Shown here piece after piece: positions 1-64,000 of a stretch of 64,000 nucleotides of DNA (position 1 is the first letter of the stretch; every line of letters begins with the position of its first letter). The position numbers were made by a program, and so were the translations under genes. The stretch lies in NCBI RefSeq assembly GCF_022479115.1, contig NZ_CP092497.1, forward strand, positions 9,052,001 through 9,116,000, given 5' to 3'. Origin of the DNA: Amycolatopsis sp. EV170708-02-1 (lineage in GTDB: Bacteria > Actinomycetota > Actinomycetes > Mycobacteriales > Pseudonocardiaceae). The notes below the pieces were generated by a model. It was given only the letters and a program-made list of their open reading frames with translations. It ran no database searches and was not told the DNA's origin.

Positions 1-210
1 GAGCTTCACCAGGCCCTCGTAGACGTTGTAGAGCAAGGCCTGCGGGATGGCGGCGCCGTCCGTGCGGGTGAAGTCGAAGTTCGCGGGTTCGGCGGTGTAG
101 CCGATGGCGAGCGTGCCGGGATCCTTGGCGACCGTGGCACTCGAACCGGCGGAGCAGCCGGACGCCACCAGCAGCAACGCCCACACTGCCGCGTGAATCC
201 GGGCTTTCAT
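1..210 (-). CDS. ABC transporter substrate-binding lipoprotein, family 5 (N-terminal part)
   Basis: Only the first 70 codons are inside the window; the gene continues beyond base 1. The protein begins MKARIHAAVWALLL and has a lipobox-like LLVASGC followed by small residues, so it should be exported and lipid-anchored at Cys19. The mature start, with AIGYTAEPANFDF and then LLYNVYEGLVKL, resembles the first strand and helix of peptide/nickel-binding proteins (SBP_bac_5). Such proteins capture oligopeptides or related solutes for an ABC importer. It is divergent from the GntR gene, with a palindrome between them, so GntR control is likely. Family confidence is fair; the substrate cannot be told. 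Confidence 0.75.
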   Translation of the reverse strand, partial: MKARIHAAVWALLLVASGCSAGSSATVAKDPGTLAIGYTAEPANFDFTRTDGAAIPQALLYNVYEGLVKL

Positions 211-230
211 CCTGCCCCCTGACCGGTAGA

Positions 231-243
231 CTGGTCTGACCAG
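231..243. promoter_or_regulatory. Candidate GntR/FadR-type operator
   Basis: The 13-base perfect palindrome CTGGTCTGACCAG lies between the divergent lipoprotein and GntR genes. It has the TGGT-N3-ACCA form typical of FadR-subfamily GntR regulators. It sits 28 bases before the GntR start and 21 before the lipoprotein start, so one bound dimer could control both. The site is seen; the binding is inferred. Confidence 0.55.
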
Positions 244-270
244 TAAACCAGACGAGACGGCAGGGTCAAG

Positions 271-1014
271 ATGGAATTCGAGCCGGTCGCCCCTGTCCGC
301 GCGTACCAGCGTGTCGTCGAACAGATCGAGGAAGCCGTGTTCAGCGGCCGGATCAAACCGGGCGACCGGCTGCCGAGCGAACGCGAGCTGATGGTCCAGT
401 TCGACGTCGGCCGCTCGACCGTGCGCGAGGCGCTGCGCGTGCTGCAAGCGGCGGAGATGATCCGCTCACGGCCCGGAGATCCGCGCGGACCCGAGGTGCT
501 GGCCGCCTCCCCCGCCGCGTTGCACCGGTCGATGCACCGGCTCGCGCGGGCCGACCATCTCGGGTTGTCCGAACTCCTGCAGTTCCGCATGGTGCTCGAC
601 GGTTCCGCACATCTGCTCGCCGCGCAGCTCAGGACGGACGACCATCTCGCCGAGCTGGACGCCGCGCTGGAGGCGATGCGCGCCGGCGTCTCGAAGGGAT
701 TCGCGGAGTTCTCCCACGCGGACGTCGCGTTCCACGAGGCGATCGCCCGTGCGACGGGGAATCCGCTGCTGGTGATCAGCGGCGAGGTCGTCCGCGGCGT
801 CGTACTGGAACTCATCGAGGACAAACTGGAGCACGCCGACGACCGGACGGCGCTGATGCGCAACTGGCTGACGCATCACGAAGAGGTGCTCGGCGCGATC
901 CGGGACTCCGACGGCGAACGCGCTTCGCGGCTGGCGAAGCAGGCGCTCTACGACAACTACGCCGAGTACGTCCCTGAAGAGCAACGACGTCTCTTACTGC
1001 CGCTGCTCGCTTGA
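271..1014 (+). CDS. GntR-family transcriptional regulator, FadR subfamily (FCD domain)
   Basis: A 247-residue regulator. Residues about 10-75 form a GntR winged helix with the typical motifs GDRLPSERELM and VGRSTVREALRVLQ. The rest is an all-helical FCD ligand-binding domain, with histidines in DVAFHEAIARATGN and WLTHHEEVLGAI that could bind a metal or acid ligand, as in this subfamily. The ligand is not known. It is divergent from the partial binding-protein gene, so it may repress that importer and itself through the palindrome at 231-243. Confidence 0.9.
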   Translation: MEFEPVAPVRAYQRVVEQIEEAVFSGRIKPGDRLPSERELMVQFDVGRSTVREALRVLQAAEMIRSRPGDPRGPEVLAASPAALHRSMHRLARADHLGLSELLQFRMVLDGSAHLLAAQLRTDDHLAELDAALEAMRAGVSKGFAEFSHADVAFHEAIARATGNPLLVISGEVVRGVVLELIEDKLEHADDRTALMRNWLTHHEEVLGAIRDSDGERASRLAKQALYDNYAEYVPEEQRRLLLPLLA

Positions 1015-1035
1015 CCCGCCTTTACACTCACTCAG

Positions 1036-2091
1036 GTGGGGGATATCAACCAACCTTCGACCACCCGGCAAGGCGTCGGTCTCGCGCTGTCCGGCGGCGG
1101 CTACCGCGCGATGTTGTTCCACACCGGGGCCCTGTGGCGGCTCAACGAACTCGGCTGGCTGTCGAAGATCTCGACGTTCTCCAGCGTTTCGGGCGGCTCG
1201 ATCGCGGCCGGCGTGCTCGCGCACGCTTGGGCCGATCTGAGCTTCGAAAACGGTGTCGCGGTCAACTTCTCCGACAAGGTCGTCGCACCGATCCGGAACC
1301 TGGCCCGTAAACGGCTCGACATCCCGGTCACCTTGCTCGCCATGGCCGTTCCGTGGCGGAGCGCCGGCGAGGAACTCGCGCGGGTGTACGCGAAACACCT
1401 GTTCGGCGACTGCTGCCTGAAGGACATCGACCCCGACGGCCCGCAGTTCGTCTTCACCGCGACGAACCTGCAGGACGGCGCGCTGTGGTGGTTCTTCCGG
1501 CAGAACGGCCCGCACGGGAACATCCCGCTCGCGACCGCGGTGGCCGCGTCTTCGGCGTTCCCGCCGATGCTTTCGCCCGTGGTGATCCAGGATCCGCATT
1601 CCGACGAGCGGAAACGCAAGATCGTGCTGAGCGACGCCGGCGTCTACGACAACCTCGGCCTGGACCCGGTCGAAGGGCACGCGACGGTGCTGGTGAGCGA
1701 CGCGGGCAAGCGGATGAAGGTCACGCCGAAGGTCAGCCGCGACTGGGGACGGCAGCTGCTGCGCGTGCTCGACGTGATCGACAACCAGGTGCGCGAACTG
1801 CGGCGGGGCGCGCTGCTGAAGTCCTATGTGGAGAAGGATTTCACGGGCGCCTACTGGGGGTCTTACGTCGATCTCGCGAACTTCCAGCTCGAAGATTCGC
1901 TGGACGCGCCCGCCGAGCTCACGCACGGGCTGGCGGAAACCCCGACGCGGCTGACGAAACTGCCGGAAGTGCTGCAGGAGCGGTTGATCAACTGGGGTTA
2001 CGCGGCCTGTGACGCGGGGATGCGGAAGTGGGTCGACACCGAAGCGGCGGCTCCGGGCGGGTTCCCGTTCCCGGGTGCCGGGGTGGGCTGA
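1036..2091 (+). CDS. Patatin-like phospholipase
   Basis: A 351-residue acyl hydrolase of the patatin fold. The N-terminus has the oxyanion-hole motif GLALSGGGYRA. The nucleophile Ser lies in SSVSGGS, a variant of the G-X-S-X-G elbow, and the partner Asp is in LSDAGVYDNLG (about residue 201), which completes the Ser-Asp dyad. No signal peptide is seen, so it is probably cytosolic and would release fatty acids from membrane lipids. A GTG start is used, 21 bases after the GntR stop, so the two may be co-transcribed. The stop codon lies in the first copy of a repeat that then forms a hairpin. Confidence 0.85.
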   Translation: MGDINQPSTTRQGVGLALSGGGYRAMLFHTGALWRLNELGWLSKISTFSSVSGGSIAAGVLAHAWADLSFENGVAVNFSDKVVAPIRNLARKRLDIPVTLLAMAVPWRSAGEELARVYAKHLFGDCCLKDIDPDGPQFVFTATNLQDGALWWFFRQNGPHGNIPLATAVAASSAFPPMLSPVVIQDPHSDERKRKIVLSDAGVYDNLGLDPVEGHATVLVSDAGKRMKVTPKVSRDWGRQLLRVLDVIDNQVRELRRGALLKSYVEKDFTGAYWGSYVDLANFQLEDSLDAPAELTHGLAETPTRLTKLPEVLQERLINWGYAACDAGMRKWVDTEAAAPGGFPFPGAGVG

Positions 2092-2162
2092 AAGCGTCCT
2101 TCACCGCGTCAGATGCGACGAAAGCGTCCTTCACCGCGTCGGATGCGGTGAAGGACGCTTTC
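2090..2162. repeat. 30-bp direct repeat plus inverted copy forming a strong hairpin (likely bidirectional terminator)
   Basis: A 21-base unit beginning GAAAGCGTCCTTCACC occurs at 2090-2110 and 2120-2140 (30-bp period). Its inverted copy is at 2145-2162. The second copy and the inverted copy form a perfect 18-bp stem with a 7-base loop; the first copy can compete for the same arm. It lies between the convergent patatin and sortase genes, so it could end transcription from both sides, although no long T run follows. Confidence 0.8.
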
Positions 2163-2165
2163 AGC

Positions 2166-2762
2166 TCACCCGACCAGATTCGCGTAAACGATGATGTTGT
2201 CCTTGTAGCTGTGCTCTTCCTGGTCGAAGACACCGCCACAGGTGATCAACCGCAGCTGTGGCTTGTCCGTGTTGCCGTAGACCGCTTCCTCGGGGAACTG
2301 GTCCTTGGGCACCTGGTCCTTCTTCTCGACCACGAACTTCAGGTTCTTGCCGTCGCTGCGCTCGACGAGCACCTCGTCGCCCGGGTCGACGTCCTTGAGC
2401 TTGTAGAAGATGCCCGGCTGCTTGTTGCCGTCGACGTGGCCGAGCAGGATCGACGGGCCGACGTCGCCCGGCACCGGCGAAAGCCGGTACCACGCGGCCT
2501 GCATCGGGTTCTTCGCCGACGGGACGGACATCTTGCCGTCCTTGCCGACCGCGACCGTGACCAGACTCGATTCCGCGCCGATCTTGGGGATCTTCACGTT
2601 CGTCGGACGGGTCCCGTTGTACGGCTTCACGACCGGCGGAGCCGATTCCGACGGCGCCGCGGCGGCGGGCGGGGCAGGTTCGTCGGTGCCGCATCCCGTC
2701 AGCGCGAGGGAAAGCACAAGGGCGGCCGCGACCACGCGGCCGCCCTGCGTCAGGAGCTTCAT
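2166..2762 (-). CDS. Class F-like sortase, predicted lipoprotein
   Basis: A 198-residue sortase-fold transpeptidase. The N-terminus is a signal sequence ending in the lipobox LSLALTGC, then a Pro/Ala-rich linker to about residue 45. The beta-barrel domain carries the catalytic His in ILLGHVDG and the catalytic Cys in LRLITCGG. Near the C-terminus, where sortases usually have the catalytic Arg, the sequence reads SYKDNIIVYA, so Lys may take that place. Sortases cleave a C-terminal sorting signal and join the protein to a cell-wall amine. The gene before it, only 4 bases away, encodes a secreted Pro/Thr-rich protein and is the likely partner. Confidence 0.8.
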   Translation of the reverse strand: MKLLTQGGRVVAAALVLSLALTGCGTDEPAPPAAAAPSESAPPVVKPYNGTRPTNVKIPKIGAESSLVTVAVGKDGKMSVPSAKNPMQAAWYRLSPVPGDVGPSILLGHVDGNKQPGIFYKLKDVDPGDEVLVERSDGKNLKFVVEKKDQVPKDQFPEEAVYGNTDKPQLRLITCGGVFDQEEHSYKDNIIVYANLVG

Positions 2763-2766
2763 CGGA

Positions 2767-3438
2767 TCAGGCCGCGGTGGCGCCGAAACCGGTCTCGATG
2801 CCGCCCTTGGGCTTCAGCTTGACCTGCTTCGCCGGCTTGGTGCCCGGCGCGGTCGCGCCGCCGCCGACGGCGCCCTCGATCTCGATGTCACCCTTGCCCG
2901 GCTTGCCGTCGCAGGTCCAGGTGAAGGTGCTCGAGGTGCCCTTGAAACCGGGCTTGGCCTCGACGATGTAGATCCACAGGTAGGCGTCGCCACCGTCCTG
3001 GAACGAGTCGACGATGGTGAAGTCCGGCGCGGTGACGTCCGCGGGCTCCGAACCGCACAGGATCGCCAGCGCGCCCTCGTTGCCCTCGACGTAGCCGGCG
3101 CCGACGTTCAGCTCCGGCTTCGGCGGGGTGGTGGTGGTCGGCTTCTCCGAGGTGGAGGTCGACGGCTTGCCCGAGGTCGGCTTGCCGCTGGTCGAGGTCG
3201 GGGTGCTGCTCTCGGACGACGGCGGAACCGACGTCACCTTGCCGCCCGACCACGAGGGCGGGTTGCTGACCTGGCCGCCGGACCACGAAGGCGAGGGCGC
3301 CGTGGTGGGCGCCTCGCTCGTCGGTGCGGGAGGCGTGGTCGTCGTTTCGGTCTGCGCCGCCGCGACCGGCGTCACGGCCAGCGAGATGACGGCGCCGGCC
3401 AGCACCGCGCCCGCGAGGCGGCCCAACGTCTTCTTCAA
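2767..3438 (-). CDS. Secreted Ser/Thr/Pro-rich protein, putative sortase substrate
   Basis: A 223-residue protein. I chose the TTG start at 3436-3438 because a GGGAG Shine-Dalgarno lies 6 bases before it and a Sec signal peptide follows directly (LAGAVLAGAVISLAVTPVAAAQ). After cleavage comes a low-complexity linker rich in Thr, Ser and Pro (residues about 30-100) that looks wall-spanning. A compact domain follows with two cysteines (AILCGSE and FTWTCDG). The last residues are PKGGIETGFGATAA, which contain a TG pair but no hydrophobic segment or basic tail, so this is not a standard sorting signal. It is co-transcribed with the sortase just downstream. Function unknown. Confidence 0.75.
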   Translation of the reverse strand: MKKTLGRLAGAVLAGAVISLAVTPVAAAQTETTTTPPAPTSEAPTTAPSPSWSGGQVSNPPSWSGGKVTSVPPSSESSTPTSTSGKPTSGKPSTSTSEKPTTTTPPKPELNVGAGYVEGNEGALAILCGSEPADVTAPDFTIVDSFQDGGDAYLWIYIVEAKPGFKGTSSTFTWTCDGKPGKGDIEIEGAVGGGATAPGTKPAKQVKLKPKGGIETGFGATAA

Positions 3439-3879
3439 AATGATCTCCCAGTGAAAAGCATCGCAACGCACGGTGACAGCCACCCTGCGACCACCCGGGG
3501 AAGATTCCCACGTATGGGTGACAGCGCGATCCTGCCGGAAAACCGCGGCCGGACGTAGTGAATAGGCAGTGACAAAAGCCACCGCGAAACCGGGTAACAC
3601 CGGGATGCGCCTGCCCGATACAAGGGCCTGAAAGTCGCTCCGCCAAGGGGAAAACTCGCGGCGACGAAGGAATGTTAACACCCGCACGGCCCGAATGGTT
3701 GCCCTGCGGAAGCATTTTTCCCCGGCTTGCCGAACGCCACGGAAATGCCGGTTTTTCTGGCCGGAGCCACCTCGCACAGTGACTTCGCCACCGGCTCATT
3801 CACACGTTCGGATTACAAAACGGTGAAGTATTGACCTTTTATGAGCGGATACCGGTGCCGGGCAACCTGAAGGTCACGA
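3439..3879. other. Intergenic region, no gene recognised
   Basis: This 441-base gap precedes the secreted-protein gene on the minus strand and follows a membrane-protein gene on the same strand. It is less GC-rich than the coding regions. CTGTCACC is repeated on the minus strand near 3473-3480 and again about 35 bases upstream, which could be regulatory. I see no convincing coding frame, RNA gene or classical terminator. Confidence 0.5.
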
Positions 3880-4212
3880 TCAGAACACCAGGAACAGTGC
3901 CACGGCGAAGGACAGCACGCCGAAGAGGCCGCCGACGAACAGCCAGGGCTTCGGCGACGTCCGCTTCCGCAGCGTCCGGCCGCCGCCCACCCCCGCGATC
4001 AGGAGGCCGAGGCCGAACCCGATCCCGGGGATGAAGGTGGCGAGTGTCCGGTTCTCCGCGTCGCAGGCCCAGACCCCGTCACTCGGGCAGGGCGTCGCCG
4101 CGAGTTCGGCCAGCAGGCCCGCCGCGACGATCGCGAGGAAGCCCAGCACCAGGAGCCAGAACAGGCCCCACAGCCATTGCCCGAGCCGCCGAGGCGGTTT
4201 CGTCTCGTCCAC
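3880..4212 (-). CDS. Small three-helix membrane protein of unknown function
   Basis: A 110-residue protein with three hydrophobic segments: LWGLFWLLVLGFLAIVAAGLL, then the FIPGIGFGLGLLIAGVGGG region, and WLFVGGLFGVLSFAVALFLVF at the C-terminus. Two cysteines (TPCPSDGVWACD) lie in the loop after helix 1, probably outside, where they could form a disulfide. The gene starts 9 bases after the stop of the cystathionine gamma-synthase-like gene on the same strand, so the two may share a transcript. No family was recognised. Confidence 0.65.
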   Translation of the reverse strand: MDETKPPRRLGQWLWGLFWLLVLGFLAIVAAGLLAELAATPCPSDGVWACDAENRTLATFIPGIGFGLGLLIAGVGGGRTLRKRTSPKPWLFVGGLFGVLSFAVALFLVF

Positions 4213-4221
4213 GTGCCCAAG

Positions 4222-5261
4222 CTAGCCGAGCGCGGAGGCCAGATCCGTCCAGAGATCTTCCGGATCTTCGAGCCCGACGCTGAACCGGACGAGCCCGGCG
4301 GGCACATGGGCGTCGCCCGCCATCCAGGCCCGCCGCTCGACCAGGCTCTCCACCCCGCCGAGGCTGGTGGCGGCGCGGATCAGCCGCAGCGACCCGATGA
4401 CCTTGTCCGCGGTCTCGGCGTCCGGGAGCTCGAACGCGATCATCATGCCGGAGCCGGGATACCGCACCCGGGTGATCGCGGGGTGGTCCAGCAGCCGCGC
4501 CGCCAGCAGCTTCGCTGTACGGGTCTGCTCGGCCAGCCGCACCGGCAGGGTCCGCAGCCCGCGCAGGGCCAGCCACGCTTCGAGCGCTCCCGGCGTCGCC
4601 CCGAGCCTGGTGCGCGCGTCGCGCAGGCCCTTCGCGACGCCTTCGTCGGCCGCGATGGTGAGGCCGAGCAGAAGGTCGCTGTGGCCGCCGATGAGTTTCG
4701 TCGCGCTGTGCACGACGATGTCGGCGCCGAGGTCCAGCGGCCGCTGCCCGAGCGGGGTGGCGAACGTGTTGTCCACCGCGACCAGGCCGTTCGCGGCGGC
4801 GGCGATCGTCTCGATGTCGATGACGTCGAGCGTCGGGTTGGTCGGCGATTCGAGCCAGAGCAGATCCGCGTCCGCGGCCGCGACCCAGGCGGCCGTGTCC
4901 TCCGGCTCGATCTCGGTCACCACCAGGCGGCCGGTGCCGTGCGCGTGCGCGAGCAGGCCGCGCGACCCCGCGTACGAGAACGTCGGGACACAGACCTTCG
5001 CCCCGACCGGCAGGGTGTCGACGACCGCGCTGAGCGTCGCGATCCCCGACGCGAACGCGGTGGCGTGCCCGCCTTCGAGCGCGCCGATCGCGGCTTCGAG
5101 GGCCTCCCAGGTCGGGGTGCCGTCCTGTCGCGAGTACGCGCGGTCAGCGCCGGCGTCGAAGGTGCTCGCCGCGACGATCGGCACGTTCAGCGGCTCGCCG
5201 GGCCTTCCGGGCGTCCGGCGGCGATGGCGAGGGTGCGGGGTGACCAGTCGTTCGTGTCCAC
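4222..5261 (-). CDS. Cystathionine gamma-synthase/lyase-like PLP enzyme, N-terminal frameshift
   Basis: A fold-type I PLP enzyme of the Cys/Met-metabolism family. It has the PLP-lysine motif HSATKLIGGHSD, the Asp motif LVAVDNTFATP and the early motif VPIVAASTF. The frame open to 4222 can begin only at GTG 5182-5184, which removes the usual N-terminus. The missing residues (VDTNDWSPRTLAIAAGRPEG) are encoded just upstream from GTG 5259-5261 in another frame, which then hits TGA. One extra G near 5196-5203 would join them as GPGEPLNVPIV. So this is either a one-base deletion or a sequencing error. The full product would be about 345 residues, somewhat short for the family. Synthase and lyase activity cannot be told apart. 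Confidence 0.8.
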
Positions 5262-5286
5262 CCCGCCACCGTAAACCGTGCCCTCG

Positions 5287-8200
5287 CTAGTGGGCGTACA
5301 CCTCGAATTCGTAGAGGGAGTAGCCGTACTTCGTCCCGCGCTGGACACCCGCCATCCGGACATGACGGCCGTCCACCGCCTCGAAGGCGACGTTGTCCGT
5401 TCCGCCGTTTCCGTCCACTATGGACGCCGCGTCCCGCCAGTTCGTCCCATCGGACGAGACCTGCACCTTGTACGCCTTCCCGTACGCCGATTCCCACTGC
5501 AGGACCACCCTGGACACGCGCTGCACCGAGCCGAGGTCCACGGTGATCGACTGGTTGTCACTCCAGTCGCTGGCCCAGCGCGTCGACAGGTTCACGTCGA
5601 TCGCGTTGGACGGCGGCGAGTTGTACCAGCCGGTCTCGTGGCTGCTCGCGCTCACCGATCGGCCTGTGGCGAGGTTGGCGATGTTGTCGCCGCGTTTCGC
5701 CGGGAACTCCACTACCTGCTGGAAGGTCGGCCGGTTCTGGGTGCTGATCTTGTCCTGCGTGATGCCGCCGAGGGCGCGGTGGATGATCGTGTCGGCGCAC
5801 CACTGGTCGCCCGCGGCGCAGTCGCCGTCACCGGGATAGACGGTGTTCGCGGGCTGCGCGGCCGCCTGGGTCAGCGAGTCGAGCAGCACCTGACGGCAGG
5901 TGTTGACGTCGCCGCCACCGCAGTACTTCACGGCGAGCGGGCCTGCCACGTTCTGTCCGAGGACCGAACGGATGTCCTTGTGCACATAGCCCCACCAGCC
6001 CGACTGGTACGACGAACCGGCGTGCCCCTGGCCGACGTGCTTGCCGGGAACCTCGTTCTGCCAGCCGGAAGGTGATTCGTTGATCTTCAGCACCCCGACC
6101 ATGGCACCGTAGGCGGCGTCACCCATTCCGGGTTTGAACTGCGCGTTGACCAGCAGCGGCCACCAGGCGTCCATGATGCGGATCGCGTCGGCGTTGGCGT
6201 AGGCCTTGCTGCCCGGCGAGGTCTCCGAGCGCAGACCGCCCGCGGCGAGCCAGGTCTTGAGCTTCGCCACCGCGTCCGCGGCAGGTCCGGTCACCGGCGC
6301 CTTGTCGATCACCTTGAACAGTTCCGGCAGCACCTTCTCGGCGCGAAGGTCGGCCAGCGCCGCCTCCTCCATGGCCTGCGTGAGGTTCACCCGCGTCACC
6401 TTGGTGCCGCTGGAGACCATCTTCTTGACCCGCGCGTCGATCAGATCGCCGCGGTGCACGGAACTCTTGTCCGCGCCGCTGGCCGCGTAACCCTTGGCCT
6501 GCGCGTTGTTCCAACTGATGTAGTAGTCCTGGTTGATCGACTGCGGATGCTGCGAAGACGGCGTGTAGTTCGCGAGGTTGCCGTCGGGATTCCAGCCCTG
6601 CCAGTCGAATCCGGCGTCGGCCTTCACCGGCATGGCCGGGTCGACGTTCGGATTGCGGACGGGATTCGAGCCGGAGTTGAAGTAGGCGACGTCACGCGAG
6701 TCGGCGTAGAACCAGTTGTAGGTCTGGTTGACGTCGGCCGCCGCGGCCTGGAAGTCCTGCGCGGACTTGATCGCGTCCGGGTCGTTGAACTTCTGGAAGC
6801 CGATGATCGTGTCGATCTCGTGCTGGAACGTCGACCGCAGCGACGCGTACGCCACCGGTTTGCCGCCGACCAGCGCCCGGCTCGTCACCGGCCCGTACTT
6901 GGTGCGGAAGCTGCGCAGCGTGTACGAACCTTCGGCCGTCCCGTCGGCGACCGTGGGCTTCCACGCGTTCTTGCGTTCGACGATCTCGAACGGCAGGCAC
7001 TGGCCGCGGAACCGGTAGAAGTTGGAGTTCTTCGTCGGCGCGGAGCCGTTCTGCTCGCACAGTTCGACGGCGTAGGTGTCGATGATGTCCTGCGACGCCG
7101 AGGTCGCGCTCCACGAATAGTCCTTGCCGCGGCCGAGCAGCACGTACATGCTGATGCCCGCGAACGAGGCGCCGCGCGCACTGATGCCGGGACCCTGGAG
7201 TTCTTGCAGCATCAGCAGTTGCGGCGCGAAGTAGCCGGCCTGCGGGCCGAAGACGGCGACGGGGTGACCGCTCGCGGTCTTGGCACCGGAGACGACCAGC
7301 GCGTTGGACATGCCGTGCTTTTCCGACAGCAGGTTCCCCGGCAGGACACCGTCGTCGAAGATGCCGCGGACGGCCTTCTGGTCCTCGGGCGCGGGAACGT
7401 CCACCTTGGCGGGCGTCGCCGTCCCGGCGGAACCGGTCGGGTCGAAGACCAGCTGCTGCCCGGTGACCGAACCCTTGTCGGGCATCGCCGCGCCCTGCGG
7501 GTTCGACGGCGCCCTGCCGTAGTCGAACGTCTGTCCATTGTGGAGGGTCTTGACGGTCTCGGGATCGTCCTCGGACCGCAGGCTCTTCCAGACCTTGTCG
7601 CCTTGTTCGAGGCCGTACTTCTCCTGCATCGCCATCTTCGCGATGGCGTTCTGCACCTCGCCGCCACCGCCGGCGCCGAACTGCGCCCCGACGACGGCCG
7701 CGAGGACGACGAGGTCGGTGAGTTTGAACGGCTCGATGGTCCCGGCGTTCGTGATCGCGTCGACGTGCCCGGTGAGCACGTACTCACCGGGGAAGTAGCG
7801 GCCGCTGTGCGCGTCGGAGATGTACTTGTTGACACCCTGGACGTAGGCCTCGGCGTCGGCCTTGCCCTGCGCGCCGCGCGGGCCACTGGCCGCGGCGTTG
7901 TCGATCTGCTTCTGCAGTTCCTGTTCGGTGTACGGCGCCGAGGCGAAGAAGCTCTGCTCGAGTTCGCGGTTGCCCTGCGCGCCGCCGGCGTACGAGGTCA
8001 GCTGGCCGCGGCCGACGCGGCGCATGATGTCCATCAGCCACAGGCGGTCCTGCGCGGCGGCGTATCCGGCGCCGTACATCGTGCCCGGCCGCGTCGTGCC
8101 GACGATCCGGGGCACACCGGTCGCCTTGTCGCGGGTGATCGTCACGTCCGAACGCGGTTTGATCGTGCTCTCGACCTGCCCGGACGGCACGCCGAACGAG

Positions 8201-8523
8201 GCGTCGTTGAAGAACTGGTTGATCTTGTCGGTGGTCAGTGTCTTGTAGCCGTCGGCGAGCGAGGCGTACTTGCCGAGCTGATCGGCCGAATGCGCGGGCC
8301 GGGTGCCGAACGCCTTGTGCGCCAGGATCTCGGCGAGCGTGGCGTTCCCCTTGGTGCCGGGCGGGAGGATGTCACCGCACTGGCCGCCGCAGTAATCGTC
8401 GAGCGCGGCCGCCACCACCGAGTTCTGTGGCGCCTCCACGGCGTTCGCCTGCAAAGCCGGAACGGTGCCCGCCACCAGCGTCAACCCCGCCAGCGTCGTC
8501 AAGACCCGTATGCCTCGTCGCAT
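5287..8523 (-). CDS. Secreted penicillin acylase-family N-terminal-nucleophile hydrolase with discoidin domain
   Basis: A 1078-residue protein. The ATG at 8521-8523 has a GGAGG ribosome site and opens a Sec signal peptide (VLTTLAGLTLVAGTVPALQANA). The acylase body includes the alpha-chain motif YAAAQDRLWLMDIMRR. The nucleophile follows the autocleavage point in EKHGMSNALVV (Ser near residue 406), which becomes the N-terminus of the beta chain after processing. The last 130 or so residues form an F5/8 type C (discoidin) fold, from NLATGRSVSASSHETG to YSLYEFEVYAH, likely for binding sugars or surfaces. Family members cleave amide bonds in beta-lactams, acyl-homoserine lactones or lipopeptides; the substrate here is unknown. 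The added discoidin domain is uncommon. Confidence 0.9.
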   Translation of the reverse strand: MRRGIRVLTTLAGLTLVAGTVPALQANAVEAPQNSVVAAALDDYCGGQCGDILPPGTKGNATLAEILAHKAFGTRPAHSADQLGKYASLADGYKTLTTDKINQFFNDASFGVPSGQVESTIKPRSDVTITRDKATGVPRIVGTTRPGTMYGAGYAAAQDRLWLMDIMRRVGRGQLTSYAGGAQGNRELEQSFFASAPYTEQELQKQIDNAAASGPRGAQGKADAEAYVQGVNKYISDAHSGRYFPGEYVLTGHVDAITNAGTIEPFKLTDLVVLAAVVGAQFGAGGGGEVQNAIAKMAMQEKYGLEQGDKVWKSLRSEDDPETVKTLHNGQTFDYGRAPSNPQGAAMPDKGSVTGQQLVFDPTGSAGTATPAKVDVPAPEDQKAVRGIFDDGVLPGNLLSEKHGMSNALVVSGAKTASGHPVAVFGPQAGYFAPQLLMLQELQGPGISARGASFAGISMYVLLGRGKDYSWSATSASQDIIDTYAVELCEQNGSAPTKNSNFYRFRGQCLPFEIVERKNAWKPTVADGTAEGSYTLRSFRTKYGPVTSRALVGGKPVAYASLRSTFQHEIDTIIGFQKFNDPDAIKSAQDFQAAAADVNQTYNWFYADSRDVAYFNSGSNPVRNPNVDPAMPVKADAGFDWQGWNPDGNLANYTPSSQHPQSINQDYYISWNNAQAKGYAASGADKSSVHRGDLIDARVKKMVSSGTKVTRVNLTQAMEEAALADLRAEKVLPELFKVIDKAPVTGPAADAVAKLKTWLAAGGLRSETSPGSKAYANADAIRIMDAWWPLLVNAQFKPGMGDAAYGAMVGVLKINESPSGWQNEVPGKHVGQGHAGSSYQSGWWGYVHKDIRSVLGQNVAGPLAVKYCGGGDVNTCRQVLLDSLTQAAAQPANTVYPGDGDCAAGDQWCADTIIHRALGGITQDKISTQNRPTFQQVVEFPAKRGDNIANLATGRSVSASSHETGWYNSPPSNAIDVNLSTRWASDWSDNQSITVDLGSVQRVSRVVLQWESAYGKAYKVQVSSDGTNWRDAASIVDGNGGTDNVAFEAVDGRHVRMAGVQRGTKYGYSLYEFEVYAH

Positions 8524-8658
8524 GAAAGACCTCCGTCGTCGGAGAGTGACGAGGCGCACACTACCCACGGGTATCCAAATTTGTGAAGACTATTCGCGTT
8601 CTTGCCACCGTTCGGCGGAACACTCGCCCTGCGGAGCCAGGACCTGCAGAGGTAGCTT

Positions 8659-9039
8659 GTGGGCATGTCTTTGGAGAAGCCCCAGATCGACCGCCCGGAG
8701 GGCCCCGCACCGTCCGACCTGGAGAAGTCCGACATCACCGTCGGCGAGGGCCAGGAGGCGAAGGCCGGCGACACCGTCTCGGTGCACTACGTCGGTGTCT
8801 CGCACTCGACCGGCGACCAGTTCGACGCCTCGTGGGACCGCGGCGAACCGCTGCGCTTCGGCCTCGGCGCCGGTCAGGTCATCCCCGGCTGGGACCAGGG
8901 CGTGGCCGGGATGAAGGTCGGCGGCCGCCGCAAGCTGGTCATCCCGCCGCATCTGGCCTACGGCGAACGTGGCGCCGGCGGCGTCATCAAGCCGAACGAG
9001 ACCTTGATCTTCGTCGTCGACCTCATCGGCGTGAACTGA
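8659..9039 (+). CDS. FKBP-type peptidyl-prolyl cis-trans isomerase
   Basis: A single-domain FKBP of 126 residues, or 124 if ATG 8665 is used. I chose GTG 8659 because AGAGGT lies 5 bases before it; ATG 8665 is 11 bases away. It has the FKBP signature VHYVGVSHSTGDQFDASWDRGEP, split here as VHYVGV and FDASWDRGEP, then GAGQVIPGWDQGVAGMKVGG, and the C-terminal strand LIFVVDLIGV. There is no signal peptide, so it acts in the cytosol, assisting protein folding at proline bonds. It is followed by a clear terminator. Confidence 0.93.
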   Translation: MGMSLEKPQIDRPEGPAPSDLEKSDITVGEGQEAKAGDTVSVHYVGVSHSTGDQFDASWDRGEPLRFGLGAGQVIPGWDQGVAGMKVGGRRKLVIPPHLAYGERGAGGVIKPNETLIFVVDLIGVN

Positions 9040-9051
9040 TCTGATTCACCC

Positions 9052-9083
9052 GGCCCGGCGGATGTTCTCCGCCGGGCCTTTTT
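9052..9083 (+). terminator. Rho-independent terminator after FKBP gene
   Basis: GGCCCGGCGGA pairs with TCCGCCGGGCC around a 5-base loop (TGTTC), followed by a run of five T. It lies 12 bases after the FKBP stop. Confidence 0.9.
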
Positions 9084-9101
9084 CGGGTCTACGGTGCTGT
9101 G

Positions 9102-9539
9102 ATGAGCGTCGACGTGCGCACCGAGATCGTCATCGACGCGCCTCGTGACGAGGTCGCGGCCTACGCGGCCGATCCGTCGAAGGCGCCGAGCTGGTACGCG
9201 AACATCAAGTCGGTGGAGTGGGAAACGCCACCACCGCTGGCCGTGGGCTCGAAGATCGCCTTCGTGGCCGAGTTCCTCGGCCGCCGCCTCGCCTACACCT
9301 ACGAGGTCACCGACTTCGTACCCGGCGAACGCCTGACCATGCGGACGGCCCAAGGCCCGTTCCCCATGGAAACGACCTACACGTGGACGACCGAGGGCTC
9401 CAGAACCCGCATGACCCTCCGCAACCGAGGCACCCCCGCCGGCTTCACCAAACTCGCCGCACCCCTCCTGGCCGCCAAAATGCGCAAGGCCAACACCACC
9501 GACCTACACACCCTAAAAACCCACCTGGACCAGCACTAA
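9102..9539 (+). CDS. SRPBCC-family protein (polyketide cyclase/dehydrase-like lipid-binding fold)
   Basis: A 145-residue helix-grip protein: MSVDVRTEIVIDAPRDEVAAYAADPSKAPSWYANI is the typical first strand and helix, followed by a seven-strand sheet and a long C-terminal helix (FTKLAAPLLAAKMRKANT). Such proteins bind hydrophobic ligands; no specific ligand can be named. No ribosome site is seen, but TACGGT at 9090-9095 sits 6 bases before the ATG, fitting a leaderless mRNA. GTG 9099 is an alternative start. The last 30 codons use rare A-ending codons (CTA, AAA) more than the neighbours do. Confidence 0.8.
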   Translation: MSVDVRTEIVIDAPRDEVAAYAADPSKAPSWYANIKSVEWETPPPLAVGSKIAFVAEFLGRRLAYTYEVTDFVPGERLTMRTAQGPFPMETTYTWTTEGSRTRMTLRNRGTPAGFTKLAAPLLAAKMRKANTTDLHTLKTHLDQH

Positions 9540-9549
9540 CACCCAGGCC

Positions 9550-9648
9550 AGGGCCGCCAGGCCCTAGGCCAAGCCCCGTCCCAAGCCAACCACCCTGCCA
9601 ACCGCCGCCGACCGCACCGTGGGGGGTCCGGGGGGCTCGTCCCCCCGG
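9550..9648. terminator. Two GC hairpins after the SRPBCC gene
   Basis: AGGGCC pairs with GGCCCT at 9550-9565. A stronger stem, CCGGGGGG with CCCCCCGG, is at 9628-9648 with a 5-base loop. Neither has a T run, so any terminator activity is inferred. Confidence 0.4.
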
Positions 9649-9675
9649 GTACTGACGACCGACGACCTCACGAAA

Positions 9676-9706
9676 GAGGCCCCCGTCGCGTAGCGAAGGG
9701 GGCCTC
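9676..9706 (-). terminator. Terminator of tRNA-Leu
   Basis: Read on the minus strand, GAGGCCCCC pairs with GGGGGCCTC and is followed by TTTC. It lies 10 bases downstream of the tRNA-Leu gene. Confidence 0.75.
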
Positions 9707-9715
9707 GAACAAGAG

Positions 9716-9798
9716 TGGGCGAGGAGGGAGTTGAACCCTCACGTCCTTTCGGACACACGGACCTGAACCGTGCGCGTCTGCCATTCCGCCACTCGCCC
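9716..9798 (-). tRNA. tRNA-Leu (CAG)
   Basis: The 83-base gene folds as a class II tRNA. The acceptor stem GGGCGAG pairs with CTCGCCC and is followed by discriminator A. The anticodon stem is CACGG/CCGTG around the loop TTCAGGT, giving anticodon CAG, which reads CUG, the major Leu codon here. A long variable arm (TGTCCGAAAGGACG) and a T loop with GGTTCAACTCC are present. CCA is not encoded. A leucine tRNA in this place next to fhaA is also known in Mycobacterium tuberculosis. Confidence 0.95.
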
Positions 9799-9928
9799 GA
9801 GTGCTTCGTTCTCTGACAGCTCGCAAAGCGTAGCAGGCGGATTTCACGGGTTTCACCGGGGGCCGTGTCCGACTGGCCGTACCCGGATAGGATCGACGGG
9901 GAAGCACACGTGTGAGGAGGGTTGCCCG

Positions 9929-11179
9929 GTGGGCCGCGTCGAACGGTTTGACAGACGGCTCGAGAACCTCGTGGGCAATACCTTCGCGCGCATGTTCGGT
10001 GGCAACGTCGTCACGCAGGAAGTGGCGGTGGCGCTTGAGCGCGAGAGCGAGGAGAACGTTCGTGAGCTGGCCGGTGGTCGACAGCTCGCTCCCAATCACT
10101 ACATCGTGTCGTTGGGGCAGGCTGATCACGAACGTATGGCCGGAGACGAGCGTCGGGTCACCTCGGTGCTGGCGGAGGCGGTCAAGGAACACCTCGCCGA
10201 GCACGGATGGGACACCTATGGTGACGTCGTAGTTTCGCTCGAGCGCAACGAGGCGCTGCATACTGGACAGTTCAAGACCCGTTCGTCCGTCGATCCCGAC
10301 GTCAAGCCCCACGGCGCCGAAGGTTCGTCACGGTCGGCACGACCCAGCAACGCAGGAGACCCAGCAATGAGCCAGCCCCCCGGCTACGGCCAATACGACC
10401 AGGGTGACCCGTACGGCCAGCAGGGCCAGTACGGCTACGGACAGCAGGCTGGCCAGCAGCAGCCCGGGTACGACCAGGGTTATGGCGGCCAGCAGCAGGG
10501 CGGCTACGACCAGGGTTACGGCGGCGGCGCACAGCAGCCCGGTTACGACCAGTACGGCGGCCAGCAGCAAGGCGGCTACGACCAGGGCTATGGCGGCGCG
10601 CAGCAGCCTGGATACGACCAGTACGGCGGCCAGCAGCAGGGCGGCTACGACCAGGGTTACGGCGGCGGCGCACAGCAGCCCGGCTATGACCAGTACGGCG
10701 GCCAGCAGCAAGGCGGCTACGACCAAGGTTATGGCGGCGGCGCACAGCAGCCGGGTTACGACCAGTACGGCGGCCAGCAGCAGGGCGGCTACGACCAGTA
10801 CGGCGGCGGCCAGCAGCAGTACGGCCAGCCCGCCGCGGATCCGTACGCGCAGGGTGGCGGCTACGGCGGCCAGCCGGCGGCGGGCCGTGCGCTCACCGCG
10901 AGCCTCCAGCTGGACGACGGCTCGAACCGCTCGTACTCGCTCAAGCAGGGCGGGAACGTCGTGGGCCGCGGCCAGGACGCCGACTTCCGGCTCCCGGACA
11001 CCGGTGTCTCCCGCCGTCACCTGGAGATCACCTGGGACGGCCAGAGCGCGACGCTCGCGGACATCGGTTCGACGAACGGCACCACCGTCAACGGCACCCC
11101 GGTGCAGACGTGGCAGCTGGCCGACGGCGATGTGATCCGCGTGGGCCACTCGTCTCTCGTGTTCCGTACGCAGGGCTGA
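9929..11179 (+). CDS. fhaA: FHA-domain protein FhaA
   Basis: A 416-residue cytosolic adaptor. The GTG start has a GAGGAGG ribosome site. Residues about 1-125 form the FhaA N-terminal (DUF3662) domain, beginning [22 protein letters not shown]. Then comes a long linker of Gln, Gly, Tyr and Asp repeats (about 150-310). The C-terminal FHA domain (about 315-416) has the phosphothreonine-binding motifs [22 protein letters not shown] and STNGTTVNG. In mycobacteria FhaA binds phosphorylated partners such as the MviN pseudokinase domain and slows peptidoglycan synthesis. It opens the operon that contains its kinases PknA and PknB. A 10-base palindrome, CACACGTGTG, lies at 9905-9914. Confidence 0.95.
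10499..10783 (+). repeat. Four 69-72-bp tandem repeats inside fhaA
   Basis: Units start at 10499, 10571, 10640 and 10712. Each encodes 23-24 residues of the form [20 protein letters not shown] plus GQQQ. Degenerate copies flank them. The second unit lacks one Gly codon. Silent differences between copies show they are not all recent duplicates. Confidence 0.9.
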
Positions 11180-11339
11180 CCGGCGGCGTCCGGAGGGGGT
11201 ATCGCAGAATTGCGGTGCGGGACCTGTGGTGGATCGGCACCGCGGGTCGTACGCGGAGAGCAAGACCGTTCGGAGCCGACCATCCCGGACGGCACGGGCT
11301 CTCCGCGGCGTACAGGAGAAACGGGAGCGGACACAACAA

Positions 11340-11807
11340 GTGCCAGAGCTGGTCGTTCAACTCACCAGGGTGGGCTTTCTCGTGCTGCTCTGGCTCTTCG
11401 TGTTCGCCGCGTTACGTGTCGTCCGTTCGGATCTGTACGCGGCCTCCGGGCTGCGAGTGGCCGTCCCGACGTTCGGCCGCAAGAAGAAGGAAAACAAGAA
11501 GCCGCGCGGCGGGAAGTCGCCGCAGCAGCTGCTCGTGACCCATGGTGCGCTGGCGGGAACCAGGATCGCCTTGGACGGCAGGCCGATCCTGATCGGCCGC
11601 GCCGACGACTCGACTCTGGTGCTGGACGACGACTACGCGTCGACCCGGCACGCCCGGATCGCCCTGCGCGGGGAGGATTGGTACGTGGAAGATCTGGGTT
11701 CGACGAACGGGACGTACCTCGACCGGGCTAAGGTCACGGCACCCCTCCGGGTCCCGCTCGGAGTCCCCATCCGGATCGGCAAAACGGTGATCGAGCTTCG
11801 CCCATGA
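11340..11807 (+). CDS. fhaB: FHA-domain membrane protein FhaB (FipA)
   Basis: A 155-residue protein. The GTG at 11340 fits the known family start PELVVQLTRVGF. Residues about 5-28 form one membrane helix (VGFLVLLWLFVFAALRVV), followed by a basic stretch (GRKKKENKKPRGGK) on the cytosolic side. The FHA domain (about 65-150) has LIGRADDSTLVLDDDYASTRHA and GSTNGTYLD. In mycobacteria FhaB/FipA is phosphorylated by PknA and helps link FtsZ and FtsQ at division. Its last bases overlap the pstP start by 4. Confidence 0.93.
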   Translation: MPELVVQLTRVGFLVLLWLFVFAALRVVRSDLYAASGLRVAVPTFGRKKKENKKPRGGKSPQQLLVTHGALAGTRIALDGRPILIGRADDSTLVLDDDYASTRHARIALRGEDWYVEDLGSTNGTYLDRAKVTAPLRVPLGVPIRIGKTVIELRP

Positions 11808-13191
11808 CTCTCGTCCTCCGCTACGCGGCTCGCAGCGACCGGGGCCTGGTGCGTTCCAGCAACCAGGACTCCGTGTACGCAGGTCCCCGCCTGCTCGCCC
11901 TCGCCGACGGCATGGGTGGGCACGCCGCGGGTGAGGTGGCCAGCAAGGTCGTCATCGCCTCCCTCGCGCCCCTCGACGACGACGATCCCAGCGACGATCT
12001 TCTCGCTCAGCTGCGTGAGGCCGTCCAGAACGGCAACGCCGCCATCGCCGAGCTCGTCCAGCAGGACCCGGACCTCGACGGGATGGGCACGACCCTGACC
12101 GCCGTGCTGTTCGCCGGTTCGCGGATGGGTGTCGTGCACGTCGGCGACTCGCGGGCGTATCTGATGCGCGGCGGTCAGTTCTCGCAGATCACGCGGGACG
12201 ACAGCTTCGTCAACGAACTTCTCGAACAGGGCCGGATCACGCCGGAAGAGGCGGCGGTGCACCCGCAGCGGTCGCTGCTGCTGAAGGCGCTGACCGGGCA
12301 CGAGGTCGAGCCGAGCCTGACCGTGCGCGAGGCCCGCGCCGGCGACCGGTACCTGATCTGCTCGGACGGCCTGTCCGGCATGGTCAGCGACGAAACGCTG
12401 TCCGAGGCGATCCAGATCCCGGATCCGCAGGCCTGCGCGGACCGGATGATCGAGCTGGCGCTCAAGGGCGGCGGCACCGACAACGTCACGGTGATCATCG
12501 CCGACGTCGTCGACGTCGACTTCGGTGAGGACGCGCCCATCGTGGGCGGCGCCGCCGGGGACGGCAGCGACGAATTCCACCAGGGCGACTCCCCCGCCGC
12601 CCGCGCCCGTGCGCTGACCCAGCCCGCGCCGCAGCCGCGGCCGGAGGTCCAGCCCCAACAGGAGGACCCGAAGGTCAAGCGCCGGAGGCGATTTCGCTGG
12701 CTGGCGGGAGCGGTGGTCGTCCTGATCGTGCTGGCCGCGGCGGCGATCGCCACGCGGTATTTCGTGCTGAGCCAGTACTACGTCGGCGAGGGGCCCGGCG
12801 AGGAGGTCGTGATCTACCGCGGCGTCCCCGGCAGCATCCTCGGCATCGACCTGCACGCCTACGAGCAGGGCTCGTGCCCCCTGGCGGACTGTGCACCGAC
12901 AAGCTCCTGGTGCCCGCGCTGCAGGAGGACGCGCGGATCGCGGTGAAGAACGGCGTCAAGAAGGACAACCTCGACGACGCCCGCAAGTACATCGACGACT
13001 TCCTGCGGCCGCACAAGCAGCTGGCCGACTGCAAACCCGCCGCCAGCTCGACTTCCACGCCTCCCGCGTCGTCGCCGCCCCCGGCGTCGTCGGCATCCCC
13101 TTCGACCCCCGCCTCGCCGAGTTCGGCGAACCAGCCTGCGGGGAGGGACTGCTCGACGCCGGCACCGGCAGCACCAGGGGGCGGTAATTGA
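11804..13191 (+). CDS. pstP: PP2C-type Ser/Thr phosphatase PstP, frameshifted in the extracellular domain
   Basis: Cytosolic PP2C domain (about residues 1-240) with the metal-binding motifs LALADGMGGHAAGE, HVGDSRAYLMR, CSDGLSGMV and GGGTDNVTVI. It removes phosphates from PknA and PknB targets. One membrane helix follows near residue 300-322 (WLAGAVVVLIVLAAAAIATRYF), then an extracellular domain. The first frame ends early at 12946 with nonsense residues after GSCP. The normal continuation, CTDKLLVPALQEDARIAVKNG up to a Pro/Ser-rich tail ending at 13191, is in the next frame. One extra C in the five-C run 12877-12881 would restore GSCPPGGLCTDK. So there is one base missing, real or technical; the catalytic domain is intact either way. 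Confidence 0.9.
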
Positions 13192-14675
13192 TGAGCACGC
13201 CGCTCGCCGATCCGGCTTCGGCCCAGTTCGCCACGAACCCTCCGCGCGAGCTGCCCAAGCGGCGCGGGACCGAACTCGTCCTCCTGGCGTTCGCGACCTT
13301 CATCGTCACGGTCGCGCTCGTGCTGGTGGAGGCGAACCAGGAGCAGGAGCTCACCAGCTCGATCATCTGGCTGGGGCTTTCGTACCTCGCGGTGCTGACG
13401 GCGGCGCATCTGGCGGTCCGCCGCTGGGCGCCGTACGCGGATCCGGTGATCCTGCCGTGTGTCGCGCTGCTGAACGGTCTCGGCCTGGTGATGATCCACC
13501 GGATCGACCTGGCGCTCGCGGAACGCGCGGTGCAGCAGGGCAAGGAGTACACGCCGGACGTCACCAAGCAGGTGCTGTTCACGGCGATCTCGCTGGTGCT
13601 GTTCGTGGTGGTGCTGGTCGTGATCAGCGACCACCGCACGCTGACCCGCTACGGCTACACCTGCGGCCTGGTCGGCATCGTGGCGCTCGCGCTGCCCGCG
13701 GTGCTGCCGTCGAGCCTTTCCGAGGTCAACGGCGCGAAGGTCTGGATCAAGCTGCCGTTCTTCTCGATCCAGCCCGGCGAGTTCGCGAAGATCCTGCTGA
13801 TGATCTTCTTCGCTTCGTTCCTGGTGACGAAACGGGACCTGTTCATGGTCGCGGGCAAGAAGATCGTCGGCGTCGAGCTGCCGCGTGCCCGTGACCTCGG
13901 CCCGATCCTGATCGCGGCCGCGGCCTGCCTCGGCGTGCTGGTGTTCGAGAAGGACCTCGGGACGTCGCTGCTGTTCTTCGGCGTCACGCTGATGATGTTG
14001 TACGTCGCGACCGAGCGGATCATCTGGGTGGTGCTGGGCGTCGGTTTCTTCGCCGCCGGCGCGATCATCGCCTACAACCTGTTCACGCACGTCCAGCAGC
14101 GTGTCCGCAACTGGATCGACCCGCTCGCCACCTACGACGACGCGGGCGGCGGCTACCAGGTCGCGCAGGGGCTGTTCGGGCTCGGCACCGGCGGGGTCGG
14201 CGGCACCGGCCTCGGCGCCGGGCGGCCGGACATGGTCCCCGAGGCCAAGACGGACTTCATCACCACCGCGATCGGCGAGGAACTGGGCTTCATCGGCCTC
14301 GCCGCGATGCTGATGCTGTACCTGATCCTGGCGACGCGCGGGATGCGCAGCGCCCTCGCGGTCCGCGACACCTTCGGCAAACTCCTCGGCGGCGGCCTCT
14401 CGTTCGCCATGGTCATGCAGATCTTCGTCGTCGTCGGCGGCGTCACGAACCTGATCCCGAACACCGGGATCACCGCCCCGTTCCTCTCGCGCGGTGGTTC
14501 TTCCCTGCTCGCGAACTACATCCTGGTGGCCCTCCTGCTCCGAATCTCCGACGCCGCCCGCAAACCCGCGGCGCGGCCGAAGCCGCAACTCGGGCCGTCG
14601 TTGCCACCGCTCGCCGAAGCCCACACGGTGATGGTGCAGCGGCCGTCCGCGAACGGTGAGGGGAGCGCCTCGTGA
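13191..14675 (+). CDS. rodA: SEDS-family peptidoglycan polymerase RodA (FtsW/RodA/SpoVE)
   Basis: A 494-residue protein with about ten to twelve membrane helices. It has the SEDS landmarks SIQPGEFAKILLMIFFASFL, the loop GTGGVGGTGLGAGRP, then AIGEELGFIGL and ITAPFLSRGGSSLLANY near the C-terminus. SEDS proteins polymerise lipid II into glycan strands and work with a class B PBP, here the next gene, pbpA. The ATG overlaps the pstP stop (TGATG). A TTG one codon earlier is an unlikely start. In this synteny the gene is called rodA and serves polar growth and septation. Confidence 0.95.
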   Translation: MSTPLADPASAQFATNPPRELPKRRGTELVLLAFATFIVTVALVLVEANQEQELTSSIIWLGLSYLAVLTAAHLAVRRWAPYADPVILPCVALLNGLGLVMIHRIDLALAERAVQQGKEYTPDVTKQVLFTAISLVLFVVVLVVISDHRTLTRYGYTCGLVGIVALALPAVLPSSLSEVNGAKVWIKLPFFSIQPGEFAKILLMIFFASFLVTKRDLFMVAGKKIVGVELPRARDLGPILIAAAACLGVLVFEKDLGTSLLFFGVTLMMLYVATERIIWVVLGVGFFAAGAIIAYNLFTHVQQRVRNWIDPLATYDDAGGGYQVAQGLFGLGTGGVGGTGLGAGRPDMVPEAKTDFITTAIGEELGFIGLAAMLMLYLILATRGMRSALAVRDTFGKLLGGGLSFAMVMQIFVVVGGVTNLIPNTGITAPFLSRGGSSLLANYILVALLLRISDAARKPAARPKPQLGPSLPPLAEAHTVMVQRPSANGEGSAS

Positions 14676-16135
14676 ACACCCCGCTCCGCAAGGTCGGTAT
14701 CGCCATGCTCGTCATGGTGGTGCTCCTGCTCGCCAACGCCACCTACATCCAGGTGGTCAAGGCCGACGACTACCGCACGGACTCGCGCAACCTGCGGGTG
14801 CTCTACGACGAGTACTCCCGCCAGCGCGGCCTGATCGTGACGCCGGACGGCACGGCGCTCGCGAAGGTCGAACCGTCGAACGACAAGTACAAGTTCATCC
14901 GGACCTACGCCGACGGCCCGATGTACGCGCCGGTCACCGGCTACTACTCGATCAACTACGGCTCGGGCGGCCTGGAGCGGTCCGAGGACGAAGTGCTCAA
15001 CGGTTCGGACCCGCGGCTGTTCGTGCGGCGCCTGTCGGACATGGTCACCGGCCGCGACCCGCGCGGCGGGAACGTGCGGCTGACGATCAACCCGGCCGTG
15101 CAGAAGGCCGCGTACGACCTGATGACGCAGAAGGGGTACACCGGCTCGGTGGTGGCGATCGAGCCGAAGACGGGGCGCATCCTGGCCATGGTGTCGACGC
15201 CGTCGTACGACCCGAACAAGCTCGCCTCGCACGTCGGCAAGGAGCAGATCGCGGCCTGGGGCCAGTGGCGCGACGACCCGAAGAAGCCGATGCTGAACCG
15301 CGCGATCTCGGAGACCTACCCGCCGGGTTCGACGGCCAAGCTGCTGGTGACCGCGGCCGCGCTCGAGAACGGCAAGACGGCGGACATGCCGGTCAACACC
15401 GCGCCGAACGTGAAGCTCCCCGGCACGCAGACGACGCTGGAGAACTACGGCGGCGCGGCCTGCAAGGGCAGCACGCTGAAGGAAGCGCTGCGGTACTCCT
15501 GCAACGTGCCGTTCGCCGAGCTCGCCGGCGAACTCGGCAAGGACAAGCTGAACGCGACGGCGAAGAACTTCGGCGTCGGCGAGGATCTGGCCGTGCCGAT
15601 GCGGGTCGCGGCTTCCTCCCTCGGGCCCCTCGAGTCGAAGGCGGCGCTGTTCCAGAGCGCCATCGGGCAGCGCGACGTGCGGCTGACCCCGATCCAGGAC
15701 GCCCTGCTTTCGGCGACCATCGCCAACAACGGGATGGCGATGAAACCGCAGCTGGTGCAGGCGCTGCTGGCGCCGAACCTGTCGACCATCGAGGACTACA
15801 AGCCGACCGAGCTGACCGGTGACGCCGCGATGTCCAGCGCGAACGCCGCGATCCTGCGCGACATGATGCTGGCGTCGGAAGAGAACACGAAGGGCGCGGG
15901 CAAACGAGGCGACATCCAGATCGCCTCCAAGACCGGCACCGCCGAGCACGGCAACGACCCGAAGAACACCCCGCCGCACGCCTGGTACACCGGGTTCGCG
16001 CCGGCGATGGACCCGAAGATCGCCGTCTCGGTGATCGTCGAATCCGGGGGTAACCGCGGGCTCGAAGCGACCGGTGGCACCGTGGCCGCGGAGATCGGCC
16101 GCGCCGCCGTCAACGCCATGCTCGGGGGTGGATAG
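14672..16135 (+). CDS. pbpA: Class B penicillin-binding protein PbpA (transpeptidase)
   Basis: A 487-residue protein with one N-terminal membrane anchor (GIAMLVMVVLLLANATYIQVV). A short dimerisation domain precedes the transpeptidase domain, which has all three active-site motifs: STAK (in PPGSTAKLLV, about residue 224), SCN (YSCNVPFAEL, about 274) and KTGT (ASKTGTAEHG, about 420). It cross-links peptidoglycan outside the membrane and is the usual partner of RodA. The GTG start overlaps the rodA stop by 4 bases. In M. tuberculosis the equivalent protein is phosphorylated by PknB. Confidence 0.95.
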   Translation: MNTPLRKVGIAMLVMVVLLLANATYIQVVKADDYRTDSRNLRVLYDEYSRQRGLIVTPDGTALAKVEPSNDKYKFIRTYADGPMYAPVTGYYSINYGSGGLERSEDEVLNGSDPRLFVRRLSDMVTGRDPRGGNVRLTINPAVQKAAYDLMTQKGYTGSVVAIEPKTGRILAMVSTPSYDPNKLASHVGKEQIAAWGQWRDDPKKPMLNRAISETYPPGSTAKLLVTAAALENGKTADMPVNTAPNVKLPGTQTTLENYGGAACKGSTLKEALRYSCNVPFAELAGELGKDKLNATAKNFGVGEDLAVPMRVAASSLGPLESKAALFQSAIGQRDVRLTPIQDALLSATIANNGMAMKPQLVQALLAPNLSTIEDYKPTELTGDAAMSSANAAILRDMMLASEENTKGAGKRGDIQIASKTGTAEHGNDPKNTPPHAWYTGFAPAMDPKIAVSVIVESGGNRGLEATGGTVAAEIGRAAVNAMLGGG

Positions 16136-16138
16136 CGG

Positions 16139-17434
16139 ATGCTGTCCTCGGGTCAGCTGCTGGCCGACCGGTACAAGCTGACGAACCGGATCGCCGTCGG
16201 CGGGATGGGCGAGGTCTGGCAGGCCAGTGACACGCGGCTGGACCGGACGGTCGCGGTCAAGATCCTCAAGGCGGAGCTGTCCGGGGACGCCGAATTCCTG
16301 CACCGGTTCCGGACCGAGGCGCGGATGACCGCGTCGCTGAACCACCCCGGCATCGCCGCGGTGCACGACTACGGCGAGACGGTCGCGGACGAGCTGTCGA
16401 TCGCGTATCTGGTGATGGAGCTGGTCGAAGGCGATCCGCTGGCCGCGATCATCACCCGCGAAGGACGGCTGAACGCCGAGCGCACCCTGGACATCCTGGA
16501 GCAGGCCGGTAACGCGCTGCAGGCCGCGCACGAAACCGGTCTTGTGCACCGCGACGTCAAACCGGGCAACATCATGGTGACCCCGGCCGGCCAGGTGAAG
16601 ATCACCGACTTCGGTGTCGCGAAGGCCGCCGACGCCGCCCCGGTCACCAGGTCCGGCATGGTGATGGGCACCGCCCACTACATCGCCCCCGAGCAGGCGC
16701 TCGGGCACAACGCCGAACCCGCGAGCGACGTCTACTCGCTGGCGGTGTGCGGCTACGAATGCCTCACCGGGCACCGGCCGTTCCTATCGGAGAACGCGGT
16801 GACGGTCGCGATGATGCATATCCGCGACCTCCCGCCGCCGCTGCCGCCGGACGTGCCGCCGGGCGCCCGCGCGGTGATCGAAGCGACCCTGATCAAGGAT
16901 CCGCGTCAGCGGTACAACAGCGGCGGCGAGTTCGCGGCCGCCGTGGCCGCGGTCCGCGCGGGCCTGCCCCTGCCGACCCCGTCGGGACTGGTCAACGTGG
17001 CGTACTCCGCGGGGCAGCCCGTGATGCAGCCCGGCCCGCATTCCCCGCCGAACCCGATGGCGGCGGTGGGACCCGCGTCGCATCCGGCGATGCACCCGGT
17101 GACCGGGCCGCCACCGATGGCGGTCCGCCGTCTGCCCGGCAGACGGCCACAATGGGGCTGGTGGCTGCTGCTCGCGGTGATCCTGATCGCAGTACTGGTG
17201 GCAGGAGCCTTCCTCATCGTGAGACTGGTCGGTTCGGGCAACGGACCGCAGTCGGGCGGCGTGGAAACGAGTGAACACGCGCCGGCTCCGGGTAAGAAGT
17301 CCGAAGGTCCTCCGCCGACATCCGCCTACCCCGCGGCACCGGCGGAGGGCGGCACCGAGGAGCCGGCCGGACAGGCGAATCCAGGAATGATGAGCAGCAA
17401 ACCTTGGACGGAATGGAACGGCACGCAGAGATGA
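16139..17434 (+). CDS. pknA: Receptor-type Ser/Thr protein kinase PknA
   Basis: A 431-residue kinase. The kinase domain (about 10-270) has a Gly-loop VGGMGEVW, catalytic Lys in VAVKILK, catalytic loop [12 protein letters not shown], the DFG motif ITDFGVAKA and the activation-loop region [14 protein letters not shown] Pro-rich linker leads to one membrane helix ([21 protein letters not shown], about 340-363). The short extracellular tail has no PASTA repeats, as in mycobacterial PknA. It starts 3 bases after pbpA and controls cell shape and division through FtsZ and Wag31-type targets. Confidence 0.95.
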
Positions 17435-19389
17435 GCACACCAAGACTGCTCAGCAACCGCTACGAGCTGGGCGAGACGCTCGGCTACGGAGGCATGTCCG
17501 AGGTCCACCACGGCCACGACGTGCGCCTGGGCCGGGAGGTGGCGATCAAGATCCTGCGTGCCGACCTGGCGCGGGATCCCCAGTTCCAAGAACGTTTCCG
17601 TCGCGAGGCACAGAACGCGGCGGCACTGAACCACCCGGCGATCGTCGCCGTCTACGACACCGGCGAGACGAACACCGAGTTCGGCCCGCTGCCCTACATC
17701 GTGATGGAGTACGTCGAAGGACGGACTCTGCGCGACATCGTGAAGACCGAAGGCCCGATGTCGCAGAAGCGGGCCATGGAGGTCATGGCCGACGTCTGCG
17801 CGGCACTCGACTTCTCACACCGGCACGGCATCGTGCACCGCGACGTCAAACCGGCCAACGTGATGATCACGAAGAACGGCGCCGTCAAGGTGATGGACTT
17901 CGGCATCGCGCGCGCCATGCACGACGGGCAGTCCGCGATGACGCAGACCGCCGCGGTGATCGGCACGGCGCAGTATCTCTCGCCGGAGCAGGCCCGCGGT
18001 GAGTCCGTCGACGCGCGTTCCGACGTCTACGCCGCCGGCTGCGTGCTGTACGAACTCATCACCGGCGAGCCGCCCTTCACCGGCGACTCGCCCGTGGCGG
18101 TGGCGTACCAGCACGTCCGGGAAGACCCGAACCCGCCGTCGTCGGTGAACCCGGCCGTGGCGCCCGAGCTCGACGCCGTCGTGCTCAAGGCGCTCGCGAA
18201 GGGCCCGGCGAACCGCTATCAGTCGTCCGCGGAGATGCGTTCGGACCTGGTCCGGACGCTGTCCGGTCAGCGGCCGGCCGCGCCGATGGTGATGTCGGAG
18301 GACGAGCGCACCCAGGTCATGGACTCCGACCGCCGGGTGCCGCCGCGCTACGACCAGTACGAGGACGAAGACGAAGACCCGGCCGCGAAGAAGAAGCGCC
18401 GGGCCTGGCTCATCGCCGGTCTCGTGGTCTCGCTGGCCGCCGTGGTGCTGCTGATCATGTGGCTGATGGGCGCGTTCCAGGGCGCCGGTGCGGAGAGCAA
18501 GGCGATCCCGAAGGTGGTCGGGCAGTCCGAGGTCTCGGCGAAGGACACCCTGCGTGGCGCGGGGTTCAACTCACTCGACACCAAGAAGATCACCTGCACC
18601 GGTGAGTCCGTGAACGGCCAGCCCTCGTGCGACGAGAACCAGATCGACAAGGTCATCTCGATCAGCCCAGGCGAGGGGCAGGTGACGCCGACCTCGGACA
18701 AGATCACGCTGACCGTCGGTGCGAAGCCCGGCAAGGTCAAGACTCCGGACCTCAAGGGCAAGACCGTTGCCGAGGCCACGGCCGCGCTGACCGAGGCCGG
18801 TCTGAAGCTCGGTGCGACCACCGAGGAAGAGACCGAGGACACGAACCAGGCCGGCAAGGTCATGTCGCAGAACCCGAGTTCGCAGGCCGAGGTGGATCAG
18901 GGTTCCAAGGTCGACATCACGGTCGGCAAGTCCAAGGAACTGAAGACGGTCCCGAACTACAAGGGCAAGACTCAGGCCGAGGCCGAAGCCGGGCTGAAGG
19001 CGGCCGGGTTCACCCCCCAGGTCACCACCGTGGACTCCGACCAGCCCAAGGGCACCGTGATCGACCAGACCCCGAACGGCGGCAAGCTGGCCGTCGGCAG
19101 CGTGGTCAAGCTGTCGGTGTCGAACGGCAACCAGGAGACCTTCGACATGCCGAACCTGAAGGGCATGACCGAAGAACAGGCCACGCGGCAGCTGCAGCAG
19201 CTGGGCTGGAACGGTCAGCTGGACACGCAGGCCGACAAGAGCGGTGACAAGGACCTGGCGGGCAAGGTCAGCAAGACCAACCCGCAGGCCGGTTCGAAGA
19301 TCGCGAAGAACGCGCCGATCACGCTGTTCATCGTGGAAGGTGACGAGACGCCGACGTCGTCGAGCTCGCGGCTCTTCCCGCCTCCGTGA
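17431..19389 (+). CDS. pknB: PASTA-domain Ser/Thr protein kinase PknB
   Basis: A 652-residue kinase. I chose ATG 17431, which overlaps the pknA stop (ATGA), over the upstream TTG 17404. Kinase motifs: [39 protein letters not shown] and the activation-loop [13 protein letters not shown] membrane helix lies near 322-346 ([20 protein letters not shown]). Outside are four PASTA domains (from about residue 352 to 640), which sense muropeptides or lipid II; the first contains a Cys pair. It ends in a Ser/Pro tail. PknB is the master regulator of wall growth in actinobacteria and closes this operon. Confidence 0.96.
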
Positions 19390-19404
19390 TCCAGCGCTGA
19401 GGTG

Positions 19405-19438
19405 AAAGGGCCCCGCACGGTTTCGTGCGGGGCCCTTT
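19405..19438 (+). terminator. Rho-independent terminator of the fhaA-pknB operon
   Basis: AAAGGGCCCCGCACG pairs with CGTGCGGGGCCCTTTT across a 4-base loop (GTTT). It lies 15 bases after the pknB stop and just before the convergent kinase gene. Because A and T flank both arms it can act in both directions. Confidence 0.92.
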
Positions 19439-19978
19439 TCATGTCAGCTTCTCGAGCAGTCCCTGATAGGCCTGCGTGATCCGTCCGGCGCTGGTCCGCA
19501 CCACGACCGCCTTCGGCCGCGAAGCGATGAGCGCCACGAGCCGGTCGTACATCTCCGCCAGCCGTTCGGGCCCGTCCAGCATCTCGTGCGCCTCGACGTG
19601 TTCGGGCTCGGCCGCCGCGCGTGTGCGTTCGGCGAACCGCCGGAGCATGTTGTCCTTGGTGTCGAGAAGGACGATCTCGTGGAACTCCACACCTGTCTCC
19701 GCGGCGAGCGTTTCGAGGCGTTCGAGGAGCTCGGCGCGGCCGAGGAATTGCGGGACGATCACGTCGTGGCCCGCGAGCAGATGGGTGCGAGCGGCGCTCA
19801 CAGCGAGGTCGCGGGCGAGCGTTCCGGCTTTCGCGGCGTCGTCGCGCCAGGCGCCGAGGAGGCCGCGAAGCCGGTCGATGTCGAGGTTCAACGTCAGCGG
19901 ATGGTCTTCGGCGTACAGCCGGGCGAGGGTCGACTTCCCGCAGGCGGGCGGGCCGTTGAGCACGATGAGCCGCGGCAT
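19439..19978 (-). CDS. P-loop ATPase/kinase of the Zeta-toxin/gluconate-kinase-like AAA group
   Basis: A 179-residue P-loop protein starting MPRLIVLNGPPACGKSTLA, a clear Walker A. It has LDIDRLRGLLG for substrate binding and a lid-like Arg-rich helix (MLRRFAERTRAAAEPEHVEA). This architecture is shared by small-molecule and nucleoside kinases and by Zeta-type kinases; the substrate is unknown. No antitoxin-like partner is present, so a toxin role is unsupported. Its ATG overlaps the stop of the ABC permease by one base (TGATG), so it is the last gene of a four-gene run with trpG and the ABC pair. Confidence 0.75.
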   Translation of the reverse strand: MPRLIVLNGPPACGKSTLARLYAEDHPLTLNLDIDRLRGLLGAWRDDAAKAGTLARDLAVSAARTHLLAGHDVIVPQFLGRAELLERLETLAAETGVEFHEIVLLDTKDNMLRRFAERTRAAAEPEHVEAHEMLDGPERLAEMYDRLVALIASRPKAVVVRTSAGRITQAYQGLLEKLT

Positions 19979-20613
19979 CAGGCGTTGCGCCGGAGCAGAT
20001 AACCGACGGCCGTGGCGCTCAGCAGCAAGGCGGCCACCGCCGCCACGACGGCCACCACGAACGGGCCGGTCAGTGGTTGCTGCGAGGTCAAGGCGCGCAG
20101 CAACGGGTTGGCCAGCGGCAGCCACTTCACCAGCAGCACCGCCGCGAGGGCGAAGATCGCGGCCAGGACGGACCAGCCGACGCGCGGGACCAGCAGCCGC
20201 GAACAGGGCAGGCCGATCGCGATCCCGAACAGCGCGCACAGCGCGTGCGCAGCCGTCCCGAGGGCGAGCGCGCCGATCGGGAAGCCGCCTGAACGCAGGC
20301 CTGACCACAGCACCGTCACGAGGATCAGCACGGCCGCGCAGCCGAAGACGGCCAGCGTGGCTCCGCCGAGGACCGACCGCCAGCGTCGCGCGTGGCTGAA
20401 GGTCACCAGCCGCTGGACCGGGTCTTCGACGTCGAGCATCGCGATGGTCAGCCAGCACGAGACCACCAGGAGCGAGCCCGCGCTGATCCCGTACTGCGGC
20501 AGCAGCGGCGACTTCGGATCCGTGTAGAGCACGGTGTTCACCGCGAGGTAGGCGAGGATCGCCGGCAGGTAGCGCTGGGAGTGGCCGAGCAGCGCGAGGT
20601 AGTAGCGGGTCAT
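19978..20613 (-). CDS. ABC exporter membrane subunit (six-helix hydrophobic protein)
   Basis: A 211-residue protein with about six hydrophobic segments, such as AILAYLAVNTVLY, LLVVSCWLTIAML, ATLAVFGCAAVLILVTVLW and PFVVAVVAAVAALLLSATAVGYLL. No named family was recognised. Its ATG overlaps the stop of the ABC ATPase gene (ATGA), so it is almost surely the partner membrane subunit of that transporter. GTG 20622 is an alternative start three codons upstream. Substrate unknown. Confidence 0.75.
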   Translation of the reverse strand: MTRYYLALLGHSQRYLPAILAYLAVNTVLYTDPKSPLLPQYGISAGSLLVVSCWLTIAMLDVEDPVQRLVTFSHARRWRSVLGGATLAVFGCAAVLILVTVLWSGLRSGGFPIGALALGTAAHALCALFGIAIGLPCSRLLVPRVGWSVLAAIFALAAVLLVKWLPLANPLLRALTSQQPLTGPFVVAVVAAVAALLLSATAVGYLLRRNA

Positions 20614-21422
20614 GGCGAGCACGGCGCCACCTCCCGGACCGAGAAGCCGCGGTTGAGCGCGCGGAGCAGGACCGCGTCGGCGTGCCCGGCTTCGACCGTC
20701 AGGACGACTTTCCCGTCCTCGGCGACGGCCTGGGTCACGCCTGGTTCCGAAGACCAATCGCCGCTGGGACCGTGCAGGACGATCCTTGTCGCGCTCTCGG
20801 TTTTCGTGGTCGTTTCGACGCGGGTCAGCAGGCCGTCGTCGATCCGGTAGACGTCGTCGGCGTGGGCGTGCACGACGGAGGCCCGGTGGTCGGTGAAGAC
20901 CACGCTCGCGCCCCGTTCCTTGGTCTCGGCGACGAGTTCGCCGAGCACGGTGTGCGCTTCGACGTCGAGACCGGACCAGGGCTCGTCGAGGATCAGCAGC
21001 TCCGGCTCGGCGAGGACGGCCTGGGCGAGGCCGACCTTCTGGGCGTTGCCCTTCGACAGGGTCCGCAAGGGCGCGTCCGGGCCGCCGACCAGCACCAGCC
21101 GGTCCAGCAGGGGATCGATCGCCGACAAGTCGACATGGCCGTCGATGCGGGCCATATGCCGCAGGTACGCCCTGGCACTCATCCGCTGTCCCGCGGGAAA
21201 GCGGTCCGGCACGTAGCCGACGCGCGGGCCGCCCACGACGGTTCCCGAAGTCTCGCGGGAGAGTGCCGCGAGGATCCTGAGCAGCGTCGACTTCCCCGAG
21301 CCGTTCGAGCCGAGGACGCCGATCACGCGCCCCGCCGGGACGTCGAGGTCGACGTCGGCGAGCACGGGTTCGCCGCGGCCGTAGCGCTTACCGACTCCTT
21401 CGAGCCGGATCAGCGAGGTCAC
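20610..21422 (-). CDS. ABC transporter ATP-binding protein
   Basis: A 270-residue ATPase with Walker A GVLGSNGSGKSTLLRILAAL, a signature region that reads LSKGNAQKVGLAQAVL (variant of LSGGQ), Walker B LLILDEPWSGLDVEAH and an H-loop His in VVFTDHRASV. Beyond about residue 200 a short extra domain follows (TRIVLHGPSGDWSSEPG). The shape suits ABC-2-type exporters of drugs or lipids. The GTG start overlaps the trpG stop (GTGA), and its own stop overlaps the permease start, indicating translational coupling. Confidence 0.88.
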   Translation of the reverse strand: MTSLIRLEGVGKRYGRGEPVLADVDLDVPAGRVIGVLGSNGSGKSTLLRILAALSRETSGTVVGGPRVGYVPDRFPAGQRMSARAYLRHMARIDGHVDLSAIDPLLDRLVLVGGPDAPLRTLSKGNAQKVGLAQAVLAEPELLILDEPWSGLDVEAHTVLGELVAETKERGASVVFTDHRASVVHAHADDVYRIDDGLLTRVETTTKTESATRIVLHGPSGDWSSEPGVTQAVAEDGKVVLTVEAGHADAVLLRALNRGFSVREVAPCSP

Positions 21423-22063
21423 GCAGCAGCGGCCTTCTGCAGCGCGCGGGTCGCCTGTTCGAGTTCGTTGACGGTGGCGTCGGGGACCGGATGCCCGGCG
21501 GAGGCCATCCAGTTCGCCAGCATCCGGTGACCGCCCTGGGTGAGCACGGACTCGGGGTGGAACTGGACGCCTTCGAGCGGCAGCTCGCGGTGCCGCATGC
21601 CCATCACGACACCGGACTCGGTACGGCCTGTGATCTCGAACACGGCCTCGTCGATGGTTTCGGGCAAAACGGTCAGCGAGTGGTACCGCGTGGCGGTGAA
21701 TTCCGCGGGGAGCCCGGCGAGCACACCGTCGCCCGAATGGTGGACTTGACTGGTCTTGCCGTGCAGCAGTTCCGGGGCGCGGTCGACGGTGGCACCGAAG
21801 ACGACGCCGAGGGCCTGGTGACCGAGACAGACGCCGAGCATCGGGATGCGCTCTTCGGCGCATTTGCGGATGACATCCATGCTCTGACCAGCGCGTTCCG
21901 GGGTTCCGGGGCCGGGAGAGACGAGGACCGCGTCGAACTCGCCGAGCTTGTCGATGTCCACCACGTCGTTACGCCAGACGGTGCAGTCGGCGCCGAGCTG
22001 GGCCAGGTACTGGACCAGGTTGTAGACAAAACTGTCGTAGTTGTCGACGACGAGCACGCGCAT
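21419..22063 (-). CDS. trpG: Aminodeoxychorismate/anthranilate synthase glutamine amidotransferase
   Basis: A 214-residue class I glutamine amidotransferase. It starts MRVLVVDNYDSFVYNLVQYL, has the oxyanion motif SPGPGTPERAG, the nucleophile Cys in LGVCLGHQALG and the His-Glu pair in VQFHPESVLT. It supplies ammonia from glutamine to a chorismate-binding partner, to make anthranilate (Trp) or aminodeoxychorismate (folate). No component I gene is nearby; in mycobacteria the gene at this place (called trpG or pabA) probably serves folate or both. It is the first gene of the run trpG-ABC ATPase-permease-kinase. Confidence 0.92.
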   Translation of the reverse strand: MRVLVVDNYDSFVYNLVQYLAQLGADCTVWRNDVVDIDKLGEFDAVLVSPGPGTPERAGQSMDVIRKCAEERIPMLGVCLGHQALGVVFGATVDRAPELLHGKTSQVHHSGDGVLAGLPAEFTATRYHSLTVLPETIDEAVFEITGRTESGVVMGMRHRELPLEGVQFHPESVLTQGGHRMLANWMASAGHPVPDATVNELEQATRALQKAAAA

Positions 22064-22118
22064 GAAGCCAGCTTAGCGGCTCCCACCAGGTGGACCGTAC
22101 GCCAGATCACAATGATTG

Positions 22119-22140
22119 TTAGGGCTGCCTAACTTACCGT
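22119..22140 (+). promoter_or_regulatory. Candidate iron box (IdeR/DmdR-like) and -10 element of fprA
   Basis: TTAGGGCTGCCTAA at 22119-22132 is an inverted repeat of TTAGG/CCTAA. It matches the 19-base IdeR/DtxR consensus at 14 of 19 positions over 22119-22137. TACCGT at 22135-22140 could be the -10 box, 7 bases before GTG 22148. Binding would block the promoter when iron is ample. The site is seen; regulation is inferred. Confidence 0.45.
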
Positions 22141-22147
22141 GGTAGGA

Positions 22148-23494
22148 GTGAGCCGTTCTCTTCGTGTAGCCATCGTGGGTGCCGGTCCGGCCGGCATCTA
22201 CGCCGCCGACATCCTCGACAAGTCCGACGCCGACGTGACGATCGACCTGTTCGAGCGCATGCCGGCGCCGTTCGGGCTGATCCGGTACGGCGTCGCGCCC
22301 GACCACCCCCGGATCAAGGGCATCGTCACCGCCCTGCACAAGGTGCTCGACAAGCCGAACATCCGGCTGCTGGGCAACGTCGACTACGGGACCGACCTGA
22401 AGCTCGACGACCTGCGCCAGTTCTACGACGCGGTGATCTTCTCCACCGGCGCCATGGCCGACCGCGCGCTCGACATCCCCGGGATCGACCTCGACGGCAG
22501 CTACGGCGCCGCGGACTTCGTCTCCTGGTACGACGGGCACCCGGACGTGCCGCGCACCTGGCCGCTGAACGCGACCTCGGTCGCGGTGCTCGGCGTCGGA
22601 AACGTGGCGCTCGACGTGGCGCGGATCCTCGCGAAGACCGCCGACGAGCTGCTCAGCACCGACATCCCGGACAACGTCTACCAGGGCTTGAAGGCCAGCC
22701 CGGTCACCGACGTGCACGTGTTCGGCCGCCGCGGCCCGGCTCAGGCGAAGTTCACGCCGCTGGAGCTGCGGGAGCTGGACCACTCGCCGAACGTCGAGGT
22801 CATCGTCTACCCCGAGGACATCGAGTTCGACGAGGGCAGCATCGCCGCGCTGCGGGCGTCGAAGCAGATCGACATGGTCGTGAAGACGCTGCAGGAATGG
22901 GCGATCCGCGACCAGGGCGACCGGCCGAAGCGGCTGCACCTGCACTTCCTGCACTCGCCGTGCGAGATCGTCGGCGAGGACGGCAAGGTGACCGGCCTGC
23001 GGACCGAGCGCACCGAACTGACCGGTGACGGCAACGTGCGCGGCACCGGCGAGTTCCACGACTGGGACGTCCAGGCCGTCTACCGCGCGGTGGGCTACCT
23101 GTCGTCGCATCTGCCGGAGATCCCGTTCGACCACACCACCGGGACCGTGCCGAACCAGGCGGGCCGGGTGCTGGACATCGACGAGGACCAGGTGCCGGGC
23201 GTCTACGTGACCGGCTGGATCAAACGCGGCCCGGTCGGCCTCATCGGCCACACCAAGGGCGACGCGGCCGAAACCATCGCGAGCCTGCTGGCCGACGCCG
23301 ACAACCTCACGGCCCCGGCCGTCGAGGACCCCGACGCGATCCTCGGCTTCCTGACCGAACGCGGCGTTCCCTTCACCACCTGGGAGGGCTGGGGCAAGCT
23401 CGACGCCCACGAGAAGTCGCTGGGCGTCCCGCACGGCCGGGAACGCGTCAAGGTCGTGGAACGCGAAGAGATGACCCGCATCTCGCGAGGCTGA
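22148..23494 (+). CDS. fprA: Ferredoxin-NADP+ reductase, adrenodoxin-reductase type (FprA-like)
   Basis: A 448-residue FAD enzyme. N-terminal FAD Rossmann motif VAIVGAGPAGIYAADIL and the family motif APFGLIRYGVAPDHPRIK; a second Rossmann motif VAVLGVGNVALDVARIL binds NADPH; GRRGPAQAKFT follows; the C-terminal VYVTGWIKRGPVGLIGHTKGDA closes the FAD site. It passes electrons from NADPH to ferredoxins, for example for P450s or iron-sulfur work. I prefer GTG 22148 (start SRSLRVAI) to GTG 22139, because a -10-like TACCGT lies 7 bases before it, which suits a leaderless mRNA. A candidate iron box overlaps the promoter. Confidence 0.92.
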   Translation: MSRSLRVAIVGAGPAGIYAADILDKSDADVTIDLFERMPAPFGLIRYGVAPDHPRIKGIVTALHKVLDKPNIRLLGNVDYGTDLKLDDLRQFYDAVIFSTGAMADRALDIPGIDLDGSYGAADFVSWYDGHPDVPRTWPLNATSVAVLGVGNVALDVARILAKTADELLSTDIPDNVYQGLKASPVTDVHVFGRRGPAQAKFTPLELRELDHSPNVEVIVYPEDIEFDEGSIAALRASKQIDMVVKTLQEWAIRDQGDRPKRLHLHFLHSPCEIVGEDGKVTGLRTERTELTGDGNVRGTGEFHDWDVQAVYRAVGYLSSHLPEIPFDHTTGTVPNQAGRVLDIDEDQVPGVYVTGWIKRGPVGLIGHTKGDAAETIASLLADADNLTAPAVEDPDAILGFLTERGVPFTTWEGWGKLDAHEKSLGVPHGRERVKVVEREEMTRISRG

Positions 23495-23503
23495 TTTCGT
23501 TCT

Positions 23504-23550
23504 GTGAAGGCCTCCTTGAGGGACCCAGAGTCCCTCAAGGAGGCCTTCAC
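23504..23550. terminator. Perfect 21-bp inverted repeat between convergent genes
   Basis: Bases 23504-23524 (GTGAAGGCCTCCTTGAGG...) pair perfectly with 23530-23550 across a 5-base loop. It lies 10 bases after the fprA stop and overlaps the stop codon of the opposing response regulator. It most likely ends transcription in both directions, although there is no T run. It is related in position and in the GTGAAGG end to the element at 2090-2162. Confidence 0.75.
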
Positions 23551-24203
23551 GGCGTTCCCAGGTAAGCGAGGACCGCGAGCACCCGGCGGTTCGTGTCGTC
23601 CGAGGCGACGATGCCGAGCTTCGCGAAGATGTTCGCGGTGTGCTTCCCGACCGCCCCCTCGCTGAAGTGCAGCCGCGAAGCGATGGCGGCGTTGGAGCAG
23701 CCTTCGGCCATCAGTCCGAGCACCTCGCGTTCGCGCGGGGTCAGCGCGGACAGCGGGTCGGATGCGTTGCCCGCCACCAGTTTCGCGATCACCTCGGGGT
23801 CCATCGCGGTGCCGCCGCCCGTGACCCGCCGCACCGCGTCGATGAACTGGTCCGCGTTGAACACCCTGTCCTTCAACAGGTAGCCGATCGCGCCGGCCCC
23901 GTCGGCGAGGAGTTCCCGCGCGTAGAGCTGCTCGACATGTTGTGACAGAACGAGAATCGGCAATCCGGGGATATCACGCCGGACGGCCAGCGCGACCTGG
24001 AGACCTTCGTCGGTGAGCGTCGGCGGCATCCGGACGTCGACCACCGAAACGTCGGGCCGATGCGAACGCAGCGCCCGCTCCAGTTCCGGCCCGGTGCCCA
24101 CCGCCTCGACCACGTCGAATCCGTGCGCGGTCAGCAAATGCGTCAGGCCGTCTCGGAGGAGGTACTGGTCCTCGGCGACGACGCATCGGGGTCGAGCTGG
24201 CAC
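23547..24203 (-). CDS. NarL/LuxR-family response regulator
   Basis: A 218-residue two-component regulator. The receiver domain (about 1-120) has the acidic pair AEDQ, the phospho-acceptor Asp in DVSVVDVRMPP and the conserved Lys in YLLKDR. The LuxR helix-turn-helix (about 150-210) has LTPREREVLGLMAEGCSNAAIA and the recognition helix FSEGAVGKHTANIF. The GTG start has GGAGAT upstream and lies inside the 3' end of the histidine kinase gene (61-base overlap), so the pair is translationally coupled. The divergent ABC-2 exporter is the probable target. Confidence 0.9.
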   Translation of the reverse strand: MPARPRCVVAEDQYLLRDGLTHLLTAHGFDVVEAVGTGPELERALRSHRPDVSVVDVRMPPTLTDEGLQVALAVRRDIPGLPILVLSQHVEQLYARELLADGAGAIGYLLKDRVFNADQFIDAVRRVTGGGTAMDPEVIAKLVAGNASDPLSALTPREREVLGLMAEGCSNAAIASRLHFSEGAVGKHTANIFAKLGIVASDDTNRRVLAVLAYLGTP

Positions 24204-25918
24204 GGGATCTCCATGATCGCCTTCGTCGGCCCGCCGGGCGGGCTGGTCAGAGCAAAAGTACCGTCGAAGGCGCCGAGCCTGCGTTCGATCCCGCGAATCC
24301 CGCTCCCCCGGGCCGCGTTCGCGCCGCCCTTGCCGTCGTCGGTCACCTCGATCCGCAGCAGACCGTCGTCGTAGCCCAGCTCGACCGACACTCGCCGTGC
24401 CTCACCGTGCTTCGCGGCGTTGCCCAGCAACTCGCTGACCGCGAAGTACGCGCACGCCTCCGCGGGTTGCTCCAGCCGAGGCAAGGTGCCGTTCACCGAA
24501 GCCCGCAGTGGGCTGTCGAGCGCCATCGCGCGCACGGCGTCACCGAGCCCACGCTCCGACAACACCGGCGGGTGAATCCCGCGCACCAGCAGCCGCAACT
24601 CGGTCAGCGTTTCTGACGACGTCTGCCGCAGCTCGGCGGCCAGCCGTTTCGCCGCGGCCGGGTCGCTGTCGATCAGCGCTTCGACCGCGCCCAGCTTCAT
24701 ACCCATCGCGACCAGCCGCGACTGGACCCCGTCGTGCAGGTCTCGCTCGATGCGCCGCAGCTCGGCGGCCTGCGCGACCGACGCGTCGGTCCGCGTCTGC
24801 TTCAGCCGTTCGACACGCTGCCCCAGCCGCGAAGCCTCTGTCGGCCCGAGAAGCAGCTTCGCGAAACGCGCTCCCAGACGGGCGAGCCACGGCGCTGCGG
24901 CCAGCCCGGCGACGAACGCCGCCACGGCGACAGGAGTCAGTGCGAGCGCTTGCCCGAACGGCCGCCGGACCCACAGCGCCACCACGCCCCAGATACCGCC
25001 GACCACCAGCGCCGCCGTCGGCACCGCCAGCAGCCCCAGCACCACGGAGTTGGCCATCGCGCCGGCCAGATCACGCCAGGTCGCGCGGTCACGCAACGCC
25101 CAGCGCAAACGCGCCAGCCGCGCCGGCCACCACGGCGTGTCGTACAGCTGCCGTCCGTGCCGGTACATCCCGTCCGCACGCGGCACGGGGAACGGCGGCT
25201 CCGGCAGATACGGGCGATCGATCCGCACGCCGGTCCAGTTCTTGGCCTCGCGGCGCAGGGTGTCGGTCACCGAACGACCGGCGACGACCATCGTCGGGAA
25301 CAGCGGCGACGGCCAGACCAGGGTGAGCAGCGTCGGGATCGCCATCCCGAGCTGTGCGACCGAAAGCGCGAACAGGGCCAGCTGGAACCCCAGCGCCTTC
25401 AGCCTCGTCTTGATCCAACCGTCCCCGGTGCGAGCCGGGCGGGGCCCGAGCCACCAACGCGTCCATTTCCCGTACAGCCGCAGCGCGCGCGGCCCGGCCA
25501 GCAGAACGGCGGGCATCAGCAGCAGGCCCGCGAGCGGATTCCACAGCTGCCAGCCGAGGTCGCGGCCGGTCGCCGGATCGTCGGAGATCCATTCGAACCG
25601 TTTGGTCCACCGGATGAACCACGACCGTTTGAACAGGCTGTTCCCGTCGCGATACCAGCCGTCGCGCTCGCGTTCCGGTTCGGGCGGCGCCGGCCGATAG
25701 GGCGATTCGACCTCGACACCGCACCAGCGTCCGGCCAGGCGACGGGTGAGCGCGGCACGCGGACGCGTCCCTTCGAGCGCGAGAGTGTAGGCGAAGACCA
25801 GGCCGACACAGAGCAGGCAGAAACCCACCAGTTCGAGCAGCAGGTCCAGCCAGCTCACCAGTGCCAAACCCGCGAGCACGAAGCCCCGGCGCACTGAGGT
25901 GAGGTAGGTGCGGATCAT
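24143..25918 (-). CDS. Sensor histidine kinase with duplicated putative sensor module
   Basis: A 591-residue membrane kinase. It seems to have two copies of a putative sensor module: WYRDGNSLFKRSWFIRW...WQLWNPLAGLLLMPAVLLA and MYRHGRQLYDTPWWPARLARL...MANSVVLGLLAVPTAALV, each with paired membrane helices. A HisKA_3 domain follows with phospho-His in RRIERDLHDGVQSRLVAMGM, then a HATPase_c domain (AVSELLGNAAKHG; DDGKGG; GSGIRGIERR). It phosphorylates the overlapping response regulator. It is divergent from an ABC-2 exporter, an arrangement common for antibiotic or envelope-stress systems; the signal is unknown. Confidence 0.88.
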   Translation of the reverse strand: MIRTYLTSVRRGFVLAGLALVSWLDLLLELVGFCLLCVGLVFAYTLALEGTRPRAALTRRLAGRWCGVEVESPYRPAPPEPERERDGWYRDGNSLFKRSWFIRWTKRFEWISDDPATGRDLGWQLWNPLAGLLLMPAVLLAGPRALRLYGKWTRWWLGPRPARTGDGWIKTRLKALGFQLALFALSVAQLGMAIPTLLTLVWPSPLFPTMVVAGRSVTDTLRREAKNWTGVRIDRPYLPEPPFPVPRADGMYRHGRQLYDTPWWPARLARLRWALRDRATWRDLAGAMANSVVLGLLAVPTAALVVGGIWGVVALWVRRPFGQALALTPVAVAAFVAGLAAAPWLARLGARFAKLLLGPTEASRLGQRVERLKQTRTDASVAQAAELRRIERDLHDGVQSRLVAMGMKLGAVEALIDSDPAAAKRLAAELRQTSSETLTELRLLVRGIHPPVLSERGLGDAVRAMALDSPLRASVNGTLPRLEQPAEACAYFAVSELLGNAAKHGEARRVSVELGYDDGLLRIEVTDDGKGGANAARGSGIRGIERRLGAFDGTFALTSPPGGPTKAIMEIPCQLDPDASSPRTSTSSETA

Positions 25919-26051
25919 GCGACGAAGTCTTCCCCACCGCCCCGGCCCGGCACAGTGACCACAGGCCCCCGATCAGGGTGGGTCCAGCCCCACCCCAGCT
26001 GTGGGTTCAGCGCCATTCTGGCCAAGTCCGTTGCGCCATAACGTTTTTCGC

Positions 26052-26762
26052 ATGCCACTCATCGAAGTCACCAACCTCCGCAAGACGTACGGGGAGCACG
26101 TCGCGGTCGACGACGTTTCGTTCCACGTGGAACAGGGCGAGATCTTCGGGATCCTCGGGACCAACGGCGCGGGCAAGACCACCACGGTCGAATGCCTCCA
26201 GGGACTGCGCACACCGGACTCCGGCACCATGTCGGTCCTCGGCCTCGACCCGGGCAAGGACCACGCCGCGCTGCGGCAGCGCCTCGGCTCGCAGCTCCAG
26301 GAGAGCCGCCTGCCGGACAAGATCAAGGTCCACGAGGCGCTCGACCTCTACGCCTCCTTCTACGCGAACCCCGCCGACACCGGTGACCTGCTCGCGAAGC
26401 TCGGTCTCACCGGGCAGCGGGACAAGTACTTCGGCAAGCTTTCCGGCGGCCAGAAGCAGCGCGTCTCGATCGCGCTCGCGCTGGTCGGCCGCCCCGAGGT
26501 CGCCGTCCTCGACGAGCTGACCACCGGACTGGACCCGCACGCCCGCCGCGACACCTGGAAGCTCGTCGAGGCCGTGCGCGACACGGGCGTCACCGTCCTG
26601 CTCGTCACGCATTTCATGGACGAGGCCGAACGCCTTTGCGACCGCCTCGCGATCTTCGACGCCGGACGCGTGGCCGCCTCCGGCACCCCGGCCGAACTCC
26701 GCGACCGCGCCGGTAAATCCACTTTGGACGAAGCCTTCGTGACCCTGACCGGCCGCGACTGA
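26052..26762 (+). CDS. ABC-2 exporter ATP-binding protein
   Basis: A 236-residue ATPase. Walker A ILGTNGAGKTTTVECL, signature KLSGGQKQRVSIALAL, Walker B VAVLDELTTGLDPHARR (with Leu-Thr-Thr in place of the usual Pro-Thr-Ser) and the H-loop LLVTHFMDEAERL. It belongs to the DrrA/YhcG-like drug or antibiotic exporter group. A -10-like TAACGT at 26039-26044 lies 7 bases before the ATG, so the mRNA may be leaderless. The permease follows 15 bases later. The divergent two-component system probably controls it. Confidence 0.9.
   Translation: MPLIEVTNLRKTYGEHVAVDDVSFHVEQGEIFGILGTNGAGKTTTVECLQGLRTPDSGTMSVLGLDPGKDHAALRQRLGSQLQESRLPDKIKVHEALDLYASFYANPADTGDLLAKLGLTGQRDKYFGKLSGGQKQRVSIALALVGRPEVAVLDELTTGLDPHARRDTWKLVEAVRDTGVTVLLVTHFMDEAERLCDRLAIFDAGRVAASGTPAELRDRAGKSTLDEAFVTLTGRD
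26120..26133. other. Candidate parS-like site inside the ABC ATPase gene
   Basis: The perfect palindrome GTTCCACGTGGAAC differs from the general parS core GTTTCACGTGAAAC only by a symmetric T-to-C and A-to-G change. An identical copy lies at 48625-48638. Two identical 14-base palindromes within 23 kb near oriC suggest ParB binding; parAB itself is outside the window. Confidence 0.45.
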
Positions 26763-26777
26763 GCCAGGAGACGACAA

Positions 26778-27512
26778 ATGAACACACTCGCCAAGATCAC
26801 CCTCACCGAAACGAAACTCGCCCTCCGGACGCCCGGCTTCGTCATCGGCGGGCTCGTCCTGCCGACGGCCATCACGGCCGTCCTCGGCGCCATACCCGCC
26901 ATTCGCGCGGAGAGCGGAACAACGACGGGCATGCGCTTCCTCGACGCCTGGGTGCCGTCGATGGTCGTGCTCACCATCGCCATGATGGGCCTGCAAGCGA
27001 TCCCCGGGATCATCGCTTCGTACCGCGAACAGGGCATCCTCCGCCGCTTCGCCACCACTCCGGTGCACCCGGCCCAACTGCTGGTGGCGCAGCTGATCAT
27101 CAACGTCACCGTGACCATCGGCGGGGTCGGCATCCTCCTCGTGACGGCGGGCGTCGTCTTCGACGTCCCCACCCCTCGTCACCCGCTCGGTTTCCTGCTG
27201 ACGTTCGTCCTCGGCACGACCGCGATCTTCGGCCTCGGGCTGATCGCCGCCTCGGTCGCCAAGACCAGCCGCGCGGCGGGCGGGATCGCGCTGATCGCCT
27301 ACCTCCCGGTCATGTTCCTCGGCGGCGTCTGGCTGCCACGTCCGCTGCTCCCGGCGGCCATCCGCGACATCGGCGCGTACATCCCGCCGGGCGTCAAAGC
27401 CCTCGAAGACGCCTGGACCGGCACCGGCGCGCAACCGCTGCAACTCGCCGTGTTGGCGGCTTTCGCGGTGGGCAGTTGTGTCGTGGCGGCGAAGCTTTTT
27501 CGCTGGGAGTGA
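26778..27512 (+). CDS. ABC-2 type exporter permease
   Basis: A 244-residue protein with six membrane segments, from VIGGLVLPTAITAVLGAI to LAVLAAFAVGSCVVAAKLF. It has the ABC-2 coupling sequence IIASYREQGILRRFATTPVHP and the late motif FLGGVWLPRPLLP, both typical of DrrB-like permeases. It would dimerise and pair with the ATPase just upstream to export a drug or lipid. The spacer has a Shine-Dalgarno (CCAGGAGACGACAA). Confidence 0.9.
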   Translation: MNTLAKITLTETKLALRTPGFVIGGLVLPTAITAVLGAIPAIRAESGTTTGMRFLDAWVPSMVVLTIAMMGLQAIPGIIASYREQGILRRFATTPVHPAQLLVAQLIINVTVTIGGVGILLVTAGVVFDVPTPRHPLGFLLTFVLGTTAIFGLGLIAASVAKTSRAAGGIALIAYLPVMFLGGVWLPRPLLPAAIRDIGAYIPPGVKALEDAWTGTGAQPLQLAVLAAFAVGSCVVAAKLFRWE

Positions 27513-27622
27513 CGACGGCTTCCGCCAAAGTGGTGATGATGATCGTTTTCTCTTGTGGCTCGGGCCGCGGGTGGGTAGTCAGGTAGACGGCCCATGTTCA
27601 CCGTGTCTCTCTCGGAGGTTCG

Positions 27623-28015
27623 ATGTCTCTGGATGTATCGCCCGCGCTGCTGGAGAAGGCCGAGCGCGGGGAGGTCTCCGACGCCGAATTCGTCGCCTGT
27701 GTCCGGGAGTCCCTGCCCTATGCCTGGACCGTGATCACCGGCGTCATCGCGGAGGCCGAGGGCGCGGCCGACGGGTTCGCCGACAACGAGACGCCGCCGC
27801 CGAGCGAGGCCGAACGCGGCCAGCTGCTGCGGGCGCTGGCCTCGGACTCCATCCGCGGCGGGCTGGAACGGCACTTCGGGGTGAAGCTGGCGTTCCAGAA
27901 CTGCCACCGCGTCGCCGCGTTCAAGCCGTCCCAAGTGGACAGTGACCGCTACCGCGCGTTCATCTCGGTGCGCGGCCAGCTGCTGAACCAGAGCCCCGAA
28001 CTCCGCGACTGCTAA
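27623..28015 (+). CDS. Conserved actinobacterial protein, SCO5389-like
   Basis: A 130-residue soluble protein, MSLDVSPALLEKAERGEVSDAEF, with a helical N-terminal half (ESLPYAWTVITGVIAEAE) and an alpha/beta C-terminal half (GVKLAFQNCHRVAAFKPS). The pattern matches, from memory, the family named after Streptomyces SCO5389; function unknown. The start has GGAGGTTCG directly before it. Its TAA shares bases with the stop of the convergent LLM gene (CTAA). The upstream 110-base gap holds its promoter, with TAGACG near 27573 as one candidate -10. Confidence 0.65.
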   Translation: MSLDVSPALLEKAERGEVSDAEFVACVRESLPYAWTVITGVIAEAEGAADGFADNETPPPSEAERGQLLRALASDSIRGGLERHFGVKLAFQNCHRVAAFKPSQVDSDRYRAFISVRGQLLNQSPELRDC

Positions 28016-29037
28016 CCCCGTCGCAACGCGGGTAGCACCTCTTCCCCGATCCGCGCGATGTTCTCGAGCGTTCCCTCCGGCGTACCGGACGCTTCCACCA
28101 TCATGATCACGTGGGAGACCCCGGTACGCCGGATGCTCGTCCCCAGCCTGTCGACGCAGTACTCCACTCCGCCGATCGGGTGCATCTCGCACAGCCGGTC
28201 GGTATAGGACACCGGGTCCTTGCCCAGGCCCCGTTTGCCGTCGAGGTACACGTGCCCGGCGAAGCCCTCCTTCAGGGAACCGGGCAACGCGGACCGCACG
28301 ACGTCCAGCGCGTCGTCCCCGACCTGGCACATCACCGTCGATACATGTTCGGCGGCGGAATCCCCGTACGCGGCAAGGGTTTCGATTTTGCCGTCGTCGT
28401 CGGTGTGCAGGCCGAGCAGCATCGGCAGCCCCCGGTCGGCGGCGAGCCGCACGGCACGCGAGCCGGCGTCGCCGCAAGCCACCACCAGACGCGGGTCGTG
28501 CTCCGGCCGCGGCACCATCGGCACCTCACGGAACCGGAAGTGCTCCCCGTCGGCCGAGACCGTCTTCGACGTCATCGCCGCGAGCATCAGGTCGAGGCTC
28601 TCCTCGAACCCTGTTTCGTAGCGGGAAGCGCCGGTGCCGAAGACCTCCAGGTCCTGCCAGGGCCCACCGCGCCCGACGCCGATCCGCAGCCGCCCGCCGG
28701 ACACGGCGTCGAGCAGCGACCACTGTTCGGCGAGCGCCACCGGATGCGCGACGGACAGCACGCTCACCGCGGTGCCGACGGTGATCCGCTCGGTGCGGCC
28801 GAGCACGTGCGCGGCGAGGGTGATCGCGGACGGGCAGACGCCGTACGGCATGAAGTGATGCTCGGCGAACCACACGTCGTCGAATCCGGCCCGCTCCGCG
28901 GCGATGGCGGCGTCGACCGACCGGCGCAGCACATCGGCGTCCTCCTGCCCGGGAAACCGCCCGGAGACGAGGAAGACGCCGAACCGCGCGGCTACTGGAC
29001 GCTCACTTCGTTGAACCAGAGCCGCGGCTCCAGCCAC
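28012..29037 (-). CDS. LLM-class flavin-dependent oxidoreductase (luciferase-like)
   Basis: A 341-residue TIM-barrel flavoprotein. Family marks are ARFGVFLVSGRFPGQ, AERAGFDDVWFAEHHFMPYG, VGTAVSVLSVAHPVALAEQW, LRIGVGRGGPW and the phosphate-binding area MLLGLH. It should use FMNH2 or F420H2 to act on a small organic substrate. The N-terminus is uncertain: the family usually begins near RFGVFLV, where no start codon exists in frame, so GTG 29037 is taken. This makes it overlap the small membrane-protein gene by 46 bases. Confidence 0.8.
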   Translation of the reverse strand: MAGAAALVQRSERPVAARFGVFLVSGRFPGQEDADVLRRSVDAAIAAERAGFDDVWFAEHHFMPYGVCPSAITLAAHVLGRTERITVGTAVSVLSVAHPVALAEQWSLLDAVSGGRLRIGVGRGGPWQDLEVFGTGASRYETGFEESLDLMLAAMTSKTVSADGEHFRFREVPMVPRPEHDPRLVVACGDAGSRAVRLAADRGLPMLLGLHTDDDGKIETLAAYGDSAAEHVSTVMCQVGDDALDVVRSALPGSLKEGFAGHVYLDGKRGLGKDPVSYTDRLCEMHPIGGVEYCVDRLGTSIRRTGVSHVIMMVEASGTPEGTLENIARIGEEVLPALRRG

Positions 29038-29147
29038 GGGAAGACGACGAACATCAGCAGCGCCACGATCCCGAGCGCCAGCACGACCGCCGTCGCCAGC
29101 TTCACCGCGAAGGGGCCCGGCAGCTTGCGCCAGATCCAGCCGTACAT
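28992..29147 (-). CDS. Small membrane protein downstream of sortase E
   Basis: A 51-residue protein, MYGWIWRKLPGPFAVKLA, with one membrane helix (TAVVLALGIVALLMFVVFPWL) and a short outer tail (EPRLWFNEVSVQ). The ATG overlaps the sortase stop (TGATG), so the two are translationally coupled. From memory, small proteins of this pattern follow class E sortase in many actinobacteria; the function is not known. Its length would keep it out of many annotations. Confidence 0.75.
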   Translation of the reverse strand: MYGWIWRKLPGPFAVKLATAVVLALGIVALLMFVVFPWLEPRLWFNEVSVQ

Positions 29148-30262
29148 CAGCGCGCCTCCGAGATCTTGGGCAGGAGTTCGGCGTAGGAGCCGACCTGGTT
29201 CTTCGGCACCTGCTGAGCCAGCACCGCGTGGATGATGAGCCGTTCCTTCGCCGAGAACTTCGGGTGGCACGTCGTCAACGTGAGCAGCGAGACCTGGTCG
29301 GCCTTCGGCAGGATCTCCGGGTCCTTGTACGGCACCGGGTTCACCGTGTCGCCCTTGGTCGGGAACACGATACGGCGGCCGTTGGTCTCACCGTAGGCAC
29401 CGCCGTCGGGGGCGTTCGGGTTGCGCAGTGTCCCGACGTTCTTGCACTTCGGCTGCGCGCCCTTGCCCTCCGCCCAGCCTTCGACCTCGTCCTTGTACGG
29501 CAGCACCTTGTAGATGTAGAAGTCGGTCTGCGTCTCGATGATGATCTGGTCGCACGAGCTGAGGTTGTCCAGATCGTTGAACGGCGCGCCCTTGCCGACC
29601 CGGTGGCCGGCGATGGCGAAGTTGCCCGGTTCGCCCGGCAGCGCCGTGCCCTTGTAGTGACCGGGGCCGACTTCGAGCGCCGCCTCGGTGGTGCCTTCCT
29701 GGATGGTGAAGTTGAAGTCGGCACCGAACACCGGGATGTGGATCCTGGCGAACGCCTTCCCGTCGACCAGGTCCGGGTGCAGCTGCCGGTCCTTGCCCCA
29801 CTCGCCGTCCAGCTCGGAACTGGCCTCGGACTGTTTGCCCGCGGAGAAGAGGTCCGTCACGTAGACCTCGTAGACCATGAACAGCAGCACCACCAGGCCG
29901 GCGGTGATGAGGAGCTCGCCGACGGTCCGGATGGCGACGCCGCCCTTGCCCAGCTCACGGGGCGGCGGACGTTCCTCGGTCGCGGTGCCGCCCCCGACCG
30001 GTTCGAAGACGACCGTCTCTTCGGTCGACCCCGGCGGCGGCATGGGACGACGGCGCGGTGGTGGCGCGTCGCTCCGGCGGCGCGGCGGAGGTCCGTCGTA
30101 CGCCCTGCCGCCGTCCTGCGGCCGCCGTCGAGGCGCCTCTCCGGAGGCACGACGGGGCGGAATTGCGTCCTCCGGCCTACGCCGGGGGGCCGGACGGCCT
30201 CCGCCGGGGGGTCGTTCGGAGTACCGCCGTCGGTCCCCGCCCGGCTCTTCCCGCTCAGCCAC
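29147..30262 (-). CDS. Class E sortase
   Basis: A 371-residue protein. The first 110 residues are an Arg/Pro-rich cytosolic tail, then a membrane helix (TVGELLITAGLVVLLFMVYEVYV, about 113-135). The sortase barrel has the catalytic His in FAIAGHRVGKG, the Cys in LLTLTTCHPKFS and the Arg in AKERLIIHAVL. Class E sortases anchor LAxTG-type proteins such as chaplins or pilins to the wall. It lies at the place between trpG and crgA where mycobacteria have Rv0012. It is divergent from crgA. Confidence 0.92.
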   Translation of the reverse strand: MAEREEPGGDRRRYSERPPGGGRPAPRRRPEDAIPPRRASGEAPRRRPQDGGRAYDGPPPRRRSDAPPPRRRPMPPPGSTEETVVFEPVGGGTATEERPPPRELGKGGVAIRTVGELLITAGLVVLLFMVYEVYVTDLFSAGKQSEASSELDGEWGKDRQLHPDLVDGKAFARIHIPVFGADFNFTIQEGTTEAALEVGPGHYKGTALPGEPGNFAIAGHRVGKGAPFNDLDNLSSCDQIIIETQTDFYIYKVLPYKDEVEGWAEGKGAQPKCKNVGTLRNPNAPDGGAYGETNGRRIVFPTKGDTVNPVPYKDPEILPKADQVSLLTLTTCHPKFSAKERLIIHAVLAQQVPKNQVGSYAELLPKISEAR

Positions 30263-30304
30263 GCAAAGCTCCTCAGTCTCGAACCCAACCGCTGCCGAAC
30301 CGTG

Positions 30305-30322
30305 TGTGACACCATTGTCACA
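30305..30322. promoter_or_regulatory. Palindrome between sortase E and crgA
   Basis: TGTGACA-CCAT-TGTCACA is a perfect 7-bp inverted repeat in the 193-base gap between divergent genes. It resembles a CRP-family half-site pair, but the GTGA/TCAC halves are 8 rather than 6 bases apart. A second palindrome, ACGTTAACGT, lies at 30370-30379, closer to crgA. The regulator is unknown. Confidence 0.35.
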
Positions 30323-30455
30323 GTGCGGGAAATCGACCGGTCCCGGACGGTGCCCAGCGGCGCTCGTTTACGTTAACGTGTGCACGTGGCGCTGGTTGCG
30401 CACCCGAAAGCGGGTCATCGCCACCAGGGAAGCCGAACAGTACGCGAGGAACACG

Positions 30456-30722
30456 ATGCCGAAGTCCAAGGTCCGCAAGAAGACGGCGTACACCCCGCCG
30501 ACCGATCGCCGCACGCCGGTGAAGGTCAAGGCCGCGGGCCCGTCGAACCTGTTCTACAAGATCGTGATGTTCGGCCTCATGTTGATCGGCCTGATGTGGC
30601 TGGTCGTCAACTACATCGCGGGCGACAAGATCCCCTTCATGGCGGATCTGGGCAACACGAACTTCGCCATCGGTTTCGTGCTGATGATCGCCGGGTTGCT
30701 CATGACGATGCGGTGGCGGTGA
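30456..30722 (+). CDS. crgA: Cell division protein CrgA
   Basis: An 88-residue protein, MPKSKVRKKTAYTPP, with the family's basic N-terminal tail and two membrane helices (IVMFGLMLIGLMWLVVNYI and AIGFVLMIAGLLMTMRW). CrgA binds FtsZ, FtsQ, FtsI and CwsA and helps place the septum in Streptomyces and Mycobacterium. The ATG has a GAGGA ribosome site. It lies next to a sortase and the PH-domain gene, as in the mycobacterial order. Confidence 0.95.
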   Translation: MPKSKVRKKTAYTPPTDRRTPVKVKAAGPSNLFYKIVMFGLMLIGLMWLVVNYIAGDKIPFMADLGNTNFAIGFVLMIAGLLMTMRWR

Positions 30723-30778
30723 GCATTACCCCGGATGGCGGCTTGACGCCGAATTACACCGGTGTGACTCATCCCCAG

Positions 30779-30800
30779 TGTGGATAACCCCTGTGGATAA
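30779..30800 (-). promoter_or_regulatory. Two perfect DnaA boxes over the start of the PH-domain gene
   Basis: TGTGGATAA, the reverse complement of the consensus box TTATCCACA, occurs at 30779-30787 and 30792-30800. The second contains the GTG start codon of the following gene. Both have the same direction, with 13 bases between their starts. A TTGACG at 30743-30748 may be the -35 box, so bound DnaA would sit over the transcription start. Confidence 0.7.
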
Positions 30801-31218
30801 CTACCCCACCTCGTGGGCGCCGCAGCGCAACGTTGTGGTAGTGGCCTGGGTGATCACCCTGTTGCTGCTGGCAGGCGTGCTGTGGCTGGCCATCGGCGGC
30901 GACGTCGGCGGCACCGTGCTGACCGGGGTCGCAATGCTGTCCGTGGGCGCGCTCGCGCTGCACGGCACCCTGCTCCGTCCCCGGCTGGCGGCCGGCCCCG
31001 GTGGACTCCTGGCCAGGACCGTGAGCGGTGCGCACCGCTACTCCTGGACCGAAGCCCGGCTCCGGCTGCGCACCACGCGGCGGCTCGGCCGGGACAGTGT
31101 GACCCTGGAGGTCGAATCCGGCGATCACCTGCTGGTGTTCGGCCGGATCGACCTCGGTGAGGACCCCCGCGACGTGCTGGACGTCCTCACCGCCCTCAAA
31201 GGTCAGGCGTTGTCGTAG
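30793..31218 (+). CDS. PH-domain membrane protein (Rv0010c-like)
   Basis: A 141-residue protein with two membrane helices (VVVVAWVITLLLLAGVLWLAI and VLTGVAMLSVGALALHGTLL) followed by a bacterial PH-like domain (GPGGLLARTVSGAHRYSW to IDLGEDPRDVLDVL). I chose GTG 30793 (VDNYPTSWAPQR) over GTG 30778 because the tryptophan region aligns, from memory, with the start of Rv0010c. No Shine-Dalgarno is seen for either. Two DnaA boxes cover the start. The gene keeps its mycobacterial place between crgA and ppiA. Function unknown. Confidence 0.8.
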   Translation: MDNYPTSWAPQRNVVVVAWVITLLLLAGVLWLAIGGDVGGTVLTGVAMLSVGALALHGTLLRPRLAAGPGGLLARTVSGAHRYSWTEARLRLRTTRRLGRDSVTLEVESGDHLLVFGRIDLGEDPRDVLDVLTALKGQALS

Positions 31219-31279
31219 TAGTGGGGTAAGGCGAACGTGGCGTGTTCTCGGGCGAGTCGATGACGGGCCCCGCCTGCGA

Positions 31280-32242
31280 CTACTCCGGGTAACAGGCGTA
31301 CGAGGGCACACCCCGGCTGGTGGCGAGCTCGCAGGTCGCGGAAATCGTCTGCGAGTCCTTCCAGACGACGAGCCCGATCATCGCCACCACGACGATCGCG
31401 ATCCCGCCGAGCTGCCATTTCAGCCGGTTCTTGTCCGGCGCGTACAGCAGCGCGAAGGTGGCCAGGAGCCCCGCGACGAACCCACCCGCGTGCCCGAGGA
31501 TCGAGATCCCCGGCACCTGGAAGGTGATGAAGACGTTCAGGCCGAGGATCACCAGCAGCCACGTCGGATTGAGCCGCAGCTTGATGACGATGACCGTGTA
31601 CGCGCCGATGAGCCCGAAGATGGCGCCGGACGCGCCGACCACCGGGACGGCGTCGAGATCGCTGAAGACCAGGTTCGCGGCCGAGCCACCGAGCAGGGAG
31701 ACGAAGTAGAGCACCGTGAACGGGACGCGGCCGAGCGCGGTCTCCAGCGGGCGGCCGACGAACCACAGCGAGAACGCGTTGCTCGCGATGTGCAGCAGGC
31801 CGTACTGCAGGAAGCCCGAGGTGAGGATCCGCCACCATTCGTCGCCGGCCAGCGTCGCGGGATTCCACAGCTGCCCGTACTGGAACAGCTCGGAGAAGTT
31901 GTTGTTCGCGAGGCTGCCGGACTGGACGACCGTGACGAGGAAGATGAGGACGTTGAGCGCCAGGAGGACCGGCGTCACGACAGCCGTCCGAACGGGCTGG
32001 GCGCCCGCGAGCGTGCGCGAGCCGTAGCCGGCGTCGCGGTACTGCTTCTGCTGGGCGCGATCCTGCTGACGGCCGGCCTGGACACAGTCCGTGCATTGGA
32101 AGCCCACGGCGGCTTCGCGCAGGCAATCCGGGCAGGCCGGACGCTCGCAGCGTGAACAGCTCAGCCCGGTCGGCCGGTTCGGGTGCCACCAGCAGCCGGG
32201 CATGGCGGCCTGCTGGTACTGGGGATTCGGTGGTTGGCTCAC
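31280..32242 (-). CDS. Rhomboid-family intramembrane serine protease with N-terminal zinc finger
   Basis: A 320-residue protein. Residues about 15-55 hold a B-box-like zinc finger (CWWHPNRPTGLSCSRCE, then CPDCLREAAVGFQCTDC). Six or seven membrane helices follow. The catalytic Ser is in VVGASGAIFGLIGA and the catalytic His in ILGHAGGFVAG; the GEWWR-type loop reads GDEWWRILTSGFLQYGLLHIASN. It should cut membrane-protein substrates within the bilayer; none is known here. It lies between the PH-domain gene and ppiA. Confidence 0.92.
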   Translation of the reverse strand: MSQPPNPQYQQAAMPGCWWHPNRPTGLSCSRCERPACPDCLREAAVGFQCTDCVQAGRQQDRAQQKQYRDAGYGSRTLAGAQPVRTAVVTPVLLALNVLIFLVTVVQSGSLANNNFSELFQYGQLWNPATLAGDEWWRILTSGFLQYGLLHIASNAFSLWFVGRPLETALGRVPFTVLYFVSLLGGSAANLVFSDLDAVPVVGASGAIFGLIGAYTVIVIKLRLNPTWLLVILGLNVFITFQVPGISILGHAGGFVAGLLATFALLYAPDKNRLKWQLGGIAIVVVAMIGLVVWKDSQTISATCELATSRGVPSYACYPE

Positions 32243-32285
32243 GATGCCACCAACCTACCGAAATCCCCAGTGACAGGCTCTGCGA

Positions 32286-32840
32286 TCAGCGGCTGATGCT
32301 GACCTTTTCGATGACGATGTCCTGCAGCGGACGGTCGGCCGGACCGGTCGCCGTGCGGCCGATCGCGTCGACGACGTCGCGGGAAGCCTGGTCCGCGACC
32401 TCGCCGAAGATGGTGTGCTTGAAGTTCAGGTGCGTCGTCGGCGCGACGGTGATGAAGAACTGCGAGCCGTTGGTGCCGGGTCCGGCGTTGGCCATGGCCA
32501 GCAGGTACGGCTTGGAGAACTGGAGCTCCGGGTGGAACTCGTCGCCGAACTTGTAGCCGGGGCCGCCGCGGCCGGTGCCGGTCGGGTCGCCGCCCTGCAG
32601 CATGAAGCCGTCGATGACGCGGTGGAAGATCGACCCGTCGTAGAACGGGCCCGAGTTCGTGCCCTGCGCGTTGGGCTGGGTGTACTCCTTGCTGCCCTCG
32701 GCGAGCCCGACGAAGTTCGCGACCGTCTTCGGCGCGTGGTCGGGGAACAGGTTCAGGTTGATGTCACCCTGGTTGGTGTGCAGAGTGGCCTTCAGCGCGC
32801 CACCAATGAGGGATCCCTTGCTTTCAGTCACGAGCTTCAT
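32286..32840 (-). CDS. ppiA: Cyclophilin-type peptidyl-prolyl isomerase PpiA
   Basis: A 184-residue cyclophilin. Motifs: ATLHTNQGDINLNLFPDHAP, the catalytic Arg region FHRVIDGFMLQGGDPTGTG, then MANAGPGTNGSQFFIT and HTIFGEV. There is no signal peptide, so it is cytosolic and helps fold proteins. It sits beside the CwsA-like gene as in mycobacteria (Rv0009). It is divergent from that gene with an 89-base promoter gap. Confidence 0.95.
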   Translation of the reverse strand: MKLVTESKGSLIGGALKATLHTNQGDINLNLFPDHAPKTVANFVGLAEGSKEYTQPNAQGTNSGPFYDGSIFHRVIDGFMLQGGDPTGTGRGGPGYKFGDEFHPELQFSKPYLLAMANAGPGTNGSQFFITVAPTTHLNFKHTIFGEVADQASRDVVDAIGRTATGPADRPLQDIVIEKVSISR

Positions 32841-32929
32841 CGTGCCATCTGCGGCAAGATCTGGGGAAAAGGGGCACGATAGGTTACAAGCAACGAAGCA
32901 GAATCAAAACGATTGATGAGGTGAAGGCC

Positions 32930-33628
32930 ATGACCCGGGCCGCAGATTCGGTGAGCGAGTCGGCGAAGGCCGGCGCGCTCGGCCTGCGCAAACGTGCTGT
33001 CGAGGCGGGTAAGGAAGCCACCGCCCACGCCGTAGAGGTAGCCGAGCAGAAGCTCTCCGAGAGCGCCGGTGAGATCGCTAAGACCAGCCGTCGCGCGCGC
33101 AAGAAGCTCGCGAAGAAGACGGAACTGACCCGCAAGGAGCTCAAGCGGAGCTCGAAGGCGGCTCGTAAGGAGGCGCTGGCCAGGATTTCCGAGATGCGGA
33201 AGCCGGGCCGCAAGGCACGCAAGGCCGCCATCCAGGCCGCGAAGTCCGCCGGTGAGTCCAAGCGCCGGGGCAAGAAGGACTTCAAGGCGGCGAAGAAGGA
33301 CTTCAAGGCCGCGCTCGTCGAGGCGAAGACCGCCGCGAAGGGGACGCGCAAGCGTCGTCGCTGGCCGTGGGTGATCGGTATCGCGGTCGTCGGCGCCGGT
33401 GCCGCCTACGCCCTGCGTTCCAAGCAGGAGCCGCCGGTCGCGCCCGCGCCGCCGAAGGCTCCGCCCGCTCCTCCCGCCAAGCCCGCCGCTCCGGCCGCGG
33501 CCGCTCCGAAGCCGGCGCAGCCCGCTCCGGCGAAGCCCGCCGCTTCCGGTCCCGCTCCGGCGAAGCCGACGGCTCCGAAGAACGGGCACCAGGCTTCGAA
33601 CGCGAGCTCCGCCGACAAGAAGAACTGA
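32930..33628 (+). CDS. Basic coiled protein with one membrane helix and Pro/Ala tail, CwsA-like by position
   Basis: A 232-residue protein. ATG 32930 has GAGG 7 bases before it; the upstream GTG 32921 is less likely. Residues 1-145 are strongly basic and Ala/Lys-rich (TSRRARKKLAKKTELTRKEL; RKARKAAIQAAKSAGE), predicted helical and similar in composition to histone H1. A membrane helix follows (WPWVIGIAVVGAGAAYALRS), then a Pro/Ala/Lys-rich tail. In mycobacteria the gene at this spot is cwsA, a CrgA-binding protein with the same outline of helical region, one C-terminal membrane helix and Pro-rich end. Sequence identity to CwsA is not obvious to me. Confidence 0.65.
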   Translation: MTRAADSVSESAKAGALGLRKRAVEAGKEATAHAVEVAEQKLSESAGEIAKTSRRARKKLAKKTELTRKELKRSSKAARKEALARISEMRKPGRKARKAAIQAAKSAGESKRRGKKDFKAAKKDFKAALVEAKTAAKGTRKRRRWPWVIGIAVVGAGAAYALRSKQEPPVAPAPPKAPPAPPAKPAAPAAAAPKPAQPAPAKPAASGPAPAKPTAPKNGHQASNASSADKKN

Positions 33629-33654
33629 CGCCTCACCCTCTTCTGCTTGTCGCG

Positions 33655-33697
33655 AAGGGCCGCCCAGGACCACTTCTCCGGTCCCGGGCGGCCCTTT
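33655..33697. terminator. Bidirectional terminator between convergent genes
   Basis: AAGGGCCGCCC pairs with GGGCGGCCCTTT; an inner GGACC/GGTCC extends the stem. It starts 27 bases after the CwsA-like stop and touches the stop of the copper-chaperone gene. Confidence 0.8.
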
Positions 33698-33906
33698 CAC
33701 GTCCTGGTGAGTTCGTAGCCCGCTTCTTCGACGGCGGCACGGACTTCAGCCACGTCGAGATTCCGGTCGCTGGTCACGGTGACCGTGCCGTTCTCGACGT
33801 CCACCGCCACCGCGGTGACCCCGGCGAGGGTTTCGATCTCCTCGGTGACGAATCCCGCGCAGTGCCCGCAGACCATTCCGCTCACGGCGTAGGTGCGCTC
33901 GCTCAT
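33697..33906 (-). CDS. Heavy-metal-associated (CopZ-like) copper chaperone
   Basis: A 69-residue single HMA domain, MSERTYAVSGMVCGHCAGFV. The two cysteines in MVCGHC bind Cu(I) or a similar soft metal. The fold ends with VRAAVEEAGYELTRT. Such proteins carry copper to P-type ATPases or repressors; no copper ATPase lies near. Its ATG overlaps the stop of the SnoaL-like gene (ATGA), so both share control by the twin operator upstream. Confidence 0.9.
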   Translation of the reverse strand: MSERTYAVSGMVCGHCAGFVTEEIETLAGVTAVAVDVENGTVTVTSDRNLDVAEVRAAVEEAGYELTRT

Positions 33907-34304
33907 GCCGTCGCCGTTTCGCCGGGCAGGGTGCGGGTGAGCGTGTGTCCCCGGCGCATCCGGCCGTCCGGGGTGAACTCGCCGAAGAAGTACACCTCCA
34001 TCGTGAGGTCCCTCTTGCGATTCGTCACGTACAAGGTGCTCCGGGCGGCGATGCGGTCCCCGCCCGCCACCGCTTCGTGCACCTCCCATCGCGCGGTGGG
34101 CCGGTTCTTGCGGACCGGCCGGGTATGCGCGATGAGCTTGTCCCGGTCCATCGGGTGCCCGTCGGCGATCTGCACGATGTCCGGCGTGTGATAGCGGTCG
34201 ACGATCGCGCCCGCGTCCTCGTCGCTGTTCACCAGTTCTTCGTGGAAGGCCGTGTGGAAATCCGCGATGAACTTCTTCGGGTCTGCGCCGTGGAAGGGTT
34301 CCAT
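33903..34304 (-). CDS. SnoaL-like/NTF2-fold protein
   Basis: A 133-residue protein, MEPFHGADPKKFIADFHTAFHEELVNSDEDAGAIV. It has the pattern of a SnoaL-like cone fold: helix, YHTPDIVQIADGHPMDRDKLIAH, then curved strands RWEVHEAVAGGDRIAARSTL and TMEVYFFGEFTPDGRM. Such proteins are small enzymes or ligand carriers; the role is unknown. ATG 34302-34304 has GGGAG 6 bases before it. It is divergent from the TetR gene across two near-identical operators and is the first gene of a pair with the copper chaperone. Confidence 0.75.
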   Translation of the reverse strand: MEPFHGADPKKFIADFHTAFHEELVNSDEDAGAIVDRYHTPDIVQIADGHPMDRDKLIAHTRPVRKNRPTARWEVHEAVAGGDRIAARSTLYVTNRKRDLTMEVYFFGEFTPDGRMRRGHTLTRTLPGETATA

Positions 34305-34330
34305 GATTGCTCCCAGCCTCACGAACGATC

Positions 34331-34382
34331 TCTTACAAGCTGTAAGATATCCACCGCCCATCAATTCTGACAAGGTGTAAGA
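34331..34382. promoter_or_regulatory. Twin TetR-type operators between divergent genes
   Basis: TCTTACA-AGC-TGTAAGA at 34331-34347 is a perfect palindrome. TCTGACA-AGG-TGTAAGA at 34366-34382 is the same site with one mismatch between its arms. Their centres are 35 bases apart and the second ends just before the TetR ATG. One regulator could repress both directions and itself. Confidence 0.75.
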
Positions 34383-34383
34383 G

Positions 34384-34971
34384 ATGCCTCGATCCTCGGC
34401 GCGGAACCAGCGCTCCGACGCACAGCGCAGCAGGGCTTCGATCCTGGACGCGGCGCTCCAGACCCTCGGCGCGGATCCCGACGCGGGCGTCGAAGCCATC
34501 GCCACCACCGCGGGCGTGACCCGGCAGACGGTCTACGCCCATTTCCCTTCACGAGGGGAACTTCTGGCCGCGGTACTCGACCGCATCACCGAAGAGGCTG
34601 TCGCCGCGATGGACGCCGCGGACCTCGACGAGGGCCCGGCCGCCGAGGCACTGGTGCGGTTGATCGAGGCCGGACGTCGCACGTCCGGGCGATACCCCGC
34701 CCTGCTCCGGAAGATCACTTCCCTGCCGGTGAGCCCGGAGGCCGACCAGCGGCGCCATTCACCGGTCGCCGAGCGGCTCGAGCGCGTCATCCGGCGGGGC
34801 AAGGCGACGGGCGAGTTCGATGATCGGCTGCCGACGGGCTGGCTGGTGGCGGTCACCGTGAAACTCGGTCACGCGTCCGGCGAAGAGGTCGACTCCGGCC
34901 GGATGTCCGAGGGCGAAGCGGCGGACGCGCTGCGCACGAGCCTGCTCCGAGTGCTCGGCGCGACACCGTGA
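34384..34971 (+). CDS. TetR-family transcriptional repressor
   Basis: A 195-residue repressor. Helix-turn-helix (about 12-60): RASILDAALQTLGADPDAGV then IATTAGVTRQTVYAHFPSRGELLAAVLD, a typical TetR recognition helix. The rest is a helical ligand domain (LVRLIEAGRRTSGRYPALLRK). The ligand is unknown. It is divergent from the SnoaL-like/copper-chaperone pair and preceded by two matching operators, so it most likely controls that pair and itself. Confidence 0.92.
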   Translation: MPRSSARNQRSDAQRSRASILDAALQTLGADPDAGVEAIATTAGVTRQTVYAHFPSRGELLAAVLDRITEEAVAAMDAADLDEGPAAEALVRLIEAGRRTSGRYPALLRKITSLPVSPEADQRRHSPVAERLERVIRRGKATGEFDDRLPTGWLVAVTVKLGHASGEEVDSGRMSEGEAADALRTSLLRVLGATP

Positions 34972-34977
34972 ACATGA

Positions 34978-35031
34978 CGAAGGGGCGCCTCTCCACCTCC
35001 CGTGAACGGGAAGCGGATCGACGCCCCTTCG
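34978..35031. terminator. Hairpin between TetR and DUF6918 genes
   Basis: CGAAGGGGCG at 34978-34987 pairs perfectly with CGCCCCTTCG at 35022-35031; an inner TCCCG/CGGGA stem lies between. It follows the TetR stop by 6 bases and precedes the convergent gene's stop. A very similar element lies after dnaA (59252-59304). Confidence 0.7.
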
Positions 35032-35053
35032 GCGCGTTTACGTCAGCGCGCGA

Positions 35054-35506
35054 TCAGACAGCCGCAGCGTGCTTGTCGATCAGCTGGCCGAGGCGGGGCA
35101 GGGCCTCCTCGACGTTCTTCTTGCCGTTCGGGCGCAGCTTCGAGTACACCTTCTTGATGCTGTCGCGGCTGCTCTTCTCGGCGCGCGAGTCGGTGACCGA
35201 CAGGAGCGCGTCCGAGGCCTCGTCGCCACGGCCGGCCAGGTAGGCGCCGAAGTCGTTGCCACCCTTGGCCTTGAAGTCGCCGTAGAACGGCTCGAGGGCG
35301 ACGGTGAAGTCGTCGAGCAGGGTGTCGACGGCGGCGGGGATGATGCCCGGCTTGATCTTCTTGACGGCGGCGAAGCCGGTCTTCACGACGGCACCCGAAA
35401 CGCCGCCCTTGTCCGAGACCTCGGCGTCGACGAGGCCTTCGAAGTCGCTCACGACCGCCGGGCGACGGCTGGAGTCGAGCAAGATTTCCTTGAGGGTGTC
35501 AGCCAC
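35054..35506 (-). CDS. Conserved actinobacterial protein (DUF6918-like)
   Basis: A 150-residue soluble, mainly helical protein, MADTLKEILLDSSRRPAVVSDF, with GVSGAVVKTGFAAVKKIKPGI, DFGAYLAGRGDEASDALL and KKNVEEALPRLGQLIDKHAA. It matches a family I recall as DUF6918; no function is known. It stands alone, with hairpins at the 3' side and a 167-base gap upstream. Confidence 0.7.
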   Translation of the reverse strand: MADTLKEILLDSSRRPAVVSDFEGLVDAEVSDKGGVSGAVVKTGFAAVKKIKPGIIPAAVDTLLDDFTVALEPFYGDFKAKGGNDFGAYLAGRGDEASDALLSVTDSRAEKSSRDSIKKVYSKLRPNGKKNVEEALPRLGQLIDKHAAAV

Positions 35507-35673
35507 GAAACCTGTCCTTTTGTCTTATGGGGAGAAATGATCTTTTGTGCCGCCGAGCCACACCGCAAGGCGGCCTCCGCCGGATCTGGCGTCGCGCTGG
35601 TCCCGCGAAACCTCGCGCGTGCGGCACAGGGTAGTACAAGATCAACTTCACTCTGACGTGTGGATACCACTAC

Positions 35674-36198
35674 CTAGAGCTTCAGCTCACCGATAGCCTC
35701 CTTCGCCACCGTACGTGCCTTGATGCTCTGCTTCTGGTTGGTGGTCACGACTACCGCGTTCCCGCCCTTCGCGACGGCGTAAACGGCGCCTTCGCCGGAG
35801 GGTTGGTAGCCGCCCTTCCAGCCCGCCGGTTCGTCGGCGGGGTTGGAGGTGTCGATGGGCGCCGCCTGATCCACGATCGCCTTGGCCACGGCAGGCTCCC
35901 CGACGTACACGCGCACGGTGAGCTGCAGTTTCCCGCTGAGCGCGTAGAAGAAACAGGCCGGATGCGGCTGATCGGCCGAGGTCTTGACCTTGGAGACCTT
36001 CTGCCCGTTGGCCTCCGAGACGAACTCGTTGCCCAGATACGGGCACGGCCCCTTGCCGGTGGGTTCCGGGGCGGGCGGGATGCTGGGCGCCGGGGTGTTC
36101 GACGGCGCGGGCGAACTCGCCGCGGGCGGCGGCTGTTCCGTCGGCCCGCAGGCCGCCAGCAGCGGCACGACGAGCGGCAAGATCAGAAGACGTCGCAT
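35674..36198 (-). CDS. Lipoprotein (DUF2020-like)
   Basis: A 174-residue lipoprotein. The signal ends in the lipobox LLAAC at residue 17 (MRRLLILPLVVPLLAAC). A Pro/Ala/Ser linker (about 20-48) leads to a domain with PCPYLGNEFVSEANGQKVSKV and PHPACFFYALSGKLQLTVRVYVG; the two Cys could form a disulfide. The pattern fits DUF2020 of actinobacterial lipoproteins, by memory. The role is unknown. Confidence 0.75.
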   Translation of the reverse strand: MRRLLILPLVVPLLAACGPTEQPPPAASSPAPSNTPAPSIPPAPEPTGKGPCPYLGNEFVSEANGQKVSKVKTSADQPHPACFFYALSGKLQLTVRVYVGEPAVAKAIVDQAAPIDTSNPADEPAGWKGGYQPSGEGAVYAVAKGGNAVVVTTNQKQSIKARTVAKEAIGELKL

Positions 36199-36270
36199 AG
36201 TGGCGTCCAGTGAAGCAGATCGCCGTTCGTGCGACGATGGCCGTGCGCGAGGAGTCTTCGGGAGGCGTCA

Positions 36271-36984
36271 GTGCTCAGCAAGGAGCAGTACCTGGGTGCG
36301 GTGGCAGAGCGCATCCAGCGCAGCGGGGGCAGGCTGAACACGGTCCAGATCGGCCCGAGCGCCGCCGTCGTGGGCCTGTTCACCGAGTCCGTGATGATGT
36401 CGACGATGAACTACTGCGTGGTCGCCGCGGCGATCCCGGAGGTGACGGCACCCGCGTTGTACGACTTCACCCGGCTGGCGACGCAGCACGCGCGCGCGAA
36501 CGTGATGGGCACGGTCGGCTGGACGGCCGCCTCGGTGGTCATCGCCGGGCTGATCGGTGACCGGGTGTACCCGGACGCCGCGCAGGCCGCGTCGGCGAAA
36601 TCCGGTAACCAGTTCGGCGGCGAGACGCGCATGGTGGCCGTCGACGTGTCGGCGGCGCAGATGTACGCGTTCGTCGGCGGGAAGCTGTGGGGCGCGGCGG
36701 TCCAGGGTTCGGTCAACGCGAAGCTGACGTTCTGTTTCCCGCAGCCGGCCGAGGTCTATCAGCAGGTGCAGTGGGCGCAGTCGCAGGGCCAGCAGCCGCC
36801 GATGCCGCCAGGACCGCCCGGTCCGCCTCCCGGCCAGCAGCAGCCACCGCCCGGCTGGCAACCGCAGCAGCCGCAGTATCCGGTCGGGCCGCCGCCCGCG
36901 CAGGGTCCGCCGCCGGGCCAGCATCCGCCGCACTATCCGCCGCCCGCGCCCGGCTATCCGCCGCAGCGCCCGCCGGGGTACTGA
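36271..36984 (+). CDS. Conserved protein with helical N-domain and Pro-rich tail
   Basis: A 237-residue protein. GTG 36271 has GGGAGG 5 bases before it. Residues 1-165 form a folded domain (SKEQYLGAVAERIQRSGGRL; MSTMNYCVVAAAIPEVTAPA; MVAVDVSAAQMYAFVGGKLWG) with no clear signal peptide. The tail from about 175 is almost only Pro, Gly and Gln (GPPGPPPGQQQPPPG...). Such tails bind SH3-like or surface partners or keep proteins soluble. No family recognised. Its stop overlaps the start of the next gene (TGATG), so it is coupled to the flavin oxidase. Confidence 0.75.
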   Translation: MLSKEQYLGAVAERIQRSGGRLNTVQIGPSAAVVGLFTESVMMSTMNYCVVAAAIPEVTAPALYDFTRLATQHARANVMGTVGWTAASVVIAGLIGDRVYPDAAQAASAKSGNQFGGETRMVAVDVSAAQMYAFVGGKLWGAAVQGSVNAKLTFCFPQPAEVYQQVQWAQSQGQQPPMPPGPPGPPPGQQQPPPGWQPQQPQYPVGPPPAQGPPPGQHPPHYPPPAPGYPPQRPPGY

Positions 36985-37625
36985 TGGATCGCACGCTGCG
37001 CGGCTGGCCTTCGTTCCCCGAAGAACTTCCGGAGTTCGACACCGAGGCCACTCCCGCGACCCCGCGCGAGCTCTTCCTGGAGTGGCTCGACGAGGCGGGG
37101 GAACACGTCCTGGCGCCGCACGCCGTCACGCTGTCCACAGTGGACGCCGACGGGGTGCCGGACGCGCGGGTCGTGATCCTCAAGGACGTCGACGGGGACA
37201 CCTGGGCGGTCGCGACGAGCTCCGAAAGCCCGAAAGGTGTTCAGCTGGCGAAGAATCCGTTCGCCGCGCTGACGTTCTTCTGGCCGGGACGAGGCCGTCA
37301 GGTCCGGATGCGCGGCCCGGTCTCGGTCGCCGATCCGGAGGTGTCCGCGGCCGATTTCACCTCCCGGCCACCGGCGTCCCGGGTGGAGGCGTTCATCGGC
37401 AGGCAGTCCCAGGTGCTCGAAGATCCGGCCGACCTCGACCGCGCGGCCGCGGAAGCGGAGCGATGGGTCGAGGAGAATCCCGGTGTGGCACCGGAAACCT
37501 GGACCCGCTACCTGGTGACGCCGTCCGAAGTGGAGTTCTGGCAGGCGAGCCACGACCGCCGGCACCGGCGGCTCCGCTACCGGCGCGCGGACGGGACCTG
37601 GCACAAAGAACGTCTCTGGCCGTAA
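36984..37625 (+). CDS. Pyridoxamine 5'-phosphate oxidase-family protein
   Basis: A 213-residue split-barrel flavoprotein. It has the PNPOx pattern: HAVTLSTVDADGVPDARVVILKDVDGDTWAVATSS, the FMN phosphate-binding SPKGVQLAKNPFAALTFFW and RQVRMRGPVSV, then a C-terminal dimer part with VEFWQASHDRRHRRLRY and KERLWP (true PdxH usually ends RLAP). It may make pyridoxal phosphate from PNP/PMP, or be a related FMN enzyme; the changed C-terminus keeps this open. Confidence 0.85.
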   Translation: MDRTLRGWPSFPEELPEFDTEATPATPRELFLEWLDEAGEHVLAPHAVTLSTVDADGVPDARVVILKDVDGDTWAVATSSESPKGVQLAKNPFAALTFFWPGRGRQVRMRGPVSVADPEVSAADFTSRPPASRVEAFIGRQSQVLEDPADLDRAAAEAERWVEENPGVAPETWTRYLVTPSEVEFWQASHDRRHRRLRYRRADGTWHKERLWP

Positions 37626-37719
37626 ACGGTAACTGGGAACGACGATCGTCGGGTTGTCGTGGATGATTCACTTCGGCGACGGTGAACGACACCTTGTCCC
37701 CAGATCGTTCGGAGGCGAA

Positions 37720-38997
37720 ATGTCCACACGCCGTCGCATCGGGGGCGCCTTGGCCGCCACAGGGCTCGCCCTGCTGGCCGTCACGACGCCCGTCGCGAAC
37801 GCCCAGACCGGCGACCCGGCGAGAGGGCTGTACTCGGTGGAGGGGGCGTCCACTCCCGACAAACGCACCGAGGTCGCCCGCACCGGTGTCGACGTCGCGG
37901 GTTCGCGCGGCGGCGCGCTGACCGTCGTCGCCACGCCGGGACAGGCCGCGGCCCTGCGCGCGAACGGGTTCGGCCTGAAGCCGCTCGGCGACTTCGACAG
38001 CATGCTGAAACAACGGAGCGATCGGGCGGGCACCGCGGCCGTCGCGGGCGACTTCCCGCCGGGCGACGAGGCGTACCACACCTACGCCGAAACGACCGCG
38101 GAGCTGCAGAAGGCCGCGAAGGACCACAGCGACATCGCGACGCTGTCGAGCGTCGGCAAGTCCTACGAAGGCCGCGAGCTGAACCTGCTGAAGATCAGCG
38201 ACAACGCGGGCACGGACGAGAACGAGCCCGAGGTCCTCTTCACCTGCAACCAGCACGCGCGCGAACATCTCACCACCGAGATGTGCCTGCGGATCGTGCA
38301 GCGGTTCACCAGCGGGTACGCGAGCGACCCCGCCATCAAGAAGATGGTCGACGAGCACGAGATCTACGTGATCCCGAACGTCAACCCGGACGGCTCCGAG
38401 TACGACATCACCGGCGGCGAGTACCAGGGCTGGCGCAAGACGCGGAAGCCCGTGCCGGGCAGCAGCGCGGTCGGCACCGACCCGAACCGCAACTGGGACT
38501 ACAAGTGGAACTGCTGCGGCGGGTCGAGCAACAGCCCGTCCGCCGAGGACTACCACGGTCCGTCGGCGTTCTCCGAGCCCGAGACCAAGGCGGTCGCGGC
38601 GTTCGTCGACTCGCGCGTGGTCGGCGGCGCGCAGCAGATCAAGACGCATATCGACTTCCACACCTTCTCGGAACTGGTGCTCTGGCCGTACGGCTACACC
38701 AAGGCGGACACCGACACGGGTCTGAGCGAAGAGGAAGCGAAGCGCTTCGCCGACGTCGGCAAGCAGATGGCCGCCACCAACGGCTACACGCCGGAGCAGT
38801 CCAGCGATCTGTACGTCACCGACGGCGACGTCAACGACTGGGCGTGGGGCAAGCACAAGATCCTCAGCTACACCTTCGAGATGTACCCGAAGGACGGCGG
38901 GATCGACGGCTTCTACCCGCCCGCTTCGGTGATCCCGGAGCAGACCGCCCGCAACGACAAGGCGGTCGACATCCTGATCAACGAGGCGAAAGCCTGA
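37720..38997 (+). CDS. Secreted zinc carboxypeptidase, M14 family
   Basis: A 425-residue protease. ATG 37720 has a GGAGG site and opens a signal peptide (RRRIGGALAATGLALLAVTTPVANA). A pro-region follows to about residue 115. The M14 domain has the zinc ligands in CNQHAREHLTTEM (His, Glu) and IDFHTFSELVLWPYG (His), substrate Arg in TDPNRNWDYKW and the catalytic Glu in LSYTFEMYP. It removes C-terminal residues from peptides outside the cell. Two cysteines adjoin in KWNCCGGSSN. Its 3' end overlaps the convergent gene by 20 bases. Confidence 0.93.
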   Translation: MSTRRRIGGALAATGLALLAVTTPVANAQTGDPARGLYSVEGASTPDKRTEVARTGVDVAGSRGGALTVVATPGQAAALRANGFGLKPLGDFDSMLKQRSDRAGTAAVAGDFPPGDEAYHTYAETTAELQKAAKDHSDIATLSSVGKSYEGRELNLLKISDNAGTDENEPEVLFTCNQHAREHLTTEMCLRIVQRFTSGYASDPAIKKMVDEHEIYVIPNVNPDGSEYDITGGEYQGWRKTRKPVPGSSAVGTDPNRNWDYKWNCCGGSSNSPSAEDYHGPSAFSEPETKAVAAFVDSRVVGGAQQIKTHIDFHTFSELVLWPYGYTKADTDTGLSEEEAKRFADVGKQMAATNGYTPEQSSDLYVTDGDVNDWAWGKHKILSYTFEMYPKDGGIDGFYPPASVIPEQTARNDKAVDILINEAKA

Positions 38998-40171
38998 GAT
39001 CGGCCACTCGCGACGCCCGGCTCTTCGGCGAATCCAAGCTGAAGCTCCGGGCGTCGCCCAGCTGGTCACGGACGAATTCCTCGGTCCTCGCGATCGTCTC
39101 GCGCAACGCGGCGTCCTCGTCGCCGAAGAATTTGTGGACGATCTTCCCGGCCTCGGTGTCGAACTCCCACAAGCCGGCGATGCGGCCCCTGTCGACGATG
39201 ACGTGACTAGGCGGATCCGCCTGCCCGCCCAGCGTCTCCCCCGCCCGGCCTCCGGGCACCGGTCGTTCGACGTCGGTGTCGGCGAGCAGCCGCGACATCT
39301 CGCGGTGCAGGAGATGGATGCCGTCGATTCCCGCGAGCAGCGTGTACGACGGCTCGGACGGCACGGTGAACGCGGCGAACTCGTCCGCGAGTTCCTTGGG
39401 CATCAAGAGATCGGTGCCGTCGAGCGGCACGAGCTCCAGCTCTGCCGCGATCTTCTTCGCGCTCGCCGCGGTGAAACCGGAGAACCAGCGGAAATGCTTG
39501 AGCGACGCCGGAGCCGCCCACGAGAAGTACCGCCGGGCGAGCCCGGTCCGCGCGGTGTCCATATCGGACAGTCCGCCGCGCGGGGACGGCGTCCAGCGGA
39601 CATAGCCGTAACGCTGCTGATCCAGCCTGCCGTCGACCGGGACCCGGCGGATGTCGCCGCGCGCCTGGAGCAGGCCGAGCGCGAGCGGCAACGTCGTGGT
39701 GGTGCCGCGTTTCCGGCCCGCCTCTCCGAGGTTGCGCACCGCGCCTTGGGCGGCGTCCTTGATCGCGGGCGGGCCGAGCGGCTCGTCCGACGCGTCGAGC
39801 AGGTCGGTGACGGTGACGCACAGCTGCTCGATCTCGGCCTGGGTGACGCCGAGGTACTTCTCCGCGGCCGCGAGCTCGCCGGCGGGCGCCCCGGCCCCGA
39901 CGGTCAGGCCGAGTTCGAAATCCGCCGACGGCAGGACGTAAGTGCAGCCGCGCGCCGAAGGCAGCTCATGGATGGCCAGCCGGGCGACGTCCGCGTCGAC
40001 GGTCTCGCGATCGAGACGGGCTCTGGCGAACAGCCCGAGATAGGGCGCCGACCCGCCGACCGAGCGCATCCAGCCGGTCCGTTCCAGCACCTCGGCCGCC
40101 GATACCCCGTGCAGCGATCCGTCGAGACCCTGCCGATGTGCCCACCACGCGCGCAGCTTGTCGGTCGCCAT
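38978..40171 (-). CDS. Winged-helix DNA-binding domain protein (HTH_42, AlkZ-like)
   Basis: A 397-residue protein starting MATDKLRAWWAHRQGLDGSL, of the HTH_42/AlkZ-like group. It has LERTGWMRSVGGSAPYLGLFARA, then tandem winged-helix modules (GLLQARGDIRRVPVDGRLDQ) and a C-terminal part with DRGRIAGLWEFDTEAGKI. AlkZ relatives are DNA glycosylases that open interstrand cross-links made by natural products such as azinomycin; the AlkZ-type catalytic Gln motif QxQ is not evident, so activity is uncertain. It is divergent from the ADP-ribosylglycohydrolase gene. Confidence 0.75.
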   Translation of the reverse strand: MATDKLRAWWAHRQGLDGSLHGVSAAEVLERTGWMRSVGGSAPYLGLFARARLDRETVDADVARLAIHELPSARGCTYVLPSADFELGLTVGAGAPAGELAAAEKYLGVTQAEIEQLCVTVTDLLDASDEPLGPPAIKDAAQGAVRNLGEAGRKRGTTTTLPLALGLLQARGDIRRVPVDGRLDQQRYGYVRWTPSPRGGLSDMDTARTGLARRYFSWAAPASLKHFRWFSGFTAASAKKIAAELELVPLDGTDLLMPKELADEFAAFTVPSEPSYTLLAGIDGIHLLHREMSRLLADTDVERPVPGGRAGETLGGQADPPSHVIVDRGRIAGLWEFDTEAGKIVHKFFGDEDAALRETIARTEEFVRDQLGDARSFSLDSPKSRASRVADLRLSPR

Positions 40172-40224
40172 GACTCCACGGTATGGGCATCCGGTGACAC
40201 CCCGCAGCCTGGCACGATGGACGG

Positions 40225-41076
40225 ATGCTGGTCGAGCTGGCCATCGGCGACGCGTACGGGGGCTCCTTCGAGCACGCGTACCCGAGCTTCGTCGCGGAGC
40301 ACAACAACCTGACCGGCTACGTGCCGCATCACGGGCAGCCCGGTGCCCCGGCCGGCCGCTACACCGACGACACGCAGATGACGATCGCGATCGCCGAGGT
40401 GCTCGTCTCGGGCCTGCGGTGGACGCCGCTGCTGCTCGCCGAGCAGTTCGTGCGGGCGTATCACCGCGATCCGCACGACGGCTACGCACCGAGTTTCCAT
40501 CAGCTGCTCAGCGAGGTCCGCGACGGCGAAGAGCTGCTGCGACGGCTCCGGCCGCAGAGCGACAAGAGCGGCGCCGCCATGCGCGCCGGGCCGATCGGGG
40601 TCCTGCCGACCGTCGACGACGTGCTCTATCACGCGAAACTGCAGGCCAGGATCACGCACGACACCCCGGCCGGGATCGCCGCGGCGCAGGCGGCCGCGCT
40701 GGCCGTGCACTACTGCCACCATCGGGTGGGGCCGCTTTCCGAAATCGCGAGGTGGATCGAAGGGATCCTTCCCGAGGATGTCGGGCACGGCGGCTGGGCG
40801 CTGCCGTGGTCGGGCAAGGTCGGGCCACAGGGCTGGATGAGCGTGCGCGCCGCGCTGACCACCCTCGCGAACGGCCGGAGCCTGAGCGGGATGCTCCACT
40901 CCGCCGTCGCGCTCACCGGCGACGTCGACACCGTCGCGACGATCGCGCTGGCCGCCGCCTCACGCTCGCCCGAGGTGGCGCAGGATCTGCCGCCGGTGCT
41001 GTGGCGCGACCTGGAGAACGGCGAGTTCGGCCGCGATCATCTGGCGAGGCTCGACGAGCGGCTGCTGCACATCTGA
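40225..41076 (+). CDS. ADP-ribosylglycohydrolase-family protein
   Basis: A 283-residue all-helical metal enzyme. The first Mg2+-binding motif is in RYTDDTQMTIAIAE and the second near the end in VALTGDVDTVATIALAAASRS; AIGDAYGGSFE at the N-terminus is also typical. The family removes ADP-ribose from proteins or dinitrogenase reductase, or acts on ADP-ribosyl-like molecules. No ADP-ribosyltransferase lies near, so the substrate is unknown. The second motif reads GDVDT where GGDTDT or GGDADT is usual. Confidence 0.88.
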   Translation: MLVELAIGDAYGGSFEHAYPSFVAEHNNLTGYVPHHGQPGAPAGRYTDDTQMTIAIAEVLVSGLRWTPLLLAEQFVRAYHRDPHDGYAPSFHQLLSEVRDGEELLRRLRPQSDKSGAAMRAGPIGVLPTVDDVLYHAKLQARITHDTPAGIAAAQAAALAVHYCHHRVGPLSEIARWIEGILPEDVGHGGWALPWSGKVGPQGWMSVRAALTTLANGRSLSGMLHSAVALTGDVDTVATIALAAASRSPEVAQDLPPVLWRDLENGEFGRDHLARLDERLLHI

Positions 41077-41136
41077 CGTACCCGGGATCCACACGACGCG
41101 GACGTGCGCGTGCGCCCGGTTCGGCAGACTGAGCCG

Positions 41137-42201
41137 GTGAGGTGGCTGATCAGAAGTGGAGCCGTCGCCGCTTGGCTCGCGGTGAGCACGCTGCTCGTCG
41201 TCGGCACGGCGAACCTCGAACCCGGACACGGGGAGCGCCCGGTCGACGCGTTCGGGTTCGCCGTCGTCGCGTTCGCTTGTCTCGCGCTGACCACCGTCCG
41301 GCGGACACCGGTGACGGCTGCGGTGGCGGAAGCGTTTGCGCTCCTGCTCTACCTGGGGTTCGGCTATCCCGACGGTCCCGTGCTGTTCGCCGGTCTCGTG
41401 CCGTTGTTCGCGCTCGGGCTCCTGCGTCCCCGACGGCTCGCGTACGCCGTCGCGGCCGGTATGGCGGCGACGGTCGTCGGCACGAACGTGGCCACCGGCG
41501 GGGCAGGCGTCCTCGATCTGGTCTTCGTCGGCTGGGCCGGCGTCGCGGTCTTCGCGGCCGACGCGCTTCGAGGACGCCGTGAGCGGACCGCGGCCGCCGA
41601 ACGGGCGGAACGTGATCGCGTCCTCGGCGAGCGGCTGCGTATCGCGCAGGACCTGCACGACAGCGTCGGCCACGCGATGGCGGTGATCAACGTCCAGTCG
41701 GGGATGGCCCGGCACGTCATCGACGATCACCCGGAAGTGGCGAAGGAAGCGCTCGAAATCGTCCGCACGGTCAGCGGCACGATCCTCGACGAACTGAACG
41801 CCATGGTGCGGCTGCTGCGCGACGACTCCGCGCCGCTCGGACCGGCGCCGGGGGTCGCGGACATTCCGGAGCTGGTCGCTTCGGCGAATCACGCGGGCTT
41901 GGCCGTCACGCTGGACCTCGACGCTCCCGGGATCGATCAGCCGGTCGGCGGCGCGGTGTACCGGATCGTCCAGGAGTCGCTCACGAACGCCGCGAAACAC
42001 GGCGCGTCACCCGTCGGTGTGACGGTGCGGAGGGACGAGGACGGTCTGCGGCTCGACGTGCTCAACGAGGTCGACGAGCCGGGTCCGGACGTTCCCGGCG
42101 CCGGGATCAGGGGAATGGGTGAACGAGCCAGGTCGACCGGCGGCACACTGACGGCGGGCCGCGAGGACGGGAGGTTCCGGGTGAGCGCGCGATGGCCGTG
42201 A
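41137..42201 (+). CDS. Sensor histidine kinase, NarL-type partner
   Basis: A 354-residue kinase. GTG 41137 (start RWLIRSGAVAAW) is chosen over GTG 41104 because CAGACT, a -10-like box, lies 6 bases before it. Residues about 5-135 hold four or five membrane helices. The HisKA_3 domain has phospho-His in LRIAQDLHDSVGHAMAVINV, and the ATPase part has IVQESLTNAAKHG and GAGIRGMGERARSTGG. It overlaps the next gene, its regulator, by 10 bases. The signal is unknown; its small size and type resemble DesK-like sensors. Confidence 0.9.
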   Translation: MRWLIRSGAVAAWLAVSTLLVVGTANLEPGHGERPVDAFGFAVVAFACLALTTVRRTPVTAAVAEAFALLLYLGFGYPDGPVLFAGLVPLFALGLLRPRRLAYAVAAGMAATVVGTNVATGGAGVLDLVFVGWAGVAVFAADALRGRRERTAAAERAERDRVLGERLRIAQDLHDSVGHAMAVINVQSGMARHVIDDHPEVAKEALEIVRTVSGTILDELNAMVRLLRDDSAPLGPAPGVADIPELVASANHAGLAVTLDLDAPGIDQPVGGAVYRIVQESLTNAAKHGASPVGVTVRRDEDGLRLDVLNEVDEPGPDVPGAGIRGMGERARSTGGTLTAGREDGRFRVSARWP

Positions 42202-42851
42202 TCAGGGTGGTACTCGCCGACGATCAGCTCCTGGTGCGATCCGGGTTCGCGGCGCTGCTCCGGGTGGAACCCGGGATCACCGTGGTGGGGGAGGCGGACG
42301 ACGGCGAGGCGGCGGTGGCCGTCGTCGCGGAAACCGTGCCCGACGTGGTACTGATGGACGTCCGGATGCCCGGCCTCGACGGTATCGAGGCCACCCGCCG
42401 CATCGTGGCGGACGAACGGCTGTCCGGCGTGCGCGTCCTCATGCTGACCACGTTCGACCTGGACGAATACGTTTTCGACGCCTTGCGCGCGGGCGCCAGC
42501 GGGTTCCTGCTCAAGCACACCGCTCCCGCCGATCTCCTCCAAGCCGTCCGGGTGGTCGCCGCGGGCGACGCGCTCCTCTCGCCGAGCGTCACCCGGCGCC
42601 TGATCGCGGAATTCACCGCGCGGCCGTCGCCTTCGCTACCCCGTGCGGAGGGTTCGCCGTTCACCGAGCGGGAGCACGAAGTCGTCCAGCGGGTCGCGCA
42701 GGGCATGTCGAACGAGGAGATCGCGCGGGAGTTCTTCATCAGCGCGGCGACGGTACGGACGCATGTGAGCCGCGCGATGAGCAAGGTACACGCCCGCGAT
42801 CGCGCGCAGCTGGTGGTGTTCGCGTACCGGACCGGGATGGTGCGCGCCTGA
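42192..42851 (+). CDS. NarL/LuxR-family response regulator
   Basis: A 219-residue regulator. Receiver domain with VVLADDQLLVRSGF, phospho-Asp in DVVLMDVRMPG, Thr in LMLTTFDL and Lys in FLLKHTAP. LuxR helix-turn-helix: FTEREHEVVQRVAQGMSNEEIA and ISAATVRTHVSRAMSKV. It overlaps the kinase gene by 10 bases and so is coupled to it. Its targets are not evident; the secreted hydrolase directly downstream is one candidate. Confidence 0.93.
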   Translation: MAVIRVVLADDQLLVRSGFAALLRVEPGITVVGEADDGEAAVAVVAETVPDVVLMDVRMPGLDGIEATRRIVADERLSGVRVLMLTTFDLDEYVFDALRAGASGFLLKHTAPADLLQAVRVVAAGDALLSPSVTRRLIAEFTARPSPSLPRAEGSPFTEREHEVVQRVAQGMSNEEIAREFFISAATVRTHVSRAMSKVHARDRAQLVVFAYRTGMVRA

Positions 42852-42915
42852 CGTAGCCGTCGATCTCCACAGCGGCACGACGACGCGACCCTGGCCCGCG
42901 AGCGACGCTTTCGCC

Positions 42916-43839
42916 ATGAAATCCATCGTGAAAGCCGCGCTGCTCACCGCGCTCCTCACCTTGCCGGGAACCACGACGGCCGTCGCCTCGGAACGACCTG
43001 CCCGCTGCGCCGAACAACGCTTTTCGGTACAGGTGAACGGCGAACACCAGACCATCGCGGGCGAACTCTGCGCCCGAGGGAAAGCCACCACACTGCAGAT
43101 CCTGCTGCACGGCGGGACCTACGACCGCTCGTATTGGGACTGGCCGTACCAGCCACGTCGATACTCCTATGTGGACAGTGCCACTCGCGCGGGCTACGCG
43201 ACGCTCAACCTCGACAGGCTCGGATACGGCCGCAGCAGCCGCCCGGATCCGGAGACCCTCGACTTCGCCGCCGGCGGCGAGGCCGTCCATCAGGTAGTCC
43301 GGCAGCTGCGCCCGCGCTTCCGTACCATCGTCCTCAATGGACATTCGATGGGCGGCCTCGTCGCGGAAAGAGCCGCCGAGCGGGGCGGCGTCGACGCCGT
43401 GATCGTCAGCGGCATCCCCCGCGACCGGCCCGGCGCCCGTGCCGCGACCGCGTCCCCGTTCCATCCCGCCGAACTGGACCCGAAGTTCGCCGGAAAGCCT
43501 TGGGCCCGCGGCTATTTCACGACACGTCCCGGCACTCGCGCCCAGACCTTCCATCACCCCGGCACCTACGACCCGGCGATCATTCCCGTCGAAGAGGCCC
43601 TCAAGGACACGCTCGCGTCGGCGGAACTCCGTTCGGTGGGGCCGGACGCGGCGAACCGGTCGGCGCCGAAGGTCCCGACGGCGTACGTACTGGGCGAACA
43701 CGACACCCTCGTCTGCGGAAGCGGCGACTGCGGCGCCGACGAGATCGTGCGGGGCAGCGGTCATTCGATCAACACCAGCCTCGCCGCACGGAGCTTCTAC
43801 CGGTGGACCTTCACCTGGCTGGCTCGAAAGTTAGGGTAA
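42916..43839 (+). CDS. Secreted alpha/beta hydrolase
   Basis: A 307-residue protein with a signal peptide (MKSIVKAALLTALLTLPGTTTAVAS). The hydrolase fold has LLHGGTYDRSYW near the oxyanion hole, the nucleophile elbow LNGHSMGGLVAERA, Asp in VLGEHDTLV and His in RGSGHSIN, so the triad is complete. Cys pairs (RCAEQR/ELCARG; VCGSGDCG) suggest disulfides. It would cleave esters or amides outside the cell. Its last bases lie inside the operator of the following MerR gene. Confidence 0.88.
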   Translation: MKSIVKAALLTALLTLPGTTTAVASERPARCAEQRFSVQVNGEHQTIAGELCARGKATTLQILLHGGTYDRSYWDWPYQPRRYSYVDSATRAGYATLNLDRLGYGRSSRPDPETLDFAAGGEAVHQVVRQLRPRFRTIVLNGHSMGGLVAERAAERGGVDAVIVSGIPRDRPGARAATASPFHPAELDPKFAGKPWARGYFTTRPGTRAQTFHHPGTYDPAIIPVEEALKDTLASAELRSVGPDAANRSAPKVPTAYVLGEHDTLVCGSGDCGADEIVRGSGHSINTSLAARSFYRWTFTWLARKLG

Positions 43840-43852
43840 CCTAACCTAGACT
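43830..43852 (+). promoter_or_regulatory. MerR-gene promoter with GTTAGG-N4-CCTAAC operator (iron-box-like)
   Basis: The operator at 43830-43845 is a perfect inverted repeat, GTTAGG/CCTAAC with a 4-base centre. It fills the 17-base spacer between TCGAAA (43824-43829, -35-like) and TAGACT (43847-43852, -10). The ATG is 6 bases after the -10, so the mRNA is probably leaderless. The bases 43831-43849 also match the IdeR/DtxR consensus at 16 of 19 positions. Confidence 0.65.
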
Positions 43853-43858
43853 GGCCGT

Positions 43859-44257
43859 ATGGATTCCTTGACGCCGGTTCGCGAGGCCGCCGACCATTTC
43901 GGGCTGGCGATCTCGACCCTGCACTACTGGGAGCGCCGCGGGCTCATCACCGCCCGCCGCCGCTCGGGACAGCGGTACTACGACGACGATCAGCTGTATC
44001 GCATCGCGCTGATCAAGCATTGGCGGCGGATCGGCGGGCTGGGCCTGGCCAGGATCACCGAACTGCTCGCCGAACAGCACCGCTGGCGGGAAGTGGTGAC
44101 GGGACAGCTCGCCGAGATCGAACGGGAGCGTGCGCGGCTCGACACCGCGCACGACTACCTGGTCGAACTGCTCACCTGCCGCCGTGAGGGGAACCTTGAG
44201 GACTGCCCTTGGTTCCGCGACCGGGTCGACCTGCCCGCCCACGCGGCGGCGAGCTGA
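43859..44257 (+). CDS. MerR-family transcriptional regulator
   Basis: A 132-residue regulator. Winged-helix domain starts LTPVREAADHFGLAISTLHYWERRGLI and RRRSGQRYYDDDQL. A coiled dimer helix follows (WREVVTGQLAEIERERARLDTAHDYLVELL), and the short end has two Cys (LLTCRREGNLEDCPWF) that could bind a metal or sense redox state. The promoter palindrome suggests self-control. The convergent exporter is a likely target; the 3' ends overlap by 86 bases. Confidence 0.88.
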   Translation: MDSLTPVREAADHFGLAISTLHYWERRGLITARRRSGQRYYDDDQLYRIALIKHWRRIGGLGLARITELLAEQHRWREVVTGQLAEIERERARLDTAHDYLVELLTCRREGNLEDCPWFRDRVDLPAHAAAS

Positions 44258-45638
44258 GCCCGGGCATCGCCACCGCCGCGACCACCGCGGCCGCCGCGAG
44301 GCAGGCGGCGGAGGCGAGGAACGCGGCGGTGTAGCCGTGCACCAGCGCCTCCCCTTTCGGCAGGCCGGACGGCGAATTCGCGGTCACGGCCGCCGCGAGC
44401 GCGGTCAACGCGGCGAGCCCGAGGGCGCCGCTGGTCTGCCGGACCGTGTTCAGCAGCCCGGCGGCCAGTCCGTTCTGGCGTTCCGGCACCCCGCTGGTGG
44501 CGGCCACGGTGATCGGGGTGAAGGCCGCCGCGGTCCCGAATCCGAAGACCATTCCCGGCACCAGCACGGAGACGACGTAGGAAGCGTGCGCACCGGCCAG
44601 CGCCGCGATCCCGGCGAAACCCGCCGCGCCGACCGCGCAGTACAACGCCGCCGCGCGCCGGGGCCCGATCCGCACCGACAACCCGCCCGCCGACCGCGCG
44701 CCGGCGAACATCGCCACCCCCACCGGCAGGTAGGCCAATCCGGCCCGCATCGGCGAATAGCCGTGAACGTCCTGCAGGTACAGCGAAAGCAGGATCGGGC
44801 TGGCGAGGAAACCCAGCCCCAGCAAGAAGATCACCACGTTCCCGCTGCTGACCGAGCGCAGCCGGAAGATCCCGAGCGCGATCAGCGGTTCGTCCGCCCA
44901 CCTGTGCTGGTGCACCAGGAAGACGGCGAGCAGGACGAGCCCGCCCGACAGCGGAAGCAGCACGGCCCCGCTTCCCCAGCCCGCGGACGACGAACGCATC
45001 ACCGCGTAGACCACGCCCACGAGCCCCGCCGCCGACAACACCGCGCCGGGCACGTCCAGCCTGCGGCGAGGACGGCTCCGGTCCCGGAGCGGCAGCACCG
45101 CTCCGGCGACGAGGACGGCCACCACACCGATCGGGACGCTGACGAAGAACACCCAGCGCCAGCCCGCCCACTGGGTCAGCAGGCCGCCGATCACCGGTCC
45201 CGCCGCGGCACCGGCCGCGCCCACCGCGCTCCAGGTGCCCAAGGCCCGCGCGCGGCGGGCGGGTTCGGTGAACGTCGTGGTCAGCAAGGACAACGTCGCC
45301 GGCATCAGCAGCGCGCCGCCGAACCCTTGCACCGTGCGGGCGACGAGCAGCGTCTCCGGGGAACCGGCGAGGCCGGCGGCGAGCCGCGCGACGGTGAACA
45401 GGCTCAGCCCGAGCACGAAGATCCGCCGGACCCCGAATTCGTCGCACAACCGGCCGCCCAGCAACAGGAAGCCGGCGAAGGCGAGCGTGTACGCGTTCAC
45501 CACCCAGGTCAGCGCGCTGTCGGAGAAACCGAGCCCGAACCGGATCGCGGGCAGGGCGACGGAAACGATCGTCGCGTCGAGGATGACCACGAAGGAGCCG
45601 GCGCAGGCCAACCCGAGCACGATGCCTTCACGTCTCAT
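44172..45638 (-). CDS. MFS exporter, DHA2 (14-TM) family
   Basis: A 488-residue transporter with about 14 membrane helices. It starts RREGIVLGLACAGSFVVILDATIVSVALPAI, where LDATIVSVALP is the DHA2 mark, and has the motif-A-like LLLGGRLCDEFGVRRIFVLG and motif C in AAGPVIGGLLTQW. Such proteins expel drugs or dyes using the proton gradient. The ATG has GGAGGGTGACGGT before it. It overlaps the convergent MerR gene by 86 bases and so may be under its control. Confidence 0.92.
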   Translation of the reverse strand: MRREGIVLGLACAGSFVVILDATIVSVALPAIRFGLGFSDSALTWVVNAYTLAFAGFLLLGGRLCDEFGVRRIFVLGLSLFTVARLAAGLAGSPETLLVARTVQGFGGALLMPATLSLLTTTFTEPARRARALGTWSAVGAAGAAAGPVIGGLLTQWAGWRWVFFVSVPIGVVAVLVAGAVLPLRDRSRPRRRLDVPGAVLSAAGLVGVVYAVMRSSSAGWGSGAVLLPLSGGLVLLAVFLVHQHRWADEPLIALGIFRLRSVSSGNVVIFLLGLGFLASPILLSLYLQDVHGYSPMRAGLAYLPVGVAMFAGARSAGGLSVRIGPRRAAALYCAVGAAGFAGIAALAGAHASYVVSVLVPGMVFGFGTAAAFTPITVAATSGVPERQNGLAAGLLNTVRQTSGALGLAALTALAAAVTANSPSGLPKGEALVHGYTAAFLASAACLAAAAVVAAVAMPGLSSPPRGRAGRPGRGTKGSPQGSPHGGR

Positions 45639-45654
45639 ACCGTCACCCTCCGCT

Positions 45655-45682
45655 CCGGCGGCGGATGATCTTCCGCCGCCGG
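45655..45682. terminator. Perfect 11-bp hairpin between YbaB gene and exporter
   Basis: CCGGCGGCGGA pairs with TCCGCCGCCGG around a 6-base loop. It follows the YbaB-like gene on the minus strand by 42 bases and ends 16 bases before the exporter ATG, next to its ribosome site. It may end the upstream transcript or control the exporter. No T run. Confidence 0.5.
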
Positions 45683-45724
45683 GCCAGCGTGCCCGCTGAA
45701 GCGCGCTTGAGGGCAAGCCGGTCG

Positions 45725-46222
45725 CTACCAGGAAGGCCGGTACCGCAGGCCTTGCTCGTAGTACTGGTCCTCGGATTCGGGCTGCTCGTCCTGCGCGGGC
45801 CCGGCCGGTTCCTCCGAACGGTCTTTGAGCACCACGTTTTCGTCCCCGGCCGTCGTCCGGCGCGGCGCCGCCGGCGTGACGGTTTCCCCGGTCTCCTGGA
45901 ACGAAGGGGTGAACCCGAGGCGCCAGCGGAGCCGGTCCGTGATGTATCCGGCGTTGCCGATCGGCGCCATCAGCTCCGCGCTGCGTTTCGCGGATCCTTG
46001 CTGCGCTTCCTGATAGGTCCGCATGACGGTGTCCGCGATCTCGGCGGGCGACATCCGCGACGCGGCTTCGCCCAGCCGAAGCCGCGTCATCACACCGTCG
46101 GTGTTGACCGAAACGGAAACGGCACCGTCCGGTGAGGACGCGTCCACCGAGAGGGCGGCCAGCGCCTCGAGCATCGCTTGCCGGTCGTTACCCGGCTTCT
46201 TGGGTGCCGGTTTGTCAGCCAC
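45725..46222 (-). CDS. YbaB/EbfC-family DNA-binding protein with long tail
   Basis: A 165-residue protein. Residues about 12-85 resemble the YbaB fold: MLEALAALSVDASSPDGAVSVSVNTDGVMTRLRLGEAASRMSPAEIADTVMRTY. The rest is a polar tail ending EDQYYEQGLRYRPSW. Unlike housekeeping YbaB it is longer, and YbaB-like proteins of this kind are found beside type VII secretion (ESX) substrates in actinobacteria. It is the last gene of a three-gene run with an uncharacterised helical protein and an EspC-like protein. Confidence 0.7.
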   Translation of the reverse strand: MADKPAPKKPGNDRQAMLEALAALSVDASSPDGAVSVSVNTDGVMTRLRLGEAASRMSPAEIADTVMRTYQEAQQGSAKRSAELMAPIGNAGYITDRLRWRLGFTPSFQETGETVTPAAPRRTTAGDENVVLKDRSEEPAGPAQDEQPESEDQYYEQGLRYRPSW

Positions 46223-46231
46223 GATCCTCCG

Positions 46232-47263
46232 TCAGTCGACCGGGAGCGGCGACAGCTCCCGCGGCGGTTCCTGGAACTTGCCGTCGTTCGAGATGTCGAC
46301 GTTCTTGTCCCGGACCCGCTTTTCCGTTCCCTTGTCGGTGTTCTCCGTTTCGAAGTTGCCGGGGTCGAAGGTCTCGCCCGGGCTGACGTCCGGCGGTTCG
46401 GGGATGATCGGCAGGTTGTTGATCTCCGTGTTGATCTTCGAGATCAGGGATTCCGACGCGCGGAACATGGCTTCACGGATGTTGACCACACCGTCGTGGA
46501 AGCTGTTGTAGATCATTTCGGGGCTGTCCCCGACGATGTCGGCCTGCACGGTGGCCGCCGTGGCGAGCCCGGCCCCGGCCGCCGCGCCGGCGACCTGCAC
46601 ACCGTTCGCGGTGGTGAAGAACGTGGCCGCGGTGAGGCCTGCCGGTGGTGCGGCCGCCACGAGCAGAGCGGTGACAGCGGCGGCGAAGGTCGCGGCCAGC
46701 GCCTTCTGCAGGGCGGATTCGTCCTGCCGTTCCTTGTCGTCCCGGTACTTTTCCGCGGCGGTCAGGAAGGAAGCGGCGAGAGTACTCAGGTCGGCCCGAG
46801 CGGTCGCGATGGCGTCCCGCGCGGCCACGATGTCGGCTTCCAGCACGGTGAGTTTGGTGCCGACGCGGGCATAGGTGTTCACGAGACCTTGGATGTAGCT
46901 CTTGGCGGTCTCGGCGCCTTCACCGCGCCACTTGAGCAGCAGGACCAAGGACCGGTCGAGCGGCGCTTTCGTGTCCTGGAAGGCGTTCCAGAGGCCTTCG
47001 TAGGCCTCGATCATGGTCTGCAGGCTGTTCTCGCCGACGAGCTCCGCCTCGGAGAACTCGATGAAGAAGTCGCGGACCTCTTCCTTCAGACCGCCGCTCA
47101 AATCCACGTCGCTACCGAAGAACGGCGGGTAGAGGAGGTCCAATGCCGTGTAGGCCTTTTCGGCCCCCGCGGTGAGGTCGTGGGAGATGCCCTCGAGGAG
47201 TTTGCTGTGGTCGCCGAATTCGGAGTCGCTCTCCTCGTCCAGCGCGTTGAAGTACCCGTCCAC
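46232..47263 (-). CDS. Large helical protein with central hydrophobic hairpin, type VII secretion-associated (putative)
   Basis: A 343-residue protein without a signal peptide. The first 190 residues are predicted helical (LKEEVRDFFIEFSEAELVG; RVGTKLTVLEADIVAARDAIA). From about 200 to 245 lies an Ala/Gly-rich hydrophobic double segment (ATFAAAVTALLVAAAPPAGL, then TTANGVQVAGAAAGAGLATA). The C-terminus is polar with Pro. This outline, helical rods around a hydrophobic hairpin, resembles ESX-secreted or pore-forming proteins, but no family was recognised. It starts with GTG, 4 bases after the EspC-like gene. Confidence 0.6.
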   Translation of the reverse strand: MDGYFNALDEESDSEFGDHSKLLEGISHDLTAGAEKAYTALDLLYPPFFGSDVDLSGGLKEEVRDFFIEFSEAELVGENSLQTMIEAYEGLWNAFQDTKAPLDRSLVLLLKWRGEGAETAKSYIQGLVNTYARVGTKLTVLEADIVAARDAIATARADLSTLAASFLTAAEKYRDDKERQDESALQKALAATFAAAVTALLVAAAPPAGLTAATFFTTANGVQVAGAAAGAGLATAATVQADIVGDSPEMIYNSFHDGVVNIREAMFRASESLISKINTEINNLPIIPEPPDVSPGETFDPGNFETENTDKGTEKRVRDKNVDISNDGKFQEPPRELSPLPVD

Positions 47264-47267
47264 GCCG

Positions 47268-47639
47268 CTACCCCTGGTTCCCGTACGCAGCGCGGTTCAT
47301 TCGCTGCTTGTTGTCCTCGTCCACCGATTCGTAGAGTTCGGCGACCCGTTCCAGGGCCCGCGACGCGTCCTGCGTGCTGCGGTGCAGCTTCGCGAGCATC
47401 TTCTCGACGGCCTGGCGGTGCTCCTCGTACGCCGCCGAAACCCCGCGCATGCCCAGGGTTTTCCCGAACGCGGTGTCCGGCGCGAAAAGGCCGGGCATGA
47501 AGCCACCCGTGAGCGGGTCGGGAGCGGGGACGTCCTGCCCACGCACCCCGGTGTGCGCGGTACTGACGATATCCGCGGCATTCTGCAGTTCCTTGCTCGA
47601 CAACCTGAGATCGTCGAGGTCGGTTTCGAAACTGACCAT
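47268..47639 (-). CDS. EspC/WXG100-like ESX secretion-associated protein
   Basis: A 123-residue helical protein, MVSFETDLDDLRLSSKELQNAADIVSTAHTGVRGQD, then RGVSAAYEEHRQAVEKMLAKLHRSTQDASRALERVAELYESVDEDNKQRM. It has two long helices around a Gly/Pro turn, the shape of EspC-type type VII targets. The helix end holds Y-E-S-V-D-E, similar to the YxxxD/E secretion signal. No ESX core genes (eccC etc.) are in the window, so secretion would need a machine encoded elsewhere. ATG 47639 has GAGG 5-6 bases before it. Confidence 0.7.
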   Translation of the reverse strand: MVSFETDLDDLRLSSKELQNAADIVSTAHTGVRGQDVPAPDPLTGGFMPGLFAPDTAFGKTLGMRGVSAAYEEHRQAVEKMLAKLHRSTQDASRALERVAELYESVDEDNKQRMNRAAYGNQG

Positions 47640-47736
47640 GTTCACCTCGCTGTCCGGATTCCACCCCCATGTAAGCAGCGTTGACTTGGCTGAGCGCACG
47701 ACTTTGTCATCCGCGTACGGTGACGAACGTCACCGC

Positions 47737-48177
47737 TCAGACGCAGACCCAGCAGTAGAGACGGTCGCCCCTGGTCGTGGCGGTGCGGGCCAGTTCCGCG
47801 AAGTCGGTGAGCACGGTCGCGAGGTCGGCGGGGTCGGCCCCGCCACCGAACTCCTCGGTCCGCGACCAGGGCTCGGCCACCTCACGCAAGCGCGCCTCGT
47901 CGGCGTCGGACAGCGCGGCGGCCAGCTCATCGGTCAGCGCGACGACCAGCCGCGTGCCGCCGCCGGCCATCGCGACGGGGGCGATGTCGCGTTCGATGAT
48001 GGCGTCGTAACCGACGCCGGTGAGCAGGGATTCCAGCGTGCCCAGCTGCACGAACGGGTCCACGCCTTTGAGCTGGACGGTCGGCAGGGACGCCTCGGCG
48101 GGACCGCCGACGAGGTCGATGGTGGCGGCCGCGGCGTCGTCGTCCGGCGCGGCGAAGTAGTCGAAGAGGACACCCAT
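47737..48177 (-). CDS. Hypothetical acidic protein
   Basis: A 146-residue protein, MGVLFDYFAAPDDDAAAATIDLVGGPAE. It is acidic and soluble, with VDPFVQLGTLESLLTGVGYDAII in the middle and a helix with GGGADPADLATVLTDFAELARTA. It ends in a Cys pair (RLYCWVCV), which is unusual and could bind metal or be modified. No family recognised. CAGAAT lies 6 bases before the ATG on its strand, so a leaderless mRNA is possible. Confidence 0.65.
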   Translation of the reverse strand: MGVLFDYFAAPDDDAAAATIDLVGGPAEASLPTVQLKGVDPFVQLGTLESLLTGVGYDAIIERDIAPVAMAGGGTRLVVALTDELAAALSDADEARLREVAEPWSRTEEFGGGADPADLATVLTDFAELARTATTRGDRLYCWVCV

Positions 48178-48242
48178 CCGCGCATTCTGCCCGGAACCGA
48201 AAAGGCCACCCGGAGCGCGGGTGGCCTTCGTGGATCCCTGAG

Positions 48243-48315
48243 TGGAGCTGAGGGGAATCGAACCCCTGACCCCTGCCTTGCAAAGGCAGTGCTCTACCAA
48301 TTGAGCTACAGCCCC
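48243..48315 (-). tRNA. tRNA-Ala (TGC)
   Basis: Seventy-three bases with acceptor stem GGGGCTG/CAGCTCC, discriminator A, D arm TAGCTCAATTGGTAGAGCA, and anticodon stem CTGCC/GGCAG around TTTGCAA, so the anticodon is TGC. T loop GGTTCGATTCC is normal. CCA is not encoded. With tRNA-Ile it forms the pair that follows gyrA in mycobacteria. Confidence 0.96.
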
Positions 48316-48352
48316 GGGTCGCAGGCGATCATGATAACCGCCCGCGCCGAAA

Positions 48353-48541
48353 TCAGTTGTTGCGGGACGCGTCCGCGGCCTTGGCCGGGGCGCTTCCGTT
48401 GGTGGAAGCGGCTCCCAGCGGACGCTCGGTGGGAGCGGTGGCCTCACGCCAGAGGTCGGCCTCGGCCTTGGCGGCCTTGTTGCGCTTGATCACGAACAGC
48501 ACGCCGCCCGCGATGACCGCGAGTGCCAACAGCTTCTTCAT
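48353..48541 (-). CDS. DLW-39-like small membrane protein
   Basis: A 62-residue protein: MKKLLALAVIAGGVLFVIKRNKAAKAEADLWREATAPTE. The N-terminal hydrophobic helix anchors it in the membrane; the motif EADLWREAT gives the family its name (DLW-39). The rest is polar. The function is unknown, but it is widespread in actinobacteria near these two tRNAs. Confidence 0.85.
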   Translation of the reverse strand: MKKLLALAVIAGGVLFVIKRNKAAKAEADLWREATAPTERPLGAASTNGSAPAKAADASRNN

Positions 48542-48624
48542 CAGAAGCCCCCTCTTTCCGCCGAGTTGCTCCGCTTACCCACCGATGCTACTGCACGCGG
48601 TTCCCCGGACGCCCGCTGCCCGAC

Positions 48625-48638
48625 GTTCCACGTGGAAC
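48625..48638. other. Candidate parS-like site
   Basis: GTTCCACGTGGAAC, a perfect 14-base palindrome identical to the one at 26120-26133, lies in the gap between the DLW-39 gene and tRNA-Ile. It is about 10 kb from oriC, the usual zone for parS. Confidence 0.5.
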
Positions 48639-48654
48639 CGAGGGCCGGGCAACG

Positions 48655-48690
48655 AAAAAGCCGACCCGCGAGAATCGCGAACCGGCTTTC
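48655..48690 (-). terminator. Terminator of tRNA-Ile
   Basis: On the minus strand AAAGCCGGTTCGCGA pairs with TCGCGGGTCGGCTTTTT; a T run follows. It lies just 5 bases after the tRNA-Ile 3' end. Confidence 0.85.
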
Positions 48691-48694
48691 GGAG

Positions 48695-48768
48695 TGGGCC
48701 CACCAGGACTTGAACCTGGGACCTCTTCGTTATCAGCGAAGCGCTCTAACCGCCTGAGCTATGGGCCC
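48695..48768 (-). tRNA. tRNA-Ile (GAT)
   Basis: Seventy-four bases. Acceptor stem GGGCCCA/TGGGCCC, discriminator A, D arm TAGCTCAGGCGGTTAGAGCG and anticodon arm CTTCG/CGAAG around CTGATAA, so the anticodon is GAT. The T arm contains CCAGGTTCAAGTCCTGG. CCA is not encoded. Confidence 0.96.
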
Positions 48769-48815
48769 GAACGAGGAGAAGATTACAGGACGTCTTTCGA
48801 CGTCCTGCAACCGGG

Positions 48816-49502
48816 TCACTCTCGTTCGGAAAGGGTCACTTCCAGGCCTCCGGCGAGGTCGGCGGAGACGTTGTAGATGAAGGCGCTGACGGTGGCCAGC
48901 GCCGAGATCAGCACGATGTTGATGGCGCCGAGGATGGCCGCGATCCCGAAGACGCGGCCGGCGCTGATCAGCGGGTCGGCCGGTGCGTCGGCGCCTTCGC
49001 CGCCGACGAGCGACGAGTAGGTCCCGTTGAGTTTGTCCCAGACACCCATGCCGTCGAGGACGGTGTACAGGACGCCGACGGCGACGAGCCACACGAAGAA
49101 CAGCGCGACGCCGAGGACGAGGGACAGTTTCAGCACCGACCAGGGGTCGAAGCGTTTGATCTGCAGGCTGGCGCGACGCGGCCCGCGGCCGGGGCGGCGG
49201 AGCGCGGTGGGGGCGGCACGGGTGCGGGAGGCCGACGGGATGGCGGAGGGGGCGGGGTCGCCCTCTCCGCTGTCGCCGAAAAGCCTCTTCGCGGCTGTAC
49301 CGCTGACCCCGTGATAGTCGGTCACGGTGGTCGTGTCCCGCTTCGGGTCCGAGTGGGCCACGTCTTCGGTGGCGACCGAAGACACCGAGACCGTCTGCTC
49401 GCTGGAGCCTTCGGGTTCCCCGGCGCCGCTGTCGCGCTGCCAAGGCGGGCTCGACGAACCCGCCTGCGCGCCGCCTGCTTCGGGCTTCTCGGATGGTGTC
49501 AC
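48816..49502 (-). CDS. DUF3566 transmembrane protein (Rv0007-like)
   Basis: A 228-residue protein. A polar Ser/Pro-rich N-terminal half (to about 110) precedes the DUF3566 domain: ASLQIKRFDPWSVLKLSLVLGVALFFVWL, then VLDGMGVWDKLNGTYSSLVG and AAILGAINIVLISALATVSAFIYN. Two membrane helices are clear. Function unknown; it follows gyrA as Rv0007 does in M. tuberculosis. It starts 36 bases after the gyrA stop and is probably co-transcribed. Confidence 0.93.
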   Translation of the reverse strand: MTPSEKPEAGGAQAGSSSPPWQRDSGAGEPEGSSEQTVSVSSVATEDVAHSDPKRDTTTVTDYHGVSGTAAKRLFGDSGEGDPAPSAIPSASRTRAAPTALRRPGRGPRRASLQIKRFDPWSVLKLSLVLGVALFFVWLVAVGVLYTVLDGMGVWDKLNGTYSSLVGGEGADAPADPLISAGRVFGIAAILGAINIVLISALATVSAFIYNVSADLAGGLEVTLSERE

Positions 49503-49538
49503 GAGGTGTCAGTCCTTACCCAGTACGTGGGGCGTCGT

Positions 49539-52064
<2,526 letters not shown>

Positions 52065-52114
52065 GAGGTCCTTCTCGTGGGAGCAGTCCTAAGGGGACAA
52101 AGAGCGGGACGTCG

Positions 52115-54181
<2,067 letters not shown>

Positions 54182-54288
54182 TCACAGACGCGCTAATTCG
54201 CTCAAAGAAGAGTCTTGACGTTCGCGAAGCACTCTGGGCGCGTTCTCGGCGCTTTAATGGGCACTGTCGCGGCGAAGCGCAACTCGGA

Positions 54289-55077
54289 TCAGCCGTACGT
54301 GTCACGCGGGCCGCGCCCCGGGACGTGCCGCGGCCCTTTCCGCCAGCTCGGCGCCGTCGGCCCCTGGATCCGCATCTTCTTCACCACGCCGTTTCCGACG
54401 CCTTTGGCGATCTTCGCCAGCAGCTGTCCTTGAAGCAGGCGAAGCTGCGTCGCCCACGCTGTCGAACTCGCGCGCACGGTCAGCTCGCCGTCCTTCAAGG
54501 CCACCGGCTGAGCGTGTTCGGCGACCTCTTCACCCACCAGGCGTGCCCAGTGGCCGAAGACCTGACCGTTCGCCAGCCGCGTGTTCCAGCCGCGGTCGAC
54601 GGCGATCCGGGAGGCGAGCCTGCCGAGCGGTTGCGGATCGCGCGCGTCGGCACCCGGCCCTGACCAGCGACGACGTCGCGGGCTTTGGCCTGCCGAAGCG
54701 GCTCCCCCACCGTTGATACGGCCACGGCGCACGCCCGGTTCAACGCCGCGGGCCTTCGCTTTGGCCTTCGCGGCGTCCAGAGCCGCCCGCGCGAGGTCAC
54801 GACCCGTAGTCGGTTCTTTGCTCGCGGTATCGGTTGAGCCGTTCGATACCGCGGGGCGATCACTCCCCGTATCGAACAGGGCTCCCTCACTCGGGTTACC
54901 ACCCGCGTGAGGGGTGTCAAGCCGCTTATCAGGCCCCTTGGTCACGCGGGGCGATAACGCGTTCACGGTGTTATCCACACTGTCCACAGGTTTGTCCCCA
55001 GATCGGTGGGCAACTGCTGTGGCGCCGATCACCCGGGGTGTCCGCTGCACCCGGTCACCCTCGGTTGATCTCACCAT
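54289..55077 (-). CDS. dciA: DciA-like replication protein (DUF721)
   Basis: A 262-residue protein. The N-terminal 140 residues are polar and unstructured; the DUF721 KH-like domain begins near 145: [41 protein letters not shown] and [24 protein letters not shown]. DciA loads or assists the replicative helicase in bacteria without DnaC; the mycobacterial homolog is Rv0004. The ATG overlaps the recF 3' end by 23 bases. Its early codons contain three DnaA-box-like sites. Confidence 0.88.
54971..55000 (+). promoter_or_regulatory. DnaA-box cluster at the dciA 5' end
   Basis: TTATCCACA at 54971-54979 is a perfect DnaA box. CTGTCCACA (54980-54988) and TTGTCCCCA (54992-55000) each have one mismatch. 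The same box variants occur in oriC at 58714-58754. All point one way, and all lie inside dciA codons 26-36. Confidence 0.65.
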
Positions 55078-56209
55078 CCGCCACGAGGAAGCGGTGTCCG
55101 GCCAGTTCGGCGGGCACGTCCTCGTCCACGGCGGCGGTCACCAGCACCTGCTCGGCGCCTGCCGCCACCTCCGCCAGCCGGGCCCGGCGACGCCGGTCCA
55201 GCTCGGCGAACACATCATCCAGCAGAAGCACCGGTTCCCCGGCCTCGCCACGCAGGAGCTCGTAGCTTCCCAGACGCAACGCGAGGGCGAACGACCAGGA
55301 CTCCCCATGGCTCGCGTAGCCCTTCGCCGGCGCTTCGCCGAGGATGAGATCGAGCTCGTCCCGGTGCGGGCCGACCATGCTCACCCCGCGTTCCAGCTCC
55401 AGGTTCCGCGACCGTTTCAGTGCCTCGACCAGCACTTCTTTGAGGACAGCTTGGTCGGCGCGAGGACCGTCCGGAGTGCCGTAGCCCTCCGGCATCGCTT
55501 CGCCCAGGCTCGACTTGTACGCGATCTTCGCCGGTCTCGAATCGGGCGCGACCCCCATGTACGCGGAGGCCGCGTACGGCGCGAGGTCGGCGATCAGGTT
55601 GAGCCGGGCCGCCAGCAACGCGGCTCCTGCCACCGACAAGTGGTCGTCCCAGACATCGAGCGTCGACAACGCGTACGGGTCTTCGCGCCCCGTACGCCGC
55701 TTGCCCGCCGTCTTGAGCAGCGCGTTCCGCTGTTTCAGCACCTTCTCGTAGTCGGCGCGGACCCCGGCGTACCGGGGAGCGCGCAGCACGAGGAGTTCGT
55801 CCATGAAACGACGGCGTTCCCCGGGATCCCCGCGCACGAGTGCCAGGTCCTCCGGGGAGAACAGCACCGTGCGCAGGATCCCGAGCACGTCACGGGGCTT
55901 GCCGACCGCGCCGCGGTTGACCCGCGCGCGGTTCGCCTTGCCGGGCGTGATCTCCAGCTCGACCGTCAGCTCGCGGTCCTCGTTGACCACCGCGACCCTG
56001 ATCAGCGCGCGTTCGCAGCCGTGCCGCACCAACGGCGCGTCGGTCGCGACGCGGTGCGAGCCCAGGGTCGCGATGTAGCCGATCGCCTCGAGGAGGTTCG
56101 TCTTGCCGCGGCCGTTCTGTCCGACGAGGACGGTCGGGCCGGGTTCGAGCGCGAGATCGGCTTGTGGCCAGGACCGGAAGTCGGTGACCTGCAGATGTCT
56201 TAAGTACAA
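55055..56209 (-). CDS. recF: DNA replication and repair protein RecF
   Basis: A 384-residue SMC-like ATPase. TTG 56207-56209 is the start, giving the usual [13 protein letters not shown]. Walker A is [20 protein letters not shown]; the signature is [20 protein letters not shown]; Walker B is [20 protein letters not shown]. RecF with RecO and RecR loads RecA at gaps and helps stalled forks. It starts 9 bases after the gnd stop, so it is in the dnaN-gnd-recF run as in other actinobacteria. Confidence 0.96.
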
Positions 56210-56218
56210 CCCGTTTGC

Positions 56219-57109
56219 CTAGTCGCCGGCCTTTTTGACCGAGTGCCCGCCGAACTGGTTGCGCAACGCGGCGACGGCCCGCATGGCGGCCGAGTCCTCC
56301 TGGCGCGAGGCGAACCGCGCGAACAGCGCGGCCGAGATGACCGGCGCCGGGACCGCGTTGTTGATCGCCTCTTCGAGCGTCCACCGGCCTTCGCCGGAAT
56401 CCTCGACGTAGCCCTCGAGGTCGTCCAGCTCCGGGTCCTCGTCGAGCGCGCGGACCAGCAGGTCGAGCAGCCACGAGCGGACGACGGTCCCCCGCTGCCA
56501 GCCCTTGATCACCGCGGGCACGTTCTCGACGACCTTCGCGGCTTCGAGCAGCTCGAAACCTTCGGCGAAGGCCTGCATCATGCCGTACTCGATGCCGTTG
56601 TGGATCATCTTCGCGTAGTGACCGGAGCCGACGGCGCCGGCGTGCGAGAAGCCCTCGTCACGCGGCCCCTCGGGACGAAGCGCGTCGAAGATCGGCATGG
56701 CCTTCTCGACGTCCGAAGCCGCGCCGCCGACCATCAGGCCGTAGCCGTTGTCCTTGCCCCACACGCCACCGGAAACCCCGCAGTCGAGGTAACCGATCTT
56801 CTTCGTCGCGAGCAGATCCGCGTTGATCCGGTCGTCGGTGTACTTCGAGTTGCCGCCGTCGATCACGAGGTCGCCCTCGGACAGCAGGTTGCCGAGCTCC
56901 GCGACGGTCTGCCGGGTCGGTTCGCCGGCGGGCACCATGATCCAGACGATCCGGGGACCGTCCAGTTTGGACACCATGTCCTCGAGTGAGGTGGAGTCGG
57001 TGACGTCGGGGTTGCGGTCGTAGCCGACCACCTCGTGACCGGCCGCGCGCAGCCGCTCACGCATGTTGAACCCCATTTTGCCGAGGCCGATGAGTCCCAG
57101 CTGAGCCAT
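56219..57109 (-). CDS. gnd: 6-phosphogluconate dehydrogenase (short, decarboxylating type)
   Basis: A 296-residue dehydrogenase. NAD(P) motif GLIGLGKMGFNMRERL, then VWIMVPAGEPTRQTV, substrate motif DGGNSKYTDD, DCGVSGGVWGKDNGYGLMVGG and the catalytic Lys/His area VGSGHYAKMIHNGIEYGMMQA. It oxidises 6-phosphogluconate to ribulose 5-phosphate. The short form (about 300 residues, often NAD-linked) differs from the 470-residue form. A gnd gene between dnaN and recF is common in actinomycetes. Confidence 0.95.
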   Translation of the reverse strand: MAQLGLIGLGKMGFNMRERLRAAGHEVVGYDRNPDVTDSTSLEDMVSKLDGPRIVWIMVPAGEPTRQTVAELGNLLSEGDLVIDGGNSKYTDDRINADLLATKKIGYLDCGVSGGVWGKDNGYGLMVGGAASDVEKAMPIFDALRPEGPRDEGFSHAGAVGSGHYAKMIHNGIEYGMMQAFAEGFELLEAAKVVENVPAVIKGWQRGTVVRSWLLDLLVRALDEDPELDDLEGYVEDSGEGRWTLEEAINNAVPAPVISAALFARFASRQEDSAAMRAVAALRNQFGGHSVKKAGD

Positions 57110-57146
57110 GAAGATCCCCTTTGGTGCGAACAGAAGTGGCGGCCGG

Positions 57147-58280
57147 TCAGCCCGGGAGGCGGACCGGCATCAGGAGGTACAGGTAGCCGGGGACGACGTT
57201 GCCCTCCTCGTCGGCGGGCTTGATCAGCGCCGGCCGGTTCGGGGTGGTGAACGTCAGTTCCGCCCGGTTCGCGTTCAGCGCGCCGAGCCCGTCGACGAGG
57301 TAACCCGGGTTGAACGCGATGGTCACCGGCTCGCCCTCGTAGTCGACCTGAAGCTCTTCTTCGGCCGAGCCCTCGTCGTCGCCGCCGGCGGAGAGCCGCA
57401 GCGAACCGTCGTTGAACTCCAGCCGCACCTGGGTGCCACGCTCGGCGACCAGCGAAACACGCTTGATGGACTCGGCGAGCGCGGAGACCTCGATGACCGC
57501 GCGCGACGTGTGCTGCGCCGGCAGCAGCTGCCGGTACGGCGGGAACTCCGCGTCGAGGAGGCGGGTCGTGGTGTAGCGACCGGAACCGGAGAGACCGAGG
57601 AGCCCTTCGCCGCTGGCGAGCGCGAGCCGGATCTTGGCACCGCTGGCGCCGAGCGTCTTCGCGGCCTCGGCGAGCGTGCGCGCCGGGACGAGCACCGCGG
57701 CGTCGGACAGGCCCTCGGCCGGCTCCCAGGTGAACTCGCGCATCGCGAGGCGGAAGCGGTCGGTGGCGACCAGGGTCAGCGAGGAGCCGGAGATCTCCAG
57801 CCGCATCCCGGTCAGCATCGGGAGGGTGTCGTCCTTGCCCGCGGCGACGACGACCTGGGTGACGGCCTGGCCGAACGCGTCACCGGTGAGTTCACCGGCG
57901 AAGGCGGGCTGGGACGGGAGCTGCGGGTAGTCCTCGACCGGCATGGTCGGCAAGGAGAAGCGCGCGGAACCGCAGGTGATGGTCGCGCGGGCGCCGTCGA
58001 CGGAGATCTCGACCGGCTGCGCGGGCAGTGACTTGGTGATGTCGGCCAGCAGACGGCCGGAGACCAGGAGGCGGCCGCCGTCGGCGATGGTGGCCGGGAC
58101 ACCGACCGTGGCGGAGACCTCGTAGTCGAATCCGGAGACGGTGAGGGCGTCACTCGTCCCGTCGGATCCCGCATCGAGCAGGACACCGCCCAGAACCGGG
58201 ACCGGAGGCCGCGACGGGAGGCTTCTCGCCACCCACGCGACGGCGTCGGCCAGCCCGTCACGCTCGACGCGGATCTTCAT
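57147..58280 (-). CDS. dnaN: DNA polymerase III beta subunit (sliding clamp)
   Basis: A 377-residue clamp with three similar domains: [37 protein letters not shown] opens the first; [27 protein letters not shown] the second; and the third ends [15 protein letters not shown], where the MP-x-R motif is the canonical clamp end. It holds polymerases on DNA and is the first gene beyond oriC on this side. Confidence 0.97.
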
Positions 58281-58530
58281 GCGCGCTTCCTTTCGACAGC
58301 CGAGCCCCTGACGGCTCGAAAGCTCAACGGGTCACCTCGGCCGGAGAGCGCGATGGCCAGGTGCCTCGCAGGTGTGTTCGGTCCGTGCGAGGACGCGAAC
58401 GCACGTCGACACGCAGACCAGGTGCAGGGACCCACGTTAGGCCGTCCCCGGGGTCCGCGTCACCTCGGCCTCCCCTTGCTTTTGTCGACAAGACGACACG
58501 GCTCACCGGCTGTCCCCAGATTCGTCCTTC

Positions 58531-59092
58531 GCCTGTTTTTGTTTTGTTCTCTTCTAGAGAAGAAGAAAAGACAGCAGTAGTAATAGGTGTTGTGGATTGT
58601 GTGGACAAGGCTCGTTCGCGCAGGTCCGGGCGCCTGGAGGGCTGTGGACTCCGGGTGTGTACGGACGGTGGACAGCTCGGGGCGTCCGTGGATGGATTCG
58701 GGCGGCGCTCGATCTGTCCACAGTCATCCACAGTTGTCCCCACGGTTATCCCCAGTCTCGCACCGGTTTGTACCCAGGGTTGTGGGCGCCGTTCGTGACC
58801 GGAATCGCTCGGGAGAGTGATCCATGCAGCCTGCATCACCCTTGTGCACAAGATGTGGGCAACCTGGGGACAGCATGTGGATCTTGGTGTGGAAATGCTG
58901 TGGATTGCCTGTGAGTGCGATGTGGACGGAAACCTCGTCGCCGCAGCTCTCCGACCCGGCGAAGTTGTGCACAAGCTACCCACAGCATGTGGATTCCTTT
59001 GTACACAAGGAAAAACGCGAAGCACCCCGAGAGCCGCTTCGCCTCCTTCGCCCGCTCCGCGGCCCACACCCGCTTCGGCCCTATGTGGACAC
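58531..59092. other. Chromosomal replication origin, oriC
   Basis: This lies in the 1215-base gap between dnaN and dnaA. It holds a perfect DnaA box TGTGGACAA at 58600-58608 and many boxes with one change: 58714-58722, 58724-58732, 58734-58742, 58746-58754, 58842-58850, 58965-58973, 58999-59007 and 59084-59092. More TGTGGA cores occur at 58591, 58876, 58900, 58921 and 58989. An AT-rich stretch at 58531-58590 near dnaN is the likely unwinding element. The rest, 59093-59316, holds a GGGCTC/GAGCCC hairpin at 59099-59124 and the dnaA terminator. No gene is seen in 58281-59495. Confidence 0.93.
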
Positions 59093-59251
59093 AAAGAAGG
59101 GCTCCCACCTACCGGCGAGAGCCCCGAAACCCTTGTCGGCCAAGGGATTGATGCTCAGACGACCCAGCGGTCTCCCGGAAGCGCGCCAGCGCGACGGGAG
59201 ACTTCACCGTCGAGCGCCCTCTTTCGGGCCGAAGGCCCACGAAAACGCGAT

Positions 59252-59304
59252 GAAGGGGCGCCCTCCGCTCTCAACCTGAGTTGGAAGCGGAACGACGCCC
59301 CTTC
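59252..59304 (-). terminator. Probable dnaA terminator
   Basis: GAAGGGGCG at 59252-59260 pairs with CGCCCCTTC at 59296-59304; inner CCGCT/AGCGG and CAAC/GTTG extend the stem. On the minus strand a T-containing sequence (GCGTTTTCG) follows. It lies past the 23-bp repeats, so these would be in the dnaA 3' UTR. Confidence 0.7.
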
Positions 59305-59316
59305 GGCGCGCTTTTC

Positions 59317-59493
59317 GTCAGCGCTCGACAGAGAACACAGTCAGCGCTCGACAGAGAACACAGTCAGCGCTCGACAGAGAACACAGTCAGCGCTCGACAG
59401 AGAACACAGTCAGCGCTCGACAGAGAACACAGTCAGCGCTCGACAGAGAACACAGTCAGCGCTCGACAGAGAACACAGTCAGCGCTCGACAGA
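59317..59493. repeat. Seven and a part 23-bp tandem repeats after dnaA
   Basis: Seven identical 23-base units start at 59317, 59340, 59363, 59386, 59409, 59432 and 59455; the unit starts GTCAGCGCTCGACAGAG and contains the palindrome AGCGCT. An eighth, partial copy of 16 bases ends at 59493, two bases before the dnaA stop codon. The units are not DnaA boxes. There are no spacers, so it is not a CRISPR array. Confidence 0.97.
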
Positions 59494-59495
59494 TA

Positions 59496-61130
59496 TCACT
59501 GCCTTGCGCGCTGCTTGATCCGTGAGGTGAGTTCCTGGACCTGGTCGTAGATGCGCCGTCGTTCGGCCATCTCCTTGCGGATCTTCTTGTCCGCGTGCAT
59601 GACGGTCGTGTGGTCGCGGCCGCCGAAGGTCTGCCCGATCTTCGGCAGCGACATGTCGGTCAGTTCGCGGCAGAGGTACATCGCGATCTGGCGCGCGGTC
59701 GCGAGCGCCTTCGTCTTGCCGGGGCCGCAGAGGTCGTCGAGGGTCACGTCGAAGAACTCCGATGTGACGCCCATGATGGTCGGCGCGGTGATCTCCGGTG
59801 CGTGCGAATCCGGGATGAGGTCCCGGAGCACGATCTCGGCGAGCGCGACGTCGACGGGCTGCTGGTTCAGCGACGCGAAGGCGGTGACGCGGATGAGCGC
59901 GCCTTCGAGTTCCCGGATGTTCGCCTCGACGCGCGAGGCGATGAACTCCAGGACCTCGCCGGGAACCGCGAGCCGGTCCTGCGCCGCCTTCTTGCGAAGG
60001 ATCGCGATACGGGTTTCGAGTTCCGGCGGCTGGATGTCGGTGATGAGACCCCACTCGAACCGCGTGCGCAGCCGGTCTTCCAGCGTTTCGAGGCGCTTCG
60101 GCGGGCGGTCGGAGGAGACGACGATCTGCTTGTTCGCGTTGTGGAGGGTGTTGAAGGTGTGGAAGAACTCTTCCTGCGTACCTTCCTTGCCTTCCAGGAA
60201 CTGGATGTCGTCGACGAGCAGGATGTCGATGTCGCGGTAGCGGCGCTGGAACGCGACCTTGCGGTCGTCCCGCAGCGAGTTGATGAAGTCGTTGGTGAAC
60301 TCTTCGGTCGACACGTACCGCACGCGCATCCCGGGGAACAGCCGCTGGGCGTAGTGCCCGACAGCGTGCAGCAGGTGGGTCTTCCCGAGCCCGGACTCCC
60401 CCCAGATGAACAGCGGGTTGTACGCGCGTGCCGGTGCTTCGGCGACGGCGACCGCGGCCGCGTGCGCGAAGCGGTTCGACGCACCGATGACGAAGGTGTC
60501 GAACGTGTACTTCTCGTTGAGCTTCGTCTTCGACGTCTGCGGCTGCGCCGGCGCGGTGTAGGGCTGGCCCGCGATCGGCTGACCGGAGAACGTCGGCCAG
60601 ATCTCGGTCACGGCGGCGAGGGCCTCGCCCTCTTCGTCGACTTCTTCATCGCTGTCATCGCCATCGTTGAGGCTGTTGTCCACCGGCTGCTGCCTCGGCG
60701 GCCTCGGCTTGGGGGGCTCGGGCCGGGGCCTGGTCGGGGACAGCATGCCGTCACCCTCGGGCAGCGGAGGAGTACCCGGCACCGGGCCGGACCCGTTTTC
60801 CACCCGGCTGGGTGACGTCGGTTCGTAGCGAGGGCCCGGCGACGGCGGAGGCATCGAAGTGTGGGGCTCGGTGCTGTCGACCTTCACCGCGAGCGAGACC
60901 GCGCGGCCGAGCCGGCGCGAAAGGGCTTCGGTGATCGCGCCGCGCAGGGCGCGTTCGATCGCTTCCTTGGCGAAGTCGCTGGGGGCGGCGAGCAGCGCGG
61001 TGCCGTCGAGCAGGCCGATCGGCCGGGTCACCCGCATCCAGGCGCGCTGCTGCGGGGAGAGGGTGCCATCGGACAGCTCGCGCACGACCTGCTCCCAGAT
61101 GACGCCAAGATTGTGCTGGTGATCGGACAC
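59496..61130 (-). CDS. dnaA: Chromosomal replication initiator protein DnaA
   Basis: A 544-residue initiator. GTG 61130 (start [14 protein letters not shown]) has GGGAGGGGAG before it. Domain I (1-85) is followed by a Pro-rich and acidic domain II (about 90-200). AAA+ domain III has Walker [20 protein letters not shown], Walker [13 protein letters not shown] and [24 protein letters not shown]-binding domain IV has the signature [22 protein letters not shown]. It opens oriC and regulates its own gene. It is longer than the roughly 507 residues of M. tuberculosis DnaA, mainly through domain II. Confidence 0.98.
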
Positions 61131-61732
61131 CTGCCTGACTCCCCTCCCCTCGTCGGTGCGCTGCGGCGAGATCACTCAGCGGCCCGAACGCCGGGTCGAG
61201 CGTCATCATGGCCCGGTCGGCTCATGCGCACAGCAAATATCCACATAGTTGTCCACAGCTGTGCACTAATGTACGGCGACCCGCGGTGACGCCACCTGCG
61301 GGATCGTCGTATGCCGACGGGACGCCTCCACATCCCCAAGGACACCCGGGCGCCTGCACCGTTCCACCTCGGCGAAAACCCGGGAGGGGCACGCTAACAA
61401 GCCCCGCTCGTTGCCACAAGGCGTCCTCGCGCGCAAGCATTTCACGGTGTACGGCGTGTTGCCATTCGATGCCCTCGCGTCGTCGGTGATCACTCTCCAC
61501 GTACGGTCGCGGTCCGTGGTCGAGGGGGTGCCTGCCGGGCCCGGGCGGTGGGTGCGTACCCTCGTAAGGTCTCCCGTATACAGCGGGGGCGTTTCGCGTG
61601 CCCACGTTGTCGTCGCTCGACGTGACGAGGCCACACGTTGGTAGGAGACACCAGAGACTGCCGTGCGTCAGCACGACACGCCCGGAACGGGTCGAACCGT
61701 TCCAGGCGGCCGAGAAACAGGAGAAGTTAGTC
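61131..61732. promoter_or_regulatory. dnaA-rpmH divergent promoter region with two DnaA boxes
   Basis: The 602-base gap has no gene. TTGTCCACA at 61249-61257 is a perfect DnaA box and ATATCCACA at 61237-61245 has one change; both are about 110-130 bases upstream of the dnaA start and fit self-control. On the plus side, TAAGGT near 61563 and TATACA near 61576 are weak -10 candidates for rpmH. A GAGAAG site lies before rpmH. No more can be said of the middle part. Confidence 0.6.
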
Positions 61733-61876
61733 GTGAGCAAGGGTAAGCGCACCTTCCAGCCGAACAACCGCCGCCGCGCCCGGGTCCACGGATTCCGGCT
61801 GCGCATGCGGACCCGCGCCGGCCGGGCCATCCTGGCGGCTCGTCGTCGCAAGGGCCGCGGCGCGCTGTCCGCCTGA
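61733..61876 (+). CDS. rpmH: Ribosomal protein bL34
   Basis: A 47-residue ribosomal protein: [20 protein letters not shown] and [24 protein letters not shown], the typical L34 basic sequence. The GTG start has AGGAG upstream; the product keeps the usual length. It opens the rpmH-rnpA-yidD-yidC-jag operon that points away from oriC. Confidence 0.97.
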
Positions 61877-61899
61877 TCCGGCCGTCGTCGAGGGACGTC

Positions 61900-62283
61900 G
61901 TGCTGCCGGCCGCCGCGAGATTGCGGCGCAGTGAGGACTTCCGTGCCGTGATGCGGCGTGGGGCCAAGGCAGGCAGGCGCCGCCTCGTCGTCCATGCGTT
62001 GACCACGGACCCGCCCGATGCCGCCGAAGCGGCGCGGGCGGGTTTTGTGGTGAGCAAGGCCGTGGGCAATTCGGTGGTCCGCCACCGGGTCACCCGCCGA
62101 TTGAGGCATCTCGTTTCCGCCAGGATCGGAACACTGCCGCCGGGCAGCTCGTTGGTGATACGGGCACTACCTCCGGCCGCGGACGCGTCCAGCGCGGAAC
62201 TCGGCTCGGACCTCGACGCGTCGTTGCGGCGTCTCGGGCTGTCCCGCCAGACGCGACCCCCCGACCACGGATCAGCGGTGTAA
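61900..62283 (+). CDS. rnpA: Ribonuclease P protein component
   Basis: A 127-residue RNA-binding protein, [33 protein letters not shown], with the RNR-like signature in [23 protein letters not shown]. It binds the RNase P RNA and helps cut the 5' leaders of tRNA precursors. GTG start 23 bases after rpmH. Confidence 0.95.
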
Positions 62284-62287
62284 CGGC

Positions 62288-62593
62288 ATGCGAGCCACCG
62301 AGAACGACACCACCGAAGAAGCCCGTCCCGGCCCGGTGGCATGGGTGCTGCTCCTGCCCATCAAGCTGTATCGCAAGGCGATCTCGCCCTTCCTTCCTCC
62401 GGCGTGCCGGTTCTACCCGAGCTGTAGCGCGTACGCCGTCGAGGCACTGACCCGGCATGGCGCCGGCCGCGGCACTTATCTCGCGGTCCGGCGTCTGCTG
62501 CGCTGTGGCCCGTGGACCATGCCCGGCCGCGATCCGGTACCCGAGACGTTCTCGTGGCGCCACCGCCGACCTGAAACACCGATCGAGGAGTAG
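62288..62593 (+). CDS. yidD: Membrane protein insertion efficiency factor YidD
   Basis: A 101-residue protein with the family signature LYRKAISPFLPPACRFYPSCSAYAVEAL and RLLRCGPWTMPGRDPVPETF. It binds the inner side of the membrane by an amphipathic helix and helps YidC insert proteins. It starts 4 bases after rnpA and its end carries the yidC ribosome site (GAGGAG). Confidence 0.95.
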   Translation: MRATENDTTEEARPGPVAWVLLLPIKLYRKAISPFLPPACRFYPSCSAYAVEALTRHGAGRGTYLAVRRLLRCGPWTMPGRDPVPETFSWRHRRPETPIEE

Positions 62594-62597
62594 CTCA

Positions 62598-63701
62598 GTG
62601 CTCGACTTCATCTACTACCCCGTGTCCTTCATCTTGTGGTGTTGGCACAAGGTCTTCGGGCTCGTGTTCGGTGAGGCGAACGCGGTCTCCTGGATCCTCG
62701 CGATCATCTTCTTGACGTTCACGGTCCGCGGCATCATGTTCAAGCCGTTCGTGAACCAGGTCCGGTCGATGAAGAAAATGCAGGACTTCGCGCCGGAAAT
62801 GAAGAAGATCCAGAAGAAGTACGCGAACGACCGGCAGCGCCAGGCGATGGAGATGCAGAAGCTCCAGAAGGAGCACGGCGTCAACCCGCTGGGCAGCTGC
62901 CTGCCGATGCTGCTTCAGATCCCGGTCTTCATCGGTCTGAACCACGTCCTGCGGATGTTCACCATCAACCCGTACGGCGGCCCGAAGACCGAGAACTACT
63001 TCTTCGACCAGGCCGGCGTCGAGTCCTACGTTCACGCGAAGCTGTTCGGCACCAACCTCGGTGACGCGATCTACACCGGCGTCGACATGGTCAGCGGCGG
63101 CAACGCGGCGACCGGCTTCCACTGGGGCGTCGCCCCGGTCGCGATCCCGCTGATGATCGTCGCCAGCATCGCCACGCACCTCACCGCGCGTCACTCGGTC
63201 CAGCGCCAGAACCCCGAGTCGGCCACCCCGCAGACCGCGATGATGAACAAGCTGACGATGTACATCTTCCCGCTCGGTGTCCTCATCTTCGGTGCGCTGT
63301 TCCCGGTCGGCCTTCTCTTCTACTGGCTCGCCAACAACGGCTGGACCCTGATGCAGCAGCGGCTCGTCTACACGAAGATCGACAAGGAAGAAGAGGCCCG
63401 CAAGGCCGCCGAGAAGGAGAAGCGCTCCAACCTCGGCCCGAAGCCCGGTCAGAAGCCGACCGCGCCGCGCCCCGGCCAGAAGCCGGTCCAGCAGAAGAAG
63501 AACAAGCAGTCCTCCGGTGGTCAGGTCAAGAAGGCGGGCTCCCCGCACGGCTTCGCCCAGACCGGTTCGTCCGCCGCGGAGAAGAAGGACGCCAACGACG
63601 CAACAGCCGAGCCGTCGACGAACGGCTCGAAGGAGAACGGTGCGGACGTGCCCGGTCTCATCTCGGACTCGACTAAGAAATCGGGCCGGAAGCGTCGCTG
63701 A
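62598..63701 (+). CDS. yidC: Membrane protein insertase YidC/Oxa1
   Basis: A 367-residue insertase. GTG 62598 (LDFIYYPVSFILWCWHKVFG) begins the first helix. The Oxa1 core has MFKPFVNQVRSMKKMQDFAPEMKKIQKKYANDRQRQ (basic loop), GSCLPMLLQIPVFIGLNHVLRMF and the late helices FPLGVLIFGALFPVGLLFYWLANN. It inserts membrane proteins alone or with SecYEG. The long basic, Lys/Pro-rich C-tail (from about 275) can bind the ribosome. Confidence 0.96.
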   Translation: MLDFIYYPVSFILWCWHKVFGLVFGEANAVSWILAIIFLTFTVRGIMFKPFVNQVRSMKKMQDFAPEMKKIQKKYANDRQRQAMEMQKLQKEHGVNPLGSCLPMLLQIPVFIGLNHVLRMFTINPYGGPKTENYFFDQAGVESYVHAKLFGTNLGDAIYTGVDMVSGGNAATGFHWGVAPVAIPLMIVASIATHLTARHSVQRQNPESATPQTAMMNKLTMYIFPLGVLIFGALFPVGLLFYWLANNGWTLMQQRLVYTKIDKEEEARKAAEKEKRSNLGPKPGQKPTAPRPGQKPVQQKKNKQSSGGQVKKAGSPHGFAQTGSSAAEKKDANDATAEPSTNGSKENGADVPGLISDSTKKSGRKRR

Positions 63702-63730
63702 CGCCGATCCGGTTCGGAGAGGAGACCAGT

Positions 63731-64000
63731 AATGGCGGAGACGATCGACACGATCGACGCCGAGGAGAACAGCGCGGCCGAGGTTGAGGGCGCCGCTGAA
63801 GAGACCGCTCGCAAGGGAGGTGTCGACGACGACGTCCTCGTGAAGGAGGGCGACATCGCCGGTGACTACCTCGAGCGGCTGCTCGACCTTTTGGACTACG
63901 ACGGCGACATCGACCTCGATGTCGAAGCGGGCCGCGCGATCGTCAGCATCGACGGCGGCGAGGACCTCGAGAAGCTCGTCGGTCCCCGCGGCACCGTGCT
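63731..64000 (+). CDS. Jag/KhpB-like RNA-binding protein (N-terminal part)
   Basis: Ninety codons are in the window; the gene runs off the edge. It starts MAETIDTIDAEENSAAEVEG, an acidic lead, then DYLERLLDLLDYDGDIDLDVEAGRAIVSIDGG and LEKLVGPRGTV, the beginning of the Jag KH domain. An R3H domain should follow. KhpB and KhpA bind RNA and affect cell-division control. It has GAGAGGAGACC before the ATG and is in the usual place after yidC. Confidence 0.92.

Follow-up and report, generated by a model that had tools for sequence, protein, structure and literature searches.

A tandem array of perfect 23-bp repeats that ends two bases from the stop codon of dnaA raises the question of whether it serves the replication origin, acts on the dnaA transcript, or has arisen without a role of its own. 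We examined this array in a 64-kb window of the Amycolatopsis sp. EV170708-02-1 genome (the window is the whole stretch of 64,000 nucleotides that was analyzed, and positions are given in its numbering) and compared it with 80 genomes of the genus and a family sample of 249 genomes. We consider it likely that slippage or unequal recombination has recently multiplied the 5′ 23 bp of a dispersed element found at gene 3′ ends, and that the resulting array probably has no dedicated origin function.

Structure and Position of the Array

TRF placed the array at 59317–59493 with a period of 23, 7.7 copies, a 100% match, and a score of 354. A direct check of the sequence gave seven identical copies of GTCAGCGCTCGACAGAGAACACA and one 16-bp partial copy, in agreement with the initial annotation, which had described seven perfect units and a partial one at the dnaA stop. 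Within the 64-kb window GTCAGCGCTCGACAGAGAACACA occurs seven times in the forward and not at all in the reverse orientation. The stop codon of dnaA (TCA on the plus strand, TGA in the gene) lies two bases beyond the array end, confirming the proposed placement in the dnaA 3′ region, and the AGCGCT palindrome reported for each unit is indeed part of all of them. The features of the locus are as follows.

59496–61175, minus strand: dnaA, 559 aa, TGA stop at 59496–59498, confirmed by Pfam
59317–59493, minus strand: tandem array, read 5′ to 3′ on the dnaA-mRNA strand as eight copies of TCTGTCGAGCGCTGAC (the P1 5′ strand, see below) and seven TGTGTTC spacers
57147–58280, minus strand: dnaN, confirmed by Pfam, with DnaA-box-like 9-mers at 58482–59084 between dnaN and dnaA

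DnaA boxes have the consensus TTGTCCACA. Every 9-mer of the array differs from it at more than three positions, which upholds the earlier statement that the units are not DnaA boxes and rules out a DnaA-box cluster. Between 58281 and 59495, the 9-mers with at most one mismatch fall at 58482–59084, the nearest of them ~225 bp from the array. A coding role for the array was rejected because 23 is not a multiple of 3. At gathering score, Rfam returned three tRNAs only for the 64-kb window, and between 59000 and 59600 it gave sub-threshold hits only, to BjrC68 (19 versus 39 bits) and the glycine riboswitch (16.9 versus 32 bits). An exact three-unit pattern, which is blind to diverged units such as those of a three-unit front in G045 (see below), matched 2 of the 80 genus genomes. 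The six matches in the own genome overlap and all lie inside the array, and the single match in the other (G019) has a 16-bp period and an unrelated sequence. Elsewhere in the window, a tandem repeat of ~72 bp at 10433–10825 would encode a Gly/Gln/Tyr-rich stretch in a putative frame.

The Repeated Unit Is the Front of a Dispersed Element

When the region was compared with the 80 genus genomes, many short matches outside dnaA were found that covered the hairpin adjoining the array together with about one unit, and a 206-bp piece had eight further dispersed places in the own genome (E < 1e-9). The array unit, made up of a leader and the strand that opens the first stem, is the 5′ end of an element that is dispersed and rich in hairpins, and it matches the element front in relatives. 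The element was described by a covariance model, R1, built from 19 aligned copies and comprising 164 positions. At dnaA it sits between the stop codon and a conserved terminator-like hairpin (59125–59098), and its parts are given here.

59170–59333, minus strand: element body, 175.4 bits with R1, with stems P1–P4; the last array unit is the P1 5′ strand
59239–59318, minus strand: P2, long stem-loop ACGAAAAGCGCGCCGAAGGGGCG.../...CGCCCCTTCATCGCGTTTTCGT, from folding, alignment structure, and covariation
59226–59238, minus strand: P3, small hairpin GGGCCTTCGGCCC, from the sequence by eye and the alignment
59209–59219, minus strand: P1 3′ strand GGGCGCTCGAC, sole partner of the repeated 5′ strand, from the sequence, P1 covariation, and folds with extra units
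59170–59202, minus strand: P4, hairpin GTCTCC...GGGAGAC, from alignment structure and covariation
59098–59125, minus strand: second terminator-like hairpin, found by eye and in the terminator scan; a similar hairpin is present in carriers without the element at dnaA
34913–35058, minus strand: second, weaker copy of the element (L045), 56.6 bits, immediately following a stop codon as judged by eye

The P3 hairpin is absent from the RNAalifold and model structure, in which its second half is paired otherwise. The initial annotation had placed a terminator near the end of the array; a hairpin does adjoin it, but this hairpin is part of the element, and a further terminator-like hairpin follows at 59125–59098. 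A scan for U-tailed terminators did not pick the element's own hairpins.

The predicted fold, including the P1 stem whose 5′ strand is repeated, is well supported by strong covariation. The alignment held 93 matches from 92 of 120 sources and was fitted to the model structure, with 94.7% of cells paired; 273 cells were changed on both sides, compared with a shuffle mean of 72.0 and at most 38 when partners were slid, counts that are inflated by related copies. The P1 pair 10–161 is CG in 59 of the 93 copies, AU in 28, UA in 1, and other in 5. Overall, wobble pairs outnumber A–C mismatches (253 versus 43), although 92 of the wobbles come from one constant pair, and after removal of this pair and the apical helices the two are nearly equal (34 versus 31). 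Because of this near equality, the action of the element as RNA of the sense strand is not proven. The 371-nt region that includes the element folds far better than shuffled sequence (z −7.01). In predicted folds with 0, 1, 2, 4, or 7 extra units, the P1 3′ strand was still paired with some unit (sum 0.97–1.01), the partner being the stop-proximal unit with none or one extra (0.97 and 0.91) and distal units with two, four, or seven. The modeled structure appears to tolerate the array, with some unit still closing P1.

Distribution and Stop-codon Anchoring

R1 matched 23 of the 80 genus genomes, 19 of which had 5–31 matches (hereafter carriers) and four 1–3, numbers in which antisense matches of this palindromic element are probably counted as well. 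In the family sample, 10 of 249 genomes and one of 46 genera gave R1 matches, none of them outside the genus, and the element is restricted to one group of Amycolatopsis. For the analysis of single copies, we used 114 sense matches above 100 bits from the 120 sources, the better-scoring part of the matches listed; L045, L046, L047, the match at window position 34913, L083–L086, and antisense matches were left out.

These copies are anchored to gene ends, as called by a simple GC-phase rule for ORFs under which single assignments may be wrong. A sense ORF ends on the 5′ side in 100 of the 114 copies, within −50 to +21 of the element start in 89 and within −3 to +5 in 49. In 19 copies the stop at +15/+16 is the element's own TGA, and many proteins with an element-supplied stop carry tails such as VAR or VER. 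Counted by distinct sampled sites, 34 of 49 have a sense stop at −50 to +21, and 11 have a TGA that comes from the element; the remaining 15 sites depart from this rule, two of them (L115/L154 and L149/L151/L165/L168) showing a near stop by eye. On the 3′ side of the element, antisense stops were found in 67 of the 114 copies, 30 of them within −50 to +21 and one within −3 to +5. UGA readthrough was set aside because the position of the stop relative to the element differs among sites.

Some copies elsewhere have a long front, CTGTGTTnnyTGTCGnGCGCTGACG, and the 23-bp unit corresponds to its first 23 bp. Of the 114 copies, 40 have a leader with a GTGT motif, whereas the majority consensus of all shows a T-rich leader only. 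Eight further copies of the 114, at seven non-dnaA sites, have two-unit fronts at up to one mismatch, and at up to two mismatches a second unit is present in 23 of the 114 copies compared with 36 of 570 control windows. In three of the eight copies (L121, L127, and L145, at two sites), the front is duplicated with a different, palindromic spacer such as ATCGCGCGCAGCGCGAT; these sites lie behind what we take to be an rpsT-like gene and another conserved gene. Among the matches listed for seven genomes (G000, G002, G014, G020, G050, G063, and G076), 32 of 65 non-dnaA places fall in the 12.5% of the half-chromosome that is closest to the origin, a count that omits two weak G000 copies (2013238 and 2781364), both distant from the origin.

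The dnaA Locus and a Second Site in Related Genomes

Of the 80 genus genomes, 30 were examined base by base at dnaA, and 11 of these have the element there and 19 do not. All 11 filled loci belong to the 19 carriers, the other 8 carriers being empty at dnaA. A GGGGCTC-type hairpin lies 3′ in both filled and empty sites, with some copies diverged (by eye). Counting front units by eye, diverged ones included, we found one at dnaA in six genomes (G015, G014, G074, G053, G013, and G002), two in three (G026, G063, and G076), three in G045, and eight in the own genome. Among these 11 genomes of different species, the array behaves as a variable-number tandem repeat with 1, 2, 3, or 8 units, as had been anticipated. 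An array conserved among relatives, by contrast, is not what we found; the empty carriers and the six single-unit alleles argue largely against a conserved origin function. The one-unit alleles have neither the CTGTGTT leader nor the TGTGTTC spacer. Filled and empty genomes are scattered on the dnaA tree, so that it does not tell gain, loss, and gene conversion apart; of its 19 inner branches, 7 have good support and 8 are open.

A second site lies at an Lsr2-like gene, as we presume it to be from its C-terminal sequence, and is filled in 8 of the 19 carriers (with internal deletions in G043 and G013) and empty in 11. Comparison of filled with empty sites at this locus and at dnaA gave, by eye, no evident shared target-site duplication, and the boundaries are not sharp. 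Most of the empty Lsr2-like sites have other hairpins in place (by eye). An inverted and direct repeat in the window at 2081–2171 (GAAAGCGTCCTTCACCGCGTC...) is like another dispersed hairpin family at the Lsr2-like site. Behind the Lsr2-like gene (L254–L272), closely related species differ, by eye, in which palindromic, terminator-like family they carry, which gives the impression that 3′-end modules are swapped.

Discussion

The expansion that we favor would have begun from CTGTGTTCTCTGTCGAGCGCTGA, the 5′-terminal 23 bp of the element, repeated by replication slippage or unequal recombination. The element has no evident coding role, usually stands in sense orientation behind the stop codons of genes, and is predicted to fold into a structure closed by P1 with the long, GC-rich P2 hairpin. 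Its place, orientation, and GC-rich stems make a role as a 3′-end module most likely, presumably as a terminator or a stabilizer of the mRNA 3′ end. Tandem copies that contain a palindrome and adjoin the base of a strong hairpin would be a classical substrate for slippage. The suggestion in the initial annotation that the array is a slippage product is plausible. The identity of the seven full units suggests recent growth. As one-unit alleles are without the TGTGTTC spacer, simple doubling of such an allele cannot start the expansion, and the ancestor most likely had two units already or gained the leader through recombination with another copy. We regard the array itself as most likely neutral.

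A competitor on the DNA level is the idea of iteron-like sites for a protein that would act on oriC, as raised in the initial annotation, or on dnaA expression. It has in its favor the perfect period, the AGCGCT in each unit, and the proximity of the DnaA-box-like 9-mers, and in a score-limited sample 12 of 26 distinct element sites (two neighboring L147 copies being taken as two) belong to the origin-proximal 12.5% of the half-chromosome. However, the repeated sequence is the front of an element that stands behind many unrelated genes, and an iteron or origin-regulator site is not supported; as far as conservation goes, the absence of the element from dnaA in the empty carriers and the six one-unit alleles also speak against a plasmid-type iteron array. 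Conserved genes cluster near the replication origin. The clustering of the element there could be explained by this and is therefore not evidence for an origin role. Judged from sequence, we regard an origin-regulator array as very improbable. An error of assembly, with a real copy number that is lower or higher, strikes us as equally remote: tandem repeats are prone to miscounting, but 177 bp would be short if the assembly is one of long reads, the genome is a single contig, and relatives have two and three units of the same kind.

On the RNA level, the array might tune the decay of dnaA mRNA or the release of ribosomes at the stop codon, in that extra units would move the P1 stem off the stop codon and add self-paired hairpins. 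The units are predicted to pair with one another (z −1.40 for 23 nt and −1.92 for 46 nt; −34.1 kcal/mol and z −2.59 for 83 nt), the modeled P1 partner shifts from stop-proximal to distal from two extra units on, and REPs less than 16 nt from the stop codon are described as reducing translation in Escherichia coli (PMC12306157). The number of units, however, is not conserved among relatives, and on these models a functional mRNA element is improbable, if less so than an origin site. We retain the expansion of an element front as the likely explanation of the array.

Among the papers listed in searches of the open-access (PMC) literature for this element or for repeats in Amycolatopsis, we found no description of the element, and it is best read as a REP- or MITE-like 3′-end element. 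REPs are described as 20–40 bp long, the termini of GTAG-type REPs as often providing the stop codon for flanking ORFs (PMC3733652), and some REPs as lying within 15 nt of stops (PMC12306157). Like the GTAG-type, RAYT-mobilized REPs and BIMEs, ours is a small dispersed palindrome that adjoins gene ends, as it does at the 34 of 49 sites, and that can supply the stop. It differs from them in that its model spans 164 positions, to which a leader is added, and contains several stems. Matches to the RAYT-type Y1 transposase (Y1_Tnp, PF01797) were found in 0 of the 80 genus genomes but in 5 of 14 control genomes, so this is not the usual REP/RAYT system, and mobilization of that kind was rejected. 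The MIRU-VNTRs of mycobacteria are likewise actinobacterial, apparently mobile, dispersed, tandemly variable, and located at translation signals (PMC12548453, PMC2734929). MIRUs, however, are described as repeats of 40–100 bp (PMC2734929) that carry an internal coupled ORF and insert at start codons (PMC12548453), whereas in our element the front 23 bp repeat and the anchor, at the same 34 sites, is the stop codon. Bacterial MITEs (ERIC, NEMIS, RUP, and others) are given as 70–300 bp, non-coding, gene-adjacent, and strongly structured, with possible effects on mRNA (PMC3733652). The element resembles them in size, gene-adjacent place, and strong secondary structure but shows, by eye, no inverted repeat at its extreme ends, the P1 3′ strand lying ~40 nt inside the 3′ end, and no clear target-site duplication at dnaA or the Lsr2-like gene.

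A bolder reading, which we hold to be unlikely though less so than the rivals above, would make the element a stop-codon-anchored folding module that provides both translation stop and transcript 3′ end and that spreads, preferentially near the origin, without a recognizable REP transposase; its tandem front would set the distance from stop to stem and so tune genes such as dnaA.

What had been suspected to be an origin-control array is replaced by a clade-specific element that rewrites the 3′ ends of genes, sometimes including the last codons and the stop, and the finding raises the question of what moves this element. The related species carry dnaA alleles with 0, 1, 2, 3, or 8 front units, and the effect of unit number on mRNA ends and DnaA level is thus directly testable.
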